Positions 1 to 64,000 of a stretch of 64,000 bases of DNA are shown piece by piece. The notes under the pieces are model-generated. The model worked only from the letters and a program-made list of their open reading frames with translations, was not told the DNA's origin and searched no databases. The translations under genes were made by a program, and so were the position numbers. This DNA comes from Methylopila jiangsuensis (GTDB lineage Bacteria > Pseudomonadota > Alphaproteobacteria > Rhizobiales > Methylopilaceae), in the NCBI RefSeq assembly GCF_027922305.1, contig NZ_BSFK01000005.1:682001-746000 (forward strand), given 5' to 3'. Within the stretch, counting starts at the first letter, position 1. Each line of letters begins with the position of its first letter.

Positions 1-1312
1 CCGGCTCGCAGTCGAGCTTCACCAGCACGTAGCCGAGCAGGCCGAACGCGGCCACCGCATAGAGGTCGAAGGCGTTGGAGTTCACGCTGTAGACGCCGAT
101 GCAGCAAAAGGCGACGATGGCCGGGAACAGCATGGTGTAGGGCACGGTCAGGAGCCGCACCCACAGCCCGATCAGCGGCAGGTTCAGCAGCACCAGCATC
201 AGGTTGCCGATCCACATGGAGGCGATCAGGCCCCAGAACAGCTCCGGCTTCTCGGTGGCCACGTTCGGCCCAGGCTGGATGCCCTGGATGATCATGGCGC
301 CGATCATCAGCGCCATCACGGGATTGGCCGGAATGCCCAGCGTCAGCATAGGGATGAACGAGGTCTGCGCGCCCGCGTTGTTGGCCGATTCCGGCGCGGC
401 CACGCCCTCGATCGCGCCCTTGCCGAAGCGCTCGGGCGTCTTGGAGATGCGCTTCTCCACCGTGTAGGCGGCGAAGGACGACAGCACGGCGCCGCCGCCG
501 GGCAGGATGCCGAGCACGGAGCCCAGCGCCGTGCCGCGCAGCGTCGGCGCGATCATGGCCTTGAAGTCCTCCTTCGAAGGCCAGAGGTTGGTGACCTTCT
601 TCACCATCACCTCGCGGTCGCTCTCGTTCTCCAGATTGCGGAGAATCTCCGCGATGCCGAACACGCCGACGGCGAGCGCCACGAAGTTCAGCCCGTCCGC
701 CAGCTCCAGGAAGCCCATGGTGAAGCGCTGGGCGCCGGTGTTGACGTCCGACCCCACCAGGCCGAGCAGAAGGCCGATGACGACCATGCCGAGCGCCTTC
801 AGCACCGAGCCGCTGGCGAGCGCCACCGACGCCACCAGACCCAGCATCATCAGCGAGAAATATTCGGCCGGACCGAACTTCAGCGCGATTTCGGTGAGCG
901 GCGGCGCGAACAGCGCGATCAGGATCGTGGCGACCGAGCCGGCGAAGAACGAGCCCAGCGCCGCGGTGGCGAGAGCCGGACCCGCCCGGCCCTGCCGGGC
1001 CATCTGGTAGCCGTCGATGGCGGTGACCGCGGAGGAGCTTTCGCCGGGCAGGTTGATCAGGATGGCCGTGGTCGAGCCGCCGTACTGCGCGCCGTAATAG
1101 ATGCCGGCGAGCATGATCAGCGAGGTCGCCGGCTCGAAGTTGAAGGTGATCGGCAGCAGCATCGCGATGGTGGCGGTGGGCCCGATGCCGGGCAGCACGC
1201 CGATCAGCGTGCCGAGCAGCACGCCGAGGAAGCAGAAGCCGATGTTGACCGGCAGCGCCGCCGTGCCGAAGCCGAGGCTCAGATTCGAGAACAGTTCGGT
1301 GACGATGTCCAT
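1..1312 (-). CDS. tctA: Tripartite tricarboxylate transporter permease TctA (C-terminus beyond window)
   Basis: Large multi-span inner-membrane subunit of a TTT-family secondary transporter, which moves a tricarboxylate or related organic acid using a periplasmic binding protein. Reading from the ATG at 1312 gives about 437 residues before the window edge (family about 500). Family hallmarks include the N-terminal GVLLGTLIGVLPGIGP segment, YYGAQYGGSTTAILINLPGE, and later LGILPGGGAVLSSF and TLGIPANPVMALM, the duplicated glycine/proline-rich hairpins typical of TctA. It lies 16 bp after the tctB stop, so tctC, tctB and tctA are one operon. The substrate cannot be read from sequence. Confidence 0.95.
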   Translation of the reverse strand, partial: MDIVTELFSNLSLGFGTAALPVNIGFCFLGVLLGTLIGVLPGIGPTATIAMLLPITFNFEPATSLIMLAGIYYGAQYGGSTTAILINLPGESSSAVTAIDGYQMARQGRAGPALATAALGSFFAGSVATILIALFAPPLTEIALKFGPAEYFSLMMLGLVASVALASGSVLKALGMVVIGLLLGLVGSDVNTGAQRFTMGFLELADGLNFVALAVGVFGIAEILRNLENESDREVMVKKVTNLWPSKEDFKAMIAPTLRGTALGSVLGILPGGGAVLSSFAAYTVEKRISKTPERFGKGAIEGVAAPESANNAGAQTSFIPMLTLGIPANPVMALMIGAMIIQGIQPGPNVATEKPELFWGLIASMWIGNLMLVLLNLPLIGLWVRLLTVPYTMLFPAIVAFCCIGVYSVNSNAFDLYAVAAFGLLGYVLVKLDCEP

Positions 1313-1328
1313 GGCGTGTCGTCTCCGC

Positions 1329-1823
1329 TCAGACGCCGAACAGGGCGAACACGGGCGCGACCACCGCGTTCAGGGAATCAAGCGGGCCCGCGAAGATGGG
1401 AATCGGCACGCCCAGCATTTTCTGGAACACGACCACGCAGAACACCGTGAGGGTGAGCGTGAGAATCACCGCGAGCTTCACGGTGGACCGGCGGCTCGCG
1501 AAGGACGCGATCAGCACCGCGAGCGCCACCGACGGCGCGAGGCCGAGCCAGCGCACGGTGAGGCCGAACACGATCGGCGCGATCAGGATGAGCGCCGAGC
1601 CGCGCCAGGACACCTCGCCGAACGAGGCGCTCGGACGACCGATGGCCTTGATCAGGATGATGGCCCCGATCAGGGCCAGCACGCCCGCGAGCACCAGCGG
1701 GAAATAGCCCGGGCCCATGCGCAGCGCGGTGCCGATCCTCAGATCGAGCGTGCCAAGGGCGAACAGCCCGGCGATGGCGATGAAGACGCCGCCCGCGGCC
1801 ACGTCGCGATAATTCGCCTGCAT
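1329..1823 (-). CDS. tctB: Tripartite tricarboxylate transporter small membrane subunit TctB
   Basis: 164-residue inner-membrane protein with about four hydrophobic helices, the size and layout of TctB-family proteins that pair with TctA. The start at 1823 (MQANYRDVAAGG) is preferred over an upstream in-frame start because GGAAGG sits 9 bases before it. The motif RMGPGYFPLVLAGVLALIG is typical of the family. It lies between tctC and tctA on the same strand, 118 bp after tctC and 16 bp before tctA. Confidence 0.92.
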   Translation of the reverse strand: MQANYRDVAAGGVFIAIAGLFALGTLDLRIGTALRMGPGYFPLVLAGVLALIGAIILIKAIGRPSASFGEVSWRGSALILIAPIVFGLTVRWLGLAPSVALAVLIASFASRRSTVKLAVILTLTLTVFCVVVFQKMLGVPIPIFAGPLDSLNAVVAPVFALFGV

Positions 1824-1941
1824 TGAAAAAAGCCTTCCAGAGAGTCTTTCGCGCCAAGTCGCCCGGCGCGTCCGCGCCGGATCGCCTCCGGCCGGAACGG
1901 ACACGGCCCGCAATCGCTTGCGGGCCGTTGGGCGGGTGGGA

Positions 1942-2913
1942 TCAGTCGGCGTAAACGCCGGCCGCTTTGATGACCGGGGTCCAGCGCTCGATCTCGGACA
2001 CGAGCTTGGCCTTGAGCGCGTCCGGCGTGGCCTCGGCCTCGGTGGAGGGCGTGGTGCCGAGGTCGGCGAAGCGCTTCACCACGTTCGGGTCCTTCAGCGC
2101 CTTCTGCAGGGCGGCGGTGAGCTTGGCGACGATCTCGGGCGACGTGCCCTTCGGCGCGTACATGCCGTGCCAGACGGTGAGGTTGAAGTCCGGCAGGCCG
2201 GCTTCCGCCGCGGTCGGAATGTCAGGCAGCGAGGCCAGCCGCTCCTTCACCGTGGCGGCGTAGGCCTTGATCTTGCCGGCGCGGATCTGGCTCGTGGTGT
2301 TGGTGGTCTGGTCGCAGATGAAGTCCACCTGGCCGCCGACGAGGTCGGTCATGGCCGGGCCAGCGCCCTTGTAGGGCACCGTCGTCAGCGGCGTCTCCAG
2401 TCGGCTCATGAACAGCAGGCCGCACAGATGCGACGCCGAGCCGACGCCGGCGTTGGCGTAGGTCACGGTGTCCTTGTTGGTCTTGACGTAGTCGATCAGG
2501 CTCTTGAGGTCGGTCGGCTCCAGGGAGCCGCGGCCGACGATGGTCATCGGCACTTCCGTGACAAGGCCGACATATTCGAACGCGTTCAGCGTGTCGTAGG
2601 GCAGCTTGCGGTACAGCGGCACGCTGGTGGCCATGCCGATGTGGTGCAGCAGCAGCGTGTAGCCGTCGGGGTCGGACTTGGCGACGCGGCCGGCGCCGAG
2701 CGTGCCGCCGGCGCCGCCCACGTTCTCGATCACGATCTGCTGGCCGAGGTCCTTGCCCATGGCTTCCGCCACAAGGCGGCTGACCGTATCGGTCGGCCCG
2801 CCCGCGGAGAACGGCACCACCAGCGTGATCGGGCGGGACGGATAGGTATCGGCGACGGCGGAGCCCGCAAGAACCCCGAAAGCCGCCACGGCGGCGGCCA
2901 TAACTTTCAGCAT
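1942..2913 (-). CDS. tctC: TctC-family periplasmic substrate-binding protein
   Basis: 323-residue binding protein of the TTT system (Bug/TctC fold). It has a signal peptide of about 20 residues (MLKVMAAAVAAFG...AVA) followed by the family start YPSRPITLVVPFSAGGPTD and the GGAGGTLGAGRVAKSDPDGYTLL-type ligand loop. The ATG at 2913 is chosen because GGGAGAG sits about 7 bases upstream; ATG 2919 or GTG 2928 would put it too close or inside the gene. Bug proteins bind carboxylates such as citrate, aromatic acids or nicotinate. The ligand here is unknown. First gene of the tctCBA operon. Confidence 0.93.
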   Translation of the reverse strand: MLKVMAAAVAAFGVLAGSAVADTYPSRPITLVVPFSAGGPTDTVSRLVAEAMGKDLGQQIVIENVGGAGGTLGAGRVAKSDPDGYTLLLHHIGMATSVPLYRKLPYDTLNAFEYVGLVTEVPMTIVGRGSLEPTDLKSLIDYVKTNKDTVTYANAGVGSASHLCGLLFMSRLETPLTTVPYKGAGPAMTDLVGGQVDFICDQTTNTTSQIRAGKIKAYAATVKERLASLPDIPTAAEAGLPDFNLTVWHGMYAPKGTSPEIVAKLTAALQKALKDPNVVKRFADLGTTPSTEAEATPDALKAKLVSEIERWTPVIKAAGVYAD

Positions 2914-3074
2914 GGACATCTCTCCCACATCGCGCCCCCGGCGAGGCGATTGTCCGCGTTGTCCGCGGTATGACTTTTCGCCGGCAGTCTAACGCGCCCC
3001 GCGTCATATTGACCGAGACTTAGGTCGCTTATGGGTCATACGAAGGTCGAAGGCAACACGGATTGCTGGCATGC

Positions 3075-3106
3075 CATCAACATCCGTGATCACGCGGACG
3101 TTGATG
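3075..3106. promoter_or_regulatory. Imperfect inverted repeat, candidate operator upstream of tctC
   Basis: CATCAAC (3075-3081) and GTTGATG (3100-3106) are perfect inverted arms. Inside them TCCG pairs with CGGA after one mismatch. The repeat lies about 160-190 bp upstream of the tctC start and could be an operator. No regulator gene is adjacent in this window, so the role is inferred from symmetry only. Confidence 0.3.
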
Positions 3107-3259
3107 GTTCCCATATGTTGCGCCAAGCGCTTTCGAGGCTTGGAAAAGCTTCGACGGCGCCGGCGAAAGACTCAACCGCGGCTCGGCGCGGAAGCATCGC
3201 CTGCGCCATCGCGGGGGATGCCGGGGCGGAAATGTCGGGCTCCCAAACCCGACCAGGAA

Positions 3260-3288
3260 CGTTACGCCCGGCTCTTCCGGGCGTAACG
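3260..3288 (-). terminator. Perfect hairpin downstream of leuA, possible terminator
   Basis: GTTACGCCCGG (3261-3271) and CCGGGCGTAAC (3277-3287) form a perfect 11-bp stem with a 5-nt loop, extendable by one C-G pair. It lies about 110 bp beyond the leuA stop. Neither strand has a good T-run after it, so it is terminator-like rather than a textbook intrinsic terminator. Confidence 0.4.
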
Positions 3289-3394
3289 GGAGTTTGAACC
3301 GCGCGCTTCCGCGCACCTCAAACCGGCTCATACATGGCGCGCGGCGGCGTTCGCGGATCGCAGGGAGGCCCAAGGACCGCCCGCACGTCCACCG

Positions 3395-4942
3395 TCAGGC
3401 GCTGATCGCCGCCTGCGGGTTCAGCTTCTGCCGCTTGGCGGCGAGCTTGTTCAGCGCCGCCACATAGGCCTTGGCGGCGGCGACCAGCGTGTCCGGATCG
3501 GCCACGCGCGCCGTCACGGTCTTGTCGCCCTCCTCCAGCCGCACCGAGACCTCGGCCTGGGCGTCGGTGCCCTCGGTCACGGCGTGCACCTGGAACAGCG
3601 CCAGATTGGCCTCGTGGGGAACCACGCGGCGGATGGCGTTGAAGATCGCGTCCACCGGGCCGTTGCCGGAGGCCTGCACCGTGGTGTGGACGTCGTCGAT
3701 GTCCAGCGTCAGCGTCGCCTGCTGCGGGCCCAGGGTGCCGGCGATGACGGTGAGCGACAGCACCTTGATGCGGTCGTCGCTCGCGCCGATCTGGTTGTCC
3801 ACCAGCGCCTCGATGTCCTCGTCGTAGACGTGCTTCTTGCGGTCGGCCAGATCCTTGAACCGGGCGAAGGCGTCCTGCAGCGCGTTCTCGCCCAGCTCGT
3901 AGCCCAGCGCTTTCAGCTTGTCCTTGAAGGCGGCGCGGCCGGAATGCTTGCCCATGACCAGCGAGGTCTTGGTCACGCCCACGGACGCCGGCGTCATGAT
4001 CTCGTAGGTCTCGTTGTTCTTCAGCATCCCGTCCTGGTGGATGCCGCTCTCATGGGCGAAGGCGTTCTTGCCCACGATCGCCTTGTTGTACTGCACCGGG
4101 AACGACGTGGCGGCCGACACCAGCCGCGAAGCGCGGGTGAGCAGGGTCGATTCCACGCCGGTCTCGTACGGCATCGCGTCACGGCGCGTCTTCAGCGCCA
4201 TCACCACCTCCTCCAGCGCCGCGTTGCCCGCGCGCTCGCCGATGCCGTTGACGGTGCATTCGATCTGCCGCGCACCGCCGGCGAGGCCCGCCAGCGAGTT
4301 CGCCACCGCCAGCCCCAGGTCGTCATGGCAATGGGTGGAGAAGGTCACCTTGTCCGCGCCGGGCACGCGCTCGCGCATGGCCACGAACATGGCGCGGTAC
4401 TCGTCCGGCGTGGCGTAGCCCACCGTGTCCGGCAGGTTGATGGTGGTGGCGCCGGCCTTGATCGCCGTCTCCACCGCGCGGGCCAGATACTCGTGGCCGG
4501 TGCGGGTGGCGTCCATGGCGGACCACTCCACGTTGTCCACCAGGTTGCGCGCCTGCGCCACGGTGGCGGCGATGATCTCCAGCACCTGCTCTTCCGTCTT
4601 GCGCATCTGGTGCTGCAGATGGATCGGCGAGGTGGAGACGAAGGTGTGGATGCGCGGGCGCTGCGCGAAGCGCACCGCTTCGCCGCAGCGGGCGATGTCC
4701 GCCGGGATGGCGCGGGCGAGGCCGGCCACCACCGCGTTCCGGGTGCGGCGGGCGATCTCCGCCACCGCTTCGAAGTCGCCGTTGGAGGCGATGGGGAAAC
4801 CCGCCTCGATGATGTCGACGCCCATGCGGTCCAGCAGCGCCGCCACCTCGAGCTTCTCCTCGAAGGTCATGGTGGCGCCGGGGCACTGCTCGCCGTCGCG
4901 CAGCGTCGTGTCGAAAATGACGACGCGGTCGGTGGTGGTCAT
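3395..4942 (-). CDS. leuA: 2-isopropylmalate synthase
   Basis: Condenses acetyl-CoA with 2-oxoisovalerate, the first committed step of leucine synthesis. The protein is 515 residues, the normal length for LeuA1. The catalytic TIM barrel opens with [14 protein letters not shown] (residues 10-23). [13 protein letters not shown] supplies metal-binding histidines, and [14 protein letters not shown] and the [10 protein letters not shown] linker motif follow. The C-terminal about 130 residues match the LeuA allosteric dimer domain that binds leucine. The start at 4942 has GAAGGA 9 bases upstream; longer TTG-started reading is leader sequence. A leucine-rich leader peptide and hairpin precede it. 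Confidence 0.97.
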
Positions 4943-5027
4943 GATGTGGTGTCCTTCGGTCGCGCCGCGGGCGGTTTCGCTCCGGGCGGCGTCGCGTTTC
5001 GTCTGGTGGTCTGGTCCGGCGTCGCCT

Positions 5028-5070
5028 CCCCTGAGGGCCAAGGCGCGCTCGCCCGGCCGGCCCTCAGGGG
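5028..5070 (-). promoter_or_regulatory. leuA leader hairpin (candidate attenuation structure)
   Basis: CCCCTGAGGGCC (5028-5039) and GGCCCTCAGGGG (5059-5070) are perfect 12-bp inverted repeats with a 19-nt loop, in the leuA mRNA leader. The stop codon of the leader peptide lies inside one arm. On the minus strand the loop contains GAGCGCGC, which could pair (one G-U) with GCGCGTTC within the leader-peptide coding part, giving an alternative fold. There is no U-run after the hairpin, so whether it terminates transcription or acts another way is not settled. Confidence 0.55.
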
Positions 5071-5165
5071 CGCGTAAGGAGCAGACGGAGAGCGAACGCG
5101 CGCGGAGACGCGCCGGCCAAAGAGGCCGCCGTCCGGTCCGCGAAGATGCCGCCGCTCACGCGCAT
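5064..5165 (-). CDS. Leucine-rich leader peptide of leuA (33 aa)
   Basis: Short reading frame upstream of leuA, beginning MRVSGGIFADR and ending LRLLLTRP before TGA. Four of its last eight residues are leucine (codons CTC, CTG, CTC, CTT), the signature of a leader that senses charged tRNA-Leu. It begins about 30 bases after a plausible promoter and ends inside the leader hairpin. Leu leader peptides in front of leuA are known in proteobacteria, including alphaproteobacteria. The start has only a weak ribosome site; a downstream GTG is an alternative. Confidence 0.6.
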   Translation of the reverse strand: MRVSGGIFADRTAASLAGASPRAFALRLLLTRP

Positions 5166-5194
5166 GACGTTGTCCGAAGTGTCGTTCGCGGACA

Positions 5195-5223
5195 GCTTTA
5201 CTCCCATCGCCCGCGCCGATCAA
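5195..5223 (-). promoter_or_regulatory. Candidate sigma-70-type promoter for the leuA leader
   Basis: On the minus strand TTGATC (5218-5223) and TAAAGC (5195-5200) are separated by exactly 17 bases and would start transcription near 5188, just before the leader peptide. The -10 match is poor (3 of 6). Confidence 0.35.
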
Positions 5224-5241
5224 CGGGCTTCGGGAGGGCGC

Positions 5242-5544
5242 TCAGCCGATGTGCTCGGTGGTGGGGTAAGCGGCGTGGAACGCCTTCAGCCGCGCGAACA
5301 CCTGCGTGTCGCACTCCGGCGCCACCGGTTCGGTTCCGGAGATCCACGAGAACAGCTCCCGGTCCTGCCGCTCGATCAGCGCCTCGAACAGATCGAGCTC
5401 GGCCGCCGTCAAACGGTCGATCTCCGCGTCGGCGAACCGGCCCATGATCAGGTCCATCTCACGGGTGCCGCGCCGCCACGAGCGGTAGAGCGCCCGGCGC
5501 CGGCGCGGATCGAGGCCTTCGACGCTGCGGGTGGTTCCGGTCAT
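5242..5544 (-). CDS. sdhE: Succinate dehydrogenase FAD assembly factor SdhE
   Basis: 100-residue cytoplasmic protein of the SdhE/Sdh5 (DUF339) family, which promotes covalent attachment of FAD to the succinate dehydrogenase flavoprotein. RRRALYRSWRRGTREMD contains the conserved RGxxE motif (residues 25-29), followed by LIMGRFA and the acidic LDLFEALIERQDRELFSWI segment. The ATG at 5544 gives the usual family length; the frame stays open upstream but is not conserved-looking. It lies upstream of the leuA leader on the same strand, 19 bp before the candidate leuA promoter. Confidence 0.93.
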   Translation of the reverse strand: MTGTTRSVEGLDPRRRRALYRSWRRGTREMDLIMGRFADAEIDRLTAAELDLFEALIERQDRELFSWISGTEPVAPECDTQVFARLKAFHAAYPTTEHIG

Positions 5545-5969
5545 GGGCGGGGGCTCGACGGCTTGGCGATAGCGGGCGGGAGATGAGCGGGCGTTGTCGC
5601 AAAGCGCGGAGCCCCCGTCAAAAGCTGCGCGGCTCGCGCCGTTCCGGCGCTCGTCTGTCCAGCCCTTCCGCGACGTTCTCCCGTGAAACCGCACGGCGTG
5701 GTTTCCGCTTCCTGAATGGGAACAGGTCTTCGCCAGGATTGGATGCAGCCGTTTCCCCTCAGAATTCACCGGACGCAAGGTAAACGAAATCCGTCGTTTA
5801 CGTTGCATTTTATAGTGTTTCTGCGGCATTTACTTCGACTTTTAATCCAAAGATAGACAATCGAGGTCATCCTCCAGATCAACAGGGCGACGCCAAGACG
5901 ATCGCCCGCAGACACAAGTCGCTCCGAGGCAAGACCTGGGCGGCTCCTGCAGGATGAAGGACGAACGTC
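5545..5969. other. Intergenic region between divergent sdhE and the Sel1-like gene
   Basis: About 425 bp. The stretch 5780-5870 is clearly richer in A+T than its surroundings and is the likely place for the two divergent promoters. I could not assign boxes with confidence and see no gene. Confidence 0.5.
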
Positions 5970-6236
5970 ATGGCCCGTTACGACATGTCTTCCCTGGACT
6001 GCGGCGCGCTTGGCGCGGCGGCGTCCGGCGCCGTGCTGCTTCAGCTCGGCATGATGCACGCGATCGGCCGCGCCGTACCGGTGAACAGGGTCGAGGCGCA
6101 CAAGTGGTTCAACCTCGCGGCCCGCGAGGGCGTGGCGGAGGCCGCCCGTCTGCGCAAGGAGCTGGCGCTTGAGATGACGGCGGAGGAGATCGCCGAAGCC
6201 CAGCGCGCCGCCCGCCGCTGGCTCGGCCTGAACTGA
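5970..6236 (+). CDS. Small Sel1-like repeat protein (88 aa)
   Basis: Residues about 25-60 match one Sel1-like repeat, with the consensus-like run VEAHKWFNLAAREGVAEAA, followed by LRKELALEMTAEEIAEAQ, the common end of alphaproteobacterial Sel1-repeat proteins. Such helical repeats mediate protein contacts; no enzymatic role is indicated. GAAGGA precedes the ATG by 8 bases. It has no signal peptide and stands alone upstream of tRNA-Ser. Confidence 0.8.
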   Translation: MARYDMSSLDCGALGAAASGAVLLQLGMMHAIGRAVPVNRVEAHKWFNLAAREGVAEAARLRKELALEMTAEEIAEAQRAARRWLGLN

Positions 6237-6347
6237 GCCGCCCGCCTCGCTCGAGGCCCCTGCCCTCTGGGGCGCCCGCCCTGCGCTATGGAAACGCGCG
6301 ACTCACGTTGACCACGCCCACGCCGGCGTGTACCCCTTCGCGGCGCT

Positions 6348-6439
6348 GGAGACGTGGCCGAGAGGCTGAAGGCACTCGTTTGCTAAATGAGCAGACCTGG
6401 AAACGGGTCTCGAGGGTTCGAATCCCTCCGTCTCCGCCA
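6348..6439 (+). tRNA. tRNA-Ser (anticodon GCT)
   Basis: 92-nt cloverleaf with long variable arm. Acceptor GGAGACG pairs with CGTCTCC, the discriminator is G and CCA is encoded. Anticodon stem CTCGT/ATGAG encloses loop TTGCTAA, giving anticodon GCT. The T-arm GAGGGTTCGAATCCCTC is intact. It decodes AGC/AGU. Confidence 0.97.
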
Positions 6440-6474
6440 CCCTACCCGACAGCCTAATTTGTCCACTCATTCCC

Positions 6475-6503
6475 GAACCAATCGGCGCTGCGCCGACTGG
6501 TTC
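6475..6503. terminator. Hairpin downstream of tRNA-Ser, possible terminator
   Basis: GAACCA (6475-6480) pairs with TGGTTC (6498-6503). After one mismatch, TCGGC pairs with GCCGA around a 5-nt loop. It lies 36 bp after the tRNA. There is no strong T-run, so the terminator role is tentative. It also lies downstream of the convergent 81-aa gene and could serve both. Confidence 0.4.
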
Positions 6504-6589
6504 ATGTTACCCGCATTGTTAGCCGGCCCACGCGCGCCAAATGCGGCCCACCGTTAGGGATATGCTGCGATAGGCTTCTTTCACGCCGT

Positions 6590-6835
6590 TCAGGCGGCCC
6601 CTCGCGCCGGCCGTTCCGGCTGCAGCCCGCGGCGGTAGCCCAGGGAGGCCGCGCGATCGGCCTCCGCGCGCGCCCGCTCGATCTCCGCGAGCTCGACCAA
6701 CAGCGCGCCGATGGCGGCCCTCGGATCGCCATGAGCGCGGGCGATCAAGTCCTCGATCTCCGCCGCCTTCGCGGCCAGCCGCTCGTCAAGAAGCAGCTCA
6801 TCGGCCGGCTCGGCGGCCTCCGCCAGTCGTGTCAT
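6590..6835 (-). CDS. Hypothetical 81-aa protein behind a LexA (SOS) box
   Basis: I do not recognise a family. The protein is Ala/Glu/Leu-rich and predicted mostly helical: MTRLAEAAEPADELLLDERL, then a long amphipathic stretch with LVELAEIERARAEADRA, and a short Arg/Pro-rich tail. No signal peptide or membrane segment. The ATG at 6835 has GGGAGA a few bases upstream. A perfect GTTC-N7-GTTC site lies 38-52 bases before the start, so the gene is probably induced by DNA damage. It could be a small SOS effector or a coiled-coil regulator. Confidence 0.65.
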   Translation of the reverse strand: MTRLAEAAEPADELLLDERLAAKAAEIEDLIARAHGDPRAAIGALLVELAEIERARAEADRAASLGYRRGLQPERPARGAA

Positions 6836-6872
6836 GGTCCATCTCCCGTCTGATCGGCCATGGATTCCACGA

Positions 6873-6887
6873 GAACAAAAAAAGAAC
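6873..6887 (-). promoter_or_regulatory. LexA-binding SOS box, GTTC-N7-GTTC
   Basis: The plus strand reads GAAC, seven A's, GAAC; on the minus strand this is GTTC-TTTTTTT-GTTC, an exact match to the alphaproteobacterial LexA consensus GTTC-N7-GTTC. It lies 38 bp upstream of the 81-aa gene on the minus strand, a normal operator position. Confidence 0.7.
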
Positions 6888-7269
6888 AAGCGTCATGGGG
6901 AAGGTCGGCCGCGGCCAGGGCGCCCATCTCGAGCCTCGCCCCACGAGGCGAACCAGCTTCCCGCTTGGCCCCACGCGCGCGCCAGCACGGCGCATGGGGC
7001 TGGGTCAGGACCCGGTATCACAGCAACGAACACGGCAGGGGAGAGAAACGCCCGTCCAAATCCCCCTCCACTCCGCCGCTTGGGGGTAGCCAAGGCGCGG
7101 AGAACTGAGTACCTATCCGCTGCTGCCCGAGCACTGGGGGATGAGGGATCGCGGGTTCGGATTCCGCGGCTCCGGCCATGTCTTGGCCGCCCGCGGCGAC
7201 CTGCGGCGACGAAGCGCGTCCCCCAAACGCCGCAGCGCATGACGTCACCACTGAGGAACGTTCGCCCGT
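6888..7269. other. Intergenic region holding a tRNA-like relic
   Basis: About 380 bp without a convincing protein gene. Open frames here look like chance translations of GC-rich DNA and of a tRNA-like sequence. The relic at 7098-7178 is listed separately. Confidence 0.5.
7098..7178 (+). pseudogene. Degenerate tRNA-like sequence with intact T-arm and CCA end
   Basis: The 3' half looks like a tRNA. The T-arm GCGGG-TTCGGAT-TCCGC (7151-7167) is followed by acceptor strand GGCTCCG (7168-7174), a discriminator base and CCA (7176-7178). CGGAG 70 bases upstream (7098-7102) could pair with five acceptor bases, but no normal D-arm or anticodon arm lies between. It is either a decayed tRNA or a tRNA 3' fragment left by an integrated element. 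Confidence 0.35.
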
Positions 7270-7449
7270 ATGGAAGACTACAAGGCCCTGCTTGAGCGCA
7301 TGAAGGCCGCGCAGATCGAACTCCTCGCCGCCGCCGCCAAGGCGCGCACCCTCCCCTCCGAGGGCGCGCTGCGCAAGATCGCGGACCTCGAAGTCGCCAT
7401 CGGCGCGCTGGAGCACCTCATCGACGACGGCGCGCTCGAGCCGGCCTGA
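7270..7449 (+). CDS. Hypothetical 59-aa helical protein
   Basis: Short reading frame with strong coding bias (third positions nearly all G or C): MEDYKALLERMKAAQIELL, then Ala-rich helix, EGALRKIADLEVAIGALEHL and an acidic end. It is probably a cytoplasmic coiled coil of two helices. GAGGA lies about 11 bases upstream of the ATG. No family recognised. It stands in the small-gene cluster between tRNA-Ser and the CheY-like gene. Confidence 0.6.
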   Translation: MEDYKALLERMKAAQIELLAAAAKARTLPSEGALRKIADLEVAIGALEHLIDDGALEPA

Positions 7450-7553
7450 CCGCGGCGCCAGTTCTGAAGAAAGCGTGAAGAATTCAGCGATCGCTGGAAC
7501 CGTCCTCGGGCCATGCGCGTTCAAAGCGCATAGACAAGGCCCGAGCAGTCATC

Positions 7554-7826
7554 ATGTTTTACGTTTTCCCCGTCCAGTCCGCCGATCTCGACAACGCCAT
7601 CACCGTCTCTGTCGACCCGCGCCTTGAAGCAACGGGCGCATCGGACGGCCGGCTCGCCGCAGCAGAGAGCGTCGACGCCTCCGAAGACGTGGACTTCGTG
7701 GATGACGCGCTGCTGAACACCGCGCCCCACAACGCCATCGAGCGCCAGTTGCTCACCGGAGACATGGTGGGTCTCGCCCTCATGTCCGGCGCCATTCTCT
7801 GGACCGCCATGGGCGCGATCGCGTAA
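7554..7826 (+). CDS. Hypothetical 90-aa protein with C-terminal hydrophobic segment
   Basis: An acidic N-terminal two-thirds (SVDASEDVDFVDDALL) is followed by one hydrophobic segment near the end, MVGLALMSGAILWTAMGAIA, so it may be tail-anchored in the membrane. Codon use is consistent with the neighbours. No ribosome site is obvious. No family recognised. Same strand as the CheY-like gene 43 bp downstream, so co-transcription is possible. Confidence 0.5.
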   Translation: MFYVFPVQSADLDNAITVSVDPRLEATGASDGRLAAAESVDASEDVDFVDDALLNTAPHNAIERQLLTGDMVGLALMSGAILWTAMGAIA

Positions 7827-7869
7827 ACTCGAAAAGCGCGCGTCAAGGCGCTCAGATACAGGTTTAAGG

Positions 7870-8277
7870 GTGCTTTCGGCTGATCTCGACCGTTCCGATA
7901 TGGCGCTGCGCGTGCTCTACGTGGATGATGACGATGACATCCGCGACGTCGTCAAAATTGCCCTCAGTCTAGACCTCGACATTTCCGCCCTGTTTTTGCC
8001 GTCCGGGCGCTCGGCGCTTGAAGCGGTGGTGGATTTTCGCCCACACATCATCCTGCTTGACGTCATGATGCCAGCGATGGACGGGCCGACAACGTTCGCC
8101 CATCTGCGCCAGCGCGAAGACGGAGCGTCGACGCCCGTGGTGTTCGTCACCGCGCGGACGCAGGAGCGCGAAGTGGAACGCCTCCTTGCGCTCGGCGCGG
8201 TCGGCGTCATCGCCAAACCGTTCGATCCGATGACGCTCGCCGCCCAGGTCCGCGCCTTTATGCCCGGCGCGGCTTGA
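7870..8277 (+). CDS. Orphan single-domain response regulator (CheY-like receiver)
   Basis: A receiver domain and nothing else. VLYVDDDDDIRDVV supplies the acidic pocket (residues about 20-22), ILLDVMMPAMDG carries phospho-acceptor Asp64, VFVTART the conserved Thr, and IAKPFDP the conserved Lys. There is no output domain, so it probably acts by protein contact or in a phosphorelay. The GTG at 7870 has CAGG upstream; an ATG at 7900 (MALRVLYVDDD) is an equally good start. No histidine kinase is adjacent; an orphan Hpt gene lies about 2.5 kb away. Confidence 0.9.
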   Translation: MLSADLDRSDMALRVLYVDDDDDIRDVVKIALSLDLDISALFLPSGRSALEAVVDFRPHIILLDVMMPAMDGPTTFAHLRQREDGASTPVVFVTARTQEREVERLLALGAVGVIAKPFDPMTLAAQVRAFMPGAA

Positions 8278-8283
8278 GCCGCG

Positions 8284-9231
8284 TCACGGCGTCCTTCGCA
8301 GGAACGTCCCGAAGGCGCGGGGACCGTCGCCGACCGCGTGTTCCGCCTCGACCGTGAGGGCGGAGACGTCGATCACGCTCACGGTGTTGCCGAACCAGTT
8401 CGCCACATAGATCTTGCGGCCGTCGGCCGACGCCTGGACGCCCTCGGGATATTCCCCGACCTCGATCTCCTTCAGCGGCCTGAGCGTCGCGAGATCGAAC
8501 GCGGTCACCTGGGAGGCGTACTGGTCGGTGACGAAGCCGCGTCCGCCCGCAAGCGCCACCATGTAAGGCCGTTCGCCCACCTTCACGGTTCCGATCACCT
8601 TGCGCGCGGCCACGTCGATCACCGAGACGTCGTTCGAGGCCACATTGGCGACGTAGGCGCGCCGGCCCTCCGCATCGAGGGTGACGCCGAACGGCCGCTC
8701 GCCCACGGCGATTGTCCCGATGCGACGGCCTGACGCCAGATCGACGATCGAGACCTGGTTGGAATCCCGGTCGGCCGAGAGCAGCAACGCGCCGTCGGGC
8801 GTCACCGCAAGCCCGGACGGCGAGGCGCCCACCTCGAACCGCGCCGTGATCTTCCCGGCGACGGGATCGACCGCCAGCACATGGGCGGCGTACCAGTCCG
8901 CCACATAGACCGTGCGCCCGTCCGGATGGACCGCGACCCCCAGAGGCCCGCCCTCCAGCGGGATGCGGGCCGCGACCGTGCGGGCCGCGGCGTCGATCAC
9001 CGTGAGGTACTTGCCCTCGGGGCTCGTCACATAGACCCGCGCCCCGTCCGGCGCCACCGCCACCCCCGCCGGCTTGCCGCCGACGGGGATGGTCGCCACC
9101 ACGCGGCCGGCGGCGAGGTCGAGCACGGTCACGTCGTCGCCGGTCTGGTTGGTGACGAAGGCCTCGTCGCCGCGGGCCGCGCCCGCGACGGTGAGGCCGA
9201 GCGCCAGGACGGCGGCGGAAAGCCGGCGCAT
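8284..9231 (-). CDS. Exported YVTN-type beta-propeller protein
   Basis: 315 residues with a signal peptide (MRRLSAAVLALGLTVAGAARG). About seven repeats of 40-odd residues follow, each with the pattern GxxPxGVAVxPDGxxxYVxxxxxxxVxVID, forming a periplasmic beta-propeller. Related propellers accompany PQQ-dependent dehydrogenase clusters and may scaffold or bind redox partners; that link is inference. It lies 7 bp from the convergent CheY-like gene and just downstream of the MxaD-like gene on the same strand, 11 bp apart, so the two are probably co-transcribed. Confidence 0.88.
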   Translation of the reverse strand: MRRLSAAVLALGLTVAGAARGDEAFVTNQTGDDVTVLDLAAGRVVATIPVGGKPAGVAVAPDGARVYVTSPEGKYLTVIDAAARTVAARIPLEGGPLGVAVHPDGRTVYVADWYAAHVLAVDPVAGKITARFEVGASPSGLAVTPDGALLLSADRDSNQVSIVDLASGRRIGTIAVGERPFGVTLDAEGRRAYVANVASNDVSVIDVAARKVIGTVKVGERPYMVALAGGRGFVTDQYASQVTAFDLATLRPLKEIEVGEYPEGVQASADGRKIYVANWFGNTVSVIDVSALTVEAEHAVGDGPRAFGTFLRRTP

Positions 9232-9242
9232 CGGCGCGCCGC

Positions 9243-9776
9243 TCAGCTTCCCTTCTCGACCTTGTCCTTCAGCGACTTGAGGCTGGCGTCATACAGGTCG
9301 TCCACCGCCTTGATGGCGGCGGCGTCGTTCAACTCGGCCGGGGGATCGTTGTTGGGATAGCCGCGGTAGAAGGCGCCGTTCCAGGTCACGGTGGCTTTGT
9401 CGCCTTCGCCCGTCACGGTGATGTGCGAGGAATAGTTGGTGACCGGCAGCACCTTCACGTCCACTTCAGTGATGCGGTAGGCGAAGGTCATCTTCTCGGC
9501 GTCGTATTTGGTCAGCGTCTCCTTGACCGTCGCGCCATCCTTCAGGGTGAGCGTGCGGGTGGCGTCCTTGTCGTTGCCGCCCTGCCCCTCGGTCTTCTCC
9601 ACCACCGGAATCCAGCTGCCGTCCTGGAAGTCGCCCACCACCTTCCAGACCTTGTCCGGCGACGCGCTGATCTCGATGGAGCGGCTGGTCTTCTGGCGAG
9701 TCGGCCCATGGGCCTCCGCCGCGCCGGCGAAGGCGAACACGAGCGCCGCGGAAGCGGCGAGAAGCTGGAATTTCAT
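9243..9776 (-). CDS. Exported SRPBCC protein, MxaD-like
   Basis: 177 residues: a signal peptide (MKFQLLAASAALVFAFAGAAEA) then one START/SRPBCC ligand-binding fold. ISASPDKVWKVVGDFQDGSW, GGNDKDATRTLTLKDGATVKE and FYRGYPNNDPPAELNDAAA resemble MxaD, a periplasmic protein of methanol oxidation clusters that affects the methanol dehydrogenase-cytochrome interaction. The ATG at 9776 has GGAAGG 9 bases upstream. No mxaF/xoxF is in the window, so the methanol link is by similarity only. Immediately followed by the YVTN propeller gene. Confidence 0.8.
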   Translation of the reverse strand: MKFQLLAASAALVFAFAGAAEAHGPTRQKTSRSIEISASPDKVWKVVGDFQDGSWIPVVEKTEGQGGNDKDATRTLTLKDGATVKETLTKYDAEKMTFAYRITEVDVKVLPVTNYSSHITVTGEGDKATVTWNGAFYRGYPNNDPPAELNDAAAIKAVDDLYDASLKSLKDKVEKGS

Positions 9777-9918
9777 CGGTTGTTTCCTTCCATCGCGGTC
9801 GCCGGCGCCGCGGGGGCTGCGGCGGGCGCCGTTCGGCCTCACGCGGCCGCGAGCCGCATACAACCAAAGCTGAAGAGCAGGATAAAGCCCTTAGGCACTT
9901 GTTCCTTCGCCTTACCCG

Positions 9919-10737
9919 TCAAAATCGGCAACCGACGCCCACCATCGCGCCCTTCTCATCCAAGGAATCGCGTCCATAAACGGATGCAAACCCCGACGCA
10001 TGCACGAAAAATCGCGATGTCAGATCATACAGGGCGCCGGTCTGAACTTTATGCACCCTCTGCCGCAGCCCATAGGGCCCGCTCCAGCGTCCAAGGCCGA
10101 TCGCGCTGAAGCTCTGCGCCAGCCACAGCACGCGCGAGCCGCGTTTGCGCCATCCGAGCGTGGCGTCGATCCGCGCCTCGTCGGCGGGATCGCCGGCCCG
10201 CGCGCGATAGCCTGCCGCCACGTCCGCAAAGCCGTGCCCTCCGAAGGCCTCGAAGCTGCGCGCCACCAGCACGCGGGCGTCGAGCTGGTCATCGGCCTCG
10301 CCCACCGCCGCGAAGCCGTCGCCGCGCTTCGCCCCGGCGAGCGCGCCGGCCGCCTGTGCGGACACCACCCAGCGCCCGTCGGTCCACAGCCGCGCCCGCA
10401 GGCCAAGCTCCGTGCGGCCGAAACCGCGCCGGCGCGACGTCTCGTACTCGTCCGCGGAGGAGATGCGCTGCAGCGCCGTGGCGCCGATCAGGGTCAGGGC
10501 GTCGGTGAGGCCGTATTCCACATAGAGCTGGAGTTCGCGCTTGGAGAACCGCCCGCGCGGCGTCAGCCGGCCCCGGCGGTCGTAATAGGCCGCGCCCTCG
10601 CTGGCGTAGCCGGACAGGAACGCCTGCCCCTCGCCCGCCTGCTGGGTGAAGGCTCCGCCCTGCGCCTCGGCCCCGAACAGCGCAAGCGCCGACGCAAGCC
10701 CCCCAACGACCGTCCGCACCTGATCCCGCCGCCCCAC
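9919..10737 (-). CDS. Hypothetical outer-membrane beta-barrel-type protein
   Basis: 272 residues with an N-terminal signal-like segment, then alternating strands rich in Tyr, Arg and Gly (LQLYVEYGLTDALTLIGATA, RTELGLRARLWTDGRWVVSAQ) and a terminal phenylalanine (VGVGCRF), as in proteins inserted by the BAM complex. The N-terminal QAFLSGYASEGAAYYDRRGR motif is reminiscent of small alphaproteobacterial porin-like proteins found near PQQ/cytochrome genes. Function unknown. Same strand as, and 142 bp upstream of, the MxaD-like gene. Confidence 0.7.
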   Translation of the reverse strand: MGRRDQVRTVVGGLASALALFGAEAQGGAFTQQAGEGQAFLSGYASEGAAYYDRRGRLTPRGRFSKRELQLYVEYGLTDALTLIGATALQRISSADEYETSRRRGFGRTELGLRARLWTDGRWVVSAQAAGALAGAKRGDGFAAVGEADDQLDARVLVARSFEAFGGHGFADVAAGYRARAGDPADEARIDATLGWRKRGSRVLWLAQSFSAIGLGRWSGPYGLRQRVHKVQTGALYDLTSRFFVHASGFASVYGRDSLDEKGAMVGVGCRF

Positions 10738-10782
10738 GCCCGCCTCACGCGAGCAGGAACAGCGTGACTCAACCTCGATGCG

Positions 10783-11151
10783 TCAGCAATCCGGTGATTC
10801 GCCTATGAGGCCGGAAAGCGCCCCGAGGCGGTCGAGGAACGCATCCGGCCAGAGACCGGTCTCCGACGCGGCGACCGCCTCCGCCTCCAGCGCCCGGGCC
10901 TGCGACCCGAGCGCACGCAGGCCGACGGTCGCGGCCGCGCCGGCCAGGCTGTGAAGCTCGATCCGGAGCGCTGCGCCCGCCGCGCCATCTCCCACCATGG
11001 CCGCCTGCGCCAGCCCGGCGCATCGGTCCAGGCGGGCCGGCAGCTCCGCCAGCAGGCGGAGGCGCACCGCGGCCACCACGGCCTCGACCTTGGCCCGCGC
11101 GTCGTCGGTCGGCGCGCCCCGGTCTCCGCTGGCGGAGGTCAGTAGTCCCAC
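10783..11151 (-). CDS. Histidine phosphotransfer (Hpt) domain protein
   Basis: 122-residue cytoplasmic helical protein. LHSLAGAAATVGLRALGSQARALE matches the Hpt active site HxLxGxxxxxG, with phospho-accepting His67. Hpt proteins pass phosphate between a hybrid kinase and a response regulator. The GTG start overlaps the last 13 bases of tamB in another frame, so translation is probably coupled to tamB, an unexpected partner. Partners are not in the window except perhaps the orphan receiver at 7870. Confidence 0.82.
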   Translation of the reverse strand: MGLLTSASGDRGAPTDDARAKVEAVVAAVRLRLLAELPARLDRCAGLAQAAMVGDGAAGAALRIELHSLAGAAATVGLRALGSQARALEAEAVAASETGLWPDAFLDRLGALSGLIGESPDC

Positions 11152-14100
11152 TCCACCGCGACGCCGGCCGCGCTGTTTCCGGCGGCGCCGGTCTCGCCCT
11201 GCACCTTGATGTTCTTGGTGACGTCGATGTCCACCGTCACCTTGCTGGATTCCGGCGTCGTGCCCTGCTTCACCCCGAGATAGATGTTGTCGGAGATGTA
11301 GCGGCCGACGCCGACCGAAGGCCCGCTGCCCTGTCCGTCGCCGGCGGTCACGTCCAGCACGTCCACGCCGAGGCTCTTGCGCACGCTCTCCAGCGCCCCG
11401 CCGCCGCCGGAGGTGTATTGCGCGATGCCCTGGGCGAGTTGCAGCGCCTCGCTGGCGCTCAGTTCGCCCGCCGCCTTGTTGAACAGCAGGCGCGCCAGAA
11501 CCTCGTCGGTGGGCAGCGCCGGCTGGGAGGTGAAGGTGATCTGCGGCCGCGAGGCCGTGCCGGTCACCACCACCTGCGCGGTCACGTCCTTGGCCTGGGT
11601 CTCCGCCAGGAAGTCGATGGTGGGGTCGAGGTCGCCCGCGAAGGACAGCGAGCCGCGGGTGAAGGTCAGCCGCTGGCCGATGACCACGATCTGGCCACGG
11701 CCGGAGCGCAGCTCGAACGCGCCCACCGGCTGGGGATTGGCCGAGGTGCCGGTGAGCTTGATCTGGCCGCCCGCCTCCGCCGTCATGCCCATGCCGCGGA
11801 TGAAGATGCGGTTGTTGGCCTGCACGTCGATGTCGAGCGTCGCGACGAAGCCGTCCTCGGCCTTTCCGCCCGCCCGCTTGCCGGCGTTGGCGGCGTTGAG
11901 CTGGCGCTGGATGCGGGCCGGCGCGTTCCTGTAGCGCACGCCGTCGAGCGGCGTGTACTGCGCCGGCAACCGGTCCGGAATCTGGATTTCCACCGAGCGC
12001 GTGCTGATCCGCCCCGACACCACCGGGCGCCGGGCCAGCGGCCCCCGCAGGCTGAGGTCGCTGTCCACCACGGCGGTGACGATGTCGGTGCCAACCACCT
12101 CGGCGTTCTGGGTGGTGATCCGGATGTCGCCGGGGAAGCCCGCGGCCGGATTGACCGCGACCCGGCCGGAGCCGGAGATCGAGCCGCCGTTGCGGGTGGT
12201 GGCCCGCAGGGTGCGGATTTCAATGTTCGGCCCGTTCGCCACCACCAGCGCCTGGATGCCGCGCAGCTGCACCCCCGACGCCCGGTTGGAGTAGGAAGCG
12301 TTGTCGAGCCGCGCCGTGCCGTTCACCACCGGGTTCGAGGTGGCGCCCGACACCTTCACGTCGAAGGTCGCCGCGCCGTCGATGCGGTCGCCGGAGACTG
12401 ACAGCGTGTCGTTGAGGAAGGCGAGCGGCGCGCGGCCGTTGACCGCAAGGTCAAGATTGCCCTGCCCCAGCGGCGCCGAACCCGCCGCGGTCACGCGCAG
12501 GCCGCCCGCGCCGGTGACGGTGGTGTTGGTGGTCACCCGCTGGCCCTGCAGCTCGCCGCGGGAGTCGATCTGGGCCTGCGGCACGCCGGCGCTGCGGGTC
12601 TGCATGGTCGAGAGGCTCGACACCTTCAGCGAATAGGTTCCCCGGGGCGCGGAGATCGGCCCGGTGACGCGGGCGTCGCCCTGCAGCGTGCCCTGCGCGC
12701 CCAACCCCGGCGAGAAGCCGTTGGCGAGCGCCAGCGGCACCGAGCGCAGCTCCACCGTCATGTCCAGATCGCCGGCCCCGAGCGGCGCGGAGCCCACCGC
12801 GCTCACCCGCATGCCGCCCGCGCCGGTGACGAGCGTGGTGGTGGTGACGCGGGTTCCCTCCAGCTCGCCCTTGGTGGTCACCTGCAGCGGCGGCACGCCC
12901 TTGGCCGGCGCGGTCGTCAGGCCCGTGATCTTGAAGTCGTAGCCGCCCTTCGGCGCGCTCACCGGCCCTGTGACCTTGGCGCCGCCCTGCAGCGTGCCGC
13001 CGAGCCCGAGCGAGGGCTGGAAGGCGTTGGCGATGGCGAGCGGCAGCGCCGCCACCGCGACGTCCATGTCGAGATCGCCCGCGCCGACCGGCGCCGAACC
13101 CTTGATGGTGGCGCGCACGCCGCCGCCGCCGGAGATCACCGTGTCGGTGGTCACCCGGTTGTCGGCGAAGCCGCCGCGGCTGTCGATGGCGACGCCCGGC
13201 ACGCCCCGCGCCTGGGACGAGGTGAAGTCCGTGACCTTGGCCGTGTAGGCGGCGCGCGGCGCGGAGAGCGGGCCGTCCACCTTGGCGTCGGCGTTCAGCT
13301 TGCCCGCGAGGCCGAGACCGGACACGAAGCCGTTCGCGAGCGACAGCGGCACGTCGCGGGCGGCGACGGCGAGGTCCAGATCGCCGGCCCCGAGCGGCGC
13401 GGAGCCGAGCGCGGTCAGGCGCAGGCCCGAGCCCGTCACCGCCATGTCGGTGGTGACGCGGCGGTCGGCGAGCCGGCCCTTGGCGGTGACTGCGAACGGC
13501 CCCGCCCCCCTGGCCTGCGCGGCGGTGAGGCCGGCGATCCTGAAGTCGTAGTCGCCGGTCGGCGCCGTCACCGGGCCGGTGACCTTGGCGGTTCCGGACA
13601 GCGCGCCGCCGAGGCCGAGCGAGGGCGCGAAGGCGTTGGCGAGCGCCAGCGGAAGCTGGGCGATCGCCACGTCGAGGTTCACGTCGCCGGCGCCGAGCGG
13701 GGCCACGCCCTTGATCGCAGCCTGCACACCGCCGCCGCCGGTGATCGCGGTGTCGGTGGTGACGCGCAGGCCTTCGAGCCGGCCCTTGGTCTCGATGGTG
13801 ACGGCGGGAACGTCCTTCGCCACCGCCGAGGTGAAGCCGTCGATCCGGGCCTGATAGGTCCCGCGCGGCGCCGCGATGGGGCCGCCGATGCGGGCGTCGC
13901 CGTTCAGCAGGCCCGCGAGGCCGAGGCCCGGCGAGAAGCCGTTGGCGAGCGACAGCGGCGCCTCGCGGATCTGCACCGTCATGTCCAGATCGCCCTCGCC
14001 CACGGGGGCGGAGCCCACCGCCGAGATGCGCAGCCGCTCCGCGCCGGTGATCACCGTCTCCGTGGTGACGCGCTGGTTCTCGAACCGGCCGGAGGAGGCC

Positions 14101-17009
14101 ACCTGCAGCGGCGGCATGCCGCCGGCGCGCGTCTGCGCCGCCGAGAGGTCCTTGCCGCGCACGTCGAACACAGCGACCGGCGAAGACGCTTCGCCCGTGA
14201 CCTTGGCGTTCGCCGTCAGCTCGCCCGCAAGCCCGAGCTCGGACGCGAAGGCGTTGGCGAGCGCCAGCGGCAGCTCGCGCAGCTTGAGGTCGAGATCGAG
14301 CGTCGGGCCGGCGGTTCCCGCCACGTCCAGCGCGCCGCCCTTGCCGGTCTTGAGCGCGAAGCTGTCGAACAGCACCGTCTGCTCCACCACCCGCACCCGG
14401 GCGGGACGGGCGAGCGCCGCGGTCTGGCCGCCGCCCTTGAGGTCGAGCTTCGACAGCTCGATCACGGTGGCCGCCGGCGCGTAGAGCACCCTAGCTGCGG
14501 TGGAGAGCGCGGAGCCGAAGCCCGCCACGTCCGCGGTCACGTCCATGCGGTCGGGCTGGCCCACCGCCTTCAGCGACAGCGTGTCCACGAGCTGGCCGCC
14601 GGCGGCCAATCCGTTCGCCGTCACCACGCCGTCGATGGAGATCTTGCCCACGGGATTGAACACCGTGGCGGCCACGTCGAAGCTCTTCACCCGTGCGCCG
14701 GGCGCGATGATGTCAGCCCCGTCGGCCTTGACCACGGCCCGCTGCACGCCGTTCTCGACCGACAGAACGACATCGCTCCTGAAGCCGCCCGCAAGCTCCG
14801 TCAGCGCCAGCGCCCCCACCTGCGACAGGTCCGGCGCGCCGATGGCGAGCTGGCCGGTGGCGAGGCCCTCCGGGGTCACCGCCACGTCGCCCTTCACCGT
14901 GGTCGAGGCGATGGCGAGGTCGAGCCCCTCCACCCGGCGCACGCCGTCGGCTTGCGTGACGAGGCGCCCCGAGCCGGTCACGGGCTTGCCGTCCAGCGAG
15001 CCGCCGAGACGCACCACGCCGCCCACCGCGCCGGTGACGTCGGTGGCGTCCACCTCCACCTTCAGATCCTTGATCGGGCGCTGCATGGCCGAGCCGTCCG
15101 GCACGGAGAGCGCGGCCTTCACCGCCAGCGCGTCGAGCTTGCCGGTGATGGCGGCGTCCAGTAGCGCGCGGCCCCGGGCGCGCTCGTCCACCTTGGCCAG
15201 ATCGGCGATCTCGCCGTCGATGCGCACGTCGGCGTTCTGGTCGGTGGCGGAGCCGTTCGCCGTCAGGCGCACATGCCGGCCATTGAGTTTAAGAGCGTCA
15301 AAGGCGAAGGCGCCGTTCTCCGCCCGGCGCAGGCCGCCGTCGATCGCGACCTCGCCGCCGGTCAGCCCGTCCACCTGCGCGATCCCGGTGGCGAGGTTCG
15401 TCGCGCCGCCCTTCAGCGCCACGTTCAGCCGCGACAGGTCGTAGGCGAGGTCGAGGTCGGCCGCGAGATCGACGGCGCCAGCGAGCGTGCGGCCCGCAAG
15501 CGCAGAGAACATGGCGATGTCGGGGGCCGCGAGCGTGGCGCGGCCCTTGGCGGCCTCGGGCGAAACGTCGCCCACATAGGACGCCCGGGCCTGCCCGAGC
15601 GCCAGATCGGCGCGCTTCACGGTGGCGGCGCCGTTGAGGTCGCTGTCCACGTCGGCGTCGAGCGACAGGTCGCGCCCGACGCCCGCCATCAGCGCGTCGT
15701 TGGCGAAGCGCACGCCGCCGGCGCGTAAGGAGGCCTTGGCCGACACGCGCGAGCCGGCCTCGTTCAGCGGGCCGTTCGGCGTCAGGTCGAGCGTGAGACG
15801 CGCAGTGTCTACGCCCGCCTGCGGCGCGTTGATCCCGGTCCCGTCCAGCGCGGCGGCCACCACCGGCTGGGTGAACGGACCCCTGGCCGTGCCCTTCACG
15901 GCGAGCGTCCCCCAGCCCACGCCCGGCGGCAGCAGGCTCGCGAACCGCGCCGCCTCGCCGGCCTTGAGGTCGTAGGCCACGTCCAGCGTCTTCGCGTCGG
16001 GGTCCACCGCGCCAGTGAGGCCGAGCTTCAGCGCCGCGCCCGACACGGTGACGCTGTTGAGGCGGATGGCGCCGGCGTCGGGCACGACGGCGTCCACCGC
16101 GATGCGGGTTCCGCCGGCGGCGAGCTCCGCATAGGCCGGCGGCAACAGCCGGGCGACGTCGCCCTCCATGGTGAATTTCAGCGCCCGCTCGGTCCCCGAG
16201 CGGCCGAGGTCGAACTGGCCGTCGATGCGGCCGCGGTCGCCGGCGGTCACCACCGCCTGGGCTTTCAGCGCGTCCAGCGTGCCGCCGCCGTCGACGCCGA
16301 TGTCGATGGGCGGCAGGCCGGGGATCTGCGCCGCGCGGGCGATGAGGCCGCCCGCAGGCTCCCCGCCCCTGAGCGAGAGCTTGATCCGGTCGGTGGCCGG
16401 CACATAGGCGGCGTCGCCCTTGAACTGGCCGGCGACCCCGTCCGTGCGCTTCACGTCGAACTGCATCGCCAGCCCCTGCGCGGGCTCCCGCAGCGTCAGC
16501 GAGGCGAGCGCGGTCAGCTTGGCGGGCACGCCGATCAGCGGCTCGGCGAGATCGAGCTCCTGCAGCGAGAAGCGCCGCAGCTCGATCTCGATGGGCAGTT
16601 CGGGGATCAGCGGGGCGTCGGGATCGGCGGCGGGCTCGGGTTCGGTGGACGGCGGCGTGATCGGCGCGCGGGCCACCGCGACCCGGCCGACCTCCACCGC
16701 GTCGATCTCGAGCTTGCGGCCGATCAGCGCCATGGGCGACCAGGCGAGGCGGGCGCTGTCGATCGACAGCCACTGGCCGTCGCGGTCGGCGAGACGCACA
16801 TCCTTCAGGGTGAGGTCGGACGGGAACGAACCCTCGATGGCGCCGACCGCGACCTTCTGGTCCTCCGACGAGCCATAGGTGGTGATGAGCTTCGCGATGG
16901 TGGCGAGGCCGGCGTCGGTCTTCGCGAACAGGAACAGGCCGCCCAGCGCCAGCACAGGCAGCAGGGCCAGGACGAGAAGAACGAGGAGTGCCCGCTTCAG
17001 AATGGCCAT
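11139..17009 (-). CDS. tamB: Translocation and assembly module protein TamB, unusually long
   Basis: 1956 residues, against about 1260 in E. coli and usually under 1600 in relatives. An N-terminal membrane anchor (residues about 5-28) precedes a periplasm-spanning beta-taco that works with TamA, moving lipid or barrel precursors to the outer membrane. The C-terminal about 350 residues are the conserved TamB domain, ending VEWDY. Residues about 901-1515 consist of six tandem units of about 102 residues, listed as a repeat, which explain the extra length. AGGAA precedes the ATG. It lies 118 bp downstream of tamA and overlaps the Hpt gene. Confidence 0.93.
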   Translation of the reverse strand: MAILKRALLVLLVLALLPVLALGGLFLFAKTDAGLATIAKLITTYGSSEDQKVAVGAIEGSFPSDLTLKDVRLADRDGQWLSIDSARLAWSPMALIGRKLEIDAVEVGRVAVARAPITPPSTEPEPAADPDAPLIPELPIEIELRRFSLQELDLAEPLIGVPAKLTALASLTLREPAQGLAMQFDVKRTDGVAGQFKGDAAYVPATDRIKLSLRGGEPAGGLIARAAQIPGLPPIDIGVDGGGTLDALKAQAVVTAGDRGRIDGQFDLGRSGTERALKFTMEGDVARLLPPAYAELAAGGTRIAVDAVVPDAGAIRLNSVTVSGAALKLGLTGAVDPDAKTLDVAYDLKAGEAARFASLLPPGVGWGTLAVKGTARGPFTQPVVAAALDGTGINAPQAGVDTARLTLDLTPNGPLNEAGSRVSAKASLRAGGVRFANDALMAGVGRDLSLDADVDSDLNGAATVKRADLALGQARASYVGDVSPEAAKGRATLAAPDIAMFSALAGRTLAGAVDLAADLDLAYDLSRLNVALKGGATNLATGIAQVDGLTGGEVAIDGGLRRAENGAFAFDALKLNGRHVRLTANGSATDQNADVRIDGEIADLAKVDERARGRALLDAAITGKLDALAVKAALSVPDGSAMQRPIKDLKVEVDATDVTGAVGGVVRLGGSLDGKPVTGSGRLVTQADGVRRVEGLDLAIASTTVKGDVAVTPEGLATGQLAIGAPDLSQVGALALTELAGGFRSDVVLSVENGVQRAVVKADGADIIAPGARVKSFDVAATVFNPVGKISIDGVVTANGLAAGGQLVDTLSLKAVGQPDRMDVTADVAGFGSALSTAARVLYAPAATVIELSKLDLKGGGQTAALARPARVRVVEQTVLFDSFALKTGKGGALDVAGTAGPTLDLDLKLRELPLALANAFASELGLAGELTANAKVTGEASSPVAVFDVRGKDLSAAQTRAGGMPPLQVASSGRFENQRVTTETVITGAERLRISAVGSAPVGEGDLDMTVQIREAPLSLANGFSPGLGLAGLLNGDARIGGPIAAPRGTYQARIDGFTSAVAKDVPAVTIETKGRLEGLRVTTDTAITGGGGVQAAIKGVAPLGAGDVNLDVAIAQLPLALANAFAPSLGLGGALSGTAKVTGPVTAPTGDYDFRIAGLTAAQARGAGPFAVTAKGRLADRRVTTDMAVTGSGLRLTALGSAPLGAGDLDLAVAARDVPLSLANGFVSGLGLAGKLNADAKVDGPLSAPRAAYTAKVTDFTSSQARGVPGVAIDSRGGFADNRVTTDTVISGGGGVRATIKGSAPVGAGDLDMDVAVAALPLAIANAFQPSLGLGGTLQGGAKVTGPVSAPKGGYDFKITGLTTAPAKGVPPLQVTTKGELEGTRVTTTTLVTGAGGMRVSAVGSAPLGAGDLDMTVELRSVPLALANGFSPGLGAQGTLQGDARVTGPISAPRGTYSLKVSSLSTMQTRSAGVPQAQIDSRGELQGQRVTTNTTVTGAGGLRVTAAGSAPLGQGNLDLAVNGRAPLAFLNDTLSVSGDRIDGAATFDVKVSGATSNPVVNGTARLDNASYSNRASGVQLRGIQALVVANGPNIEIRTLRATTRNGGSISGSGRVAVNPAAGFPGDIRITTQNAEVVGTDIVTAVVDSDLSLRGPLARRPVVSGRISTRSVEIQIPDRLPAQYTPLDGVRYRNAPARIQRQLNAANAGKRAGGKAEDGFVATLDIDVQANNRIFIRGMGMTAEAGGQIKLTGTSANPQPVGAFELRSGRGQIVVIGQRLTFTRGSLSFAGDLDPTIDFLAETQAKDVTAQVVVTGTASRPQITFTSQPALPTDEVLARLLFNKAAGELSASEALQLAQGIAQYTSGGGGALESVRKSLGVDVLDVTAGDGQGSGPSVGVGRYISDNIYLGVKQGTTPESSKVTVDIDVTKNIKVQGETGAAGNSAAGVAVEWDY
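12465..14309 (-). repeat. Six tandem ~306-bp repeats inside tamB
   Basis: Each unit encodes the same order of motifs: xGDLDxxV, PLALANAF or PLSLANGF, SLGLGG or GLGLAG, AKVTGPVxAPxGxY, RVTTxTxxTG, GSAPLG. Units alternate in type: 1, 3 and 5 carry LANAF; 2, 4 and 6 carry LANGF. The true period is therefore about 204 residues (about 612 bp), pointing to duplication of a two-unit block. The next unit (from 12464) is a single divergent copy leading into the conserved C-terminal domain. Confidence 0.85.
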
Positions 17010-17127
17010 GGACGCCCGTTTCCTGCTCCGCCGCGTCTCGCGCGACGCGCATTCACCCTATACGACGTTCTTCGCCCGCGCACGCCGGGACCCCACCAGA
17101 ATACCGCGAGGCTGCGCGTGGCGGCGA

Positions 17128-19086
17128 TCAGAACGCCTGCCCGACGCTGACGTAGAAGGCGACCGTCGGGTCGTTCTTGTCCTTGCCGACCACCGGCGTC
17201 GCCACGTCGAATCGGATCGGCCCGATCGCCGTGTAGTAGCGCAGACCGATGCCCGCGCCGACGCGGATGTCCTCGCCGAAGTCCGGATAGGCCTTGTCGA
17301 AGGCGGCGCCGGCGTCGACGAAGGGCACGATGCCGATGGTGTCGGTGACCTTGATGCGCATCTCGGCGGAGGCCTCCAGCAGGCTGCGGCCGCCGATGGG
17401 CTGGTCGTCGTCGCAGCGCAGGGCGTTTTTCGGCCGCGGCGCGCGGGAATCGCATTTGGGGCTGGCGTTCTGATAGGCGAAGCCGCGGATCGAGCCGCCG
17501 CCGCCGGCGAAGAAGCGCCGGTTAGCGGGCACCTCGTCGGTGGCCGTCGGCCCCACGATCGCGCCCGCGCCGAGGCGCCCCGCCAGCACGTAGCGGCCGG
17601 CGTCGTCGAAGCCCCAGTAGGTCGAGACCTGGCCCTTGAAGATGTTGATCGAGGACGCGCCCTTGCCGGAGTTGAAGTAGGGCGCGGCGATCAGCGTGGC
17701 CCGCACGCCCTCGGTCGGGTCCAGCTTGCTGTTGGTGTTGTCGAAGGTGGCGCTCATGGGCGCGCCCACCAGCACGAACTCGCGCTCCCCGAAGGTGTCG
17801 CGGATGCTGGAGCCCTCCACCTCGAGCCCGACCTGGGCCGAGAACTGGCTGGAGATGCGCCGCCGCACCGCCACCGCCGCCCGGGCGCCGTCGCGCCAGT
17901 AGGCGTCGGGCCGCTCGCGCATGGCCTCCACGTCGATCAGCAGGTCGTCGAAGCCGGTCCAGATGCCCGGCTTCTCGAACGAGGTCTTGAGGCTGTACTC
18001 GTAGTTCTGCGGATCGTTGCTGATGAGGCGCGCGGTGGTCGCCTCGATGCGGAACTTCTCCGCGCCGCCGAACAGGTTGCGGTGGCCCCAGTAGGCGTTG
18101 AGGCTCGCGCCCTCGGTGGTGCCGTATTTGGCGGCGGCGCCCACGTAGCGGAACTTCTTCTCCTCCACGTCGATGTAGACCGGCACGCGACCCTGCGCGT
18201 CGGGGCCGTCGCCCTCCTTCACCCGGATCGAGGAGAACACGTCGAGCTTGGCGAGCTCGTCGCGCAGCTCGGCCACCTTCTTCGGATCGTAACGGTCGCC
18301 GGAATCGAACGGCACGCGGCCGCGCACCACCTTGGGGTCGACCTCCCTCGTGCCGCGCACCACCACCTCGCCAAACGGCGCGCGCAGGCCGGAGGCCACG
18401 TTGATGGTCACGTCGAGCTGCTTGCGGGCGTGGTCGGCCACCGCTTCGCGGTTGGCGATCCGCGCAAAGGGAAAGCCCTCGCCCCTCAGCCGGTCGACGA
18501 TCCTGGCCTCGGCCGCGAACACCACGCCCGAGGGCGCCGGCTCGCCGGTCTTGAGGCCCACCTCTTCGGGGCGGATGGCGGACGGGCGGTGCGGGCCGCG
18601 ATCGGCCGCCAGAATCTGCACGCGGCCGACCGTGAACACCGGCCCCGGCTGAATGCGGATGACCATCGGCACCGGCCGCGCCGCGCGCTGGACGACGTCC
18701 GGCGCGGAAGGCGAGCTGACCGACACGCCGGCTGCGGTGACGTCCACCGCCGCGCCGTAGCGGCCGGTCGCCATCATGGCTGCGGTGATGCGTTCGATGT
18801 CGAGCTTGGCGCGGCCCACGAGGCCCGGAGGACCGGGCGGCGGGTCCTTCTCCAGCGACTTGAGGCTGGAGGTTTCGGCGGCGATCTTCTCGACGGCCGA
18901 ATCGCCGCCGTCCACCACGACGCTGGTGACGTAGGGCACTCCGGGGACGACGGCGGCGGCCGCGGCCTTGGCCGGGCTGTCCGGCGCCGGGCCCTGGGCC
19001 AGCGCCTGGATCGAGCCGAACGTCAGGCAGGCTGCTCCTGCCAGCAGCGCTCCGCGCATGCCGGGTTGGGGGCTTCGTCTACGCAA
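17128..19086 (-). CDS. tamA: Outer-membrane assembly factor TamA (BamA/Omp85 family)
   Basis: 652 residues. A signal peptide (about residues 10-31, ending ALAQG) is followed by POTRA domains over about residues 45-330 and a C-terminal 16-strand Omp85 barrel. The barrel shows FAGGGGSIRGFAYQ (the conserved RGF loop), IGGRSLLEASAEMRIK and a final VSVGQAF. TamA forms the outer-membrane pore of the TAM complex with TamB, the next gene. The TTG at 19086 is chosen because GGAG lies 9 bases upstream; an ATG at 19059 has no such site. Confidence 0.93.
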   Translation of the reverse strand: MRRRSPQPGMRGALLAGAACLTFGSIQALAQGPAPDSPAKAAAAAVVPGVPYVTSVVVDGGDSAVEKIAAETSSLKSLEKDPPPGPPGLVGRAKLDIERITAAMMATGRYGAAVDVTAAGVSVSSPSAPDVVQRAARPVPMVIRIQPGPVFTVGRVQILAADRGPHRPSAIRPEEVGLKTGEPAPSGVVFAAEARIVDRLRGEGFPFARIANREAVADHARKQLDVTINVASGLRAPFGEVVVRGTREVDPKVVRGRVPFDSGDRYDPKKVAELRDELAKLDVFSSIRVKEGDGPDAQGRVPVYIDVEEKKFRYVGAAAKYGTTEGASLNAYWGHRNLFGGAEKFRIEATTARLISNDPQNYEYSLKTSFEKPGIWTGFDDLLIDVEAMRERPDAYWRDGARAAVAVRRRISSQFSAQVGLEVEGSSIRDTFGEREFVLVGAPMSATFDNTNSKLDPTEGVRATLIAAPYFNSGKGASSINIFKGQVSTYWGFDDAGRYVLAGRLGAGAIVGPTATDEVPANRRFFAGGGGSIRGFAYQNASPKCDSRAPRPKNALRCDDDQPIGGRSLLEASAEMRIKVTDTIGIVPFVDAGAAFDKAYPDFGEDIRVGAGIGLRYYTAIGPIRFDVATPVVGKDKNDPTVAFYVSVGQAF

Positions 19087-19185
19087 CGCTCGAACTCCAC
19101 ACCATCCGCCGCATCTCTCCCCAGATACCCCTCATATCCGGTTAACGAGCGGCGACGCCACCCCTGTGCCCCGGATTGTAGAGCG

Positions 19186-19845
19186 TCACAACCGTTCTTC
19201 GAGGATGCGGCGGCACGCGTCGAGCTCGAGAAGCGCGGCGCGCAGTCGCTTCACCTGCTCCGGCGCCAGCGACGGGCCGGCGTTCGCCGCAGCGCCATTT
19301 CCGTCATCGGCGGGCGCGGCGGCTTCGGCCTGAGATGGTTCCGCCGGCGGGACGAAGGACTGCGGCGCGACGCGGCGCTGGGGCGCCCACATCTCCGGCC
19401 CGCTCAGCGGCCCCGCCAGATCGCGCCGGGCGACCATGGGCGGCTCGGGCGTGGAAACCGTCTCCGCCTCCGGCTCGAACCGCGGCTCGCTCCGCTCGGC
19501 GGGCGCGTCGTCCGGGCGATCCATATCCTCGGGCTCGGGCGCCGGCGCGCCGCCATCGGCGTAGCCCGCCACCCGGCGCTGGCCCTGCTCGCGCAGGATG
19601 CGCTGAACGCCGCGGATGGTGTAGCCCTCGCCGTAGAGCAGATGCTTGACGCCGCGCAGCAGATCGACGTCGTTCGGCCGGTAGTAGCGCCGGTTGCCGC
19701 CCCGCTTGATGGGCCTGATCTGGGGAAAGCGCGTCTCCCAGAAGCGCAGCACGTGCTGGGGCACGCCGAGATCGTCCGCGACCTCGCTGATCGTGCGGAA
19801 GGCGTCCGGCCCTTTTTCCGCGCCCGGCCGTCCGTCGTCCGTCAC
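19186..19845 (-). CDS. MerR-family transcriptional regulator
   Basis: 219 residues. The N-terminal winged helix (about 17-85) reads [40 protein letters not shown] and [20 protein letters not shown], typical of the MerR protein always found after ihfA in this order. A long Pro/Ala/Glu-rich linker and a short C-terminal helix ([19 protein letters not shown]) follow; no metal-binding cysteines. Its start overlaps the ihfA stop by 4 bases (ATGA). Target genes unknown. Confidence 0.9.
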
Positions 19846-20186
19846 GCCGCGCCGTTCTTGCGCCGCTTGGGCTCGGCCTCTTCGGCCTCAGGCTCGATCC
19901 CGTTGATGCGGGCCTTCAGGATGTTGGACGGCTTGAACACCATCACCCGCCTAGGCGGGATCGGAACCTCCTGCCCGCTCTTCGGGTTGCGGCCGACGCG
20001 CAAACCCTTCTCGCGCACCACGAACGAGCCGAAGGAGGACAGCTTCACGGTCTCGCCCTTCTCCAGGCAATCCGCGATCTCGCTCAGAACCATCTCCACG
20101 AGCGCAGCGGACTCGGTGCGCGAGAGGCCTACCTTTTGATAGACCGCCTCGCACAGATCCGCGCGCGTCACCGTGCGCCCAGTCAT
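19842..20186 (-). CDS. ihfA: Integration host factor subunit alpha
   Basis: 114 residues. HU/IHF fold with [24 protein letters not shown], the beta-arm with GRNP that inserts into the minor groove, and [10 protein letters not shown], typical of IhfA rather than HU. A charged C-terminal tail ([13 protein letters not shown]) is extra. Pairs with IhfB, encoded at 42494 in this same window, to bend DNA sharply in recombination, replication and promoter control. Last but one gene of the plsX-fabH-ihfA-merR group. Confidence 0.96.
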
Positions 20187-20327
20187 TTCAGCTCCCCACG
20201 ACTTCTCGACCGCCTCCGCGCCGACGCGCCGATCTTAAGCCCCGCGTTCGAGTGCGCGAAGGCTAAGTGCCTGACAGGCGACGGTCAATGTCGCCGGCCA
20301 GATGCAAAAGGAGAATTTGTCTTTAGA

Positions 20328-21305
20328 TCACCAGCGCAGCAGCGCCGCGCCCCAGGTGAAGCCGCCGCCCATGGCCTCCAGCAGCACCAGATCGCCGTCC
20401 TTGATGCGCCCGTCGTGGCGCGCGGCGGCGAGCGCGAGCGGGATCGACGCCGCGGAGGTGTTGCCGTGCACGTCCACGGTCAGCACCACCTTTTCGGGCG
20501 CGATGCCGAGCTTCGACGCGCTGGCGTCGATGATGCGGCGGTTGGCCTGATGCGGCACGAACCAGTCGATGCTCTCGGCGCTTTCCCCGGTTGCGGCGAA
20601 GGCGGCCTCGATCACGTCGGTGATCATGCCGACCGCGTGGCGGAACACCTCGCGGCCCTCCATGCGCAGATGGCCGACCGTGCCGGTGGAGGACGGGCCG
20701 CCGTCCACGAACAGCTTGCCGCGATGCCGGCCGTCGGACCGCAGGTGCGAAGTGATCAGGCCCCGGTCCGAGGCGAGGCCCGGCTGCTCCTGCGCCTCCA
20801 GCACCACGGCGCCCGCGCCGTCGCCGAACAGCACGCAGGTGGTGCGGTCGGTCCAGTCCAGGATGCGCGAGAAGGTCTCGGCGCCGATCACCAGCGCCTT
20901 CCTGTGCTGGCCGGAGATCAGGAACTTGTCGGCCACGGTGAGCGCGTAGAGGAAGCCCGAGCACACCGCCTGCACGTCGAAGGCGAAGCCGTGGGTGATG
21001 CCGAGCGCCGCCTGCACCGTGGTGGCGGTGGCGGGGAAGGTGTAGTCGGGCGTCGCGGTGGCGAGCACGATCAGGTCGATCTCGGAGGCGTCCATGCCGG
21101 CGTCGGCCAGCGCCGCGCGGGCGGCGGCCACCGCCAGATCCGACGTCATCTCGCCGGGCGCCGCCACATGGCGCTCGCGGATGCCGGTGCGCTGGACGAT
21201 CCACTCGTCGGAGGTGTCGACCGTCTTCGCCAGTTCGGCGTTGGTCAGCGTTTCGGCGGGCAGATAGGAGCCGCAGCCCCGCACGACGGAGCGGAGCGCG
21301 GTCAC
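20328..21305 (-). CDS. fabH: 3-oxoacyl-ACP synthase III (FabH)
   Basis: Starts fatty acid chains by condensing acetyl-CoA with malonyl-ACP. 325 residues with the catalytic triad Cys115 ([10 protein letters not shown]), His252 ([10 protein letters not shown]) and Asn282 (VHGNTSAAS), and the final [13 protein letters not shown]. The GTG start overlaps the plsX stop (GTGA), giving the standard length and tight coupling; the longer upstream reading is out-of-frame plsX. Confidence 0.96.
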
Positions 21306-22384
21306 GGCGTCGCTCCCGCGAGACGCTGCATCTCGGCGCCGGCGGCGTCCGCCACGTAGGGGCCGTCGCTCTCGTGCGCCATGCCCTGGCGGATCTTGGA
21401 GATGAGGTCGTAGCGGGCCATCTCGTAACCGACCTCGACGGCGGAGGCGAAGCCCTCCGCGTCGGCGCCGCCGTGGCTCTTGATCACGACGCCCTCGAGA
21501 CCGAGGAACACGCCGCCGTTCACCTTGCTGGGGTCCATCTTTTCCTTCAGCGTGTCGAAAGCCGAGCGGGCGAGCAGGTAGCCGAGCTTCGACAGCCAGG
21601 TGCGCCCCATGGCGGAGCGCAGGTAGGAGGCGAGCTGGCGGGCGGTGCCCTCCGCGGTCTTGAGCGCGATGTTCCCGGCGAAGCCCTCGGTCACCACCAC
21701 GTCCACGGTGCCCTTGCCGAGATCGTCGCCTTCGACGAAGCCGCGGAAGTCGATGCTCGGGAACGGGTCCTCGCGCAGCAGGCGGGCGGCTTCCTTCACC
21801 TGCTCGACGCCCTTGATCTCCTCGACGCCCACGTTGAGCAGGCCCACGGTCGGGCGCTCGATGTCGAACAGGATGCGGGCCATGGCGGAGCCCATGACCG
21901 CGAAATCCACCAGCTGGCGGGCGTCCGCGCCGATGGTGGCGCCCACGTCCAGCACGATGCTCTCGCCGCGCAGCGTCGGCCACATGGCGGCGATGGCGGG
22001 GCGCTCCACATCCGCCATCATGCGCAGGCAGAAGCGGGACATGGCCATCAGCGCGCCGGTGTTGCCGGCGGAGACGGCGGCGTGGGCGGAGCCGTCCTTC
22101 ACCGCCTCAAGCGCCAGCCACATGGAGGACTTGTAGCGTCCCTTGCGCAGCGCCACGCTCGGCTTGTCGTCCATGCGCACGGCGACGTCGGTGTGCCGGA
22201 TCTCCGACACCGCCTTCAGCGCGGGATGCGCGTCGAGCTGCGGCGCGACGAGGCTTTCGTCGCCGACGAAGACGAAGCTGAGATCGGGACGGCGCTTGAG
22301 CGCGATCGCGGCGCCGGCCGCCACGACGGCGGGGCCGTGATCGCCCCCCATGGCGTCAAGCGCGATGCGGACATTGTCTGTCAT
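21302..22384 (-). CDS. plsX: Phosphate acyltransferase PlsX
   Basis: Converts acyl-ACP to acyl-phosphate for phospholipid synthesis. 360 residues, normal for the family. [65 protein letters not shown] and [17 protein letters not shown] are PlsX signature motifs. It acts on the cytoplasmic face of the inner membrane together with PlsY. Directly coupled to fabH downstream. Confidence 0.97.
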
Positions 22385-22503
22385 GGAGCGTGCGACCGGC
22401 GATCCTTGGGTTCCGCGCGGGCGTTGGAACGGCCCGGCTCAGGCGGCGGGACCATAGCGTCTGTCCGGGCCGTGGCAACCCTTCCGCGCCGGAGCGGGAG
22501 GGA

Positions 22504-23037
22504 TCAATCGTCGCTGTCGACCGCTTTCAGGCGCGACAGCGCGGCGAAGGGCGACACGCCCTCCCCGCTCCCGGCGCCCGCCGGCAGGGCCGCGCCGGGC
22601 TTGCGGGGATAGGGATCAAGGCCGAGCGTCAGGAACTCGCTGACCACGGCGCCGAGGTCGATCACGCCGTCCGCGTAAGGATCCGGCAGATCGTGCTCGG
22701 GAAGCTCGATCTCCTCGCCGGGCTGGCCCTGCGGCAGCGCTTCGGCCGGCAGGAACCGCACCGAGATCGTCTCCTCCACCTCAGTCGGGAACGGCTCCAG
22801 CGACACGACGCAGATCCGCGTCACCTCGGCGGAAATGCGCCCCGTGACCGCGATTCCCGCCACGCCGAACGGCCGCGCGTGCAGCTTCGCCTCCAGCCGG
22901 CCGATCTCCGGCGCGTCGTTGAGGGCGGCGAGCGCCGCGCGCTCCTCCTCGGTCGCGACGACGTCCACGTCGATCCCCTCCGGCGGAACGGTGGCGACGA
23001 CAAGCGGACGGGAGAACGGCGAATCGGTTTCGGTCAC
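22504..23037 (-). CDS. DUF177 (YceD-like) protein
   Basis: 177 residues. The C-terminal half has the family block EIELPEHDLPDPYADGVIDLGAVVSEFLTLGLDPYPRKPG. Bacterial YceD homologues are linked to 23S rRNA accumulation and usually sit before rpmF-plsX-fabH. Here rpmF is absent between it and plsX, as is common in alphaproteobacteria. The start overlaps the previous gene by 4 bases. Confidence 0.88.
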   Translation of the reverse strand: MTETDSPFSRPLVVATVPPEGIDVDVVATEEERAALAALNDAPEIGRLEAKLHARPFGVAGIAVTGRISAEVTRICVVSLEPFPTEVEETISVRFLPAEALPQGQPGEEIELPEHDLPDPYADGVIDLGAVVSEFLTLGLDPYPRKPGAALPAGAGSGEGVSPFAALSRLKAVDSDD

Positions 23038-23600
23038 GCGGAAGCTCCCTCCGGAGAGTTTTTGGGCGGCACCGGCGGGAAGGCGGGACCATCGGCCGCC
23101 ACCCCGGCGTCGGATTGATCGGCGAGCGCCATGTCGCAGGCGATCACATAGGCGGCGAGCGCGCCCTGCGCGTCGTCCAGAATCTCATGCGAGACGCCGT
23201 AGACGCGCCGGGCGACGAGGGACGCAAGCGCCACGGGGTCGGGCGAGGGCGACAGCGCCGCGTCGAGCCCCTGCGCCGAGGCGTAGAAGCCGCCCACCAG
23301 CGCCTTCACCCGCTTCGGGACCGAGGGGTCTCCGACGCCGATTTCGCGAAGGGAATCCTCGATGTCCTCGACCATGACGTCCAGCAGACCCTGCGAAATC
23401 CGGGCGCCGCCGTCGATCGCGCGCAGCCGCCGCATCACCAGCGCGGCGTGCAGCGCGATCAGCTCGAACCGGGCGACCGGCGTGTCGGGAACGCCGAGAT
23501 CGCGGTAGAATTCGGGACGCCGGGCCGCCGCCACCACGTCGGCGTAGACCGCGCGGGCGCGGTCCTCGTCCGGCTTTCGGCGAAACAGCGCGAAGATCAT
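23034..23600 (-). CDS. Ubiquinol-cytochrome c chaperone (CBP3-like)
   Basis: 188 residues. VYADVVAAARRPEFYRDLGVPDTPVARFELIALH, LLDVMVEDIEDSLREIGVGD and VPKRVKALVGGFYA match the CBP3/ubiquinol-cytochrome c chaperone family, which in mitochondria assists cytochrome b assembly. The ATG at 23600 (MIFALFRRK) gives family length. It begins the operon running through DUF177 toward plsX and is divergent from bamE across 176 bp, the usual alphaproteobacterial arrangement. Confidence 0.88.
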   Translation of the reverse strand: MIFALFRRKPDEDRARAVYADVVAAARRPEFYRDLGVPDTPVARFELIALHAALVMRRLRAIDGGARISQGLLDVMVEDIEDSLREIGVGDPSVPKRVKALVGGFYASAQGLDAALSPSPDPVALASLVARRVYGVSHEILDDAQGALAAYVIACDMALADQSDAGVAADGPAFPPVPPKNSPEGASA

Positions 23601-23776
23601 GGCCCTCACCCGACGCGAACGGAGGCCGCGGATCGCGTCCGCCTGTTGAACTGGGCTCTTTCGCGAGGTACGCCAAGTGCGGCGAGGGCGCAAGCTTGGG
23701 GACGGGCGCGCCTTTGCGGGGGCCGGCCCCAACCGACGCCCTCTGACGTGTTGCGTTTCGGGGAGGAGCCAGACCC

Positions 23777-24232
23777 ATGACCACGCCGTACCGGACCCGC
23801 TCGCCGATCGGCCGCGCCGCGGCCGCCGCGATCGCCGCCGCCCTCGCCGGGACGCTGTCGGCCTGCGCCGAGACCCAGCAGAAGGGCTATGTCCTGTCGG
23901 AGAGCGCTCTGGCGCAGGTTCCGGTCGGGTCGAGCCAGGACCAGGTGCTGGTGGTGCTCGGCACCCCCTCCACCACCGCGACGCTCAAGGGCGAGGTCTA
24001 CTACTACATCTCCCAGACCACGAACCGCCCTGTGGCGTTCATGAACGCCAAGATCACCGATCAGCGCGTGCTCGCGGTCTACTTCAACAAGGACCGCCGG
24101 GTGGAGCGCATCGCCAACTACGGCCTGAAGGACGGCCAGATCTTCGACTTCATCGGCGAGGTCACCCCGACCGCCGGCCAGGAGACCAACTTCCTGGAGC
24201 AGGCCTTCAAGGGCATCCTCTCCTCGGAGTGA
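23777..24232 (+). CDS. bamE: Outer-membrane assembly lipoprotein BamE (SmpA/OmlA family)
   Basis: 151 residues. A lipoprotein signal ending in lipobox LSAC (Cys30) is followed by the SmpA/OmlA domain: SALAQVPVGSSQDQVLVVLGTPSTTA, YYYISQTT and VLAVYFNKDRRVERIANYG. BamE stabilises the BAM complex on the inner leaflet of the outer membrane. GGGAGGAG lies about 9 bases before the ATG, a strong ribosome site. Confidence 0.94.
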   Translation: MTTPYRTRSPIGRAAAAAIAAALAGTLSACAETQQKGYVLSESALAQVPVGSSQDQVLVVLGTPSTTATLKGEVYYYISQTTNRPVAFMNAKITDQRVLAVYFNKDRRVERIANYGLKDGQIFDFIGEVTPTAGQETNFLEQAFKGILSSE

Positions 24233-24296
24233 GGCGCGAGGGCGCGGTCGCGCGCCCCGCTTCTCCCGATCCACGCTTCGCTTCGGAGATTTCGCC

Positions 24297-24716
24297 ATGC
24301 GCCTGCGGGCCGCGCTTCTCGCCCTCGCCGCTCTCGGCCTGTCGCCGGAGCCGGCCGCCGCCGCGCCGGGCGATTCGCAGTTCGTCGGCATCGAGAATCA
24401 CGACCCGCGGGCGTTCCAGCGCGCCCTGCGCGCCGGCGCCGATTTCGTGAAGGGCGGACGCGGCCGGCGCTTCAGCGTCATCCTGGGCGGACGAGGCGTG
24501 ATCCTCGCCATTCCCGGCACGTCCTACGTCCAGCGCGACCTGGGAAAGCTGCGCGCGCCGGGCCTGAAGATCATCGCCTGCCGGGAGACGATCGACGCGC
24601 TGTCCCGCTCCAACCGCCGCCGGGTGCCGGTGGTCGCGGGCGTCTCGGTGGAGCGTTGCGCCGGTCTGCGCAGCCGGCTCACCACCACCGGCTGGCAGGA
24701 AGCGCCGGGGCTCTGA
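24297..24716 (+). CDS. Exported protein of unknown function, possibly DsrE-like
   Basis: 139 residues with a signal peptide (MRLRAALLALAALGLSPEPAAA). The mature part has a Rossmann-like pattern: FSVILGGRGVILAIPGTS, then LKIIACRETIDALSRSN and VPVVAGVSVERCAGL, reminiscent of periplasmic DsrE/F-like proteins (one Cys after a strand, then a Val-rich strand). The resemblance is weak and no function is assigned. Follows bamE by 64 bp on the same strand. Confidence 0.6.
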   Translation: MRLRAALLALAALGLSPEPAAAAPGDSQFVGIENHDPRAFQRALRAGADFVKGGRGRRFSVILGGRGVILAIPGTSYVQRDLGKLRAPGLKIIACRETIDALSRSNRRRVPVVAGVSVERCAGLRSRLTTTGWQEAPGL

Positions 24717-24743
24717 GCTCCGGATCGCCCGTTTAAGAGGGTT

Positions 24744-25328
24744 TCAGGCGCCCCAGCGGGTCACGACGTCCGACAGCTCCGGCCGCGGACGGTCGGGCAG
24801 CGTCTGGGTCGGCGTTCCGATGTGGATGAAGCCGGCGACCTTCTCGCTTTCCCCCACGCCGAGAACTGCAAGCGCTTCCGGCGCGTAAGCCGCCCAGCCG
24901 GTCAGCCACTGGGCGCCGAAGCCGAGCGCGTTCGCCGCCACCACCATGTTCATGCAGACGGCGCCGGCGGACAGAACCTGCTCCCATTCGGGAATCTTCA
25001 CATGGGGGCCGGCGCGGCTGACGACGCCGATCACCAGCGCGGACTGGGAGAACATGCCGGCCTGCTGCGCCAGACGGCCCGGCGAAACCTCCGGGTCCGA
25101 CGCCTTGAGCGCCGCGGCGAGGCGGGCGTCGAGGGCCGCGCGGGCCTCGCCCTCGATCACGATGAAGCGCCACGGCGCCAGCTTGCCGTGATCCGGAACG
25201 CGCGCGCCCAGCGTCAGGATGAGGTCGATCTGCTCCGGCGAAGGCCCCGGCTCCGCGCAGGCGACCGCCGGGGTGGAGCGCCGCGCCGAAAGCAGCGCGA
25301 TGGTGGGGTTCTGGACGTCGGAGCTCAT
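24744..25328 (-). CDS. Nitroreductase-family FMN oxidoreductase
   Basis: 194 residues, YdjA-like subgroup by length. ARRSTPAVACAEPGPSPEQ, GARVPDHGKLAPWRFIVIEG (FMN-binding Arg/Ser region) and AANALGFGAQWLTGW are characteristic, with the FMN phosphate-binding end GFIHIGTPT. It reduces nitro groups or quinones with NAD(P)H; substrate unknown. ATG at 25328 (MSSDVQNPTIAL). It is convergent with the gene at 24297. Confidence 0.9.
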   Translation of the reverse strand: MSSDVQNPTIALLSARRSTPAVACAEPGPSPEQIDLILTLGARVPDHGKLAPWRFIVIEGEARAALDARLAAALKASDPEVSPGRLAQQAGMFSQSALVIGVVSRAGPHVKIPEWEQVLSAGAVCMNMVVAANALGFGAQWLTGWAAYAPEALAVLGVGESEKVAGFIHIGTPTQTLPDRPRPELSDVVTRWGA

Positions 25329-25442
25329 GGTGTCCTCGATCGGTCGGCCGTGGCGGTCAGGCTCCGCGCCATCGCACGCCCGTCCGCCCCGCGCAACGCC
25401 GGCGCACTTGCCAACGGGGCGCGGGGGTGGCATCGCAGCCCT

Positions 25443-26591
25443 ATGGCCCGTTCGATCCCCCGTCCGATTGGCGCCTGCCTCGCCGCCGCGCTCACCCTCG
25501 CGGCGCCGGCTTCCGCGCGCGCGCAGGAAGCCGGATCGCGCCCCGAAAAGGGCGGCGCCGAGCGCGAGCGCGGCTTCAGCTATGGCGGCAGCTTCACCGG
25601 CCGCATGAACCTGATCGGCCCCGAGGCCACCAAGGCCCCGGACCTGCTGTCGCCCCGGCCGCAGCTGCCCTCCCCCTCGCTTGGCGGGCGCAGCCTGCGG
25701 CCCGGCGCGAACGACCCGCTCGGCGGCCTGAACCTGCCGGCGCTCGGCCCGCAGCCGAAACCGGGGACGCCCGCCTCCCCGGCCGCGCCCTCGGGCGTCG
25801 CCGCGCTGCCGCCGGCGGCGGCCGCGACCATCGTGAAACAGACGCTTGCCCTGCACGCCGCCTTCGACGCCAAGGGCGGCCGGATCCCCAACGGGCTGAA
25901 GTGGCGCGTGTTCACCGACCGGCCGGACGCCAACGGCGAGCACATGCTGGTGGCCGAATCCTCATCCGCCGCGCCCCGTTTCGATCTCGATCCCGGCGGC
26001 TACATCGTGCACGCGGTCTACGGGCTGGTGAGCACCGCCCGCTACGTGGTGGTGGGCCCCCGCGCCGGCCGCGAAGAGACCATCGTCATGCCCACCGGCG
26101 CGGTGCGGCTGACGGCGCTGGTGGGCGACGTGAAGATCCCCGCAGACCGGATTTCTTTCACGCTCACCCGCGACGAGGGCGGCGTGACCCGCACCGTCAC
26201 CGACAAGGCGCCGCCCGGCGAGGTGCTGCGGCTGCCCGCGGGCGCCTATCACGTGGTCTCGTCCTATGGCGACGCCAACGCCATCGTCGAGGTGGACCTG
26301 GACGTGCCGGCCGGCAAGTTCGTCGAGGCGCAGGTGCACCACAAGGCCGCGCGCATGACGCTGAAGCTGGTGGACGCGCCCGGCGGGCCGGAGCTGTCCG
26401 ACACCTCCTGGACCATCCTCACGCCGGGCGGCGACGTGATCCGGGAATCCATCGGCCAGTTGCCGCCGATCGTGCTGTCGGAGGGCGAGTACACCGCCAT
26501 CGTGCGCCGCTACGGCCACATGCAGCAGAAGACCTTCGAGGTGCGCGCCGGCTTCGACGCCACCGTGGAGATCCAGGCCGCGGACGGCTGA
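25443..26591 (+). CDS. Exported hypothetical protein (382 aa)
   Basis: A signal peptide (IGACLAAALTLAAPASARA) is followed by a Pro-rich region (residues about 60-130) and a C-terminal all-beta part. The latter has several Ig-like or carboxypeptidase-regulatory-like modules: DLDPGGYIVHAVYGLVSTARY, LPAGAYHVVSSYGDANAIVE and LSEGEYTAIVRRYGHMQQKTFEV. No family named with confidence; it looks like a periplasmic structural or surface protein. Third positions are strongly G/C, so the frame is real. Starts 114 bp from the divergent nitroreductase gene. Confidence 0.75.
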   Translation: MARSIPRPIGACLAAALTLAAPASARAQEAGSRPEKGGAERERGFSYGGSFTGRMNLIGPEATKAPDLLSPRPQLPSPSLGGRSLRPGANDPLGGLNLPALGPQPKPGTPASPAAPSGVAALPPAAAATIVKQTLALHAAFDAKGGRIPNGLKWRVFTDRPDANGEHMLVAESSSAAPRFDLDPGGYIVHAVYGLVSTARYVVVGPRAGREETIVMPTGAVRLTALVGDVKIPADRISFTLTRDEGGVTRTVTDKAPPGEVLRLPAGAYHVVSSYGDANAIVEVDLDVPAGKFVEAQVHHKAARMTLKLVDAPGGPELSDTSWTILTPGGDVIRESIGQLPPIVLSEGEYTAIVRRYGHMQQKTFEVRAGFDATVEIQAADG

Positions 26592-26772
26592 AGCTCCTTC
26601 GGACATCAGCGCAGCGCGCGAAGCGCGGGCATGGATGATTTTTTCCTGAGCGGGGGCCTGCACGCTCAAACCGTGGACGCCCGAGAACCAAGCTCGGGCA
26701 GGACGGCAGGGTGGAGTTCTCAGGCAGCTCCCACGCGCCGCACCCCACGCCCAAACCGGGGCGCGATACGAA

Positions 26773-26798
26773 AAAAGGCGGGCCGAAGCCCGCCTTTT
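26773..26798 (-). terminator. Intrinsic terminator of the rplM-rpsI operon
   Basis: AAAAGGCGGGC (26773-26783) and GCCCGCCTTTT (26788-26798) pair perfectly around CGAA. On the minus strand the stem is followed by six T's, ideal for ending rplM-rpsI; on the plus strand a shorter T-run could also stop reading from the 25443 gene. Confidence 0.88.
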
Positions 26799-26831
26799 CC
26801 GTGTGAGCGGCGGGACCCGAAGGTCCGCCGG

Positions 26832-27308
26832 TCAGCGCTTGGAGAACTGGAAGCTCCGACGCGCCTTGGCGCGGCCATACTTCTTGCGCTCGACCACGCG
26901 GCTGTCGCGGGTGAGGAAGCCGCCCTTCTTGAGGACGCCGCGCAGCTCGGGCTCGTAATAGGTCAGGGCCTTGGACAGGCCGTGGCGCACCGCGCCCGCC
27001 TGGCCCGACAGGCCGCCGCCGGCGACCGTCACGACGATGTCGTACTGGTCCTTGCGGTTGGCGACGCCGAGCGGCTGCTCGAGGATCATGCGCAGCACGG
27101 GGCGCGCGAAATACACCTCAAGCGGACGCTTGTTGACGGTGACCTTGCCGGAGCCCGGACGGATCCAGACGCGGGCGACCGCGTCCTTGCGCTTGCCGGT
27201 GGCGTAGGCGCGGCCCTGGGCGTCGACCTTCTTGACGTGCTTGGGGGCTTCGGAGGACGCGGTGAGCGCGCCGCCCAGATCGCCGAGGGACTGCAGGTTC
27301 TCGGCCAT
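26832..27308 (-). CDS. rpsI: 30S ribosomal protein S9
   Basis: 158 residues with an alphaproteobacterial N-terminal extension (about 30 residues) before the S9 core. [48 protein letters not shown] and the tail [27 protein letters not shown] show its identity; the last Lys-Arg contacts P-site tRNA. Begins 2 bases after the rplM stop. Confidence 0.97.
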
Positions 27309-27310
27309 GA

Positions 27311-27790
27311 TCAGGCGCTCCGGCTGTTCTTGCGGTTCAGGGACACGATGTCCAGAGCGACCGGCTGCTGGGCCTCGTGCGGGTGGCTCTCGCCGCCGTA
27401 GACGCGGAGGTTGCCGAGCTGCTTGCGGCCGAGCGGGCCGCGCGGGAGCATGCGCTCCACGGCCTTCTCCACGACGCGCTCCGGGAAGCGGCCGTCAAGA
27501 ATCTGGTGCGCCTTGCGCTCCTTGATGCCGCCCGGATAGCCGGTGTGCCAGTAGTAGGTCTTGTCCTGGCGCTTCTTGCCAGTGAGCACGACCCGGGACG
27601 CGTTGATGACGATGACGTTGTCGCCGTCGTCCACGTGCGGGGTGAAGGTGGCCTTGTGCTTGCCGCGAAGGCGCATCGCGATCAGAGAGGCGAGACGGCC
27701 CACGACCAGGCCCTTCGCATCGATCACGACCCACTTCTTCTCGACCTCGGCGGGCTTGGCCACATAGGAGCGGGCCAGTTGGGGTCGCAT
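27311..27790 (-). CDS. rplM: 50S ribosomal protein L13
   Basis: 159 residues. [55 protein letters not shown] and [22 protein letters not shown] are L13 signatures. The ATG at 27790 ([13 protein letters not shown]) adds a few residues to the common start but has GAGG upstream. In L13-S9 order with rpsI, ended by the hairpin at 26773. Confidence 0.96.
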
Positions 27791-28142
27791 GGGATCAACC
27801 TCGATTGGAAACGAAAGCGCGCGAAGACGGGCTCCGCGCGGCGACCGAGGTGATACCGAACCCACGACGGAAAAGCAACCATCCCATGACACAGAATATC
27901 TTTGAAAAACAATGGTTTATAAAAATGGTATCAATTTACCTCGCGCAAGACGGCTGAAACTCTAGGCCCGCAGACCTTCATCGGGTGCCCTGCGCCGGAA
28001 CGGGGCGCATCCCGGCGTACGAAGCCGCCCGTCCGTGGCATTTCCGTCATGGCCGCGCCGCGCGCGAGCGGGCATAGTCCCGAATCGAACGAGGCCGCCG
28101 CACACCCGCTTGTGGAAGGCGCGCACGTGTCTGGAGGACGTC
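27791..28142. other. Intergenic region upstream of rplM
   Basis: About 350 bp between the divergent rplM and the 235-aa gene. The stretch 27890-27950 is the most A+T-rich nearby and carries runs such as TTTATAAACC on the minus strand. It is very likely the ribosomal promoter region, but I cannot fix the boxes. Confidence 0.5.
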
Positions 28143-28850
28143 ATGCTCATCGCCGCTCCGCGCCGCGCGCTTCGCGTCGCCCTGCTCCCCGCCCTTCTCG
28201 CCGGCGCCATGGGCCTCGCCGCGCCGGCGGCGGCGCTGGAGCAACAGGCTCCCGCGGCCGAGCAGCCGGCGGCGGACGGCGCGGCCGTCGCCGAGCTGGA
28301 GCCGAAGCAGATCCCGCTGACGCCGACGCTGGTGGAGGCGTTCCTCGCCGCCTGGCCGGAGTTCGAGACCCTGCGCGAGAAGCTCGCCGCCGAGGAGCCG
28401 GACGCCAAGGCTCAGGACGCCAACCCCAAGGATCAGCCGGAAAGCGACGAGGCCGAGGTCGGCGAGGCCGAGGATCCGGTCGGCGCGCTGGCGGCCTATC
28501 TGGACAAGCCCGAGGCCAAGGCCCAGATCGACGCCGTTCTGAAAAAGCACAACTTCGCCGCCTACGCCGACTGGGCCAACACCGCCCAGTCCGTGCTGCT
28601 CGCCTTCGGCGCCAGCGACCCGGAGGGCGGCGAGACCGACCTCGGGGCCGAGAAGCGCAAGGTCCAGTCCGAGATCGAGAACGACGCCGCGCTGTCCGAC
28701 GACGAGAAGCAGGCGGCGCTGAAGGACCTCGACGAGCAGTTCGCGGCGCTCGAAAGCTTCCAGCCGATCCCCGGCAACGTGGATGTGGTGAAGCCCTACA
28801 TCGAGAAGATCAAGGCGCTGTTCGGCGAGGACGAGCAGACCCCGAACTGA
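28143..28850 (+). CDS. Exported acidic hypothetical protein (235 aa)
   Basis: A signal peptide (LLPALLAGAMGLAAPAAA, cleavage near residue 30) is followed by a low-complexity Ala/Glu/Pro linker, then a helical domain with LVEAFLAAWPEFETLREKL, DPVGALAAYLDKPEAKAQID and HNFAAYADWANTAQSVLLAF. The order resembles small alphaproteobacterial periplasmic proteins of unknown role. TGGAGGA lies 6 bases before the ATG, a strong ribosome site that decides this start over an upstream one. Confidence 0.75.
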   Translation: MLIAAPRRALRVALLPALLAGAMGLAAPAAALEQQAPAAEQPAADGAAVAELEPKQIPLTPTLVEAFLAAWPEFETLREKLAAEEPDAKAQDANPKDQPESDEAEVGEAEDPVGALAAYLDKPEAKAQIDAVLKKHNFAAYADWANTAQSVLLAFGASDPEGGETDLGAEKRKVQSEIENDAALSDDEKQAALKDLDEQFAALESFQPIPGNVDVVKPYIEKIKALFGEDEQTPN

Positions 28851-29000
28851 CGGCCGAAGCGCGGGCGGCCAAGCCGTCCGGTCCGGCTTTGGGCCGGGAC
28901 CGGGCGAAAGGCGTTCCGAGCCTCCGGCCGCAAGCCTCCGCGTGCGACGGGCCGCGGGCCTCTCAAACGCTTCCGGCACCGGCGTCGGAAGACGTCGTCC

Positions 29001-30281
29001 TCACAGCCGGTCGCGCAGGGCGAAGTAGCTCATGGCGGCCACCAGGATCGGCTTGCGCAGCCAGGTTCCGCCGGGGAAGGCCGGCACGGGCAGCCTGGCC
29101 AGCAGGTCGAAGCCCTCCAGCCGTCCGGCGACCGCGTCGGCGAGGATCTTGCCGAACATCGGCCCGAGCAGGACGCCCTGCCCCGAATAGCCGGCGGCGG
29201 TCAGCACGCCGGGCGCCACCTCGCGCACGAAGGGCAGGCGCGTGGGCGTGACGCCCAGAACCCCGCCCCAGGCGTGGTCCAGCGCCACGCCTTCAAGCTG
29301 CGGGAACACCTTCAGAAGATGCCCCCGCACGATCGGCGCGATGCGCTTCGGCAGGGTGGTGGAGTAGGTTTCGCCGCCGCCGAACAGCAGCCGGCCGTCC
29401 GGAGTCGGGCGGAAATAATACACCACGAAGCGGCTGTCGGAGACCGCGGCCCGGCTGGTCAGGACCTCGCTCAGCCGCTCGCCCAGCGGGGCGGTGGCGG
29501 CGATGTGGTTGGCGATCGGCATCACATGCGACTCGACCGCCGGCTCCACCCCCTCCAGCAGCCCGTCGGCGCAGACCAGCACCGTGTCCGCCTCCACCTC
29601 CGCGCCTTGGCCGTCCTGCAGCCGGTGCGGCCGGCCGTGGATGAGACGGCGCACCCGGAACCCCTCAAAGATGCGGGCGCCGGCGGCCTCGGCCGCGTCC
29701 GCCAGCCCCTGGACCAGCGCCAGCGGGTCGAGATGGCCGCCGTCGTGGTCGATGGCGCCGCCGTGATAGGCGTCGCTCTTCACCAGCTCGCGGATGCGCT
29801 CCCGGTCGAGCGCCTCCACATGCGGGTAGTCGTAAGCCTCCCGGAGCTTGGCGGCGTAGGCGTGGGCGTGGGCCACGAAGCCCGGCTTGTGGTCGGCGTG
29901 GATCAGCCCCTGCTCGTACCGGCAGTGGATATGGTGGCGGGCGATCAGCCCGCGCAGCAGCCCCTTGGCGTCCTCCGCGAGCCGCCACAGCCGTCGGGCG
30001 TCGGCGAGGCCCATCAGCCGTTCCAGTTCATCCTGGTCGAGCCGCTGGCCCGGATGGAGCTGGCCGCCGTTGCGGCCCGAGGCGCCCCAGCCCACCCGCG
30101 CCTGCTCCAGCACCACGACGGAGACGCCGCGCTCCGCCAGATGCAGCGCAGCCGAGAGCCCGGTGAAGCCCGCGCCGATGATCGCCACGTCGGCGCGCGC
30201 GAATCCCTTCAGCCGCGGCCGGGGCGGCGGCGCGGGGTTGACGGCCTCGTAATAGGAGCCGGCGGCGGGGAACTCCGTCAC
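29001..30281 (-). CDS. puuB: Gamma-glutamylputrescine oxidase-type FAD oxidoreductase
   Basis: 426 residues, DAO family. The dinucleotide-binding motif VAIIGAGFTGLSAALHLAERG (about 32-52) is followed by GWGASGRNGGQLHPG, the signature of PuuB-type enzymes, and the FAD-contacting C-terminal VLTAAGYSGQGVLLGPMFGK. PuuB oxidises gamma-glutamyl-putrescine to its aldehyde. The assignment is strengthened by the puuA-like gene 10 bp upstream and by divergent potFGHI. puuC and puuD are not in the window. Confidence 0.87.
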   Translation of the reverse strand: MTEFPAAGSYYEAVNPAPPPRPRLKGFARADVAIIGAGFTGLSAALHLAERGVSVVVLEQARVGWGASGRNGGQLHPGQRLDQDELERLMGLADARRLWRLAEDAKGLLRGLIARHHIHCRYEQGLIHADHKPGFVAHAHAYAAKLREAYDYPHVEALDRERIRELVKSDAYHGGAIDHDGGHLDPLALVQGLADAAEAAGARIFEGFRVRRLIHGRPHRLQDGQGAEVEADTVLVCADGLLEGVEPAVESHVMPIANHIAATAPLGERLSEVLTSRAAVSDSRFVVYYFRPTPDGRLLFGGGETYSTTLPKRIAPIVRGHLLKVFPQLEGVALDHAWGGVLGVTPTRLPFVREVAPGVLTAAGYSGQGVLLGPMFGKILADAVAGRLEGFDLLARLPVPAFPGGTWLRKPILVAAMSYFALRDRL

Positions 30282-30291
30282 GGCGCCGGCC

Positions 30292-31695
30292 TCACACGTT
30301 CAGCAGCAGGTACTCCCGCTCCCACGGGCTGATGACGCGCATGAAGGTTTCGAACTCCGCCCGCTTGATCGCGCCGTAGGTGTTGATGAAGGAGCGACCG
30401 AACACGTCCGACAGCGGCGTGCAGTCCTCGAACGCGGCCACCGCCTCCAGCAGGCCGCGGGGCAGGTCGTAGTCGAGCCCGTGGGCCGAGCCCTCGATCG
30501 GCTCGGACGGGGCGAGCCCCTCCACCATGCCGAGATAGCCGCAGGCGAGCGAGGCGGCGATGGCGAGATAGGGGTTGGCGTCGGAGGACGGCACCCGGTT
30601 CTCCACCCGGCGCGCGGCCGGGCTCGACGGCGGCACCCGGATGCCGGTGGTGCGGTTGTCGTAGCCCCACTGCACGTTGATGGGAGCCGACGACTGGCGC
30701 GTCAGCCGACGGTAGGAGTTCACGTAAGGCGCCATCACGCACATCACCGCCGGCAGGTACTTCTGGGTGCCGGCGAGGAAGGAGAAGAACTCGGCCGAGG
30801 GCTTGCCCTGCTCGTCGGAGAAGATGTTGCGGCCGGTCTCGGCGTCGGTGACCGACTGGTGAATGTGCATGGCCGAGCCGGGCTCGTTGGCGATCGGCTT
30901 CGCCATGAAGGTGGCGTAGATGTCGTGCTTCAGCGCGGCTTCGCGGATGGTGCGCTTGAACATGAAGACCTGGTCGGCCAGCGCGAGCGGATGCCCGTGC
31001 CGGAGGTTGATCTCCATCTGCGCCGCGCCCTCCTCGTGGATCAGGGTGTCGATCTCGAGCCCCTGCGCCTCGGAGAAGTCGTAGATGTCCTCGAACAGCT
31101 CGTCGAACTCGTTCACCGCCGAGATCGAGTAGGACTGCCGCCCTGTCTCCGGCCGGCCCGAGCGGCCGATCGGCGGCTCCAGCGGGTAGTCCGGATCGGT
31201 GTTGGGCTTGACGAGGTAGAACTCGATCTCCGGCGCGATCACCGGGGTCCAGCCCTTGTGGCTGTAGAGGTCGACCACGCGCTTCAGCAACTGGCGCGGC
31301 GCCACCTCCACCGGGCGGCCGTCGCGATGGAAGGCGTCGTGAATGATCTGGCCGGTGGGGTCCGAAGCCCAGGGCACCACCGAAAGCGTGGAGAAGTCCG
31401 GCTCCAGCACCACGTCGCTGTCCGCCGGGTCGCCGCCGCCGATGGCGTCGTCGTCCGCGTAGCCGCCGGCGATGGTCTGGTGGAAAATCGAGGACGGCAT
31501 GTTCATGGTGGGCGAGGCGAAGAATTTCGCCGCCGGCATGATCTTGCCGCGCGCGACGCCGGCCTGGTCCGGCACCACGCATTCCAGCTCTTCGATGCCG
31601 CGTTCGAGCACCCAGGCGCGCGCCTCCTCCAGCGTCGCCGCGCCGCGTCGGTCGGCGATCGCCTCCTTGAGGCTGTTGCGCTTCTTCTTGCTCAT
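30292..31695 (-). CDS. puuA: Gamma-glutamylputrescine synthetase (glutamine synthetase family)
   Basis: 467 residues. GS catalytic fold: IAPEIEFYLVKPN, EGAAQMEINLRHGHPLALADQ, the histidine-containing SAMHIHQSV and the C-terminal NRTTGIRVPPSSPAARRVENR with catalytic Arg residues. Length and context fit PuuA, which ligates glutamate to putrescine using ATP. The adenylylation-loop tyrosine of true GlnA is not evident. Transcribed with puuB and divergent from potF, so putrescine uptake and degradation are probably coordinated. Confidence 0.88.
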   Translation of the reverse strand: MSKKKRNSLKEAIADRRGAATLEEARAWVLERGIEELECVVPDQAGVARGKIMPAAKFFASPTMNMPSSIFHQTIAGGYADDDAIGGGDPADSDVVLEPDFSTLSVVPWASDPTGQIIHDAFHRDGRPVEVAPRQLLKRVVDLYSHKGWTPVIAPEIEFYLVKPNTDPDYPLEPPIGRSGRPETGRQSYSISAVNEFDELFEDIYDFSEAQGLEIDTLIHEEGAAQMEINLRHGHPLALADQVFMFKRTIREAALKHDIYATFMAKPIANEPGSAMHIHQSVTDAETGRNIFSDEQGKPSAEFFSFLAGTQKYLPAVMCVMAPYVNSYRRLTRQSSAPINVQWGYDNRTTGIRVPPSSPAARRVENRVPSSDANPYLAIAASLACGYLGMVEGLAPSEPIEGSAHGLDYDLPRGLLEAVAAFEDCTPLSDVFGRSFINTYGAIKRAEFETFMRVISPWEREYLLLNV

Positions 31696-32055
31696 CGAAC
31701 ACCATTTTGTCGGTAAGGCGCGCGCCGCAGGACATCCCGCGCCGCCGCCGACCCAAGCCGGCTAAACGAATGGCGCGACGGGGGGCGTCGCGCCTGAGGC
31801 CCGCCCGGATCAGGTCGGTTAAGGCGGAGGAAGCGGGCCCGCATCCGGCCGCCGAGGCCGCCGGGCGCCGGTTTGCGGCGCAAGATCAGCGTGCCCGAGG
31901 CCGCGGTTCAAATCAATCCGCTGCGGCGCCGCATCGAAACGCGGCATGGCGCGCGATCAGGCAGAAACGGTTGTGCGCCGCCACGGGCGCGGCTAGCCTT
32001 CCTGAAGCCGGCCCGGAACACGGCGGGCGGGCCTTGCGACAGGAGAGGCGACGCA
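31696..32055. other. Divergent promoter region between puuA and potF
   Basis: 360 bp that must hold both promoters. It contains GGCGCGAC (31772-31779) and GTCGCGCC (31787-31794), a perfect 8-bp inverted repeat with a 7-nt G-rich spacer, which could be an operator or a hairpin. No regulator gene is adjacent. I see no gene here. Confidence 0.5.
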
Positions 32056-33159
32056 ATGACGTCGAAACGTTTCGCGCTCACGCTGGCGGCGGTGGGCTTG
32101 GCGTTGGGGCTCGGCGGCGAGGCCTTCGCCCAGAGCAAGGAGGTCCGGGTCTACAACTGGTCGGACTACATCGACGAGCAGATTCTCAAGGACTTCGAGG
32201 CCGAGACCGGCATCAAGGTCGTCTACGACGTGTTCGATTCCAACGAGATCGTCGAGACCAAGCTTCTCACCGGAAAGACCGGCTACGACGTGGTGGTGCC
32301 GACCGCCACCTTCCTGTCGCGCCAGATCAAGGCCGGCGTGTTCCAGAAGCTCGACAAGTCGAAGCTGCCCAACCTCACCAACATCTGGCCGGAGATCTAC
32401 GAGCGCATCGCCAGGTACGACCCGGACAACGCCTATTCCATCAACTACATGTGGGGCACCACCGGCATCGGCTACAATGTCGACAAGGTGAAGAAGGCGC
32501 TGCCCGACGCGCCGCTGGACAGCTGGAAGCTGGTCTACGACCCTGAGAACCTGAAGAAGCTGAAAAGCTGCGGCGTGATGCTGCTGGACAGCCCGGAGGA
32601 TCTGCTCCCGTCGGTGATGAACTATCTCGGCCTGAAGCCGGACCTCACCAACGTCAAGGACGTGGAGAAGGCGGCCGAGCACCTCGGCAAGCTGAAGCCC
32701 TACATCACCAAGTTCCACTCGTCCGAATACATCAACGCGCTGGCGAACGGGAACATCTGCGTCACCGTCGGCTATTCGGGCGACATCTTCCAGGCCAAGA
32801 CCCGCGCCGAAGAGGCCGGCAAGGGCGTGAACGTGGGCTACGTCATCCCGAACGAGGGCGCGCAGCTCTGGTTCGACCAGATGGCGATCCCGGCCGACGC
32901 GCCCAACGTCGAGAACGCGCACATCTTCCTGAACTACATCCTGAAGCCCGAGGTCGCGGCCAAGGCCTCGAACTACGTGTCCTACGCCAACGGCAACCTC
33001 AAGTCGCAGGAGTTCCTGGACGAGGCGATCAAGACCAATCCGGCGATCTACCCCACGCCGGAAGTGCTGGGCCGGCTCTACACCGTGTCCTCGATCGAGG
33101 ACTCCAAGGTGCAGCGCGCGCTGACCCGCGCCTGGACCCGGGCCAAGAGCGGGCGCTGA
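32056..33159 (+). CDS. potF: Putrescine-binding periplasmic protein of a PotFGHI transporter
   Basis: 367 residues with a signal peptide (cleavage near AFA-Q, residue 25). The mature start VRVYNWSDYIDEQILKDFE and FDSNEIVETKLLTGKTGYDVVVP are strongly PotF-like. VGYSGDIFQA and the acidic/aromatic residues of the polyamine cleft follow. It delivers putrescine to PotGHI. AGGAGAGG lies about 7 bases before the ATG at 32056, which decides the start. Confidence 0.94.
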   Translation: MTSKRFALTLAAVGLALGLGGEAFAQSKEVRVYNWSDYIDEQILKDFEAETGIKVVYDVFDSNEIVETKLLTGKTGYDVVVPTATFLSRQIKAGVFQKLDKSKLPNLTNIWPEIYERIARYDPDNAYSINYMWGTTGIGYNVDKVKKALPDAPLDSWKLVYDPENLKKLKSCGVMLLDSPEDLLPSVMNYLGLKPDLTNVKDVEKAAEHLGKLKPYITKFHSSEYINALANGNICVTVGYSGDIFQAKTRAEEAGKGVNVGYVIPNEGAQLWFDQMAIPADAPNVENAHIFLNYILKPEVAAKASNYVSYANGNLKSQEFLDEAIKTNPAIYPTPEVLGRLYTVSSIEDSKVQRALTRAWTRAKSGR

Positions 33160-33344
33160 CGCGCGAGACGCTCCCGGAGGCGTGAAGACGTCGCCGGGAT
33201 GCGGACATCGCAAGGCCCGGCCGCCCCTGCGGCGGCCGGGCGCCGTTCGAGACGCATGCCGGCGCGGCCGTCCCCACAGGGGCCATGCGCCGCGCCGCCC
33301 TGCCCCGACTCGTCCGACGCCCCTCTCTCCTTCCGAGACCCACC

Positions 33345-34514
33345 ATGGCGCTGAAGCCCGCCCAGAAAGCCCTCGGCCCGATCCGGCGCTCGTTCGCGCC
33401 CTGGCTCGATCCGTCCGCCGTGCCGCTGATCCGGTTCGAGAACGTGACCAAGCGCTTCGGCGACTTCGTCGCGGTGGACGACATCTCGCTCGACATCCAC
33501 CAGCGGGAGTTCTTCGCGCTGCTTGGCCCCTCCGGCTGCGGCAAGACCACGCTGATGCGCATGCTCGCCGGCTTCGAGGAGCCGACATCGGGCCGCGTCA
33601 CGCTCGGCGGCAAAGATCTCGCCGGCATGCCGCCCTACCGGCGGCCGGTGAACATGATGTTCCAGTCCTACGCGCTGTTCCCGCACATGAGCGTGGAGCA
33701 GAACGTGGCCTTCGGCCTGAAGCAGGACGGGCTGCCGAAGACCGAGATCGCGGAGCGGGTCACGGAGATGCTGAAGCTGGTGAAGCTGGAGAGCTTCGCC
33801 TCCCGCAAGCCGCACCAGCTCTCCGGCGGCCAGCGCCAGCGCGTGGCGCTGGCCCGCGCGGTCGCCAAGCGGCCCAAGGTGCTTCTGCTGGACGAGCCGC
33901 TGGGCGCGCTCGACAAGAAGCTGCGCGAGGAGACCCAGTTCGAGCTCATGGACCTGCAGATGGAGCTCGGCCTCACCTTCCTGATCGTCACCCACGACCA
34001 GGAGGAGGCCATGACGGTGGCCGACCGCATCGCCGTGATGAACCACGGCAAGCTGGTGCAGGTGGCGACCCCCGGCGACATCTACGAGCAGCCGAACTCC
34101 CGCTACGTGGCGGACTTCATCGGCGACATCAACATCCTGGAGGCGAAGGTCGCGGGCGCCGGGCCGGCCGGCCTGTCGCTGGCGGTGAAGGACCCCGCGG
34201 CGCCCATCACGGTGGCGGCGCCGGAGGCCCGCCCCGCCGATGGGGCGGAGGTGGCGTTCGCGATCCGGCCGGAGAAAATGCGGATCGCCATCGAGCCGCC
34301 GCCGGCGGACGCCGTCAACGTGCTCAAGGGCGAGGTGTGGGACATCGCCTATTTCGGCGACTGGACCAAGTTCCTGGTCAAGCTCGAAGGCTCGGACACC
34401 ATCATGCGGGTCAGCCGCGCCAACGCCACCCGCACCGAGAGCGCGCCCATCGCCTGGGACGACAAGGTGCACGTGTGGTTCGCGCCGGACGCCGGCGTGC
34501 TGCTGACGGCCTGA
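33345..34514 (+). CDS. potG: Putrescine ABC transporter ATP-binding protein
   Basis: 389 residues. Walker A GPSGCGKTT (61-69), Q-loop MMFQSYALFPHMSV, signature LSGGQRQRVALARA, Walker B VLLLDEPLGALD and switch His (IVTHDQEEAM) are intact. The C-terminal TOBE domain (FAIRPEKMRI, GEVWDIAYFGDWTKFLVKL) is typical of polyamine importers. The ATG at 33345 is preferred over one at 33285 because the extra 20 residues are Arg/Pro-rich and unlike PotG. 185 bp after potF. Confidence 0.94.
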   Translation: MALKPAQKALGPIRRSFAPWLDPSAVPLIRFENVTKRFGDFVAVDDISLDIHQREFFALLGPSGCGKTTLMRMLAGFEEPTSGRVTLGGKDLAGMPPYRRPVNMMFQSYALFPHMSVEQNVAFGLKQDGLPKTEIAERVTEMLKLVKLESFASRKPHQLSGGQRQRVALARAVAKRPKVLLLDEPLGALDKKLREETQFELMDLQMELGLTFLIVTHDQEEAMTVADRIAVMNHGKLVQVATPGDIYEQPNSRYVADFIGDINILEAKVAGAGPAGLSLAVKDPAAPITVAAPEARPADGAEVAFAIRPEKMRIAIEPPPADAVNVLKGEVWDIAYFGDWTKFLVKLEGSDTIMRVSRANATRTESAPIAWDDKVHVWFAPDAGVLLTA

Positions 34515-34528
34515 GGGGGGGCGCGACC

Positions 34529-35452
34529 ATGGCCGACCCCAAGGCGCCCGGCGCCAACCCCCTCGGCCGCTGGGCGGTCATCGGCACGCCCTATCTCTGG
34601 CTGCTGGTGTTCTTCCTGGCGCCGTTCTTCATCGTCCTGAAGATCTCGCTGTCCGACACCACCATCGCCCAGCCGCCCTACGAGCCGCTGCTCGATCTCA
34701 GCCTCGGCTGGCAGGGCGTGGTCGACTGGTGGAGCGGGCTCGATTTCGAGAACTACTGGCTGCTGACCGAGGACGAGCTCTACTGGTTCTCCTATGTGTC
34801 GAGCCTGCGCATCGCCGCCATCTCCACCGTGCTGATGCTGCTGATCGGCTACCCCATGGCCTACGCCATGGCGAAGGCCCCCAAGGGCATCCGGCCCGCG
34901 CTGGTGATGGCGGTGATCCTGCCGTTCTGGACCTCGCTGCTGATCCGGGTCTACGCCTGGATCGGCATCCTGAGCCCCGAGGGCCTGCTCAACGCCTTCC
35001 TGCTGAAGATCGGCCTGATCTCCGAGCCGCTCTACATCATGAACACCGAGACGGCGGTCTTCATCGGCATCGTCTATTCGTACCTGCCCTTCATGGTGCT
35101 GCCGCTCTACGCCAGCCTCGAGAAGCTCGACCACACCCTGCTGGAGGCGGCCTCCGATCTGGGCTCGCCGCCGTGGAAGTCGTTCTGGCAGATCACCGTG
35201 CCGCTCTCGCTGCCGGGCGTGGTGGCGGGCTGCTTCCTGGTGTTCATCCCGGCGGTGGGCGAGTTCGTGATCCCGGACCTGCTCGGCGGCTCCGAGACGC
35301 TGATGATCGGCAAGACGCTCTACAACGAGTTCTTCTCCAACCGCGACTGGCCGGTCTCCTCCGCCATCGCCGTGCTGCTGCTGCTGGTTCTGGTGGTGCC
35401 GATCGCGCTCTACCAGAACGTCCAGTCCCGGGAAGTGGAGGCCAAGAAATGA
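34529..35452 (+). CDS. potH: Putrescine ABC transporter permease PotH
   Basis: 307 residues with about six membrane helices. The coupling-loop EAA motif is LLEAASDLGSPPWKSFWQITVPLSLPG. The hydrophobic start YLWLLVFFLAPFFIVLKISLSD is typical of PotB/PotH. Starts 14 bp after potG stops, with a G-run before the ATG. Forms the heterodimeric pore with PotI. Confidence 0.94.
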   Translation: MADPKAPGANPLGRWAVIGTPYLWLLVFFLAPFFIVLKISLSDTTIAQPPYEPLLDLSLGWQGVVDWWSGLDFENYWLLTEDELYWFSYVSSLRIAAISTVLMLLIGYPMAYAMAKAPKGIRPALVMAVILPFWTSLLIRVYAWIGILSPEGLLNAFLLKIGLISEPLYIMNTETAVFIGIVYSYLPFMVLPLYASLEKLDHTLLEAASDLGSPPWKSFWQITVPLSLPGVVAGCFLVFIPAVGEFVIPDLLGGSETLMIGKTLYNEFFSNRDWPVSSAIAVLLLLVLVVPIALYQNVQSREVEAKK

Positions 35453-35489
35453 GCGCCGCCCCGTCCTCGCCCCAACCGGAGCCGCGCCC

Positions 35490-36311
35490 ATGACCAAGGG
35501 TCTTTCGACGGTCAACGTGGCGGCGCTGACGCTCGGCTTCGCGTTCCTTTATCTGCCGATCGTCATCCTCGTGCTCTACTCCTTCAACGACAGCCAGCTG
35601 GTCACGGTGTGGGGCGGCTTCTCCACCCGCTGGTACGTGTCGCTGCTGCACAACGAGCAGTTGCTGGAGGCCGCCTGGGTCACGGTGCGGCTCGGCCTGC
35701 TGTCGGCCACCGTGGCAACGGTGCTCGGCACGCTGGCGGCGGTGACGCTGACGCGCATGGGCCGCTTCCGCGGCCGCACGCTGTTCTCCGGCATGGTCTA
35801 TGCGCCGCTGGTGATGCCCGAGGTGATCACGGGCCTGTCCATGCTGCTGCTGTTCGTGGCGATCGGGCTCGACCGCGGCTTCCTCACCGTCACCATCGCC
35901 CACGTCACCTTTTCCATGTGCTTCGTGGCGGTGGTGGTGCAGTCGCGGCTGGTGAGCTTCGACCGCAGCCTGGAGGAGGCGGCGATGGACCTGGGCTGCC
36001 CGCCGTTCCGCACCTTCTTCGTGGTGACGCTGCCCATCATCCTGCCGGCGGTGGTGTCGGGCTGGATGCTGGCCTTCACGCTCTCCATCGACGATCTGGT
36101 GATCTCGCAGTTCACCACCGGCCCCGGCGCCACCACGCTGCCGATGCGGATCTACTCGTCGGTGCGGCTCGGGGTGAAGCCCGAGATCAACGCGGTGTGC
36201 TCGATCCTGATCGGGCTCGTCACCATCGGCGTGATCGCGGCCTCCATCGCCACCAAGCGGGCGGAGAACGAGCGGCTGAAGGCGGAGCGCGCGGCGGCGG
36301 CTGGCCGCTGA
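35490..36311 (+). CDS. potI: Putrescine ABC transporter permease PotI
   Basis: 273 residues with about six membrane helices. EAA loop: LEEAAMDLGCPPFRTFFVVTLPIILP; IDDLVISQFTTGPG and LPMRIYSSVRLGVKPEINA are PotI/PotC signatures. Starts 37 bp after potH. Last gene of the potFGHI operon; the convergent AsmA-like gene ends 9 bp away. Confidence 0.94.
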   Translation: MTKGLSTVNVAALTLGFAFLYLPIVILVLYSFNDSQLVTVWGGFSTRWYVSLLHNEQLLEAAWVTVRLGLLSATVATVLGTLAAVTLTRMGRFRGRTLFSGMVYAPLVMPEVITGLSMLLLFVAIGLDRGFLTVTIAHVTFSMCFVAVVVQSRLVSFDRSLEEAAMDLGCPPFRTFFVVTLPIILPAVVSGWMLAFTLSIDDLVISQFTTGPGATTLPMRIYSSVRLGVKPEINAVCSILIGLVTIGVIAASIATKRAENERLKAERAAAAGR

Positions 36312-36320
36312 GGGCGGGCT

Positions 36321-38042
36321 TTACGGCGCGGGGGCCGGGCGCAAGCCGCCCGCGTCCGAGCGGCGGTCGGCGCCGAGCGGGTCGAGGCGCAGCTTCGGGT
36401 CGTCGATCCGGCCGCGCACCCGGGCCGGTATGGTCGCGCCCTCGGTGACGGCGAGGGCGCCGGTCAGGTTCAGCCGGCCGGAGGGCAGATCGGCCTCGCC
36501 GGAAAGCCGCAGTTCGGCGGACGGGCCGCCGAGCCGCAGGTCGCCGGTGCGGGCGACGCCGCCCGACACCGTGGCGGAGCCTTCCGCCGTGCGCACCTCG
36601 ATCTTGCCGCCGAGGCCCAGCAGCGCCAGCGCCCGCGCGCGCAGGCCGCCCACGGCGCCGCCCTGCAGGCTGGCGGAGCCGCGGCCGGAGAGCGAGCGGA
36701 GAATGGCGCCCGGCGTGGCGCCCTGCCCTTCCGCCGCGAATTCGCCGGAGAGTTCGCCCGAGAGCCGCTCCTGGCCGGCGGCGTCCCGGAGCAGCGGTCC
36801 AAGCTCCACCCCCGCGCCCCGGAGCGACAGACGCAGCCGGGCGGCGGCGCCATAGGGCTCCAGCGCCAGCCGGCCGCCCACGACGCCGCCATAGACCGAG
36901 GCCTCGCCCACCACCATGTCCAGCGCGCCGTGGGCGACGCTGACGGTTGCGGCCGTGGGCCCGAGCGTGATCGCGGCCGCCCTCAGGCGGCGGGCCGACA
37001 ATCGCAGGTCGAGATTGAGGGCGGCGAGCGTGCGGACGTCGATCCCCCGGCGGCGCCAGTCGCCGCTGGGGGAGTCCGACACGGCGCCGAGATAGGGCGT
37101 CAGGTCGATGGCCTCGGCGTCGAGGGTGGCCTCCACGTCCGGGCGGCCGTCGGGCGTTCTGCCGAAGCGGGCGGCGCCGTCGAACTGCGCGCCGTCGAGC
37201 GCCAGCTCAGCGCCGTCGAGCGCAAGCCCGGCGCGATCGATGAGTCCCCGGCCCGACAGCGTGACGTCCGCGAGCGGGGCGCTCACCGCCGGCAGCGGCG
37301 CGCCGAGCCAGGCCGCCACCTCCTTCAGCGACCGGGCGCGCAGGCCCAGCTCTCCCTCGAGCCGGCGTCCGCCTTCGGTCCGCACGGCGTGACCTTCGAA
37401 GGCGATTCGCAGCCCGTCGCCGTCCAGCTTGAGCCGCAGGTCGCTGCGCGCGCCGCGGGCGGCGGCGAACACGTCGTCCACGGTCATCGCGCCCTCGACC
37501 GTGCGGTCGCGGAAGCGCGCGACACCGGTGGCCGCAAGCTGCCCACCGCGGGTGAGGGCGAAGCCGGCGTCGATGGCGCTGACTTGGCCCTTCCCCCAGC
37601 GCACCTCGCCGTCCACGACCCGCACGGAGGGCGGCGTTCCCCGCTGCGCGTCCGACAGCGCGCGGGCGAGCCGCTCCAGATCGACCGCTTCGGCCTGGAT
37701 CACGGGGGACAGCAGCGTGACGTCGGTGACGGAGGCGCGCCCTGTGACCAGCGACATAAACGCCGGCTTCACCACCAGCGCCTTCAGCCGAGCCACGGGG
37801 GCGCCCTCGGCGGTCGCGACGCGCACGTCGTCGAAGCGCAGGCGCGGGGTCGGCCACAGGGTCAGCCGCGCGTCCTTCGCCTCCAGCGCGAGGCCCGAGC
37901 CGGCGCGCAGCGCGGTCAGCAGTGTGGCGTCGAGGCCCGCCGACGACGCGCGCACGGCGAGCGCCGCGCCCGCGACACCCAACGCCACCGCCGCCCCGGC
38001 GAGGCCGAGAACGATGCGGCGCATCCGGTCCGGGTCTCCCAT
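36321..38042 (-). CDS. AsmA-like protein
   Basis: 573 residues. An N-terminal membrane anchor (IVLGLAGAAVALGVAGAALA) is followed by the AsmA N-terminal block (LTLWPTPRLRFDDVRVATAEG, residues about 58-80). Long beta-rich repeats and the AsmA C-terminal block near residues 400-520 follow (LRLSLRGAGVELGPLLRDA, SLSGRGSASLQGGAVGGL). AsmA proteins are distant relatives of TamB, thought to move phospholipid across the periplasm. Start at 38042 (MGDPDRMRRIV) or ATG 38024. Single gene, convergent with potI. Confidence 0.85.
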   Translation of the reverse strand: MGDPDRMRRIVLGLAGAAVALGVAGAALAVRASSAGLDATLLTALRAGSGLALEAKDARLTLWPTPRLRFDDVRVATAEGAPVARLKALVVKPAFMSLVTGRASVTDVTLLSPVIQAEAVDLERLARALSDAQRGTPPSVRVVDGEVRWGKGQVSAIDAGFALTRGGQLAATGVARFRDRTVEGAMTVDDVFAAARGARSDLRLKLDGDGLRIAFEGHAVRTEGGRRLEGELGLRARSLKEVAAWLGAPLPAVSAPLADVTLSGRGLIDRAGLALDGAELALDGAQFDGAARFGRTPDGRPDVEATLDAEAIDLTPYLGAVSDSPSGDWRRRGIDVRTLAALNLDLRLSARRLRAAAITLGPTAATVSVAHGALDMVVGEASVYGGVVGGRLALEPYGAAARLRLSLRGAGVELGPLLRDAAGQERLSGELSGEFAAEGQGATPGAILRSLSGRGSASLQGGAVGGLRARALALLGLGGKIEVRTAEGSATVSGGVARTGDLRLGGPSAELRLSGEADLPSGRLNLTGALAVTEGATIPARVRGRIDDPKLRLDPLGADRRSDAGGLRPAPAP

Positions 38043-38202
38043 CCCGGCGCAGGCCGGGCGATCAAGGCGCGCCGCTTATAGCGCGGCTCGCGCGCCGGTT
38101 CCAAACGGCGCCGCCCAAGGTCGGCTTTTCGCAACCGCGAAGGCGGCCCTATGATGTGCCACGTTGCGCACAGCCGTCCGACCCGCTCCCCGGAGACCGC
38201 CG

Positions 38203-40167
<1,965 letters not shown>

Positions 40168-40472
40168 CCGCCGGCGGGCGTGACGGCGGCCGTCATGCCC
40201 TCACCCGGAGCAAGTCAAAGCCGCAGCCGCCAAGGCTTGTTCTCCCAAGCCCCGCCGTCGCTCGGACGATGGCCGGCGCGCGTCCGTTCGCTGAGGCGGA
40301 GCGCACATCAGGCGGCGTCCGGCGCGCCGTCATGCCCTCCCCAGAGAACGCGGCCATGCCGGTTCCGCCCGACGCGCAACGCCTCGCCCGAGCCGGCCCA
40401 TCCCTCCCGGGAGGCGCGTCCATCTGATCTTCGCCCCACGACGCTCCCCTCCCCTTGCGCGCCCTGCGCTCT
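40168..40472. other. Intergenic region downstream of acetoacetate-CoA ligase
   Basis: About 305 bp. GCGTGACGGC (40178-40187) and GCCGTCATGC (40189-40198) form a near-perfect tight palindrome 10 bp after the stop. GCCGTCATGCCCTC recurs about 140 bp later (near 40327). These may be copies of a small extragenic repeat. No gene seen. Confidence 0.45.
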
Positions 40473-40508
40473 CCATTTATTAAACCAAACGTTCGGTTTA
40501 ATAAATGG
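40473..40508. promoter_or_regulatory. 36-bp palindrome, probable operator of the VOC-GST-TetR operon
   Basis: CCATTTATTAAACC (40473-40486) and GGTTTAATAAATGG (40495-40508) are perfect 14-bp inverted arms around AAACGTTC, itself symmetric but for one base. The core AAACC-AAACGTTC-GGTTT is typical of TetR-family operators. It ends 11 bp before the first gene of an operon whose last gene encodes a TetR regulator, so autorepression is likely. It overlaps an A+T-rich stretch in otherwise GC-rich DNA and therefore probably the promoter. Confidence 0.8.
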
Positions 40509-40519
40509 AGGCTGTTTCC

Positions 40520-40921
40520 ATGCGCGTCAACGCCTATGAACACGTGGGCATCCGCGTCAGCGACCGCGCCCGGTCCGTGGCGTTCTACGAGCGGCTCGGC
40601 TTCCGGGAGGAGATCGACCTGCCGGCCCACCACGCCAACGAGATGGCGACGGCGGACGGTGTCCGCATCAATCTCATCCTCAACGGCGTCGCCCGCGACG
40701 GCGCGTCGAACCTGCTGCAGGACGAGCCGGTGAAGTGGCCGGGCCTGACCCATGTGGCCTTCGTGGTGGACGACCTCGGCGCGCTCGAGGCCCTGCTCGC
40801 CCGCGAGGACATCGCCATCACCGAAGGGCCCGTCACGCTGGCCGGACGGCGACGCACCCTGTTCATCCGCGATCCGGACGGGACGGTGCTGGAGTTCAAC
40901 CAGCTGCTCGACGCCGCCTGA
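40520..40921 (+). CDS. VOC-family (glyoxalase/dioxygenase-like) protein
   Basis: 133 residues with two beta-alpha-beta-beta-beta modules. YEHVGIRVSDRARSVAFYERLGF opens the first (metal His in the first strand). GLTHVAFVVDDLGALEALL and RRTLFIRDPDGTVLEFNQL open and close the second (metal His and final Glu). Probably a lactoylglutathione-lyase-like or related detoxifying metalloenzyme; substrate unknown. TGGAGG lies 9 bases upstream of the ATG. First gene of the VOC-GST-TetR operon. Confidence 0.88.
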   Translation: MRVNAYEHVGIRVSDRARSVAFYERLGFREEIDLPAHHANEMATADGVRINLILNGVARDGASNLLQDEPVKWPGLTHVAFVVDDLGALEALLAREDIAITEGPVTLAGRRRTLFIRDPDGTVLEFNQLLDAA

Positions 40922-40940
40922 ACGCAAGAGGACCCAACCC

Positions 40941-41546
40941 ATGAAGCTCCATGACCTGGACCTGTCCGGCAACTGCTACAAGGCGCGGCTGTTCTGCGCG
41001 CTGATCGGCGTCGATCTCGAGATCGTCCCGGTGGATTTCCTCGGCGGCGCCCACAAGCGCCCCGACTTCCTGACGCTGAACCCGTTCGGCGAGATTCCGG
41101 TGCTGGAGGACGGTGATCTCGTCCTTCGGGACAGTCAGGCGATCCTGGTCTACCTCGCGCGCAAACACGATCGGGACGACTGGCTGCCCGCCGACGCCGA
41201 GGGGCTCGCGCGCGTCACGCAATGGCTCTCCACCGCCGCCAACGACGTGGCCCGCGGGCCGAACGACGCCCGGCTGCGCGAGAAGTTCGGCTACGATCTC
41301 GACGCGGAGCGCGCCCGCGCCAAGGCCGCCGGCGTGCTGGCGATCCTCAACGACCGGCTGGAGGCGCGCGCATGGCTGGAGCTCGGCCGCCCGACGCTTG
41401 CGGACGTGGCGTGCTACCCTTACGTGGCGCTGGCGGAGGAAGGCGGCGTGTCTCTCACGCCCTACCCGGCGGTGCTGCGATGGATGGACAGGATCCGGGC
41501 TCTTCCCGGCTACGTGGGGATGCCGGGCCAGCGCGCGGGCGCGTGA
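40941..41546 (+). CDS. Glutathione S-transferase family protein
   Basis: 201 residues. The thioredoxin-like N-terminal domain (about 1-80) has GNCYKARLFCALIGVDLE, the cis-proline motif NPFGEIPVLEDGDLVL and the glutathione-binding DSQAILVYLA. An all-helical C-terminal domain with RPTLADVACYPYVALA (N-capping box) follows. It lies 19 bp after the VOC gene. The pairing of a glyoxalase-like protein with a GST suggests glutathione-dependent detoxification of an electrophile. Confidence 0.92.
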   Translation: MKLHDLDLSGNCYKARLFCALIGVDLEIVPVDFLGGAHKRPDFLTLNPFGEIPVLEDGDLVLRDSQAILVYLARKHDRDDWLPADAEGLARVTQWLSTAANDVARGPNDARLREKFGYDLDAERARAKAAGVLAILNDRLEARAWLELGRPTLADVACYPYVALAEEGGVSLTPYPAVLRWMDRIRALPGYVGMPGQRAGA

Positions 41547-42127
41547 GGCGCGGCCGGCCCCCCGCCCCGCCCGAGCGCAAGGCGGACATGGTCACCGCGC
41601 TGCGCGACGTGTTCCGGGCCAAGGGCTGGGACGGCGCCAGCCTGTCCGACCTGTCGCGAGCCACCGGGCTCAGCCGCGCCGCGCTCTATCACCACTTCCC
41701 CAACGGCAAGGCCGATATGGCCGCGGCGGCGCTCGACGACGTGGAGCGCCGCCTCGGGGCGGAGTTGTTCGCGCCTCTGGCGGGCGAAGGCGCGCCCGAG
41801 GCGCGCTTCGCCCGCTGGCTGGACGGAATTGCGGCCTATTATCGAAACGGCGATCTCGGCTGCCTTCTGGGCGCGCTGTCGCTGGGACAGGACGAGCACA
41901 AGCTCAGGCCGCGCGTTGAGGACGGGTTCACGCGCTGGATCGAGGCGTTGGCCCGGCTGGCGGACGAGCGCGGCGCGGCGCCGGCCGACGCCCGCGCTTC
42001 GGCCGTGGCCGTGGTGGCGCTCATTCAGGGCGCGCTCACCCTGGCGCGCGCCACGTCAAGCAGCGCCCCGTTCGAAACCGCGCTGCGCGCCGCGCCGCAC
42101 ATTCTGTTCGGGAACCGCAGCGCCTGA
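41543..42127 (+). CDS. TetR-family transcriptional regulator
   Basis: 194 residues. The N-terminal HTH (about 13-58) reads MVTALRDVFRAKGWDGASLSDLSRATGLSRAALYHHFPNGKADM. The C-terminal ligand domain has the motif GCLLGALSLG, seen in TetR_C YxaF/LmrA-like regulators. The GTG start overlaps the GST stop by 4 bases (GTGA), so it is translated with the operon. It most likely binds the palindrome at 40473. Confidence 0.9.
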   Translation: MRRGRPPAPPERKADMVTALRDVFRAKGWDGASLSDLSRATGLSRAALYHHFPNGKADMAAAALDDVERRLGAELFAPLAGEGAPEARFARWLDGIAAYYRNGDLGCLLGALSLGQDEHKLRPRVEDGFTRWIEALARLADERGAAPADARASAVAVVALIQGALTLARATSSSAPFETALRAAPHILFGNRSA

Positions 42128-42149
42128 GCGCGGCGGAGCCGTGAGGCGA

Positions 42150-42497
42150 TCAGGCCGCCTTCTGCGGCGCCGGCAGCGCGGCGCGGGCCACGGCCACGTC
42201 GCGACGGGCGCGGTCGTTCTCGTTTTCAAGCCGGGTGACCTCGACGCGGCGGGTCTTGGCCTCCTTACGCCATTTGCCCTGCCGCAGCCAGGCGGCGACG
42301 CCGCCCACCAGCACGCCGAGCATGACCGAGAGCAGGATCACCACGAACAGCGGGACGTCAAAGGCCAGCGCCGGCGCCTCCGCCGAGAACGGATCGAAGC
42401 TCACCGACACCGTCCCGCGGTTCGCCACCGCGAACAGCACCAGCACCAGCGCGAGCGGAAGGCCGATCAGGCCCGTCAACAGCCGCCGGAAGCTCAT
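42150..42497 (-). CDS. LapA-domain inner-membrane protein
   Basis: 115 residues with two membrane helices ([21 protein letters not shown] and [24 protein letters not shown]) and a cytoplasmic coiled-coil tail ([20 protein letters not shown]). This is the lipopolysaccharide assembly protein A domain (DUF1049) layout; E. coli LapA is a scaffold in LPS regulation. Starts inside the ihfB stop (4-base overlap), the common order in this class. Confidence 0.88.
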
Positions 42498-42805
42498 GCC
42501 GAGGCCTCTTCCGCCGCCGCCGGATTGTCCTTGTTCAGCCTGAGACGCATCTCTTTTCCCGTCTTGAAGAAGGGCGCCGCCTTGCCCTCCACCGAAACAT
42601 GTTCGCCCGTGCGCGGGTTCCGCCCGACGCGCGCCGGGCGCGTCTTGACGGAGAAGGCGCCGAAGCCGCGCAGCTCCACCCGGTCGCCGCGGGACAGCGC
42701 CCCCACGATCTCGTCGAGGATGGCGTTGACGATGTTCTCCACGTCCCTCTGGTAGAGATGCGGATTGGCGGCGGCGATGCGCGCGACCAGCTCGGACTTG
42801 ATCAT
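42494..42805 (-). CDS. ihfB: Integration host factor subunit beta
   Basis: 103 residues. [49 protein letters not shown] (DNA-inserting arm) and [13 protein letters not shown] are diagnostic of IhfB. Partner of IhfA encoded at 19842. Located after sppA and before lapA on the same strand, as in relatives. Confidence 0.96.
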
Positions 42806-42856
42806 AAGGCGCTCCCGCAGGGCTTGAAGCCCCTAAGTCACGGTAAAATTTGATTA

Positions 42857-43822
42857 TTATCGGGCGGCAGCTTGCCAGACGGCCAACAGCCCGTCAAGGA
42901 CGAGCCCGTCCCCGCCCGACCCGCCGCGCAGCGCGGCCCCGATGGCCGGGGCGCCGAGACCGTCCGCCACGCCGGCGGCCGCCGAGCGCGCCAGCCCGAG
43001 CGCGCCGAGACCGGAGCCTTCCGGCTTCCACTCCCGCACCGGAAGCGTATCGTCCACGCCCTTGGTGGCGAGCCAGGCGATGGCCTCGTCCTCGCCGCCG
43101 AGCTGGTCCACCAGCTTGACCTCGATCGCCTGCCGGCCGGTGAACACCCGCCCGTCGGTGACGGAGGCGAGCTGCGCGCCGGTGAGCTTGCGCCGCTCGG
43201 ACACCAGATCCTTGAACCAGGCGTAGCTGTCGAGAATCAGCGTTTCCAGCGCCTTGCGCGCCTCGGGGCTGGTGGGCTCGACGCCGCTTGGCGCGGCCTT
43301 CAGCGGCGATGACTTCACCGATTCCACCGCCACGCCCAGCTTGTCGAGAAGGCCGGTGAAGTTGGGATACTGCGCCAGCACGCCGATGGAGCCGGTGATG
43401 GAGTTCTGACGCGCCACGATGTGGTCGGCCGCGATCGCCGCGATGTAGCCGCCGGAGGCCGCCACGGTCTGCACCACCGCCACCACGGGGCGCTTCTCGG
43501 CGATCTTGCGCACGGCCACGTAGATGTCCTCGGACGCGGTGACGCCGCCGCCGGGGCTGTTGATCACCAGAAGCACGCCCTTCGCGTCGCTTTTATCGAG
43601 GTTCTTGAGCAGCTTGGCGCGCTTCTCGTCGTCCATGATGACGCCGGAGAGCTCGACCCTGGCGATGTGTGCGCCGCGCGGCCCCGGCTTGGTCGCGCCG
43701 CGGCTGGCGAAGGCGCCGGCCGCCAGCGCCACGCCCACCAGCGCGATGGCGGCCACCCGCCAGAAGGCCACGCGCCGCCGCAGCGCGCGTCGCTCGAGTA
43801 TCGCTTCGGCGTTGAGGGCCAT
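42857..43822 (-). CDS. sppA: Signal peptide peptidase SppA
   Basis: 321 residues, the short single-domain form. Membrane anchor at about 21-40. Serine protease of the ClpP-like fold: nucleophile Ser123 in TVAASGGYIAA and general-base Lys175 in SSPLKAAPSG. VINSPGGGVTASE and NSITGSIGVLAQYPNF are family motifs. It degrades cleaved signal peptides in the membrane. Lies downstream of rpsA beyond a strong terminator, so it is probably transcribed separately. Confidence 0.93.
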   Translation of the reverse strand: MALNAEAILERRALRRRVAFWRVAAIALVGVALAAGAFASRGATKPGPRGAHIARVELSGVIMDDEKRAKLLKNLDKSDAKGVLLVINSPGGGVTASEDIYVAVRKIAEKRPVVAVVQTVAASGGYIAAIAADHIVARQNSITGSIGVLAQYPNFTGLLDKLGVAVESVKSSPLKAAPSGVEPTSPEARKALETLILDSYAWFKDLVSERRKLTGAQLASVTDGRVFTGRQAIEVKLVDQLGGEDEAIAWLATKGVDDTLPVREWKPEGSGLGALGLARSAAAGVADGLGAPAIGAALRGGSGGDGLVLDGLLAVWQAAAR

Positions 43823-43868
43823 GGGCGTTCTTCCGGATGCGGATCAGCGGACCCCGTCCCTAACACGA

Positions 43869-43903
43869 CGAAGGCCCGCGCGGAACTCCCGCGCGGGCCT
43901 TCG
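43869..43903 (-). terminator. Strong hairpin terminator after rpsA
   Basis: CGAAGGCCCGCGCGG (43869-43883) and CCGCGCGGGCCTTCG (43889-43903) form a perfect 15-bp stem with a 5-nt loop, 54 bp after the rpsA stop. On the minus strand the stem is followed by TCGTCGTG, so the U-run is weak, but the stem is very stable. Confidence 0.75.
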
Positions 43904-43957
43904 AAATCGCGAAGTCCGCGGCCGGGCGGAGACCGCCGGCCGCGGAGGTTGAGGACC

Positions 43958-45664
43958 TCAGTCCTCGGAGCCTTCCGAACGCTTCTTGAGCGCGGCGCCC
44001 AGGATGTCGCCGAGAGAGGCGCCCGAGTCGGACGAGCCGTACTGCGCGACGGCCTCCTTCTCTTCCGCGATCTCCAGAGCCTTGATGGACACGGAGACCT
44101 TGTGCGCCTTCTTGTCGAACTGGGTGATGCGGGCGTCGAACTTCTCGCCGACCGAGAACCGCTCGGGGCGCTGGTCGTTGCGCTCGCGGGCGAGATCGGC
44201 GCGGCGGATGAAGGCGGTCAGGTCGGTGTCCTGAATGCGGACCTCGAGACCGCCTTCCTTCACCTCGATCACCTCGCAGGTGACGACGGCGTTCTTGCGA
44301 AGCTCGCCGGTCTCCACGAACGGATCGCCGCCGAGCTGCTTCACGCCGAGCGAGATGCGCTCCTTCTCCACGTCCACGTCGAGGACCTGGGCGCGGACGA
44401 TGTCGCCCTTCTTGAACTCCTCGATCACCTGCTCGCCCGGACGGTTCCAGTCGAGGTCGGACAGGTGGACCATGCCGTCCACATCGCCGTCGAGGCCCAG
44501 GAACAGGCCGAACTCGGTCTTGTTCTTGACCTCGCCCTCGACCTCGGAGCCGACCGGATACTTCTCGATGAAGGCTTCCCACGGGTTCTGCATGGTCTGC
44601 TTCAGGCCGAGCGAGATGCGGCGCTTCACCGGATCGACCTCGAGCACCATCACCTCGACCTCCTGGGAGGTGGCGACGATCTTGCCCGGGTGGACGTTCT
44701 TCTTGGTCCACGACATCTCGGAGACGTGGATCAGGCCCTCGATGCCCGGCTCCAGCTCCACGAAGGCGCCGTAGTCGGTGATGTTGGTCACGCGGCCGGT
44801 GAACTTCACGCCCGCCGGATACTTGGCCTCGATGCCCTGCCACGGATCGGCCAGCAGCTGCTTCATGCCGAGCGAGATGCGGTGGGTCTCGTGGTTGATC
44901 TTGATGATCTTCACCTTCACCTGCTGCCCGATCTGGAGCAGCTCGGTCGGGTGGTTCACGCGGCGCCACGCGATGTCGGTGACGTGCAGCAGGCCGTCGA
45001 TGCCGCCGAGGTCCACGAACGCGCCGTAGTCGGTGATGTTCTTGACGACGCCCTCGATGACCTGGCCCTCTTCGAGGTTCTGGACCAGCTCCTGGCGCAT
45101 TTCGGCGCGGGACTCTTCAAGCACGGTGCGGCGCGACACGACGATGTTGCCGCGGCGGCGATCCATCTTGAGGATCTGGAACGGCTGCGGCGTGCCCATG
45201 AGCGGGCCCACGTCGCGCACCGGGCGGATGTCCACCTGGCTGCGCGGCAGGAAGGCGGTCGCGCCCTCCAGGTCGACGGTGAAGCCGCCCTTGACCTGGT
45301 TGAAGATGACGCCCTCGACCTTCTGGTTGTCGTTGAAGGCCTGCTCGAGCTTGACCCAGCTCTCCTCGCGGCGCGCCTTGTCGCGCGACAGCACGGCCTC
45401 GCCCAGAGCGTTCTCGACGCGCTCCAGATAGACCTCGACCACGTCGCCGACCTTCAGCGGGTTGTCGCGGCCGTGGCCGGTGAATTCCTTGACGGCGACG
45501 CGACCCTCGGTCTTCAGGCCGACGTCGATGACGGCCATGTCCTTCTCGATCGCGGTGACGGTGCCCTTGACGACGGAGCCTTCGGCGACGTCGGCGGTCG
45601 CGAACGACTCTTCGAGCAGCGCGGCGAAATCGTCGCGCGAGGGGGCGGCGGCAGTGGCGTTCAT
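43958..45664 (-). CDS. rpsA: 30S ribosomal protein S1
   Basis: 568 residues, normal for alphaproteobacterial S1. Six S1 RNA-binding repeats, for example GSVVKGTVTAIEKDMAVIDVG, GQVIEGVVKNITDYGAFVDLG, GVKFTGRVTNITDYGAFVELE and GSEVEGEVKNKTEFGLFLGLD. S1 brings mRNA to the 30S subunit. AGGAG lies 5-6 bases before the ATG at 45664; the longer upstream frame is not S1-like. Downstream of cmk, the usual order. Confidence 0.97.
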   Translation of the reverse strand: MNATAAAPSRDDFAALLEESFATADVAEGSVVKGTVTAIEKDMAVIDVGLKTEGRVAVKEFTGHGRDNPLKVGDVVEVYLERVENALGEAVLSRDKARREESWVKLEQAFNDNQKVEGVIFNQVKGGFTVDLEGATAFLPRSQVDIRPVRDVGPLMGTPQPFQILKMDRRRGNIVVSRRTVLEESRAEMRQELVQNLEEGQVIEGVVKNITDYGAFVDLGGIDGLLHVTDIAWRRVNHPTELLQIGQQVKVKIIKINHETHRISLGMKQLLADPWQGIEAKYPAGVKFTGRVTNITDYGAFVELEPGIEGLIHVSEMSWTKKNVHPGKIVATSQEVEVMVLEVDPVKRRISLGLKQTMQNPWEAFIEKYPVGSEVEGEVKNKTEFGLFLGLDGDVDGMVHLSDLDWNRPGEQVIEEFKKGDIVRAQVLDVDVEKERISLGVKQLGGDPFVETGELRKNAVVTCEVIEVKEGGLEVRIQDTDLTAFIRRADLARERNDQRPERFSVGEKFDARITQFDKKAHKVSVSIKALEIAEEKEAVAQYGSSDSGASLGDILGAALKKRSEGSED

Positions 45665-45964
45665 GAAATCTCCTGCCCGATCTTCGGGCGTTCTAAGCGC
45701 CGGCGTTGGTGTTGGTCGAGAAGCGTTGCGCGACGGCGGGTCGGTTGCGCGCCGTCCGGCCTTCAGTGAGGCGCGAACGGCGGGCCGGCGCCTGGACGCC
45801 GCGACCGCGGAAGCTTCATCCGTCCGATATGGCTCTCGCTCATGGAGACCGCGGCGGCCGCGCTGCGCGCAAGCCAATGCCGACAGGCCCCGGCGGCGAC
45901 AAGCCTTCGCCCGGAGTGCGCGGTGGGTAGCAGATCAAGGCCTTGGGCGCAATCGTCGCCGCGG
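45665..45964. other. cmk-rpsA intergenic leader
   Basis: About 300 bp, long for an mRNA leader of rpsA. It is GC-rich with many short self-complementary tracts and could fold for autoregulation, but I recognise no known r-protein leader motif and no gene. Confidence 0.4.
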
Positions 45965-48511
<2,547 letters not shown>

Positions 48512-48672
48512 ACCGCGCATCGAATCGTGGTTCTAGGAGCGCCGCCCCGGTCCACATGGGGCGGCGGCCTCGCCGGCCTCAAGCCTAGGCGAGGCGCTTC
48601 CTGTTTCGACGGGACGCACTGACTGTCCGGTCCGCGGCCTAATCCCAACGCCGCATCAGACCGCACCCCGGT

Positions 48673-48748
<76 letters not shown>

Positions 48749-48911
48749 TTTTTCCGTCACGCCCTCGCAAGAGGCTGACTTTAGACGCTGACCGCCAAGG
48801 TTCGCGTCTGCGGCTCCGACTTCGCCGACACCCGGCGACAACAGAGCCGACTGCAAGTTTTACGTCCGGTCCGCGGCTCGATCCCAACGCCGCAGCGGAC
48901 CGCACCCCGGT

Positions 48912-49610
<699 letters not shown>

Positions 49611-49639
49611 CCTTTCCCTCGAGCCGATGCTGGACAGTC

Positions 49640-49705
49640 CCTCACTCCCTATGAAAAGGCGCTCTATCGGCAGCGCCACAAGGTCGAGAACCTCTTGGGT
49701 TCAAA
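49640..49705 (+). mobile_element. IS5-type transposase fragment (C-terminal)
   Basis: LTPYEKALYRQRHKVENLLG matches the conserved stretch near the C-terminus of IS5-family DDE transposases (YxRQRHKIENxFGKLKDWR), which contains the catalytic Glu. Similarity stops on both sides, so it is a short scar with no intact gene. Confidence 0.65.
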
Positions 49706-49879
49706 AGCCGCACCGCAAGTCAGCTTTCGGGCTCAAGGATCAGAACGGAGAGATCGTTCGCCTGTCTCACTGGCATGCCCAATTGGATTGGAACAAGTAT
49801 AAACTATTGAAAACGTTTATCCTTTCTTGGAAGGCGTGTTACCGCTAGGGCGTAGCTGACGATCGACGCCGGACCCGTA

Positions 49880-50398
49880 ATGCGCCGCTGGAACCTCGAC
49901 GCCCTGTTTCGCCAAAGCGCCAAGGCGATCGGCTGCGGCCTCGTCCGGCGCGGGATGTCGCCCGACGCAGCCGGGGACATCGTCCAGGACGCCTTCGTGC
50001 GCCTGATGACCGCCTCGACCAACGACCCGCAGGACGCCCGCCAGGACGATCGGCCGGAGGGCTATCTCGCCATGGTCGCCCGCAACCTCGCGCTCGACGC
50101 CGCCCGCCGGGAGCGCATCGCGCCGTTCGCTTCCGTTTCTCCGGAGGCGCTGGCGCTCGCGGCCGATCCCGAGCCCTCGTCCGAACGGCGGTTGGCCGAT
50201 CGGCAGCGCCTCGCGCTGGCGATGGCGGCCCTCGACGAACTGCCCGAGCGCACACGTCGGGCGTTCGAGCTCAACCGGATGCAGGGTCTCACCCTGGCCG
50301 AGGTTGGGCGCGAGCTTGGCCTCTCCACCTCACGCGCCGGAGCGTTGGTGAAGGAGGCCTACTCCCACCTCCGAAGCCGGACGGCCGCCGGCGCGTGA
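49880..50398 (+). CDS. FecI-type ECF sigma factor (module 1)
   Basis: 172 residues. Sigma2 region (about 10-80): ALFRQSAKAIGCGLVRRGMSPDAAGDIVQDAFVRL, then YLAMVARNLALDAARRER. Sigma4 region (about 110-160): LDELPERTRRAFELNRMQGLTLAEVGRELGLSTSRAGALVKEA. Directs transcription of the receptor genes when released by FecR-type signalling. Followed 114 bp later by fecR and then the heme-type receptor. AACGAGA/TCTCGTT (50422-50428 and 50443-50449) could form a hairpin between the two. Confidence 0.93.
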   Translation: MRRWNLDALFRQSAKAIGCGLVRRGMSPDAAGDIVQDAFVRLMTASTNDPQDARQDDRPEGYLAMVARNLALDAARRERIAPFASVSPEALALAADPEPSSERRLADRQRLALAMAALDELPERTRRAFELNRMQGLTLAEVGRELGLSTSRAGALVKEAYSHLRSRTAAGA

Positions 50399-50512
50399 TC
50401 GCAGCCGTCGCGGCGCGCCCGAACGAGAAATCCGCTATCCTCTCTCGTTATCGCTAGTGTAAGCGACCGGGCGGCGCCGTGGGCGCAAGGCCTTTTGTGA
50501 GCCGGACCGAGG

Positions 50513-51439
50513 ATGGCGGAGCTGCTGCGCGACGACGACGGCCTCTGGAGCGAGGCGTTTGATCTTTTGCTCCGGCTTCAGGCTGATCCCGACAATCCGG
50601 TCGCGCGCGAGACCGCGGAGCGGTGGCTCGCGCGCAGCGCAGACCACCGCCGGGTCTGGGGCGAAGCGATCCGCCTGCACGAGTTGGGAGGCGAGGCGCT
50701 CGCCGCCCGGAGCGCGCCGCAACCTCGCGTTCCGTCGCGCCGGCGCGTCCTCGCCGGCGGCGGCGCGGCGCTCGCAGCCGGCGCCGCCGGGGCCGTCGTT
50801 CTCCCTGGCGCCATCGTCCGGGCGCGCGCCGACGTGGCGACGGGGGTCGCGGAGCGCCGTCAGGTCACCCTGCCGGACGGCTGCCCGGCGGAGCTCGGGC
50901 CCGAGACCGCCCTGCGTTACGATTTCTCCGACACCCGCCGCTCGGTCGAGCTGCTTCGCGGCATGGCCTATTTCGAGCCCCTCCCCGGCGCCCAGGCCTT
51001 CGTCGCCATCGCCGCCGGGGTCAAGGCCTCCACCGCGAGCGCGGCGTTCGAGATCCGGGAAGAGGCGGGCGTCGTCACCGTCGGCGTGGAGCGCGGGCTG
51101 GTCGAGATGCCCGCCGCTGGCCGGCTCGGACCGGGAGACTGGTGCGCGTTTGGCGACGACGGCCGCCTGCAGCGCGGGCGCACGCCGGTCGACAGGGTCG
51201 CAGGCTGGCGCCAGGGGCTGATCTTCGCCGACAGCGACACCCTAGCCTCGGTGGCCGCCCGTGTCGCGCGCTGGAGCGCGGCGCGCGTGGTCATCGCGGA
51301 CGCGACCCTCGGCGGCGAGCGGATCAGCGGCGTGTTCGACCCAACCGCGCCGCTCGACGCGCTCGTGGCGGCGGTTGCGCCACTTGGCGGATCGGCGCGC
51401 CCCGTCACCCCCTGGCTCGTCGTACTGTCCCGCTTCTGA
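50513..51439 (+). CDS. FecR-type anti-sigma/sigma regulator (module 1)
   Basis: 308 residues. The N-terminal DUF4880 cytoplasmic part has FDLLLRLQADPDNPVARETAERWLARSADHRRVWGEA. A membrane segment follows (GGAALAAGAAGAVVLPGAIV, about 83-103). The periplasmic FecR domain has RRQVTLPDGCPAELGPETALRYDF and the C-terminal RVAGWRQGLIFADSDTLASV. It senses the loaded receptor's signalling domain and controls the adjacent sigma factor. Confidence 0.92.
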   Translation: MAELLRDDDGLWSEAFDLLLRLQADPDNPVARETAERWLARSADHRRVWGEAIRLHELGGEALAARSAPQPRVPSRRRVLAGGGAALAAGAAGAVVLPGAIVRARADVATGVAERRQVTLPDGCPAELGPETALRYDFSDTRRSVELLRGMAYFEPLPGAQAFVAIAAGVKASTASAAFEIREEAGVVTVGVERGLVEMPAAGRLGPGDWCAFGDDGRLQRGRTPVDRVAGWRQGLIFADSDTLASVAARVARWSAARVVIADATLGGERISGVFDPTAPLDALVAAVAPLGGSARPVTPWLVVLSRF

Positions 51440-51555
51440 GCCTGCGGAGCACATCTGCGCAGGAAATTCCAAAGCGCCGTTCGTTCTCGAAAGCGGGACG
51501 GATCGGACGCACGCGCGCCGCTCCGTCGATCGATCAATCATCGGGGACGACGGGC

Positions 51556-54222
51556 GTGACATCGGGACATCGGAACGGACGAGGCGTCGCTGCGCGCCTT
51601 GCGGCGAGCTTGCTGGCGGGCGCGGCGCTGACCACGTCTGGAGGCGTTAAAGCGCAGACGGCGCCCGAACGCCCGTTCTCGATTCCGGCCGGCCGTCTCG
51701 GCGACGCGCTCGCCGCTTTCGGGCGTCAGGCCGGTCTTCAGCTCGCCTACCGGCCTGATCTCGCCACGGGCAAGACCACCGCAGGCCTGACCGGGCCCGC
51801 GACCCCGGACGCCGCCCTGCGCCGGCTGCTCGCCGGGACGGGGCTGACCTACCAACTCACCTCGGCCCGAACGGCCGTCATCACCGCGCCCGCCGCCTCC
51901 GTGGACGACGCGCCCGACGCGGACGGCTCGCTGGTGCTCAGCCCGATCCAGATCACCGGCGCCGGAGGGGTCTCGCCGGCGGACGCGCCTTACGTGACGC
52001 CGGCGTCGACCGCGCACATCTCGGCCGAAACGATCGAGCGTTTCCGGGGATCGAGCCCGGCCGACATCTTCCGCGGCACGCCCGGCGTCCTGTCGGGCGA
52101 GGCCCGCAACGGCGCCGGGGCGATCGACGTGAACATCCGCGGCATGCAGGGCATGGGCCGCGTCGCCACCACGATCGACGGCGCGGAGAACGCCATGACG
52201 ATCTATCAAGGCTATCAGGGCGTCTCGAACCGCACCTACATGGACCCTGACCTCCTTGGCGGAGTGGACATCATCAAGGGCTCCGACGCGGCGTCCTTCG
52301 GCGTCGCCGGCACGGTCGCGATGCGCACGCTGAACGCCTCGGACCTGGTCGAGGATGGGCGGGACTACGGCGTGCGGGTGAAAGGCGGCTTCGGAACCAA
52401 TACGACCAAGCCGAGCGACAATGCTCAAGGCGGCTACAGCTGGCCGAGCTGGGCCGGCGCGCCGGCCGTCGCCACGCCGTCGTCCAATGGCATGGACAGG
52501 CCGGGCTTCCTCGAGCCGAGCAGCGGGTTCGGCAGCGCCGTCGCGGCTGTGAAGCAAGAGAACTATGAGCTGATCGGCGGCTTCGCCTATCGCAAGCAGG
52601 GCAATTACTTCGCCGGCAAGAACGGAGGAGACGGCGCGAAGCCGGTCCATACCGGGCCGAGGACGGTGTGCAGCTCAACCGGCTGGTGCCAGGGCTGGAC
52701 CGATTACGTCGAGAACGGCGGCCTCACGAACTACCGCGCCGGCGAAGAGGTGCTCAACACGCAGCTCGAGACCAAGTCTTGGCTCTTCAAGGGCACGGTG
52801 CGGTTCGACGACGACCAAAGCCTGCAGGTGGGCTACACCGGCTTCCGCGCGGACACGGGGTCGCAGTTCGCTTCGCGCCTCACCGACGAACGCTCGCAAC
52901 CCTACCAACTGGCGCTGTCCTCGAAGACCGACCTCGACACGCTGACGAGCCGCTACCGCTGGGCGCCGGCCGACAATCCGCTGATCGACCTCAAGGCGAA
53001 CGTTTACTGGAGCCAACTGGAGGTCCGGGGCCCTAACCCCGTCTCCTACGCCGTCTATAAACGGGGCGATTTCCGGCCCGGCTCCGACACCGACATGTGG
53101 GGCGGCGAAATCTCCAACCTGTCGAAGCTCCACCTCGCCTACGGTGATCTCGACCTCACCTACGGCGTCGCCTACCGCGGCGAGGACACTCGGCCGGGCA
53201 AAGGCACCCGTGCGGTCATGTCCTGGCTCGATCCCCGCGACGCCGTGCGCAACGAAGCCGCCGGCTTTGTGAAGTCTTCGTTCAAACCGGTCGACTGGCT
53301 GACGCTCAACGGCGGCCTGCGTTACACGCATTTCTGGTCGAAGGACCGCAACGACCCCGGTGAGGACTGGGATCGCGGCTACGACTACCGCGTCAAGCGC
53401 AGCGAGGGCGGCTTCAGCCCGTCGGTCGGCGTGACGGTCGAGCCGCTCGCCGGGGTTCAGCTCTACACGAACTACTCCAGCACGCTTCGCGCCCCGAGCA
53501 TCATCGAGGCCGCGACCGGCTTCACCATGGGCGTTAGTCCGAACGTGAAGCCCGAACGCTCCCGCAACTGGGAGATCGGAGCGAACTTCCGCAAGGAGGG
53601 CCTGTACGCAGCCGACGACAAGGGAATGATGAAGCTCAGCTACTTCAACTGGGACGTCAAGAATTACATTTCCCGTCACTACACAAGCTATGAGCTGAAC
53701 GGAGCGCTTGTGTCAGGCATGCAGATCTTCAACATAGACAGGGCGAAGTTCGAAGGTCTTAAGTTTTCCGGCGTGTACGAAAACGCAGGTTTCAAAGCCG
53801 AATTTACGGCAAACTATTATCTCGACGTCACCTTCTGCCGCACCGCCGACGCTTGCGAAAGCAAGTCGCTTTACTCCGACTACAGCACGAACCACGTCCC
53901 GCCGGAGTATTCGCTCAGCCTGACGGCTTCGCAGGAGTTCTGGAAAACGCTCACCCTCGGCGGCCGCGTCCAGCATGTGGGCAAGCGCGCCATCGGCCAT
54001 GGCGACGCCACCGCGCAGGGAATGAGCCAGTTCATCGCCTTGGTGGACTGGAAGCCGTACACGCTCGTGGACGTGTTCGCCACATACAAGATCAACGAGT
54101 ATTTCACGGCGAACGTTGGGGTCGAGAACCTGACGGACAAATACTACGTCGACCCGCTGTCTCTCGTTCTGCAGCCGGCGCCCGGCCGGACCTTCACCGC
54201 CTCGCTCACCGCGAAGTTTTGA
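51556..54222 (+). CDS. TonB-dependent outer-membrane receptor, probably for heme (module 1)
   Basis: 888 residues from the GTG at 51556. Signal peptide (about 1-33), STN signalling domain (FSIPAGRLGDALAAFGRQAG, about 40-100), plug with VNIRGMQGMGRVATTIDGAE, and 22-strand barrel ending TFTASLTAKF. STLRAPSIIEA and the heme-oxygenase gene directly downstream suggest a heme ligand (inference). The STN domain fits the adjacent fecI-fecR pair. In-frame sequence upstream of 51556 overlaps fecR and is not receptor-like. Confidence 0.92.
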   Translation: MTSGHRNGRGVAARLAASLLAGAALTTSGGVKAQTAPERPFSIPAGRLGDALAAFGRQAGLQLAYRPDLATGKTTAGLTGPATPDAALRRLLAGTGLTYQLTSARTAVITAPAASVDDAPDADGSLVLSPIQITGAGGVSPADAPYVTPASTAHISAETIERFRGSSPADIFRGTPGVLSGEARNGAGAIDVNIRGMQGMGRVATTIDGAENAMTIYQGYQGVSNRTYMDPDLLGGVDIIKGSDAASFGVAGTVAMRTLNASDLVEDGRDYGVRVKGGFGTNTTKPSDNAQGGYSWPSWAGAPAVATPSSNGMDRPGFLEPSSGFGSAVAAVKQENYELIGGFAYRKQGNYFAGKNGGDGAKPVHTGPRTVCSSTGWCQGWTDYVENGGLTNYRAGEEVLNTQLETKSWLFKGTVRFDDDQSLQVGYTGFRADTGSQFASRLTDERSQPYQLALSSKTDLDTLTSRYRWAPADNPLIDLKANVYWSQLEVRGPNPVSYAVYKRGDFRPGSDTDMWGGEISNLSKLHLAYGDLDLTYGVAYRGEDTRPGKGTRAVMSWLDPRDAVRNEAAGFVKSSFKPVDWLTLNGGLRYTHFWSKDRNDPGEDWDRGYDYRVKRSEGGFSPSVGVTVEPLAGVQLYTNYSSTLRAPSIIEAATGFTMGVSPNVKPERSRNWEIGANFRKEGLYAADDKGMMKLSYFNWDVKNYISRHYTSYELNGALVSGMQIFNIDRAKFEGLKFSGVYENAGFKAEFTANYYLDVTFCRTADACESKSLYSDYSTNHVPPEYSLSLTASQEFWKTLTLGGRVQHVGKRAIGHGDATAQGMSQFIALVDWKPYTLVDVFATYKINEYFTANVGVENLTDKYYVDPLSLVLQPAPGRTFTASLTAKF

Positions 54223-54263
54223 GCCGGCCCGTCCCGAACCAAGCTCCGATCCTGGAAAGTCGA

Positions 54264-54863
54264 ATGGAAACGCTCGATCTCGTCAGCCATGGCGATAGCC
54301 TCTCGAAACGGCTGAAAGCGGACACCGCCGCGCAGCACGAGGAACTGGACGCCGCGATCATGGCGGGGCGGCCGTTCGCGAGCCTGGACCTTTATGGCCG
54401 GTTCCTCGACGTGCAGCGCTCCTTCCACCGGGATATCGACGAGCTCTATGGCGACCCGGAGCTGATCCGGCTCCTTCCGGGCTTGCCCGCGCTGCGGCGT
54501 CTGCCCCTGATCGTTCAGGACCTGGCCGATCTCGGCCTGCCATCCCCGGAGGACGCCGACGCTCCCGTCTTCGCCCAGGGCGAGACCCACGACGTCGCCG
54601 AGGCGCTCGGGTGGCTCTACGTGGCGGAGGGCTCCAATCTCGGCGCGGCGTTCCTGCTCAAGCGGGCGGCGGGGCTCGGCCTGTCCGAAAGCTTCGGCGC
54701 GCGGCATCTGGCGCCCGCCGCCGAGGGACGCGGGCTGAGCTGGCGCACATTCGCCGCAGCGCTCGACGCCGCCCCGCTCGGCGCCACCGGAGCCGCGCGC
54801 GCCTCGCGCGGCGCGCAGGCGGCCTTCGCCCGCATCCGAGGCCGGGTGGCGAAAGCCTTCTGA
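54264..54863 (+). CDS. Biliverdin-producing heme oxygenase
   Basis: 199 residues, HemO/BphO type. The proximal heme ligand is probably His25 in LKADTAAQHEELDAAI. The distal helix GWLYVAEGSNLGAAFLLKRA is the family signature. Splits heme into biliverdin, CO and iron. Starts 41 bp after the receptor and ends 3 bp before tonB, so imported heme would be opened at once. Confidence 0.93.
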   Translation: METLDLVSHGDSLSKRLKADTAAQHEELDAAIMAGRPFASLDLYGRFLDVQRSFHRDIDELYGDPELIRLLPGLPALRRLPLIVQDLADLGLPSPEDADAPVFAQGETHDVAEALGWLYVAEGSNLGAAFLLKRAAGLGLSESFGARHLAPAAEGRGLSWRTFAAALDAAPLGATGAARASRGAQAAFARIRGRVAKAF

Positions 54864-54866
54864 GCC

Positions 54867-55721
54867 ATGGGTCGGACGGCCTCGATCGCAGCGAGCGCGA
54901 CCGACCATGACGTCCTGCGCTGGACGTCGGCCGCGCTCTGGGTGGTCGCCCTGCACGCGGGCGTCGCATGGTGGGCGTTGCGTTCCACGCCGATCGCCCT
55001 GCCTCCCGGCCCGCCGCCGGCGATCATGATCGATCTCGCGCCCCTGCCCGAGGCGGTCGCGACCGACGCCGAGCAATCCGCGCCGGATGAAGTGTTTGCG
55101 GAAGCCGCCGAGGCGGCGGCCGCCTCGCGGTCCGAAGCCATCCCCGACGAGGCTGAGACCGAGGAGCCCGACGAGATCGCGGAGGCGACGACCGATGATG
55201 CGATCGAGCCGGAGTTGCCGGAGCTCGAGGCGGTCGAGGTTCCGCTTCCCACGGCGCGGCCCGAAGTGCGCCGAACCTTGGGAGAGACGCCGCTAAGGCC
55301 AAAGCCCAGGAAGCCCCGTGCGACGCCCTCGGCTCCGAGCGCGCCGCGTCAGGCCTCGGCCGACCGACAGCAGGCGAGCGCGCCGGTCGCTCCGTCGGAC
55401 CGCACCGCCGCTTCCGCAAGCGCCTCCGGCGCCGCCGGCGAAAGTCCCGTGACCTGGCAGGCCCGCCTGATGGCGCATCTGGAGCGGCGCAAGCTCTATC
55501 CGTCCGCCGCCCGCGCCCGAGGGGAGACGGGGACGGCCTACGTGCGGTTCCGCATCGACGGCAAGGGCAACGTGCTGTCGGTCTCGCTCGCGCGGTCGTC
55601 CGGTCATTCCGAGCTCGATCAGGCGGTGCTTTCGCTCGTCCGGCGCGCCTCGCCCGTGCCGGCGCCGCCTCCCCGCGCGCAGAGAATGATCACCGCGCCA
55701 GTACACTTCAGCGTTCGATAA
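54867..55721 (+). CDS. tonB: TonB energy transducer
   Basis: 284 residues. One N-terminal membrane helix (SAALWVVALHAGVAWWAL, with the conserved His) is followed by a long Glu/Ala- and Pro-rich periplasmic linker (about 50-190) and a C-terminal TonB domain. The domain reads LMAHLERRKLYPSAARARGETGTAYVRFRIDGKGNVLSVSL. Carries proton-motive energy from ExbB-ExbD to receptors. No exbB or exbD is adjacent, so it must use ones elsewhere. Confidence 0.92.
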   Translation: MGRTASIAASATDHDVLRWTSAALWVVALHAGVAWWALRSTPIALPPGPPPAIMIDLAPLPEAVATDAEQSAPDEVFAEAAEAAAASRSEAIPDEAETEEPDEIAEATTDDAIEPELPELEAVEVPLPTARPEVRRTLGETPLRPKPRKPRATPSAPSAPRQASADRQQASAPVAPSDRTAASASASGAAGESPVTWQARLMAHLERRKLYPSAARARGETGTAYVRFRIDGKGNVLSVSLARSSGHSELDQAVLSLVRRASPVPAPPPRAQRMITAPVHFSVR

Positions 55722-56138
55722 GGCGCGTCCTATAGGTCGACGCTTTCGATCTTTCGAGCTCCAGGGCGACTTAAGCGGGCCTCGCAACTTCAGGTTTCGA
55801 ATCGGTCCGTGGCGCGCCCCTTCTGGTCCCTCGATCATTGTGAGAGCCCAGCGGGTTGATGGCCGATCTGCTGCGCCGGCGGGAGCGGCCGTGCGGCGAG
55901 CTGATCAAGTCGCGCAGGCGAACGGCCGAGGGGCTCGGGCGCGCCGCTTCCGGCGGTCAATCCCCCGTGCGCCAAGTGCGGCCTGAGGTGGTTGCAGTCG
56001 ATGCGCCGGCGCTCGATGACGGCGCGGGGCTTCGTCCATCTCGCCGCCGTCGTCGACCGGCTCAGATGGACCGAGCCGGCTTCCGCGTAAGCTACGAGGA
56101 TGTCCACCGCAGTTTGGAATTCATATAAAACATTGATC
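55722..56138. other. Intergenic region between the two iron modules, with an IS3-type remnant
   Basis: About 415 bp. On the minus strand near 55945-56030 the reading VIERRRIDCNHLRPHLAHGGLTA resembles the end of IS3-family transposases (WRxDYNxxRPHSxLGxLTP), badly decayed. I see no intact gene. It separates module 1 from module 2. Confidence 0.45.
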
Positions 56139-56167
56139 TTGAAGGGTTTTCATCATTTGGGTATGTA
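56139..56167 (+). promoter_or_regulatory. Candidate promoter of the second FecI gene
   Basis: TTGAAG (56139-56144), 17-base spacer, TATGTA (56162-56167), ending 19 bp before the start codon in a locally A+T-rich stretch. No Fur- or Irr-type box was recognised. Confidence 0.4.
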
Positions 56168-56186
56168 GCCCCGGGCTGAGGGCGGC

Positions 56187-56726
56187 ATGATGAGTGTTTC
56201 GTTTCGGGGCGGGACGGAAGCGCCCGCCGACATGGATGCGCTCTTTCGCGCCTACAGCGACGATCTCAGGCGCTACGCCTATCGACGCCTTCGCGACCCG
56301 GAGGCCGCGGCCGATCTGACGCAGGAGGCGTTTCTCCGTTATGTCGCGAGCCGGCGAGACGAGCGCTCCGACGCGCCCGCGTCCCAGTTCTTCCTTTGGC
56401 GGATCGCGGGCAATCTGATCGTCGATCTCGTGCGTCGGGAGCGCCGCCAGGGGCGCGCTTTGCCGTTGGAGCAGGCGGCGACGCTGGCGGACGCCGCGCC
56501 GCTCGCCGATCAAAGCCTGATCGCCCGGCAGGATTTCGCGCTGCTCAGGGCCGCGCTCGACGGCCTGCCGCCGAAGACGCGGACCGCGCTTCTGCTCAAC
56601 CGCGTGGCGGGCCTTTCCCATGCCGAGATCGCGGCGCGCCTGTCCGTTTCGCCGAGCATGGTCAGCAAGCACATCATGAAGGCGCTCAAGGTCTGCCTCC
56701 AAAGTCTTGACTCGGCGGCCGGCTGA
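56187..56726 (+). CDS. FecI-type ECF sigma factor (module 2)
   Basis: 179 residues. Sigma2: MDALFRAYSDDLRRYAYRRLRDPEAAADLTQEAFLRY and WRIAGNLIVDLVRRERR. Sigma4: LDGLPPKTRTALLLNRVAGLSHAEIAARLSVSPSMVSKHIMKAL. A classic FecI layout. It differs clearly from the module 1 sigma factor, so the two modules are not a recent duplication. Starts the fecI-fecR-receptor-fhuD-fhuB run. Confidence 0.93.
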   Translation: MMSVSFRGGTEAPADMDALFRAYSDDLRRYAYRRLRDPEAAADLTQEAFLRYVASRRDERSDAPASQFFLWRIAGNLIVDLVRRERRQGRALPLEQAATLADAAPLADQSLIARQDFALLRAALDGLPPKTRTALLLNRVAGLSHAEIAARLSVSPSMVSKHIMKALKVCLQSLDSAAG

Positions 56727-56791
56727 TCCCTGTCGGCTTTTGCTCCCCAGACGTCTTAAAGACGGGAAGACCGCGGGAGAACGCCCAGGCG

Positions 56792-57718
56792 ATGACGGAC
56801 GACGCCAAGAACACGCTGGACGCCCTGACTGAGGCGGCGCTGGAGCGCATCGTCCACCTGCATTCCGGCTCCGCCGTCGCGCAGGACTGGGAGGCCTATG
56901 AAGACTGGAAGGCCTCGAGCGCGGAGCGGCGGGCGGCGGCGGAACGGGCCGAACTGCTGTGGGCGCGTCTCGGCCCGGCTCTGAAGCCTCGGCCCGGCGG
57001 CGGAACCGTGGCGATCTTCGCGGCGCTGGCGATCGGCCTCGGCGGCGCGTTCGCGGTGGGAGCATTCGGTCCGCCGGGCGCCTTTTTCGCGGACGAACGC
57101 ACATCCGTGGGCGAACGGCGAACCATCTCCCTCGCGGACGGCTCCACCGTGGAGGCGGACGCCTCGACGAGCTTCGACGTGGATCTGACGCCCGGCGAGC
57201 GCAGGCTGAAGCTCTATTCCGGCCGCCTCCATGTGACGGTGTCGCCGGACGCCGCCCGCCCCTTTATCGTCGCGGCGGGGAATCTCGAAGCACGGGCGCT
57301 CGGCACCGCTTTCGCGGTCGAACAGGCCTATGACGCGACCAGCGTGCTGGTCACCGAGAGGCGCGTTCGGGCGAGCGACGTCCGCACCGGCGATCAGACC
57401 GAGCTCAGCGAGGGCGAGGAGGCGGAGATCCGGGACGGCGGCCTCCTGGCGCCCCGCGCCGTCGACGTGCGCGCGGCCACCGCCTGGCGCAGGGGCCTTC
57501 TGGTCTTCGACGACCAGCCGCTGGAGCAGGTCGCCCATGAAGTCAGCCGGTACGTGGGAGGACGGATCATCGTGCTCGGCGACGCCGGCCGGTTGAGGCT
57601 GACCGGCGCTTTTCCCACCAACGACGCCCCCGCATTGCTGGACGCCATCGCCGCGGCGCTTCCGGTCCACGTCACCCGGCTGCCCTTCCTGACCATCGTG
57701 CGAACGGCGGCGCGGTGA
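56792..57718 (+). CDS. FecR-type regulator (module 2)
   Basis: 308 residues. Cytoplasmic DUF4880 part (WEAYEDWKASSAERRAAAERAE), one membrane helix (TVAIFAALAIGLGGAFAVGAF, about 71-91), and a periplasmic FecR domain with GERRTISLADGSTVEADAST and VRAATAWRRGLLVFDDQPLEQVAHEVSRY. It transmits the receptor signal to the adjacent sigma factor, 66 bp after it. Confidence 0.93.
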   Translation: MTDDAKNTLDALTEAALERIVHLHSGSAVAQDWEAYEDWKASSAERRAAAERAELLWARLGPALKPRPGGGTVAIFAALAIGLGGAFAVGAFGPPGAFFADERTSVGERRTISLADGSTVEADASTSFDVDLTPGERRLKLYSGRLHVTVSPDAARPFIVAAGNLEARALGTAFAVEQAYDATSVLVTERRVRASDVRTGDQTELSEGEEAEIRDGGLLAPRAVDVRAATAWRRGLLVFDDQPLEQVAHEVSRYVGGRIIVLGDAGRLRLTGAFPTNDAPALLDAIAAALPVHVTRLPFLTIVRTAAR

Positions 57719-57821
57719 GAGTCCGGAATTTTTCTCGGGACGCCGGTGTCGAAGTTCCGTCCGCCGGCGTCTTCGTCGGTAAGAAGGCCGCGCGCGGCCG
57801 CGACGGCGAACGGGGATTGAA

Positions 57822-60263
57822 ATGGCGGGACGGACGGGAACATGGCGACGGCGGGCGGCCGCCTTCGCGCTGGCGGGCGCAAGCCTGTGCGCGGCGGCGG
57901 GCCAGGTGCAGGCGGAGGACCGGGTTCGCTTCTCGATCCCGGCCGGGCCGCTCGGAGCGGCGCTGACGCAGTGGGCCGAGGCTTCGGGCCGCAAGCTTCT
58001 CTCGTCCGGATCGGCGGTGCGGGGCGTCAGGACGTCCGGCGTGCAGGGAAATCTCCCGCCGACGGAAGCGTTGCGGGTTCTCCTGGAGGGCACCGGCCTG
58101 TCCTACGAGAACATCGAACTGCACGCCCTGACGCTGGTGCAACTGCGCCGCGAAGGCGCGCTCACGGCGCAGGACGCGACCGAACTCGCGGAGATCTCGG
58201 TTGAGGGAGCTGGCCAGGGCGTTGCGCCTCAGGGCTACGCAGCGAGCGTCAGCCCCGGCGCCACGAAATCCGGCGCGCCGCTGGTCCGGACCCCGCGCGT
58301 CGTGAACGTCGTCACCCAAAAGCAGATGGAGGATCAGGGCGCGCAGACCGTCACGCAGGCGCTCCGCTACACCCCGGGCGTCGTCACGCAGTATGGCGAC
58401 ACGGACTCCCGCTACGACTGGCTGACGGTCCGCGGCTTCACGCCGAGGCGGTATCTGGACGGGCTGCGCCTCCCCTTCGGCGCCCGAGGCTACTCGCAGG
58501 CCCGCATCGAGCCGAACCTGCTTGAAAGCGTGGAGGTGCTGAAAGGACCGGCGTCCGGCCTTTACGGCCAGAGCAACCCAGGCGGTCTTCTGGCGATGAC
58601 GAGCAAGACCCCGACCGAGACGGCGCGGGGCGAGATCGAACTGCTCGGCGGCAGCCATGATCGCAAGCAGGCGGCTTTCGACGTCTCCGGACCACTCGAC
58701 GCGGACGGACGGTTTCTTTACCGGCTGATCGGCCTCGCCCGCGACGCGGACACTCAGGTCGACCACGTCGAAGACGACAAGCTCTTCATCGCGCCGAGCT
58801 TCACCTGGAAGCCCACGGAGAGCACCACCCTGACGCTGCTGGGGCACTATCAGAAGATCGACGACAAAGGCGGCGGCGCCCCGCCGGCCCTGCCGGCCAT
58901 AGGGACGCTCTACCCCTCCTCCGGCTACGGCAAGCTCCCCTCGAGCACCTTCACCGGCGAACCCTCCTACGATCGCTTCGTCAACGAGCAGTGGTTCATG
59001 GGCTACAAGCTCTCCCATGAGCTCAGCGACGGCTGGACGCTGCGTCAGAACCTGCGATACGGCGAGGTGGACACTCATACGAGGCGTGTCCAGAGCTACT
59101 GCTTTTCGGCTGCGACCTGCTTGCCGACCAACCTCCTTCGCTACGCTTGGGCGTTCCCCGAGCGATCGCAGATGTTCACCGTCGACAATCAGGCGGAGGG
59201 GCGCTTTTCAACGGGCGAGCTGGAGCACACGCTGCTCGTTGGCGCCGACTTCACCCGTGAGAAGGCGGCCTATCGCGAGTCGAACCTGGCGTTCCTGAAC
59301 CTGGGGAACTACAACGCCTTCGATCCCGGCGCCGGCCTTTCCGTGACGGAGCCGGCCGTCGCGACGCGCATCGACGCGGTCCAGCGTCAGTTGGGCCTGT
59401 ACCTGCAGGACACGATCACGTGGCGCGCCTGGACGCTGCAGGCCGGCGCCCGTTACGACTGGGCGAAGAACCGGACAGCCACCGAGACCGTCTCGACCCA
59501 CGCGATCAGTCGGGTGACGGCGGATGACGAAGCCTTCACCGGAAGCATCGGCTTGAGCTATCGGTTCGACAACGGTGTGGCGCCGTTTGTCGGCTACTCG
59601 ACGTCGTTCTTGCCGGTGGCTGGCGTCGACGTGGGCGGCGATCCGTTCAAGCCCTCCGAAGGCGAGCAGGTCGAAGCCGGCGTGAAATACCAGCCGGACG
59701 GTTTCGACGGCCTTGTCAGCCTGTCCGCGTTTCACCTGACGCAGACGAACGCGGTCACGACCAATCCGACGACCGGCGCGGCGACCCAGACCGGAGAAAT
59801 AACGGTCAAGGGCGTTGAATTTGAAGGCAAGGCCAATCTCGGCCATGGGTTCGAGGGCATCGTCTCCTACGCCTACACCGACGCCGAGATCACCCGCACG
59901 ACCGCCGCAACCCAGCTTGGCAATCGCCCGGCCTTTGTGCCGAAGCATCAGGCGGGAGCCTGGCTGAACTACTCCTTCGGTCCCGGAGCGGCGGACGGAC
60001 TAAGCCTCGGCGGCGGGGCCCGGTATTTTGGAGCGTCGTTCGGCAACGAGGCGAACCAGTTCAAGACGCCCGGCGTGACGCTGTTCGACGCCTCGCTGCG
60101 TTACGACCTAGGCCGGAAGATCGAGAGACTCAAAGGCGTATCGCTGCAAGTGAACGCGAGCAATATTCTGGACAAGAAGTATGTATCGACCTGCCTAGCC
60201 GCTTATGGCTGCAATTATGGCGACCGCCGCACCGTGTATGCGACGATGAAATACCGGTGGTGA
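57822..60263 (+). CDS. TonB-dependent siderophore receptor with signalling domain (module 2)
   Basis: 813 residues. Signal peptide (about 1-31), STN domain (FSIPAGPLGAALTQWAEASG), plug (TVTQALRYTPGVVTQYG, LTVRGFTPRRYLDG, VLKGPASGLYGQSNPGG) and barrel. It ends CNYGDRRTVYATMKYRW, the ending of FhuA/FoxA-type hydroxamate receptors. Two Cys pairs lie in extracellular loops. The ligand is probably a hydroxamate siderophore, inferred from family and the fhuD/fhuB-like neighbours. GGGGA lies 6 bases before the ATG. Confidence 0.93.
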   Translation: MAGRTGTWRRRAAAFALAGASLCAAAGQVQAEDRVRFSIPAGPLGAALTQWAEASGRKLLSSGSAVRGVRTSGVQGNLPPTEALRVLLEGTGLSYENIELHALTLVQLRREGALTAQDATELAEISVEGAGQGVAPQGYAASVSPGATKSGAPLVRTPRVVNVVTQKQMEDQGAQTVTQALRYTPGVVTQYGDTDSRYDWLTVRGFTPRRYLDGLRLPFGARGYSQARIEPNLLESVEVLKGPASGLYGQSNPGGLLAMTSKTPTETARGEIELLGGSHDRKQAAFDVSGPLDADGRFLYRLIGLARDADTQVDHVEDDKLFIAPSFTWKPTESTTLTLLGHYQKIDDKGGGAPPALPAIGTLYPSSGYGKLPSSTFTGEPSYDRFVNEQWFMGYKLSHELSDGWTLRQNLRYGEVDTHTRRVQSYCFSAATCLPTNLLRYAWAFPERSQMFTVDNQAEGRFSTGELEHTLLVGADFTREKAAYRESNLAFLNLGNYNAFDPGAGLSVTEPAVATRIDAVQRQLGLYLQDTITWRAWTLQAGARYDWAKNRTATETVSTHAISRVTADDEAFTGSIGLSYRFDNGVAPFVGYSTSFLPVAGVDVGGDPFKPSEGEQVEAGVKYQPDGFDGLVSLSAFHLTQTNAVTTNPTTGAATQTGEITVKGVEFEGKANLGHGFEGIVSYAYTDAEITRTTAATQLGNRPAFVPKHQAGAWLNYSFGPGAADGLSLGGGARYFGASFGNEANQFKTPGVTLFDASLRYDLGRKIERLKGVSLQVNASNILDKKYVSTCLAAYGCNYGDRRTVYATMKYRW

Positions 60264-61108
60264 ACTGGACCCGGCGGTCGGTCCTGACCGCCACTTCGCT
60301 TCTGGTCGGAGGCGCGCGGGCTTACGCTTCTGGCCCGCGCGTCGTGGTGCTTGACTGGGCGCTGACGGAGCTCGCCCTTCTCCTGGGGGTGACCCCCGCC
60401 GCCGTCGCTGAAGCGCCCTACTACCGGACGCGGGTCGCTACGCCGCAGTTGCCGACGGCGGTGGTCGACGTCGGCCTCAGGGCGCAGCCGAACCTTGCGC
60501 TCATCGCGAGCCTCAGACCGGACCTCATCGTCCGCCTGCGCCATTACGGGCCGCCACAGGCTCGGCTGGAGGCCATCGCGCCGACGCTGGAGCTCGCGAT
60601 CTACGAGGCTGACCGGCGCCCCTACGACCGGTCGCTTCAGGCGCTCGCACGCCTTGGAGACGCCTGCGGCGCGGCCGCCGAGGCGCCCGCCGTGCTGGCG
60701 CGCCTCGACGTGACGCTCGCTCGCGCGTCCGCCCGCCTCGCCGCGCATGGGGAGCGTCCTGTCCTGATCGCCAATTTTGCGGACGACCGAAGAGCGGACG
60801 TGTTTGGCAAAGGCTCGCTGTTCCAGACCGCGGTCGAGCGGATCGGGCTGACGAACGCCTACGCCGGCCCGACCAACATGTGGGGTTTCGCGACGCTGGG
60901 GCTGGACCGATTGGCCCGCTTCGAGGGCGCCAGACTGGTGGCGCTGTCGCCAGGCCCTCCGGTCTCGCTCGCGCGCAGCGCGCTGTGGCGGGCCATGCCG
61001 GCGTTTCATGACGTGGTGACGCTGCCGCCGGTATGGGTCTATGGCGGGCTCGCGAGCATGGCGCGCTTCGCGACCCTGCTCGCGGACGCGATCGAGAGCG
61101 CGCGATGA
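60257..61108 (+). CDS. FhuD-like iron-siderophore binding protein
   Basis: 283 residues. A signal peptide (twin-arginine-like WTRRSVLTATSLLVGG) is followed by a class III binding protein: VVVLDWALTELALLLGVTPAAVAEAPYYR, RPDLIVRLRHYGPPQARLEAIAPT and NMWGFATLGLDRLARFE, strongly FhuD-like. Delivers ferri-hydroxamates to the FhuB permease. The GTG start overlaps the receptor stop by 7 bases; a second GTG follows at once. Ends in a 4-base overlap with the permease gene. Confidence 0.9.
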   Translation: MVNWTRRSVLTATSLLVGGARAYASGPRVVVLDWALTELALLLGVTPAAVAEAPYYRTRVATPQLPTAVVDVGLRAQPNLALIASLRPDLIVRLRHYGPPQARLEAIAPTLELAIYEADRRPYDRSLQALARLGDACGAAAEAPAVLARLDVTLARASARLAAHGERPVLIANFADDRRADVFGKGSLFQTAVERIGLTNAYAGPTNMWGFATLGLDRLARFEGARLVALSPGPPVSLARSALWRAMPAFHDVVTLPPVWVYGGLASMARFATLLADAIESAR

Positions 61109-63024
61109 CGCCGCGTTCGCTCTTCGCCGCCGCGCTGTTCGCCGCCGCCGCGGCGCTGTTCGCGGTGAGCGCGACGCGCCTGCTGCCTCCCGCCGAGTGG
61201 CTTTCCGCGCTGCTGGCGCCGCCCCCGAGCGACGTGTCCGCGATGATCGCCCACTACACGCTGTTCCCCCGCGTGGCGGTCGCGCTCGCCGCCGGCGCCG
61301 CGCTCGCGCTGTCCGGCCTCATCCTGCAGATTGCGCTGGACAACCCGCTCGCCGAGCCCTCCACCACCGGCGTCTCGGCGGGCGCCGTGCTCGCGCTCGC
61401 CCTGTTCGGGCCGGCGGGGCTGGGCGGCGCGTCGCAGTCGCTGGTCGCGCTCGCCGGCGGCCTGACGGCGGTGGGGTTCACGCTTGCGCTCGCGTCCCGC
61501 GGCGGCATGAAGCCGGCGACCATCGTGATCGCCGGCCTGGTGCTGAGTTTCGCGGCGAGCGCGGCGACGACGCTCATCGCTCTGTTCAATCATGAGTGGA
61601 TGCGGTCGCTCTTTCTCTGGAGTTCCGGCTCGCTCCGGCAGAACGACTGGTCCGCCACGTCGAACCTCGTCGCCTTGCTGGCCGTTTCGTGGCTTGCCGC
61701 CGCAGGCTTGGTCCGCGCTTTCACCCTGGCCGCGCTGCGCGACGCAGGCGCCGCTGCGCTCGGCGGCGACCCGAAAACCATTCGCCTGACGGGTCTTGCG
61801 CTCGCGGCGGGTCTTGCGGCGCTGACCACGGCCGAGGTGGGAGCGATCGCCTTCGTAGGCCTCGCCGCGCCGCATCTCGCCCGCGCGGTCGGCGCCCGCA
61901 CCGTCGGCGCGCGGCTGCTGTGGACTCCGATCTACGGCGCCGGGCTGCTGTGGCTCACCGACGAAATGGTGAAGCTCATCCCGCTCGATCTGCCGACGGG
62001 AGCGGCGACGGGGCTGCTCGGAGCGCCGCTGCTGATGGCGCTCGCCGCCCGCATGCGCCGTCCGTCGCTGACGCTTGCGCCGCTTTCAGCGCCGCCCCGG
62101 CGACGGCGTCCCCAGTGGGGCGCCTTGCTCGTCGCCGCCCTCGCCGCTCTGGCCGTGGCGCTCGTCGTCGAGCGCACGGCGGACGGTTGGACCCTGGCGA
62201 CGCTGGATCAGGCGTTCGACTATCGCGTCCCGCGCTCCCTCGCGGCGTTCGGCGCGGGGATGGCCGTCGCTGTCGCGGGCGCGTTGCTGCAGCGCATGAC
62301 CGGAAACGCCATGGCGAGCCCCGATATGATCGGCGTGAGCGCCGGCGCCGCCTTGGGGTTCCTCGCCTTGCTCTACGTCGCGCCCATGGCGGGCGCAGGC
62401 GCTCAACTCGTCGCGGGCGGTCTCGGCGCGGGCGTCGCTGCCGTCTGGGCGCTGAAAGGGGTTGGGCGCGGAGCCCCGCCGGAGCAACCTCTTCTGCTGG
62501 GCGTCGGCGTCGCGTCAGCCTTCACGGGCGTCGTCTCGTTCCTGCTGGCGAGCGGCGATCCGCGCATGGCGCTCGCCGTCACCTGGCTCAGCGGCTCCAC
62601 CTACCAGGCGGACGCAAGTCGAGCGCTTGTCATCATCGTCGTGGCGGCAGGCGGCCTCGCGGCGGCGCTCGCTCTCGCCCGCCCGCTGCAGTTGCTGCCG
62701 CTCGGATCGGTCGCGCGCTCATCCGGCTTGCGCGTCGGCCAGGCGCAGGCGCTGACGCTCGCGCTCTCCAGCGTCCTCACCGCGGCCGCGACGCTGGTGA
62801 TCGGTCCCCTCAGTTTCGTCGGCCTGATCGCTCCCCATGCCGCGCGCAGCGCGGGATGCCGCTCGCCTGCGAGCCTGCTCGCAGGATCGGCCCTCATCGG
62901 CGGCGCCCTCCTCGCCGCCGCGGACTGGATCGGACGGGTCGCGCTGTTCCCCTATGAGGTTCCCGCGGGCGTCATCGCCATGCTCCTCGGAGGCGCCGCG
63001 GCGCTCGTCGCTCTTTCGCGGTGA
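61105..63024 (+). CDS. FhuB-like fused iron-siderophore permease
   Basis: 639 residues: two BtuC/FecCD-type permease halves in one chain (about 1-325 and 340-639), as in FhuB. Each half has the family motifs: ALSGLILQIALDNPLAEPSTTGVSAGA and VAGALLQRMTGNAMASPDMIGVSAGA, and GAIAFVGLAAPHLAR and GPLSFVGLIAPHAAR. About 20 membrane helices. It needs a FhuC-type ATPase, which does not follow; IS scars begin about 35 bp after the stop. Confidence 0.93.
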   Translation: MTPRSLFAAALFAAAAALFAVSATRLLPPAEWLSALLAPPPSDVSAMIAHYTLFPRVAVALAAGAALALSGLILQIALDNPLAEPSTTGVSAGAVLALALFGPAGLGGASQSLVALAGGLTAVGFTLALASRGGMKPATIVIAGLVLSFAASAATTLIALFNHEWMRSLFLWSSGSLRQNDWSATSNLVALLAVSWLAAAGLVRAFTLAALRDAGAAALGGDPKTIRLTGLALAAGLAALTTAEVGAIAFVGLAAPHLARAVGARTVGARLLWTPIYGAGLLWLTDEMVKLIPLDLPTGAATGLLGAPLLMALAARMRRPSLTLAPLSAPPRRRRPQWGALLVAALAALAVALVVERTADGWTLATLDQAFDYRVPRSLAAFGAGMAVAVAGALLQRMTGNAMASPDMIGVSAGAALGFLALLYVAPMAGAGAQLVAGGLGAGVAAVWALKGVGRGAPPEQPLLLGVGVASAFTGVVSFLLASGDPRMALAVTWLSGSTYQADASRALVIIVVAAGGLAAALALARPLQLLPLGSVARSSGLRVGQAQALTLALSSVLTAAATLVIGPLSFVGLIAPHAARSAGCRSPASLLAGSALIGGALLAAADWIGRVALFPYEVPAGVIAMLLGGAAALVALSR

Positions 63025-63057
63025 CGCGGCGGTGACCGCCGACGAAGCAAGCCCATA

Positions 63058-63296
63058 CGCGGGAGGCTGTGGCTCAACGACGGCTCGCGCCTGCGGCTTC
63101 GTCCGAAGCGACCCAATCACGTTGGTCCTACGACTTCGTCGAGGATCGAACCCACGGCGGCCACACGTTCAGGATGCTCAGCGTGACAAACCAGTTCACG
63201 CGCGAATGCATCGCCATCCGGATCGGGCGGAGGCCCCGGTCGACCGACGTCATCGACGTCCTGTCGGACCTGTTCATCCTGCGCGGCGCGCCCAAC
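63058..63296 (+). mobile_element. IS3-family transposase fragment with frameshift
   Basis: RLWLNDGSRLRLRPKRPNHV, then after a one-base frameshift near 63120 WSYDFVEDRTHGGHTFRML, FTRECIAIRIGRR and STDVIDVLSDLFILRGAP. Together these match the DDE core of IS3-family OrfB around the first Asp. Both ends are missing. The fragment starts just after the fhuB-like gene and stops where the IS5-type scar begins. Confidence 0.8.
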
Positions 63297-63581
63297 GCGC
63301 ATAGCGGTTGCAGATCGTCCTGGAGGGACCGTGCCGGGACGGGACGTCCCGCCAGCCGGACCCGGTTTTCAGGATGTGCAGGACGCCCGAGATCAGCGCC
63401 GCCGGTCATCGACCCTGGCTTGCCCGGCGGATGCGGCTCCAGCGCCGACCACGCTTCGTCCGGGAGCCAGAACGGATCGCTCAGGACACCCTCCAGTCGC
63501 GGCGAAACTCAACGCCGAACGGAATCAGACCAAAGCGCCAGACAGTTGATTGGGTCCCCACCGCATGTAGGGGACAGTCTC
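63291..63581 (-). mobile_element. IS5-type (IS427-like) element end with N-terminal transposase fragment
   Basis: GAGACTGTCCCC on the minus strand (63570-63581) looks like the terminal inverted repeat of IS427-group elements. About 90 bases inside, LSDPFWLPDEAWSALEPHPPGK begins the transposase; after a frameshift ISGVLHILKTGSGWRDVPSR and GPSRTICNRYARW follow. The element is cut at 63291 where IS3 sequence joins, so the gene is dead. Confidence 0.75.
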
Positions 63582-64000
63582 TCACGCCAGACGGATTCTG
63601 GCGATCCACGACATTTTTGTCGCCGCCGAGAAGCCTGACTATAATTCCCGCGCAAATCACATTCTTCCGATTCGGAACATACAGAGACAGCTATCATTCC
63701 GGGCGATAGTCAAGACAACCAATTCTTTTACACTTTGATTATCAAGTATGAGCGTTCGTCAGCCGTAAATTGTACACCTCTGGGCGAGAATAATCGCTTT
63801 ACTGATCTCCCTCAGAGCGGTGAAAGAGGTCCGGGTGAGATCAATTCGTAGGCGACGGCCTCCACCACCACTTCCATGACGGATCGTCGAACCTGCGCCG
63901 GGCAAGGTGGCAGGGCCACGCCCTAAAGAGCCGGGCCCGTTCTCGCGTTAGCGTTGGACAGGCCCCACCGTCTCATGCGTTGACCACAGGCCGGGCTTGG
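63582..64000. other. A+T-richer terminal stretch without a recognised gene
   Basis: 63600-63830 has clearly lower G+C than the rest of the window, including ACTTTGATTATCAAGT, and no frame with coding bias. A short minus-strand frame near 63850-63880 is too small to call. It probably belongs to the same foreign segment as the IS scars. Confidence 0.45.

Follow-up and report, generated by a model that had tools for sequence, protein, structure and literature searches.

In the enterobacterial leu and trp systems, a leader peptide rich in amino acids of the pathway product lies ahead of the biosynthetic genes, and the leucine leader leuL, represented in Rfam by the Leu leader family, contains rare Leu codons (CUA in Escherichia coli). 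Leader translation also underlies control by the erm and cat leaders, in which a ribosome stalled in the leader open reading frame (ORF) opens a sequestered ribosome-binding site (RBS). For leuA itself, an element named LEU has been described in Actinobacteria, in which the Shine-Dalgarno (SD) sequence of leuA pairs with consecutive Leu codons of a leader ORF, the basal stem so formed enclosing a conserved pseudoknot; the available portion of the article describes no terminator and cites evidence that mutations of the Leu codons had no effect on its regulation (Seliverstov et al., 2005; PMC1262725). Among Alphaproteobacteria, trpL of Sinorhizobium meliloti is a tryptophan attenuator that yields the small RNA rnTrpL, and the main text of that report does not mention leuA (PMC10117765).

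The leuA leader of Methylopila jiangsuensis and its distribution

We analysed the region upstream of leuA in a 64,000-nucleotide stretch of Methylopila jiangsuensis DNA, hereafter the window, to whose first letter all coordinates refer; the leuA locus lies on its minus strand. The leuA gene (3395-4942) encodes the first enzyme committed to leucine synthesis, a 2-isopropylmalate synthase of 515 amino acids, which matches NF002087 with 843 bits (cut-off 729) and TIGR00973 above the cut-off, and LeuA is 88-89% identical between the window and two loci of its genus. Upstream, at 5544-5242, lies an sdhE-like gene assigned by a weak NCBIfam match below the cut-off. Between the two genes is a leader ORF of 33 codons (5064-5165; ATG 5165-5163, TGA 5066-5064), which encodes MRVSGGIFADRTAASLAGASPRAFALRLLLTRP and ends ALRLLLTRP-stop, with four Leu among the final eight codons; a second in-frame ATG is found further upstream, at 5207, and an in-frame ATG occurs 90-102 nt 5' of the leader stop in all 13 loci of the genus. 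The control codons (5076-5087) end with a CTT Leu codon at 5078-5076 and are followed by a hairpin (5028-5070) formed by CCCCTGAGGGCC (5070-5059) and GGCCCTCAGGGG (5039-5028), a perfect stem of 12 bp with a 19-nt loop and the UGA stop (5066-5064) in its 5' arm. A linker of about 85 nt, containing CAGACG at 5000-5005, leads to leuA and its SD AAGGA (4952-4956). The leader frame, its Leu codons and the stop within a perfect hairpin had been read directly in the letters by a sequence-only reading of the window, and they stand as described. That reading also named a plausible promoter, for which no sigma-70 match was found upstream of the leader at the threshold of the tool; what is left is a weaker promoter-like TTGATC-17-TAAAGC at 5195-5223, and 10 of the 13 loci in the genus have its pattern (TTGAT-17-TAxA) upstream of the leader. 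Elsewhere in the window, a tRNA-Ser (GCT) gene at 6348-6439 lies 1.4 kb from leuA, and two equally scoring tRNA-Ala (GGC) genes (48673-48748 and 48912-48987) lie about 160 nt apart.

The leuA leader arrangement in the window is not due to chance, as judged by sequence comparison, and is conserved across much of the Alphaproteobacteria. A motif search found the Leu-rich end and stop hairpin upstream of leuA in 52 of 56 order-level genomes, and matches of a model built from 54 sequences (R1) at L045, L055 and L056 raised this to 55 of 56 order-level loci, L049 being the only one without the element. It was also carried by all 80 further named loci, giving 132 of 136 in total. Across 289 genomes drawn from the class, R1 matched 81 and a second model, R2, matched 95 at E<=0.1; an R2 match lay directly upstream of, and on the same strand as, 87 of 131 full-length LeuA orthologues, and 44 of the 131 had none. 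When four of these R2-negative loci were viewed by eye, one held a diverged version (L240) and three had nothing evident. The best 30 R1 loci in the class all precede leuA, and among 86 class loci 72 fit the motif, six had leuA with no motif match and eight had no leuA match. A draw of 299 genomes from the phylum, class members included, gave 43 matches, only one of them outside the class (G499), and this was weak and partial (E 0.0027). No element was seen in the 13 listed genomes of family f24 within the order; one of these was searched for LeuA and has only a protein of 33% identity. The M. jiangsuensis genome holds a single good R1 match, with 62.1 bits (G000:C5:687025-687084, window 5025-5084), and the same search gave no second good copy. 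Searches of open-access papers turned up no report of the element, most subscription papers lying outside their scope; a 2004 study by Vitreschak et al. is said to treat attenuation in proteobacteria and may mention alphaproteobacterial leuA.

A leader of this kind also precedes a second LeuA subfamily, LeuA2 (PRK03739 or yeast type), to which protein P0004 belongs; the PRK03739-type LeuA of L210 is only 27% identical to P0001. The form known from leuA lies before LeuA2 at L230-L233, with stems CCCUUAAGG/CCUUAAGGG or CCCUUGGG/CCCAAGGG in three of them and CCCCUGA in one. Among 30 LeuA2 loci, 25 could be anchored and 11 had a candidate leader under a lenient rule applied with no shuffled control; some of these candidates have wholly different stems, which begin 3-5 nt after CUU. 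From their sequences, the leader would either have outlived replacement of the leuA gene or have been transferred. A leader before LeuA2 was observed in L243 as well, and four of L230-L233 and L243 carry compensating changes in the near-invariant C-G pairs.

Conserved leader end and stop-codon hairpin

Comparison demonstrates, at the level of sequence, that the ORF end, the Leu codons, the hairpin and their spacing are conserved. We compared 190 leaders, the remainder of 200 with assigned starts once near-duplicates, truncated pieces and those with short linkers had been taken out. Because the motif by which leaders were collected demanded CCCCT-stop and two Leu, CCCC-U-stop and the number of Leu codons are not independent findings; the exact positions of the Leu codons, the identity of CUU and the base that follows it were not imposed by this motif. 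Leu occupies codon -4 in 190 of 190 leaders and codon -6 in 185, and makes up 56.5% of codons -12 to -4, compared with 9.9% for codons -24 to -13. As the last Leu codon, 185 leaders use CUU and the other five CUA, both of which are rare, accounting for 4.1% and 0.5%, respectively, of the 5196 Leu codons in leuA; CUU lies five bases before the stem. The form of ribosome-mediated attenuation, recognised earlier in the window, is thus strongly backed by the conservation of the Leu codons, and these and the stem are both kept among relatives.

An A immediately follows the last control CUU in 189 of 190 leaders (window 5078-5075), whatever residue is encoded: at codon -3, S, T, I, R and M occur, among others, and codon -2 also varies. 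Arguments from pairing and from reading frame were tried, and neither accounts for this A. Fusion of leader and leuA by a +1 frameshift at CUU-A was considered and rejected, as the distance from the stop to the ATG occurs in all three frames and L008 has a stop just before leuA. The C-terminal Pro of the leader is nearly invariant, and class leaders often end L-R-L-x-x-P, the Arg codon between the two Leu being CGA. In 36 of the 66 class leaders, L157, L171, and L192 among them, the codon right before the final control CUU is CGA, which is slow in many bacteria. In L145 and L158, the stop in the hairpin is changed to UGG with the stem kept, and the frame then terminates in the loop.

The folding energy of the window hairpin is unexceptional for a GC-rich RNA (z -1.63, with 13 of 200 shuffles as stable; z -2.0 for the longer leader), and the hairpin is taken as real because it is conserved, energy alone being insufficient. 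Stem pairs 1-4 are C-G in 758 of 760 cells, which the collecting motif in part imposes, and the inner stem is variable, with many compensatory changes. The stop codon covaries with the 3' arm: UGA stands opposite UCA, UUA or UUG in 168 of 176 leaders, and UAG stands opposite UUA, CUA or CUG in 11 of 11.

An intrinsic terminator was rejected: no terminator-like site was found at the window leader, which has no U-run, and at least five T within the 8 nt 3' of the stem occur in only nine of 190 leaders. The window gave no Rfam match at the gathering threshold, and region 4800-5400 gave none at E<=10; the covariance model of the enterobacterial Leu leader did not match the window. These results bear out the earlier observation that the hairpin lacks a U-run and support the suspicion that the mechanism may differ from the enterobacterial one. 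The conserved unpaired ligand-binding core of a metabolite riboswitch is likewise absent, the loop and the linker varying in length and sequence. A pairing with the hairpin loop (GAGCGCGC with GCGCGTTC), which had been offered as an alternative, can be drawn in the window with one G-U; such a pseudoknot was rejected, as complementarity between leader and loop was no better within species than after permutation in nine tests on order, class and genus (z -0.6 to +1.8).

Complementarity of the leader end to the leuA ribosome-binding site

The linker varies too much to allow an ordinary covariation analysis, and we therefore compared the fit of each leader to its own RBS with its fit to the RBSs of other species. 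The region from -24 to -6 relative to the leader stop was paired with that from -22 to -2 relative to the leuA ATG, using GC-matched permutations, which leave the relatedness between species in; L140, L167, L222, and L210 were left out ahead of permutation. Own pairs were more stable than permuted ones in both the order (-9.66 vs. -8.94, n=124) and the class (-9.93 vs. -8.37, n=66), and in neither set did any of 2000 permutations do as well. No own-species excess was found in either set when the coding start replaced the RBS or the upstream leader replaced the leader end. Weaker own-species signals were seen between the leader end and positions -62 to -42 in the order (6/2000), positions -42 to -22, which adjoin the RBS, in the class (0/2000), and linker positions +15 to +37. 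Outside the genus of the window, a comparison of helix lengths agrees with the own-RBS excess. Chimeric folds in the class gave about 9.4 expected pairs with the own RBS vs. about 5.0 with a foreign one (summed by hand; Wilcoxon flags, distorted by zeros, were left out). Complementarity to the own leuA site is thereby demonstrated by sequence comparison in class and order, examples being L061, L025, and L093, from a comparison that took in 127 of 132 leaders, and L157, L171, and L192. For LeuA2, the leader end and its own RBS region gave -15.54 vs. -13.33 (3/2000, not GC-matched) with n=13, i.e., the 11 candidate leaders plus L232 and L233.

Consensus folding (alifold) of seven clades, comprising 64 of 186 leaders, paired the leader end with the RBS in six of them, using five registers; the clades came from a rerun with stronger gap penalties, lenient identity clustering having yielded one cluster of 177. 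To judge from these sequences, it looks as if the complementarity between leader and RBS has been re-made repeatedly, and own-RBS complementarity re-made in separate clades is what translational attenuation predicts. A universal helix formed by the plain anti-SD CUCCUU was rejected as the sole explanation, because in many species the pairing is in another register or the SD contains no AAGGA.

Masking the leader with a ribosome in full-leader folds changed the openness of the SD only slightly. In the order, it was 0.39 when free, 0.48 with a stalled ribosome, 0.46 with a ribosome at the stop and 0.41 with a control mask; the class values were 0.36, 0.45, 0.41 and 0.43, the stalled value there being not different from the control mask. 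Such modelling supports a ribosome switch only weakly, and stalled and terminating ribosomes are poorly told apart by it.

In the window, the helix between leader and RBS is about 5 bp long; it spans 4-6 bp in 10 of 11 genus members and 8 bp in L008. The longest Watson-Crick helix of the genus (n=11) averages 5.00 for own pairs vs. 5.24 for permuted ones, and 1985 of 2000 permutations equalled or exceeded the own length. The window SD is predicted to be mostly open in every state, its unpaired probability being 0.69 whether or not a ribosome is stalled on the leader. The alifold structures of the genus and of a mixed clade holding the window leader (L001) do pair the leuA AAGGA with UCCUU of the Leu codons (5080-5076), and in that of the Hansschlegelia clade the leader end pairs with positions -22 to -31 and -55 to -61 from the ATG, not with the SD. 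Folding is suggestive of a pairing of the leader end in the genus rather with the linker, which in the window would join CGUCUG (5087-5082) to CAGACG, as in its minimum free energy (MFE) fold; the corresponding genus comparison gave z -2.2 (21/1000, n=11) and was one of 15 pairs of segments tried in that group. Translational control of leuA, which had been suggested from the window alone, thus finds its evidence in order and class, but no excess in the window's own genus; because the helix is short there and does not exceed that of relatives, the mechanism in this genus rests on the wider class. A CUUCGG at 5179-5174, upstream of the leader ATG, complements CCGAAG at 4959-4954, which overlaps the leuA SD; the two are paired in the window MFE fold, and a similar CUUCGG is present in several genus members.

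Proposed control of leuA and its relation to known leaders

Taken together, the comparisons make it probable that the element is a leucine-responsive, ribosome-mediated translational attenuator of leuA. The leader ORF would be translated, and its Leu-x-Leu end, with the rare CUU five bases 5' of a strong hairpin, would serve as the sensor. When leucyl-tRNA is abundant, the ribosome would reach the stop inside the hairpin and depart, and the leader end would then pair with the leuA RBS about 100 nt downstream, enclosing the stop hairpin as a spacer, so that leuA would be poorly translated. With leucyl-tRNA scarce, the ribosome would stall on the Leu codons beside the hairpin and cover the pairing strand, and the leuA site would be freed. 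We infer the direction of control, the stalling, the role of the hairpin and operation in this genome with its short helix; the hairpin in particular would serve as an abutment for the ribosome, given its distance to CUU and general ribosome-footprint reasoning.

Other explanations put the output elsewhere. That leader translation governs Rho-dependent termination in the linker, and not leuA translation directly, would suit the linker between hairpin and ATG, which has a median of about 75 nt and in many leaders appears to hold C/A-rich stretches; Rho was one option named in the sequence-only reading, and repressed leuA translation could also cause polarity. The strongest own-species signal sits on the RBS, however, and a ribosome stalled 5' of the hairpin should expose the linker under starvation, the wrong direction, so we hold this reading to be unlikely. 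Slightly less credit is due to the idea that the stop hairpin is itself active, as an RNA polymerase pause or a protein-binding site, with the peptide synchronising or reporting. The hairpin is the most conserved part of the leader, and a protein-binding role has been argued for the actinobacterial LEU element (PMC1262725). Yet the stem is wholly different before some LeuA2 genes and the loop and inner stem vary freely among leaders, which makes a sequence-specific binder unlikely, and pausing alone yields no output.

Classical transcription attenuation with an intrinsic terminator is suggested by a Leu-rich leader peptide before a biosynthetic gene, but we find it very improbable, because the terminator signals and the Rfam Leu-leader match are missing, as set out above, and because a stalled ribosome would promote, not block, the hairpin. 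We give least credence to a TnaC-like arrest of the nascent peptide at Pro-stop, with the peptide sequence as the sensor: the C-terminal Pro and the Leu at -4 and -6 would fit, but the Pro follows from the CCCC in the stem and from the motif used for collection, the leaders L145 and L158 have no stop at that site, and codon -3 keeps its A while the amino acid changes, so it is bases, not residues, that are conserved.

For translational attenuation, a broader proposal may be made tentatively, and we consider it somewhat doubtful: across the class, the hairpin would park the ribosome with CUU in the decoding site and leucyl-tRNA rate-limiting, the same codons would double as antisense to the leuA RBS, and the module would be independent of stem sequence and kept when the LeuA subfamily is replaced. 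Many families of Alphaproteobacteria would possess, in front of leuA, a simple RNA switch for leucine control, which has no match in Rfam 15. The fixed distance from hairpin to control codon would provide a model, open to testing, for the tuning of ribosome stalling on hungry codons by mRNA structure. The presence of the leader before two LeuA subfamilies suggests regulation that outlives the gene it controls.

Among described systems, the element resembles enterobacterial leuL in its Leu-rich peptide, its rare Leu codons and its position upstream of leuA, and differs from it in having the stop codon within the hairpin, no U-run terminator and no Rfam match. With the erm and cat leaders it would share a ribosome that stalls in the leader ORF and frees an RBS; here, the inducer would be a lack of leucyl-tRNA, not an antibiotic, and the pairing strand consists of the control codons. 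Like trpL of S. meliloti, it encodes, in an alphaproteobacterium, a leader peptide ahead of a gene for amino-acid biosynthesis, whereas trpL concerns tryptophan and gives rise to rnTrpL (PMC10117765). The LEU element of Actinobacteria (PMC1262725) likewise places a leader ORF with consecutive Leu codons ahead of leuA, and its basal stem matches the leader-RBS helix proposed here; unlike it, the alphaproteobacterial leader has a simple stop-codon hairpin and a variable linker, and its loop pseudoknot shows no covariation. The parallel between the two may possibly have arisen by convergence.
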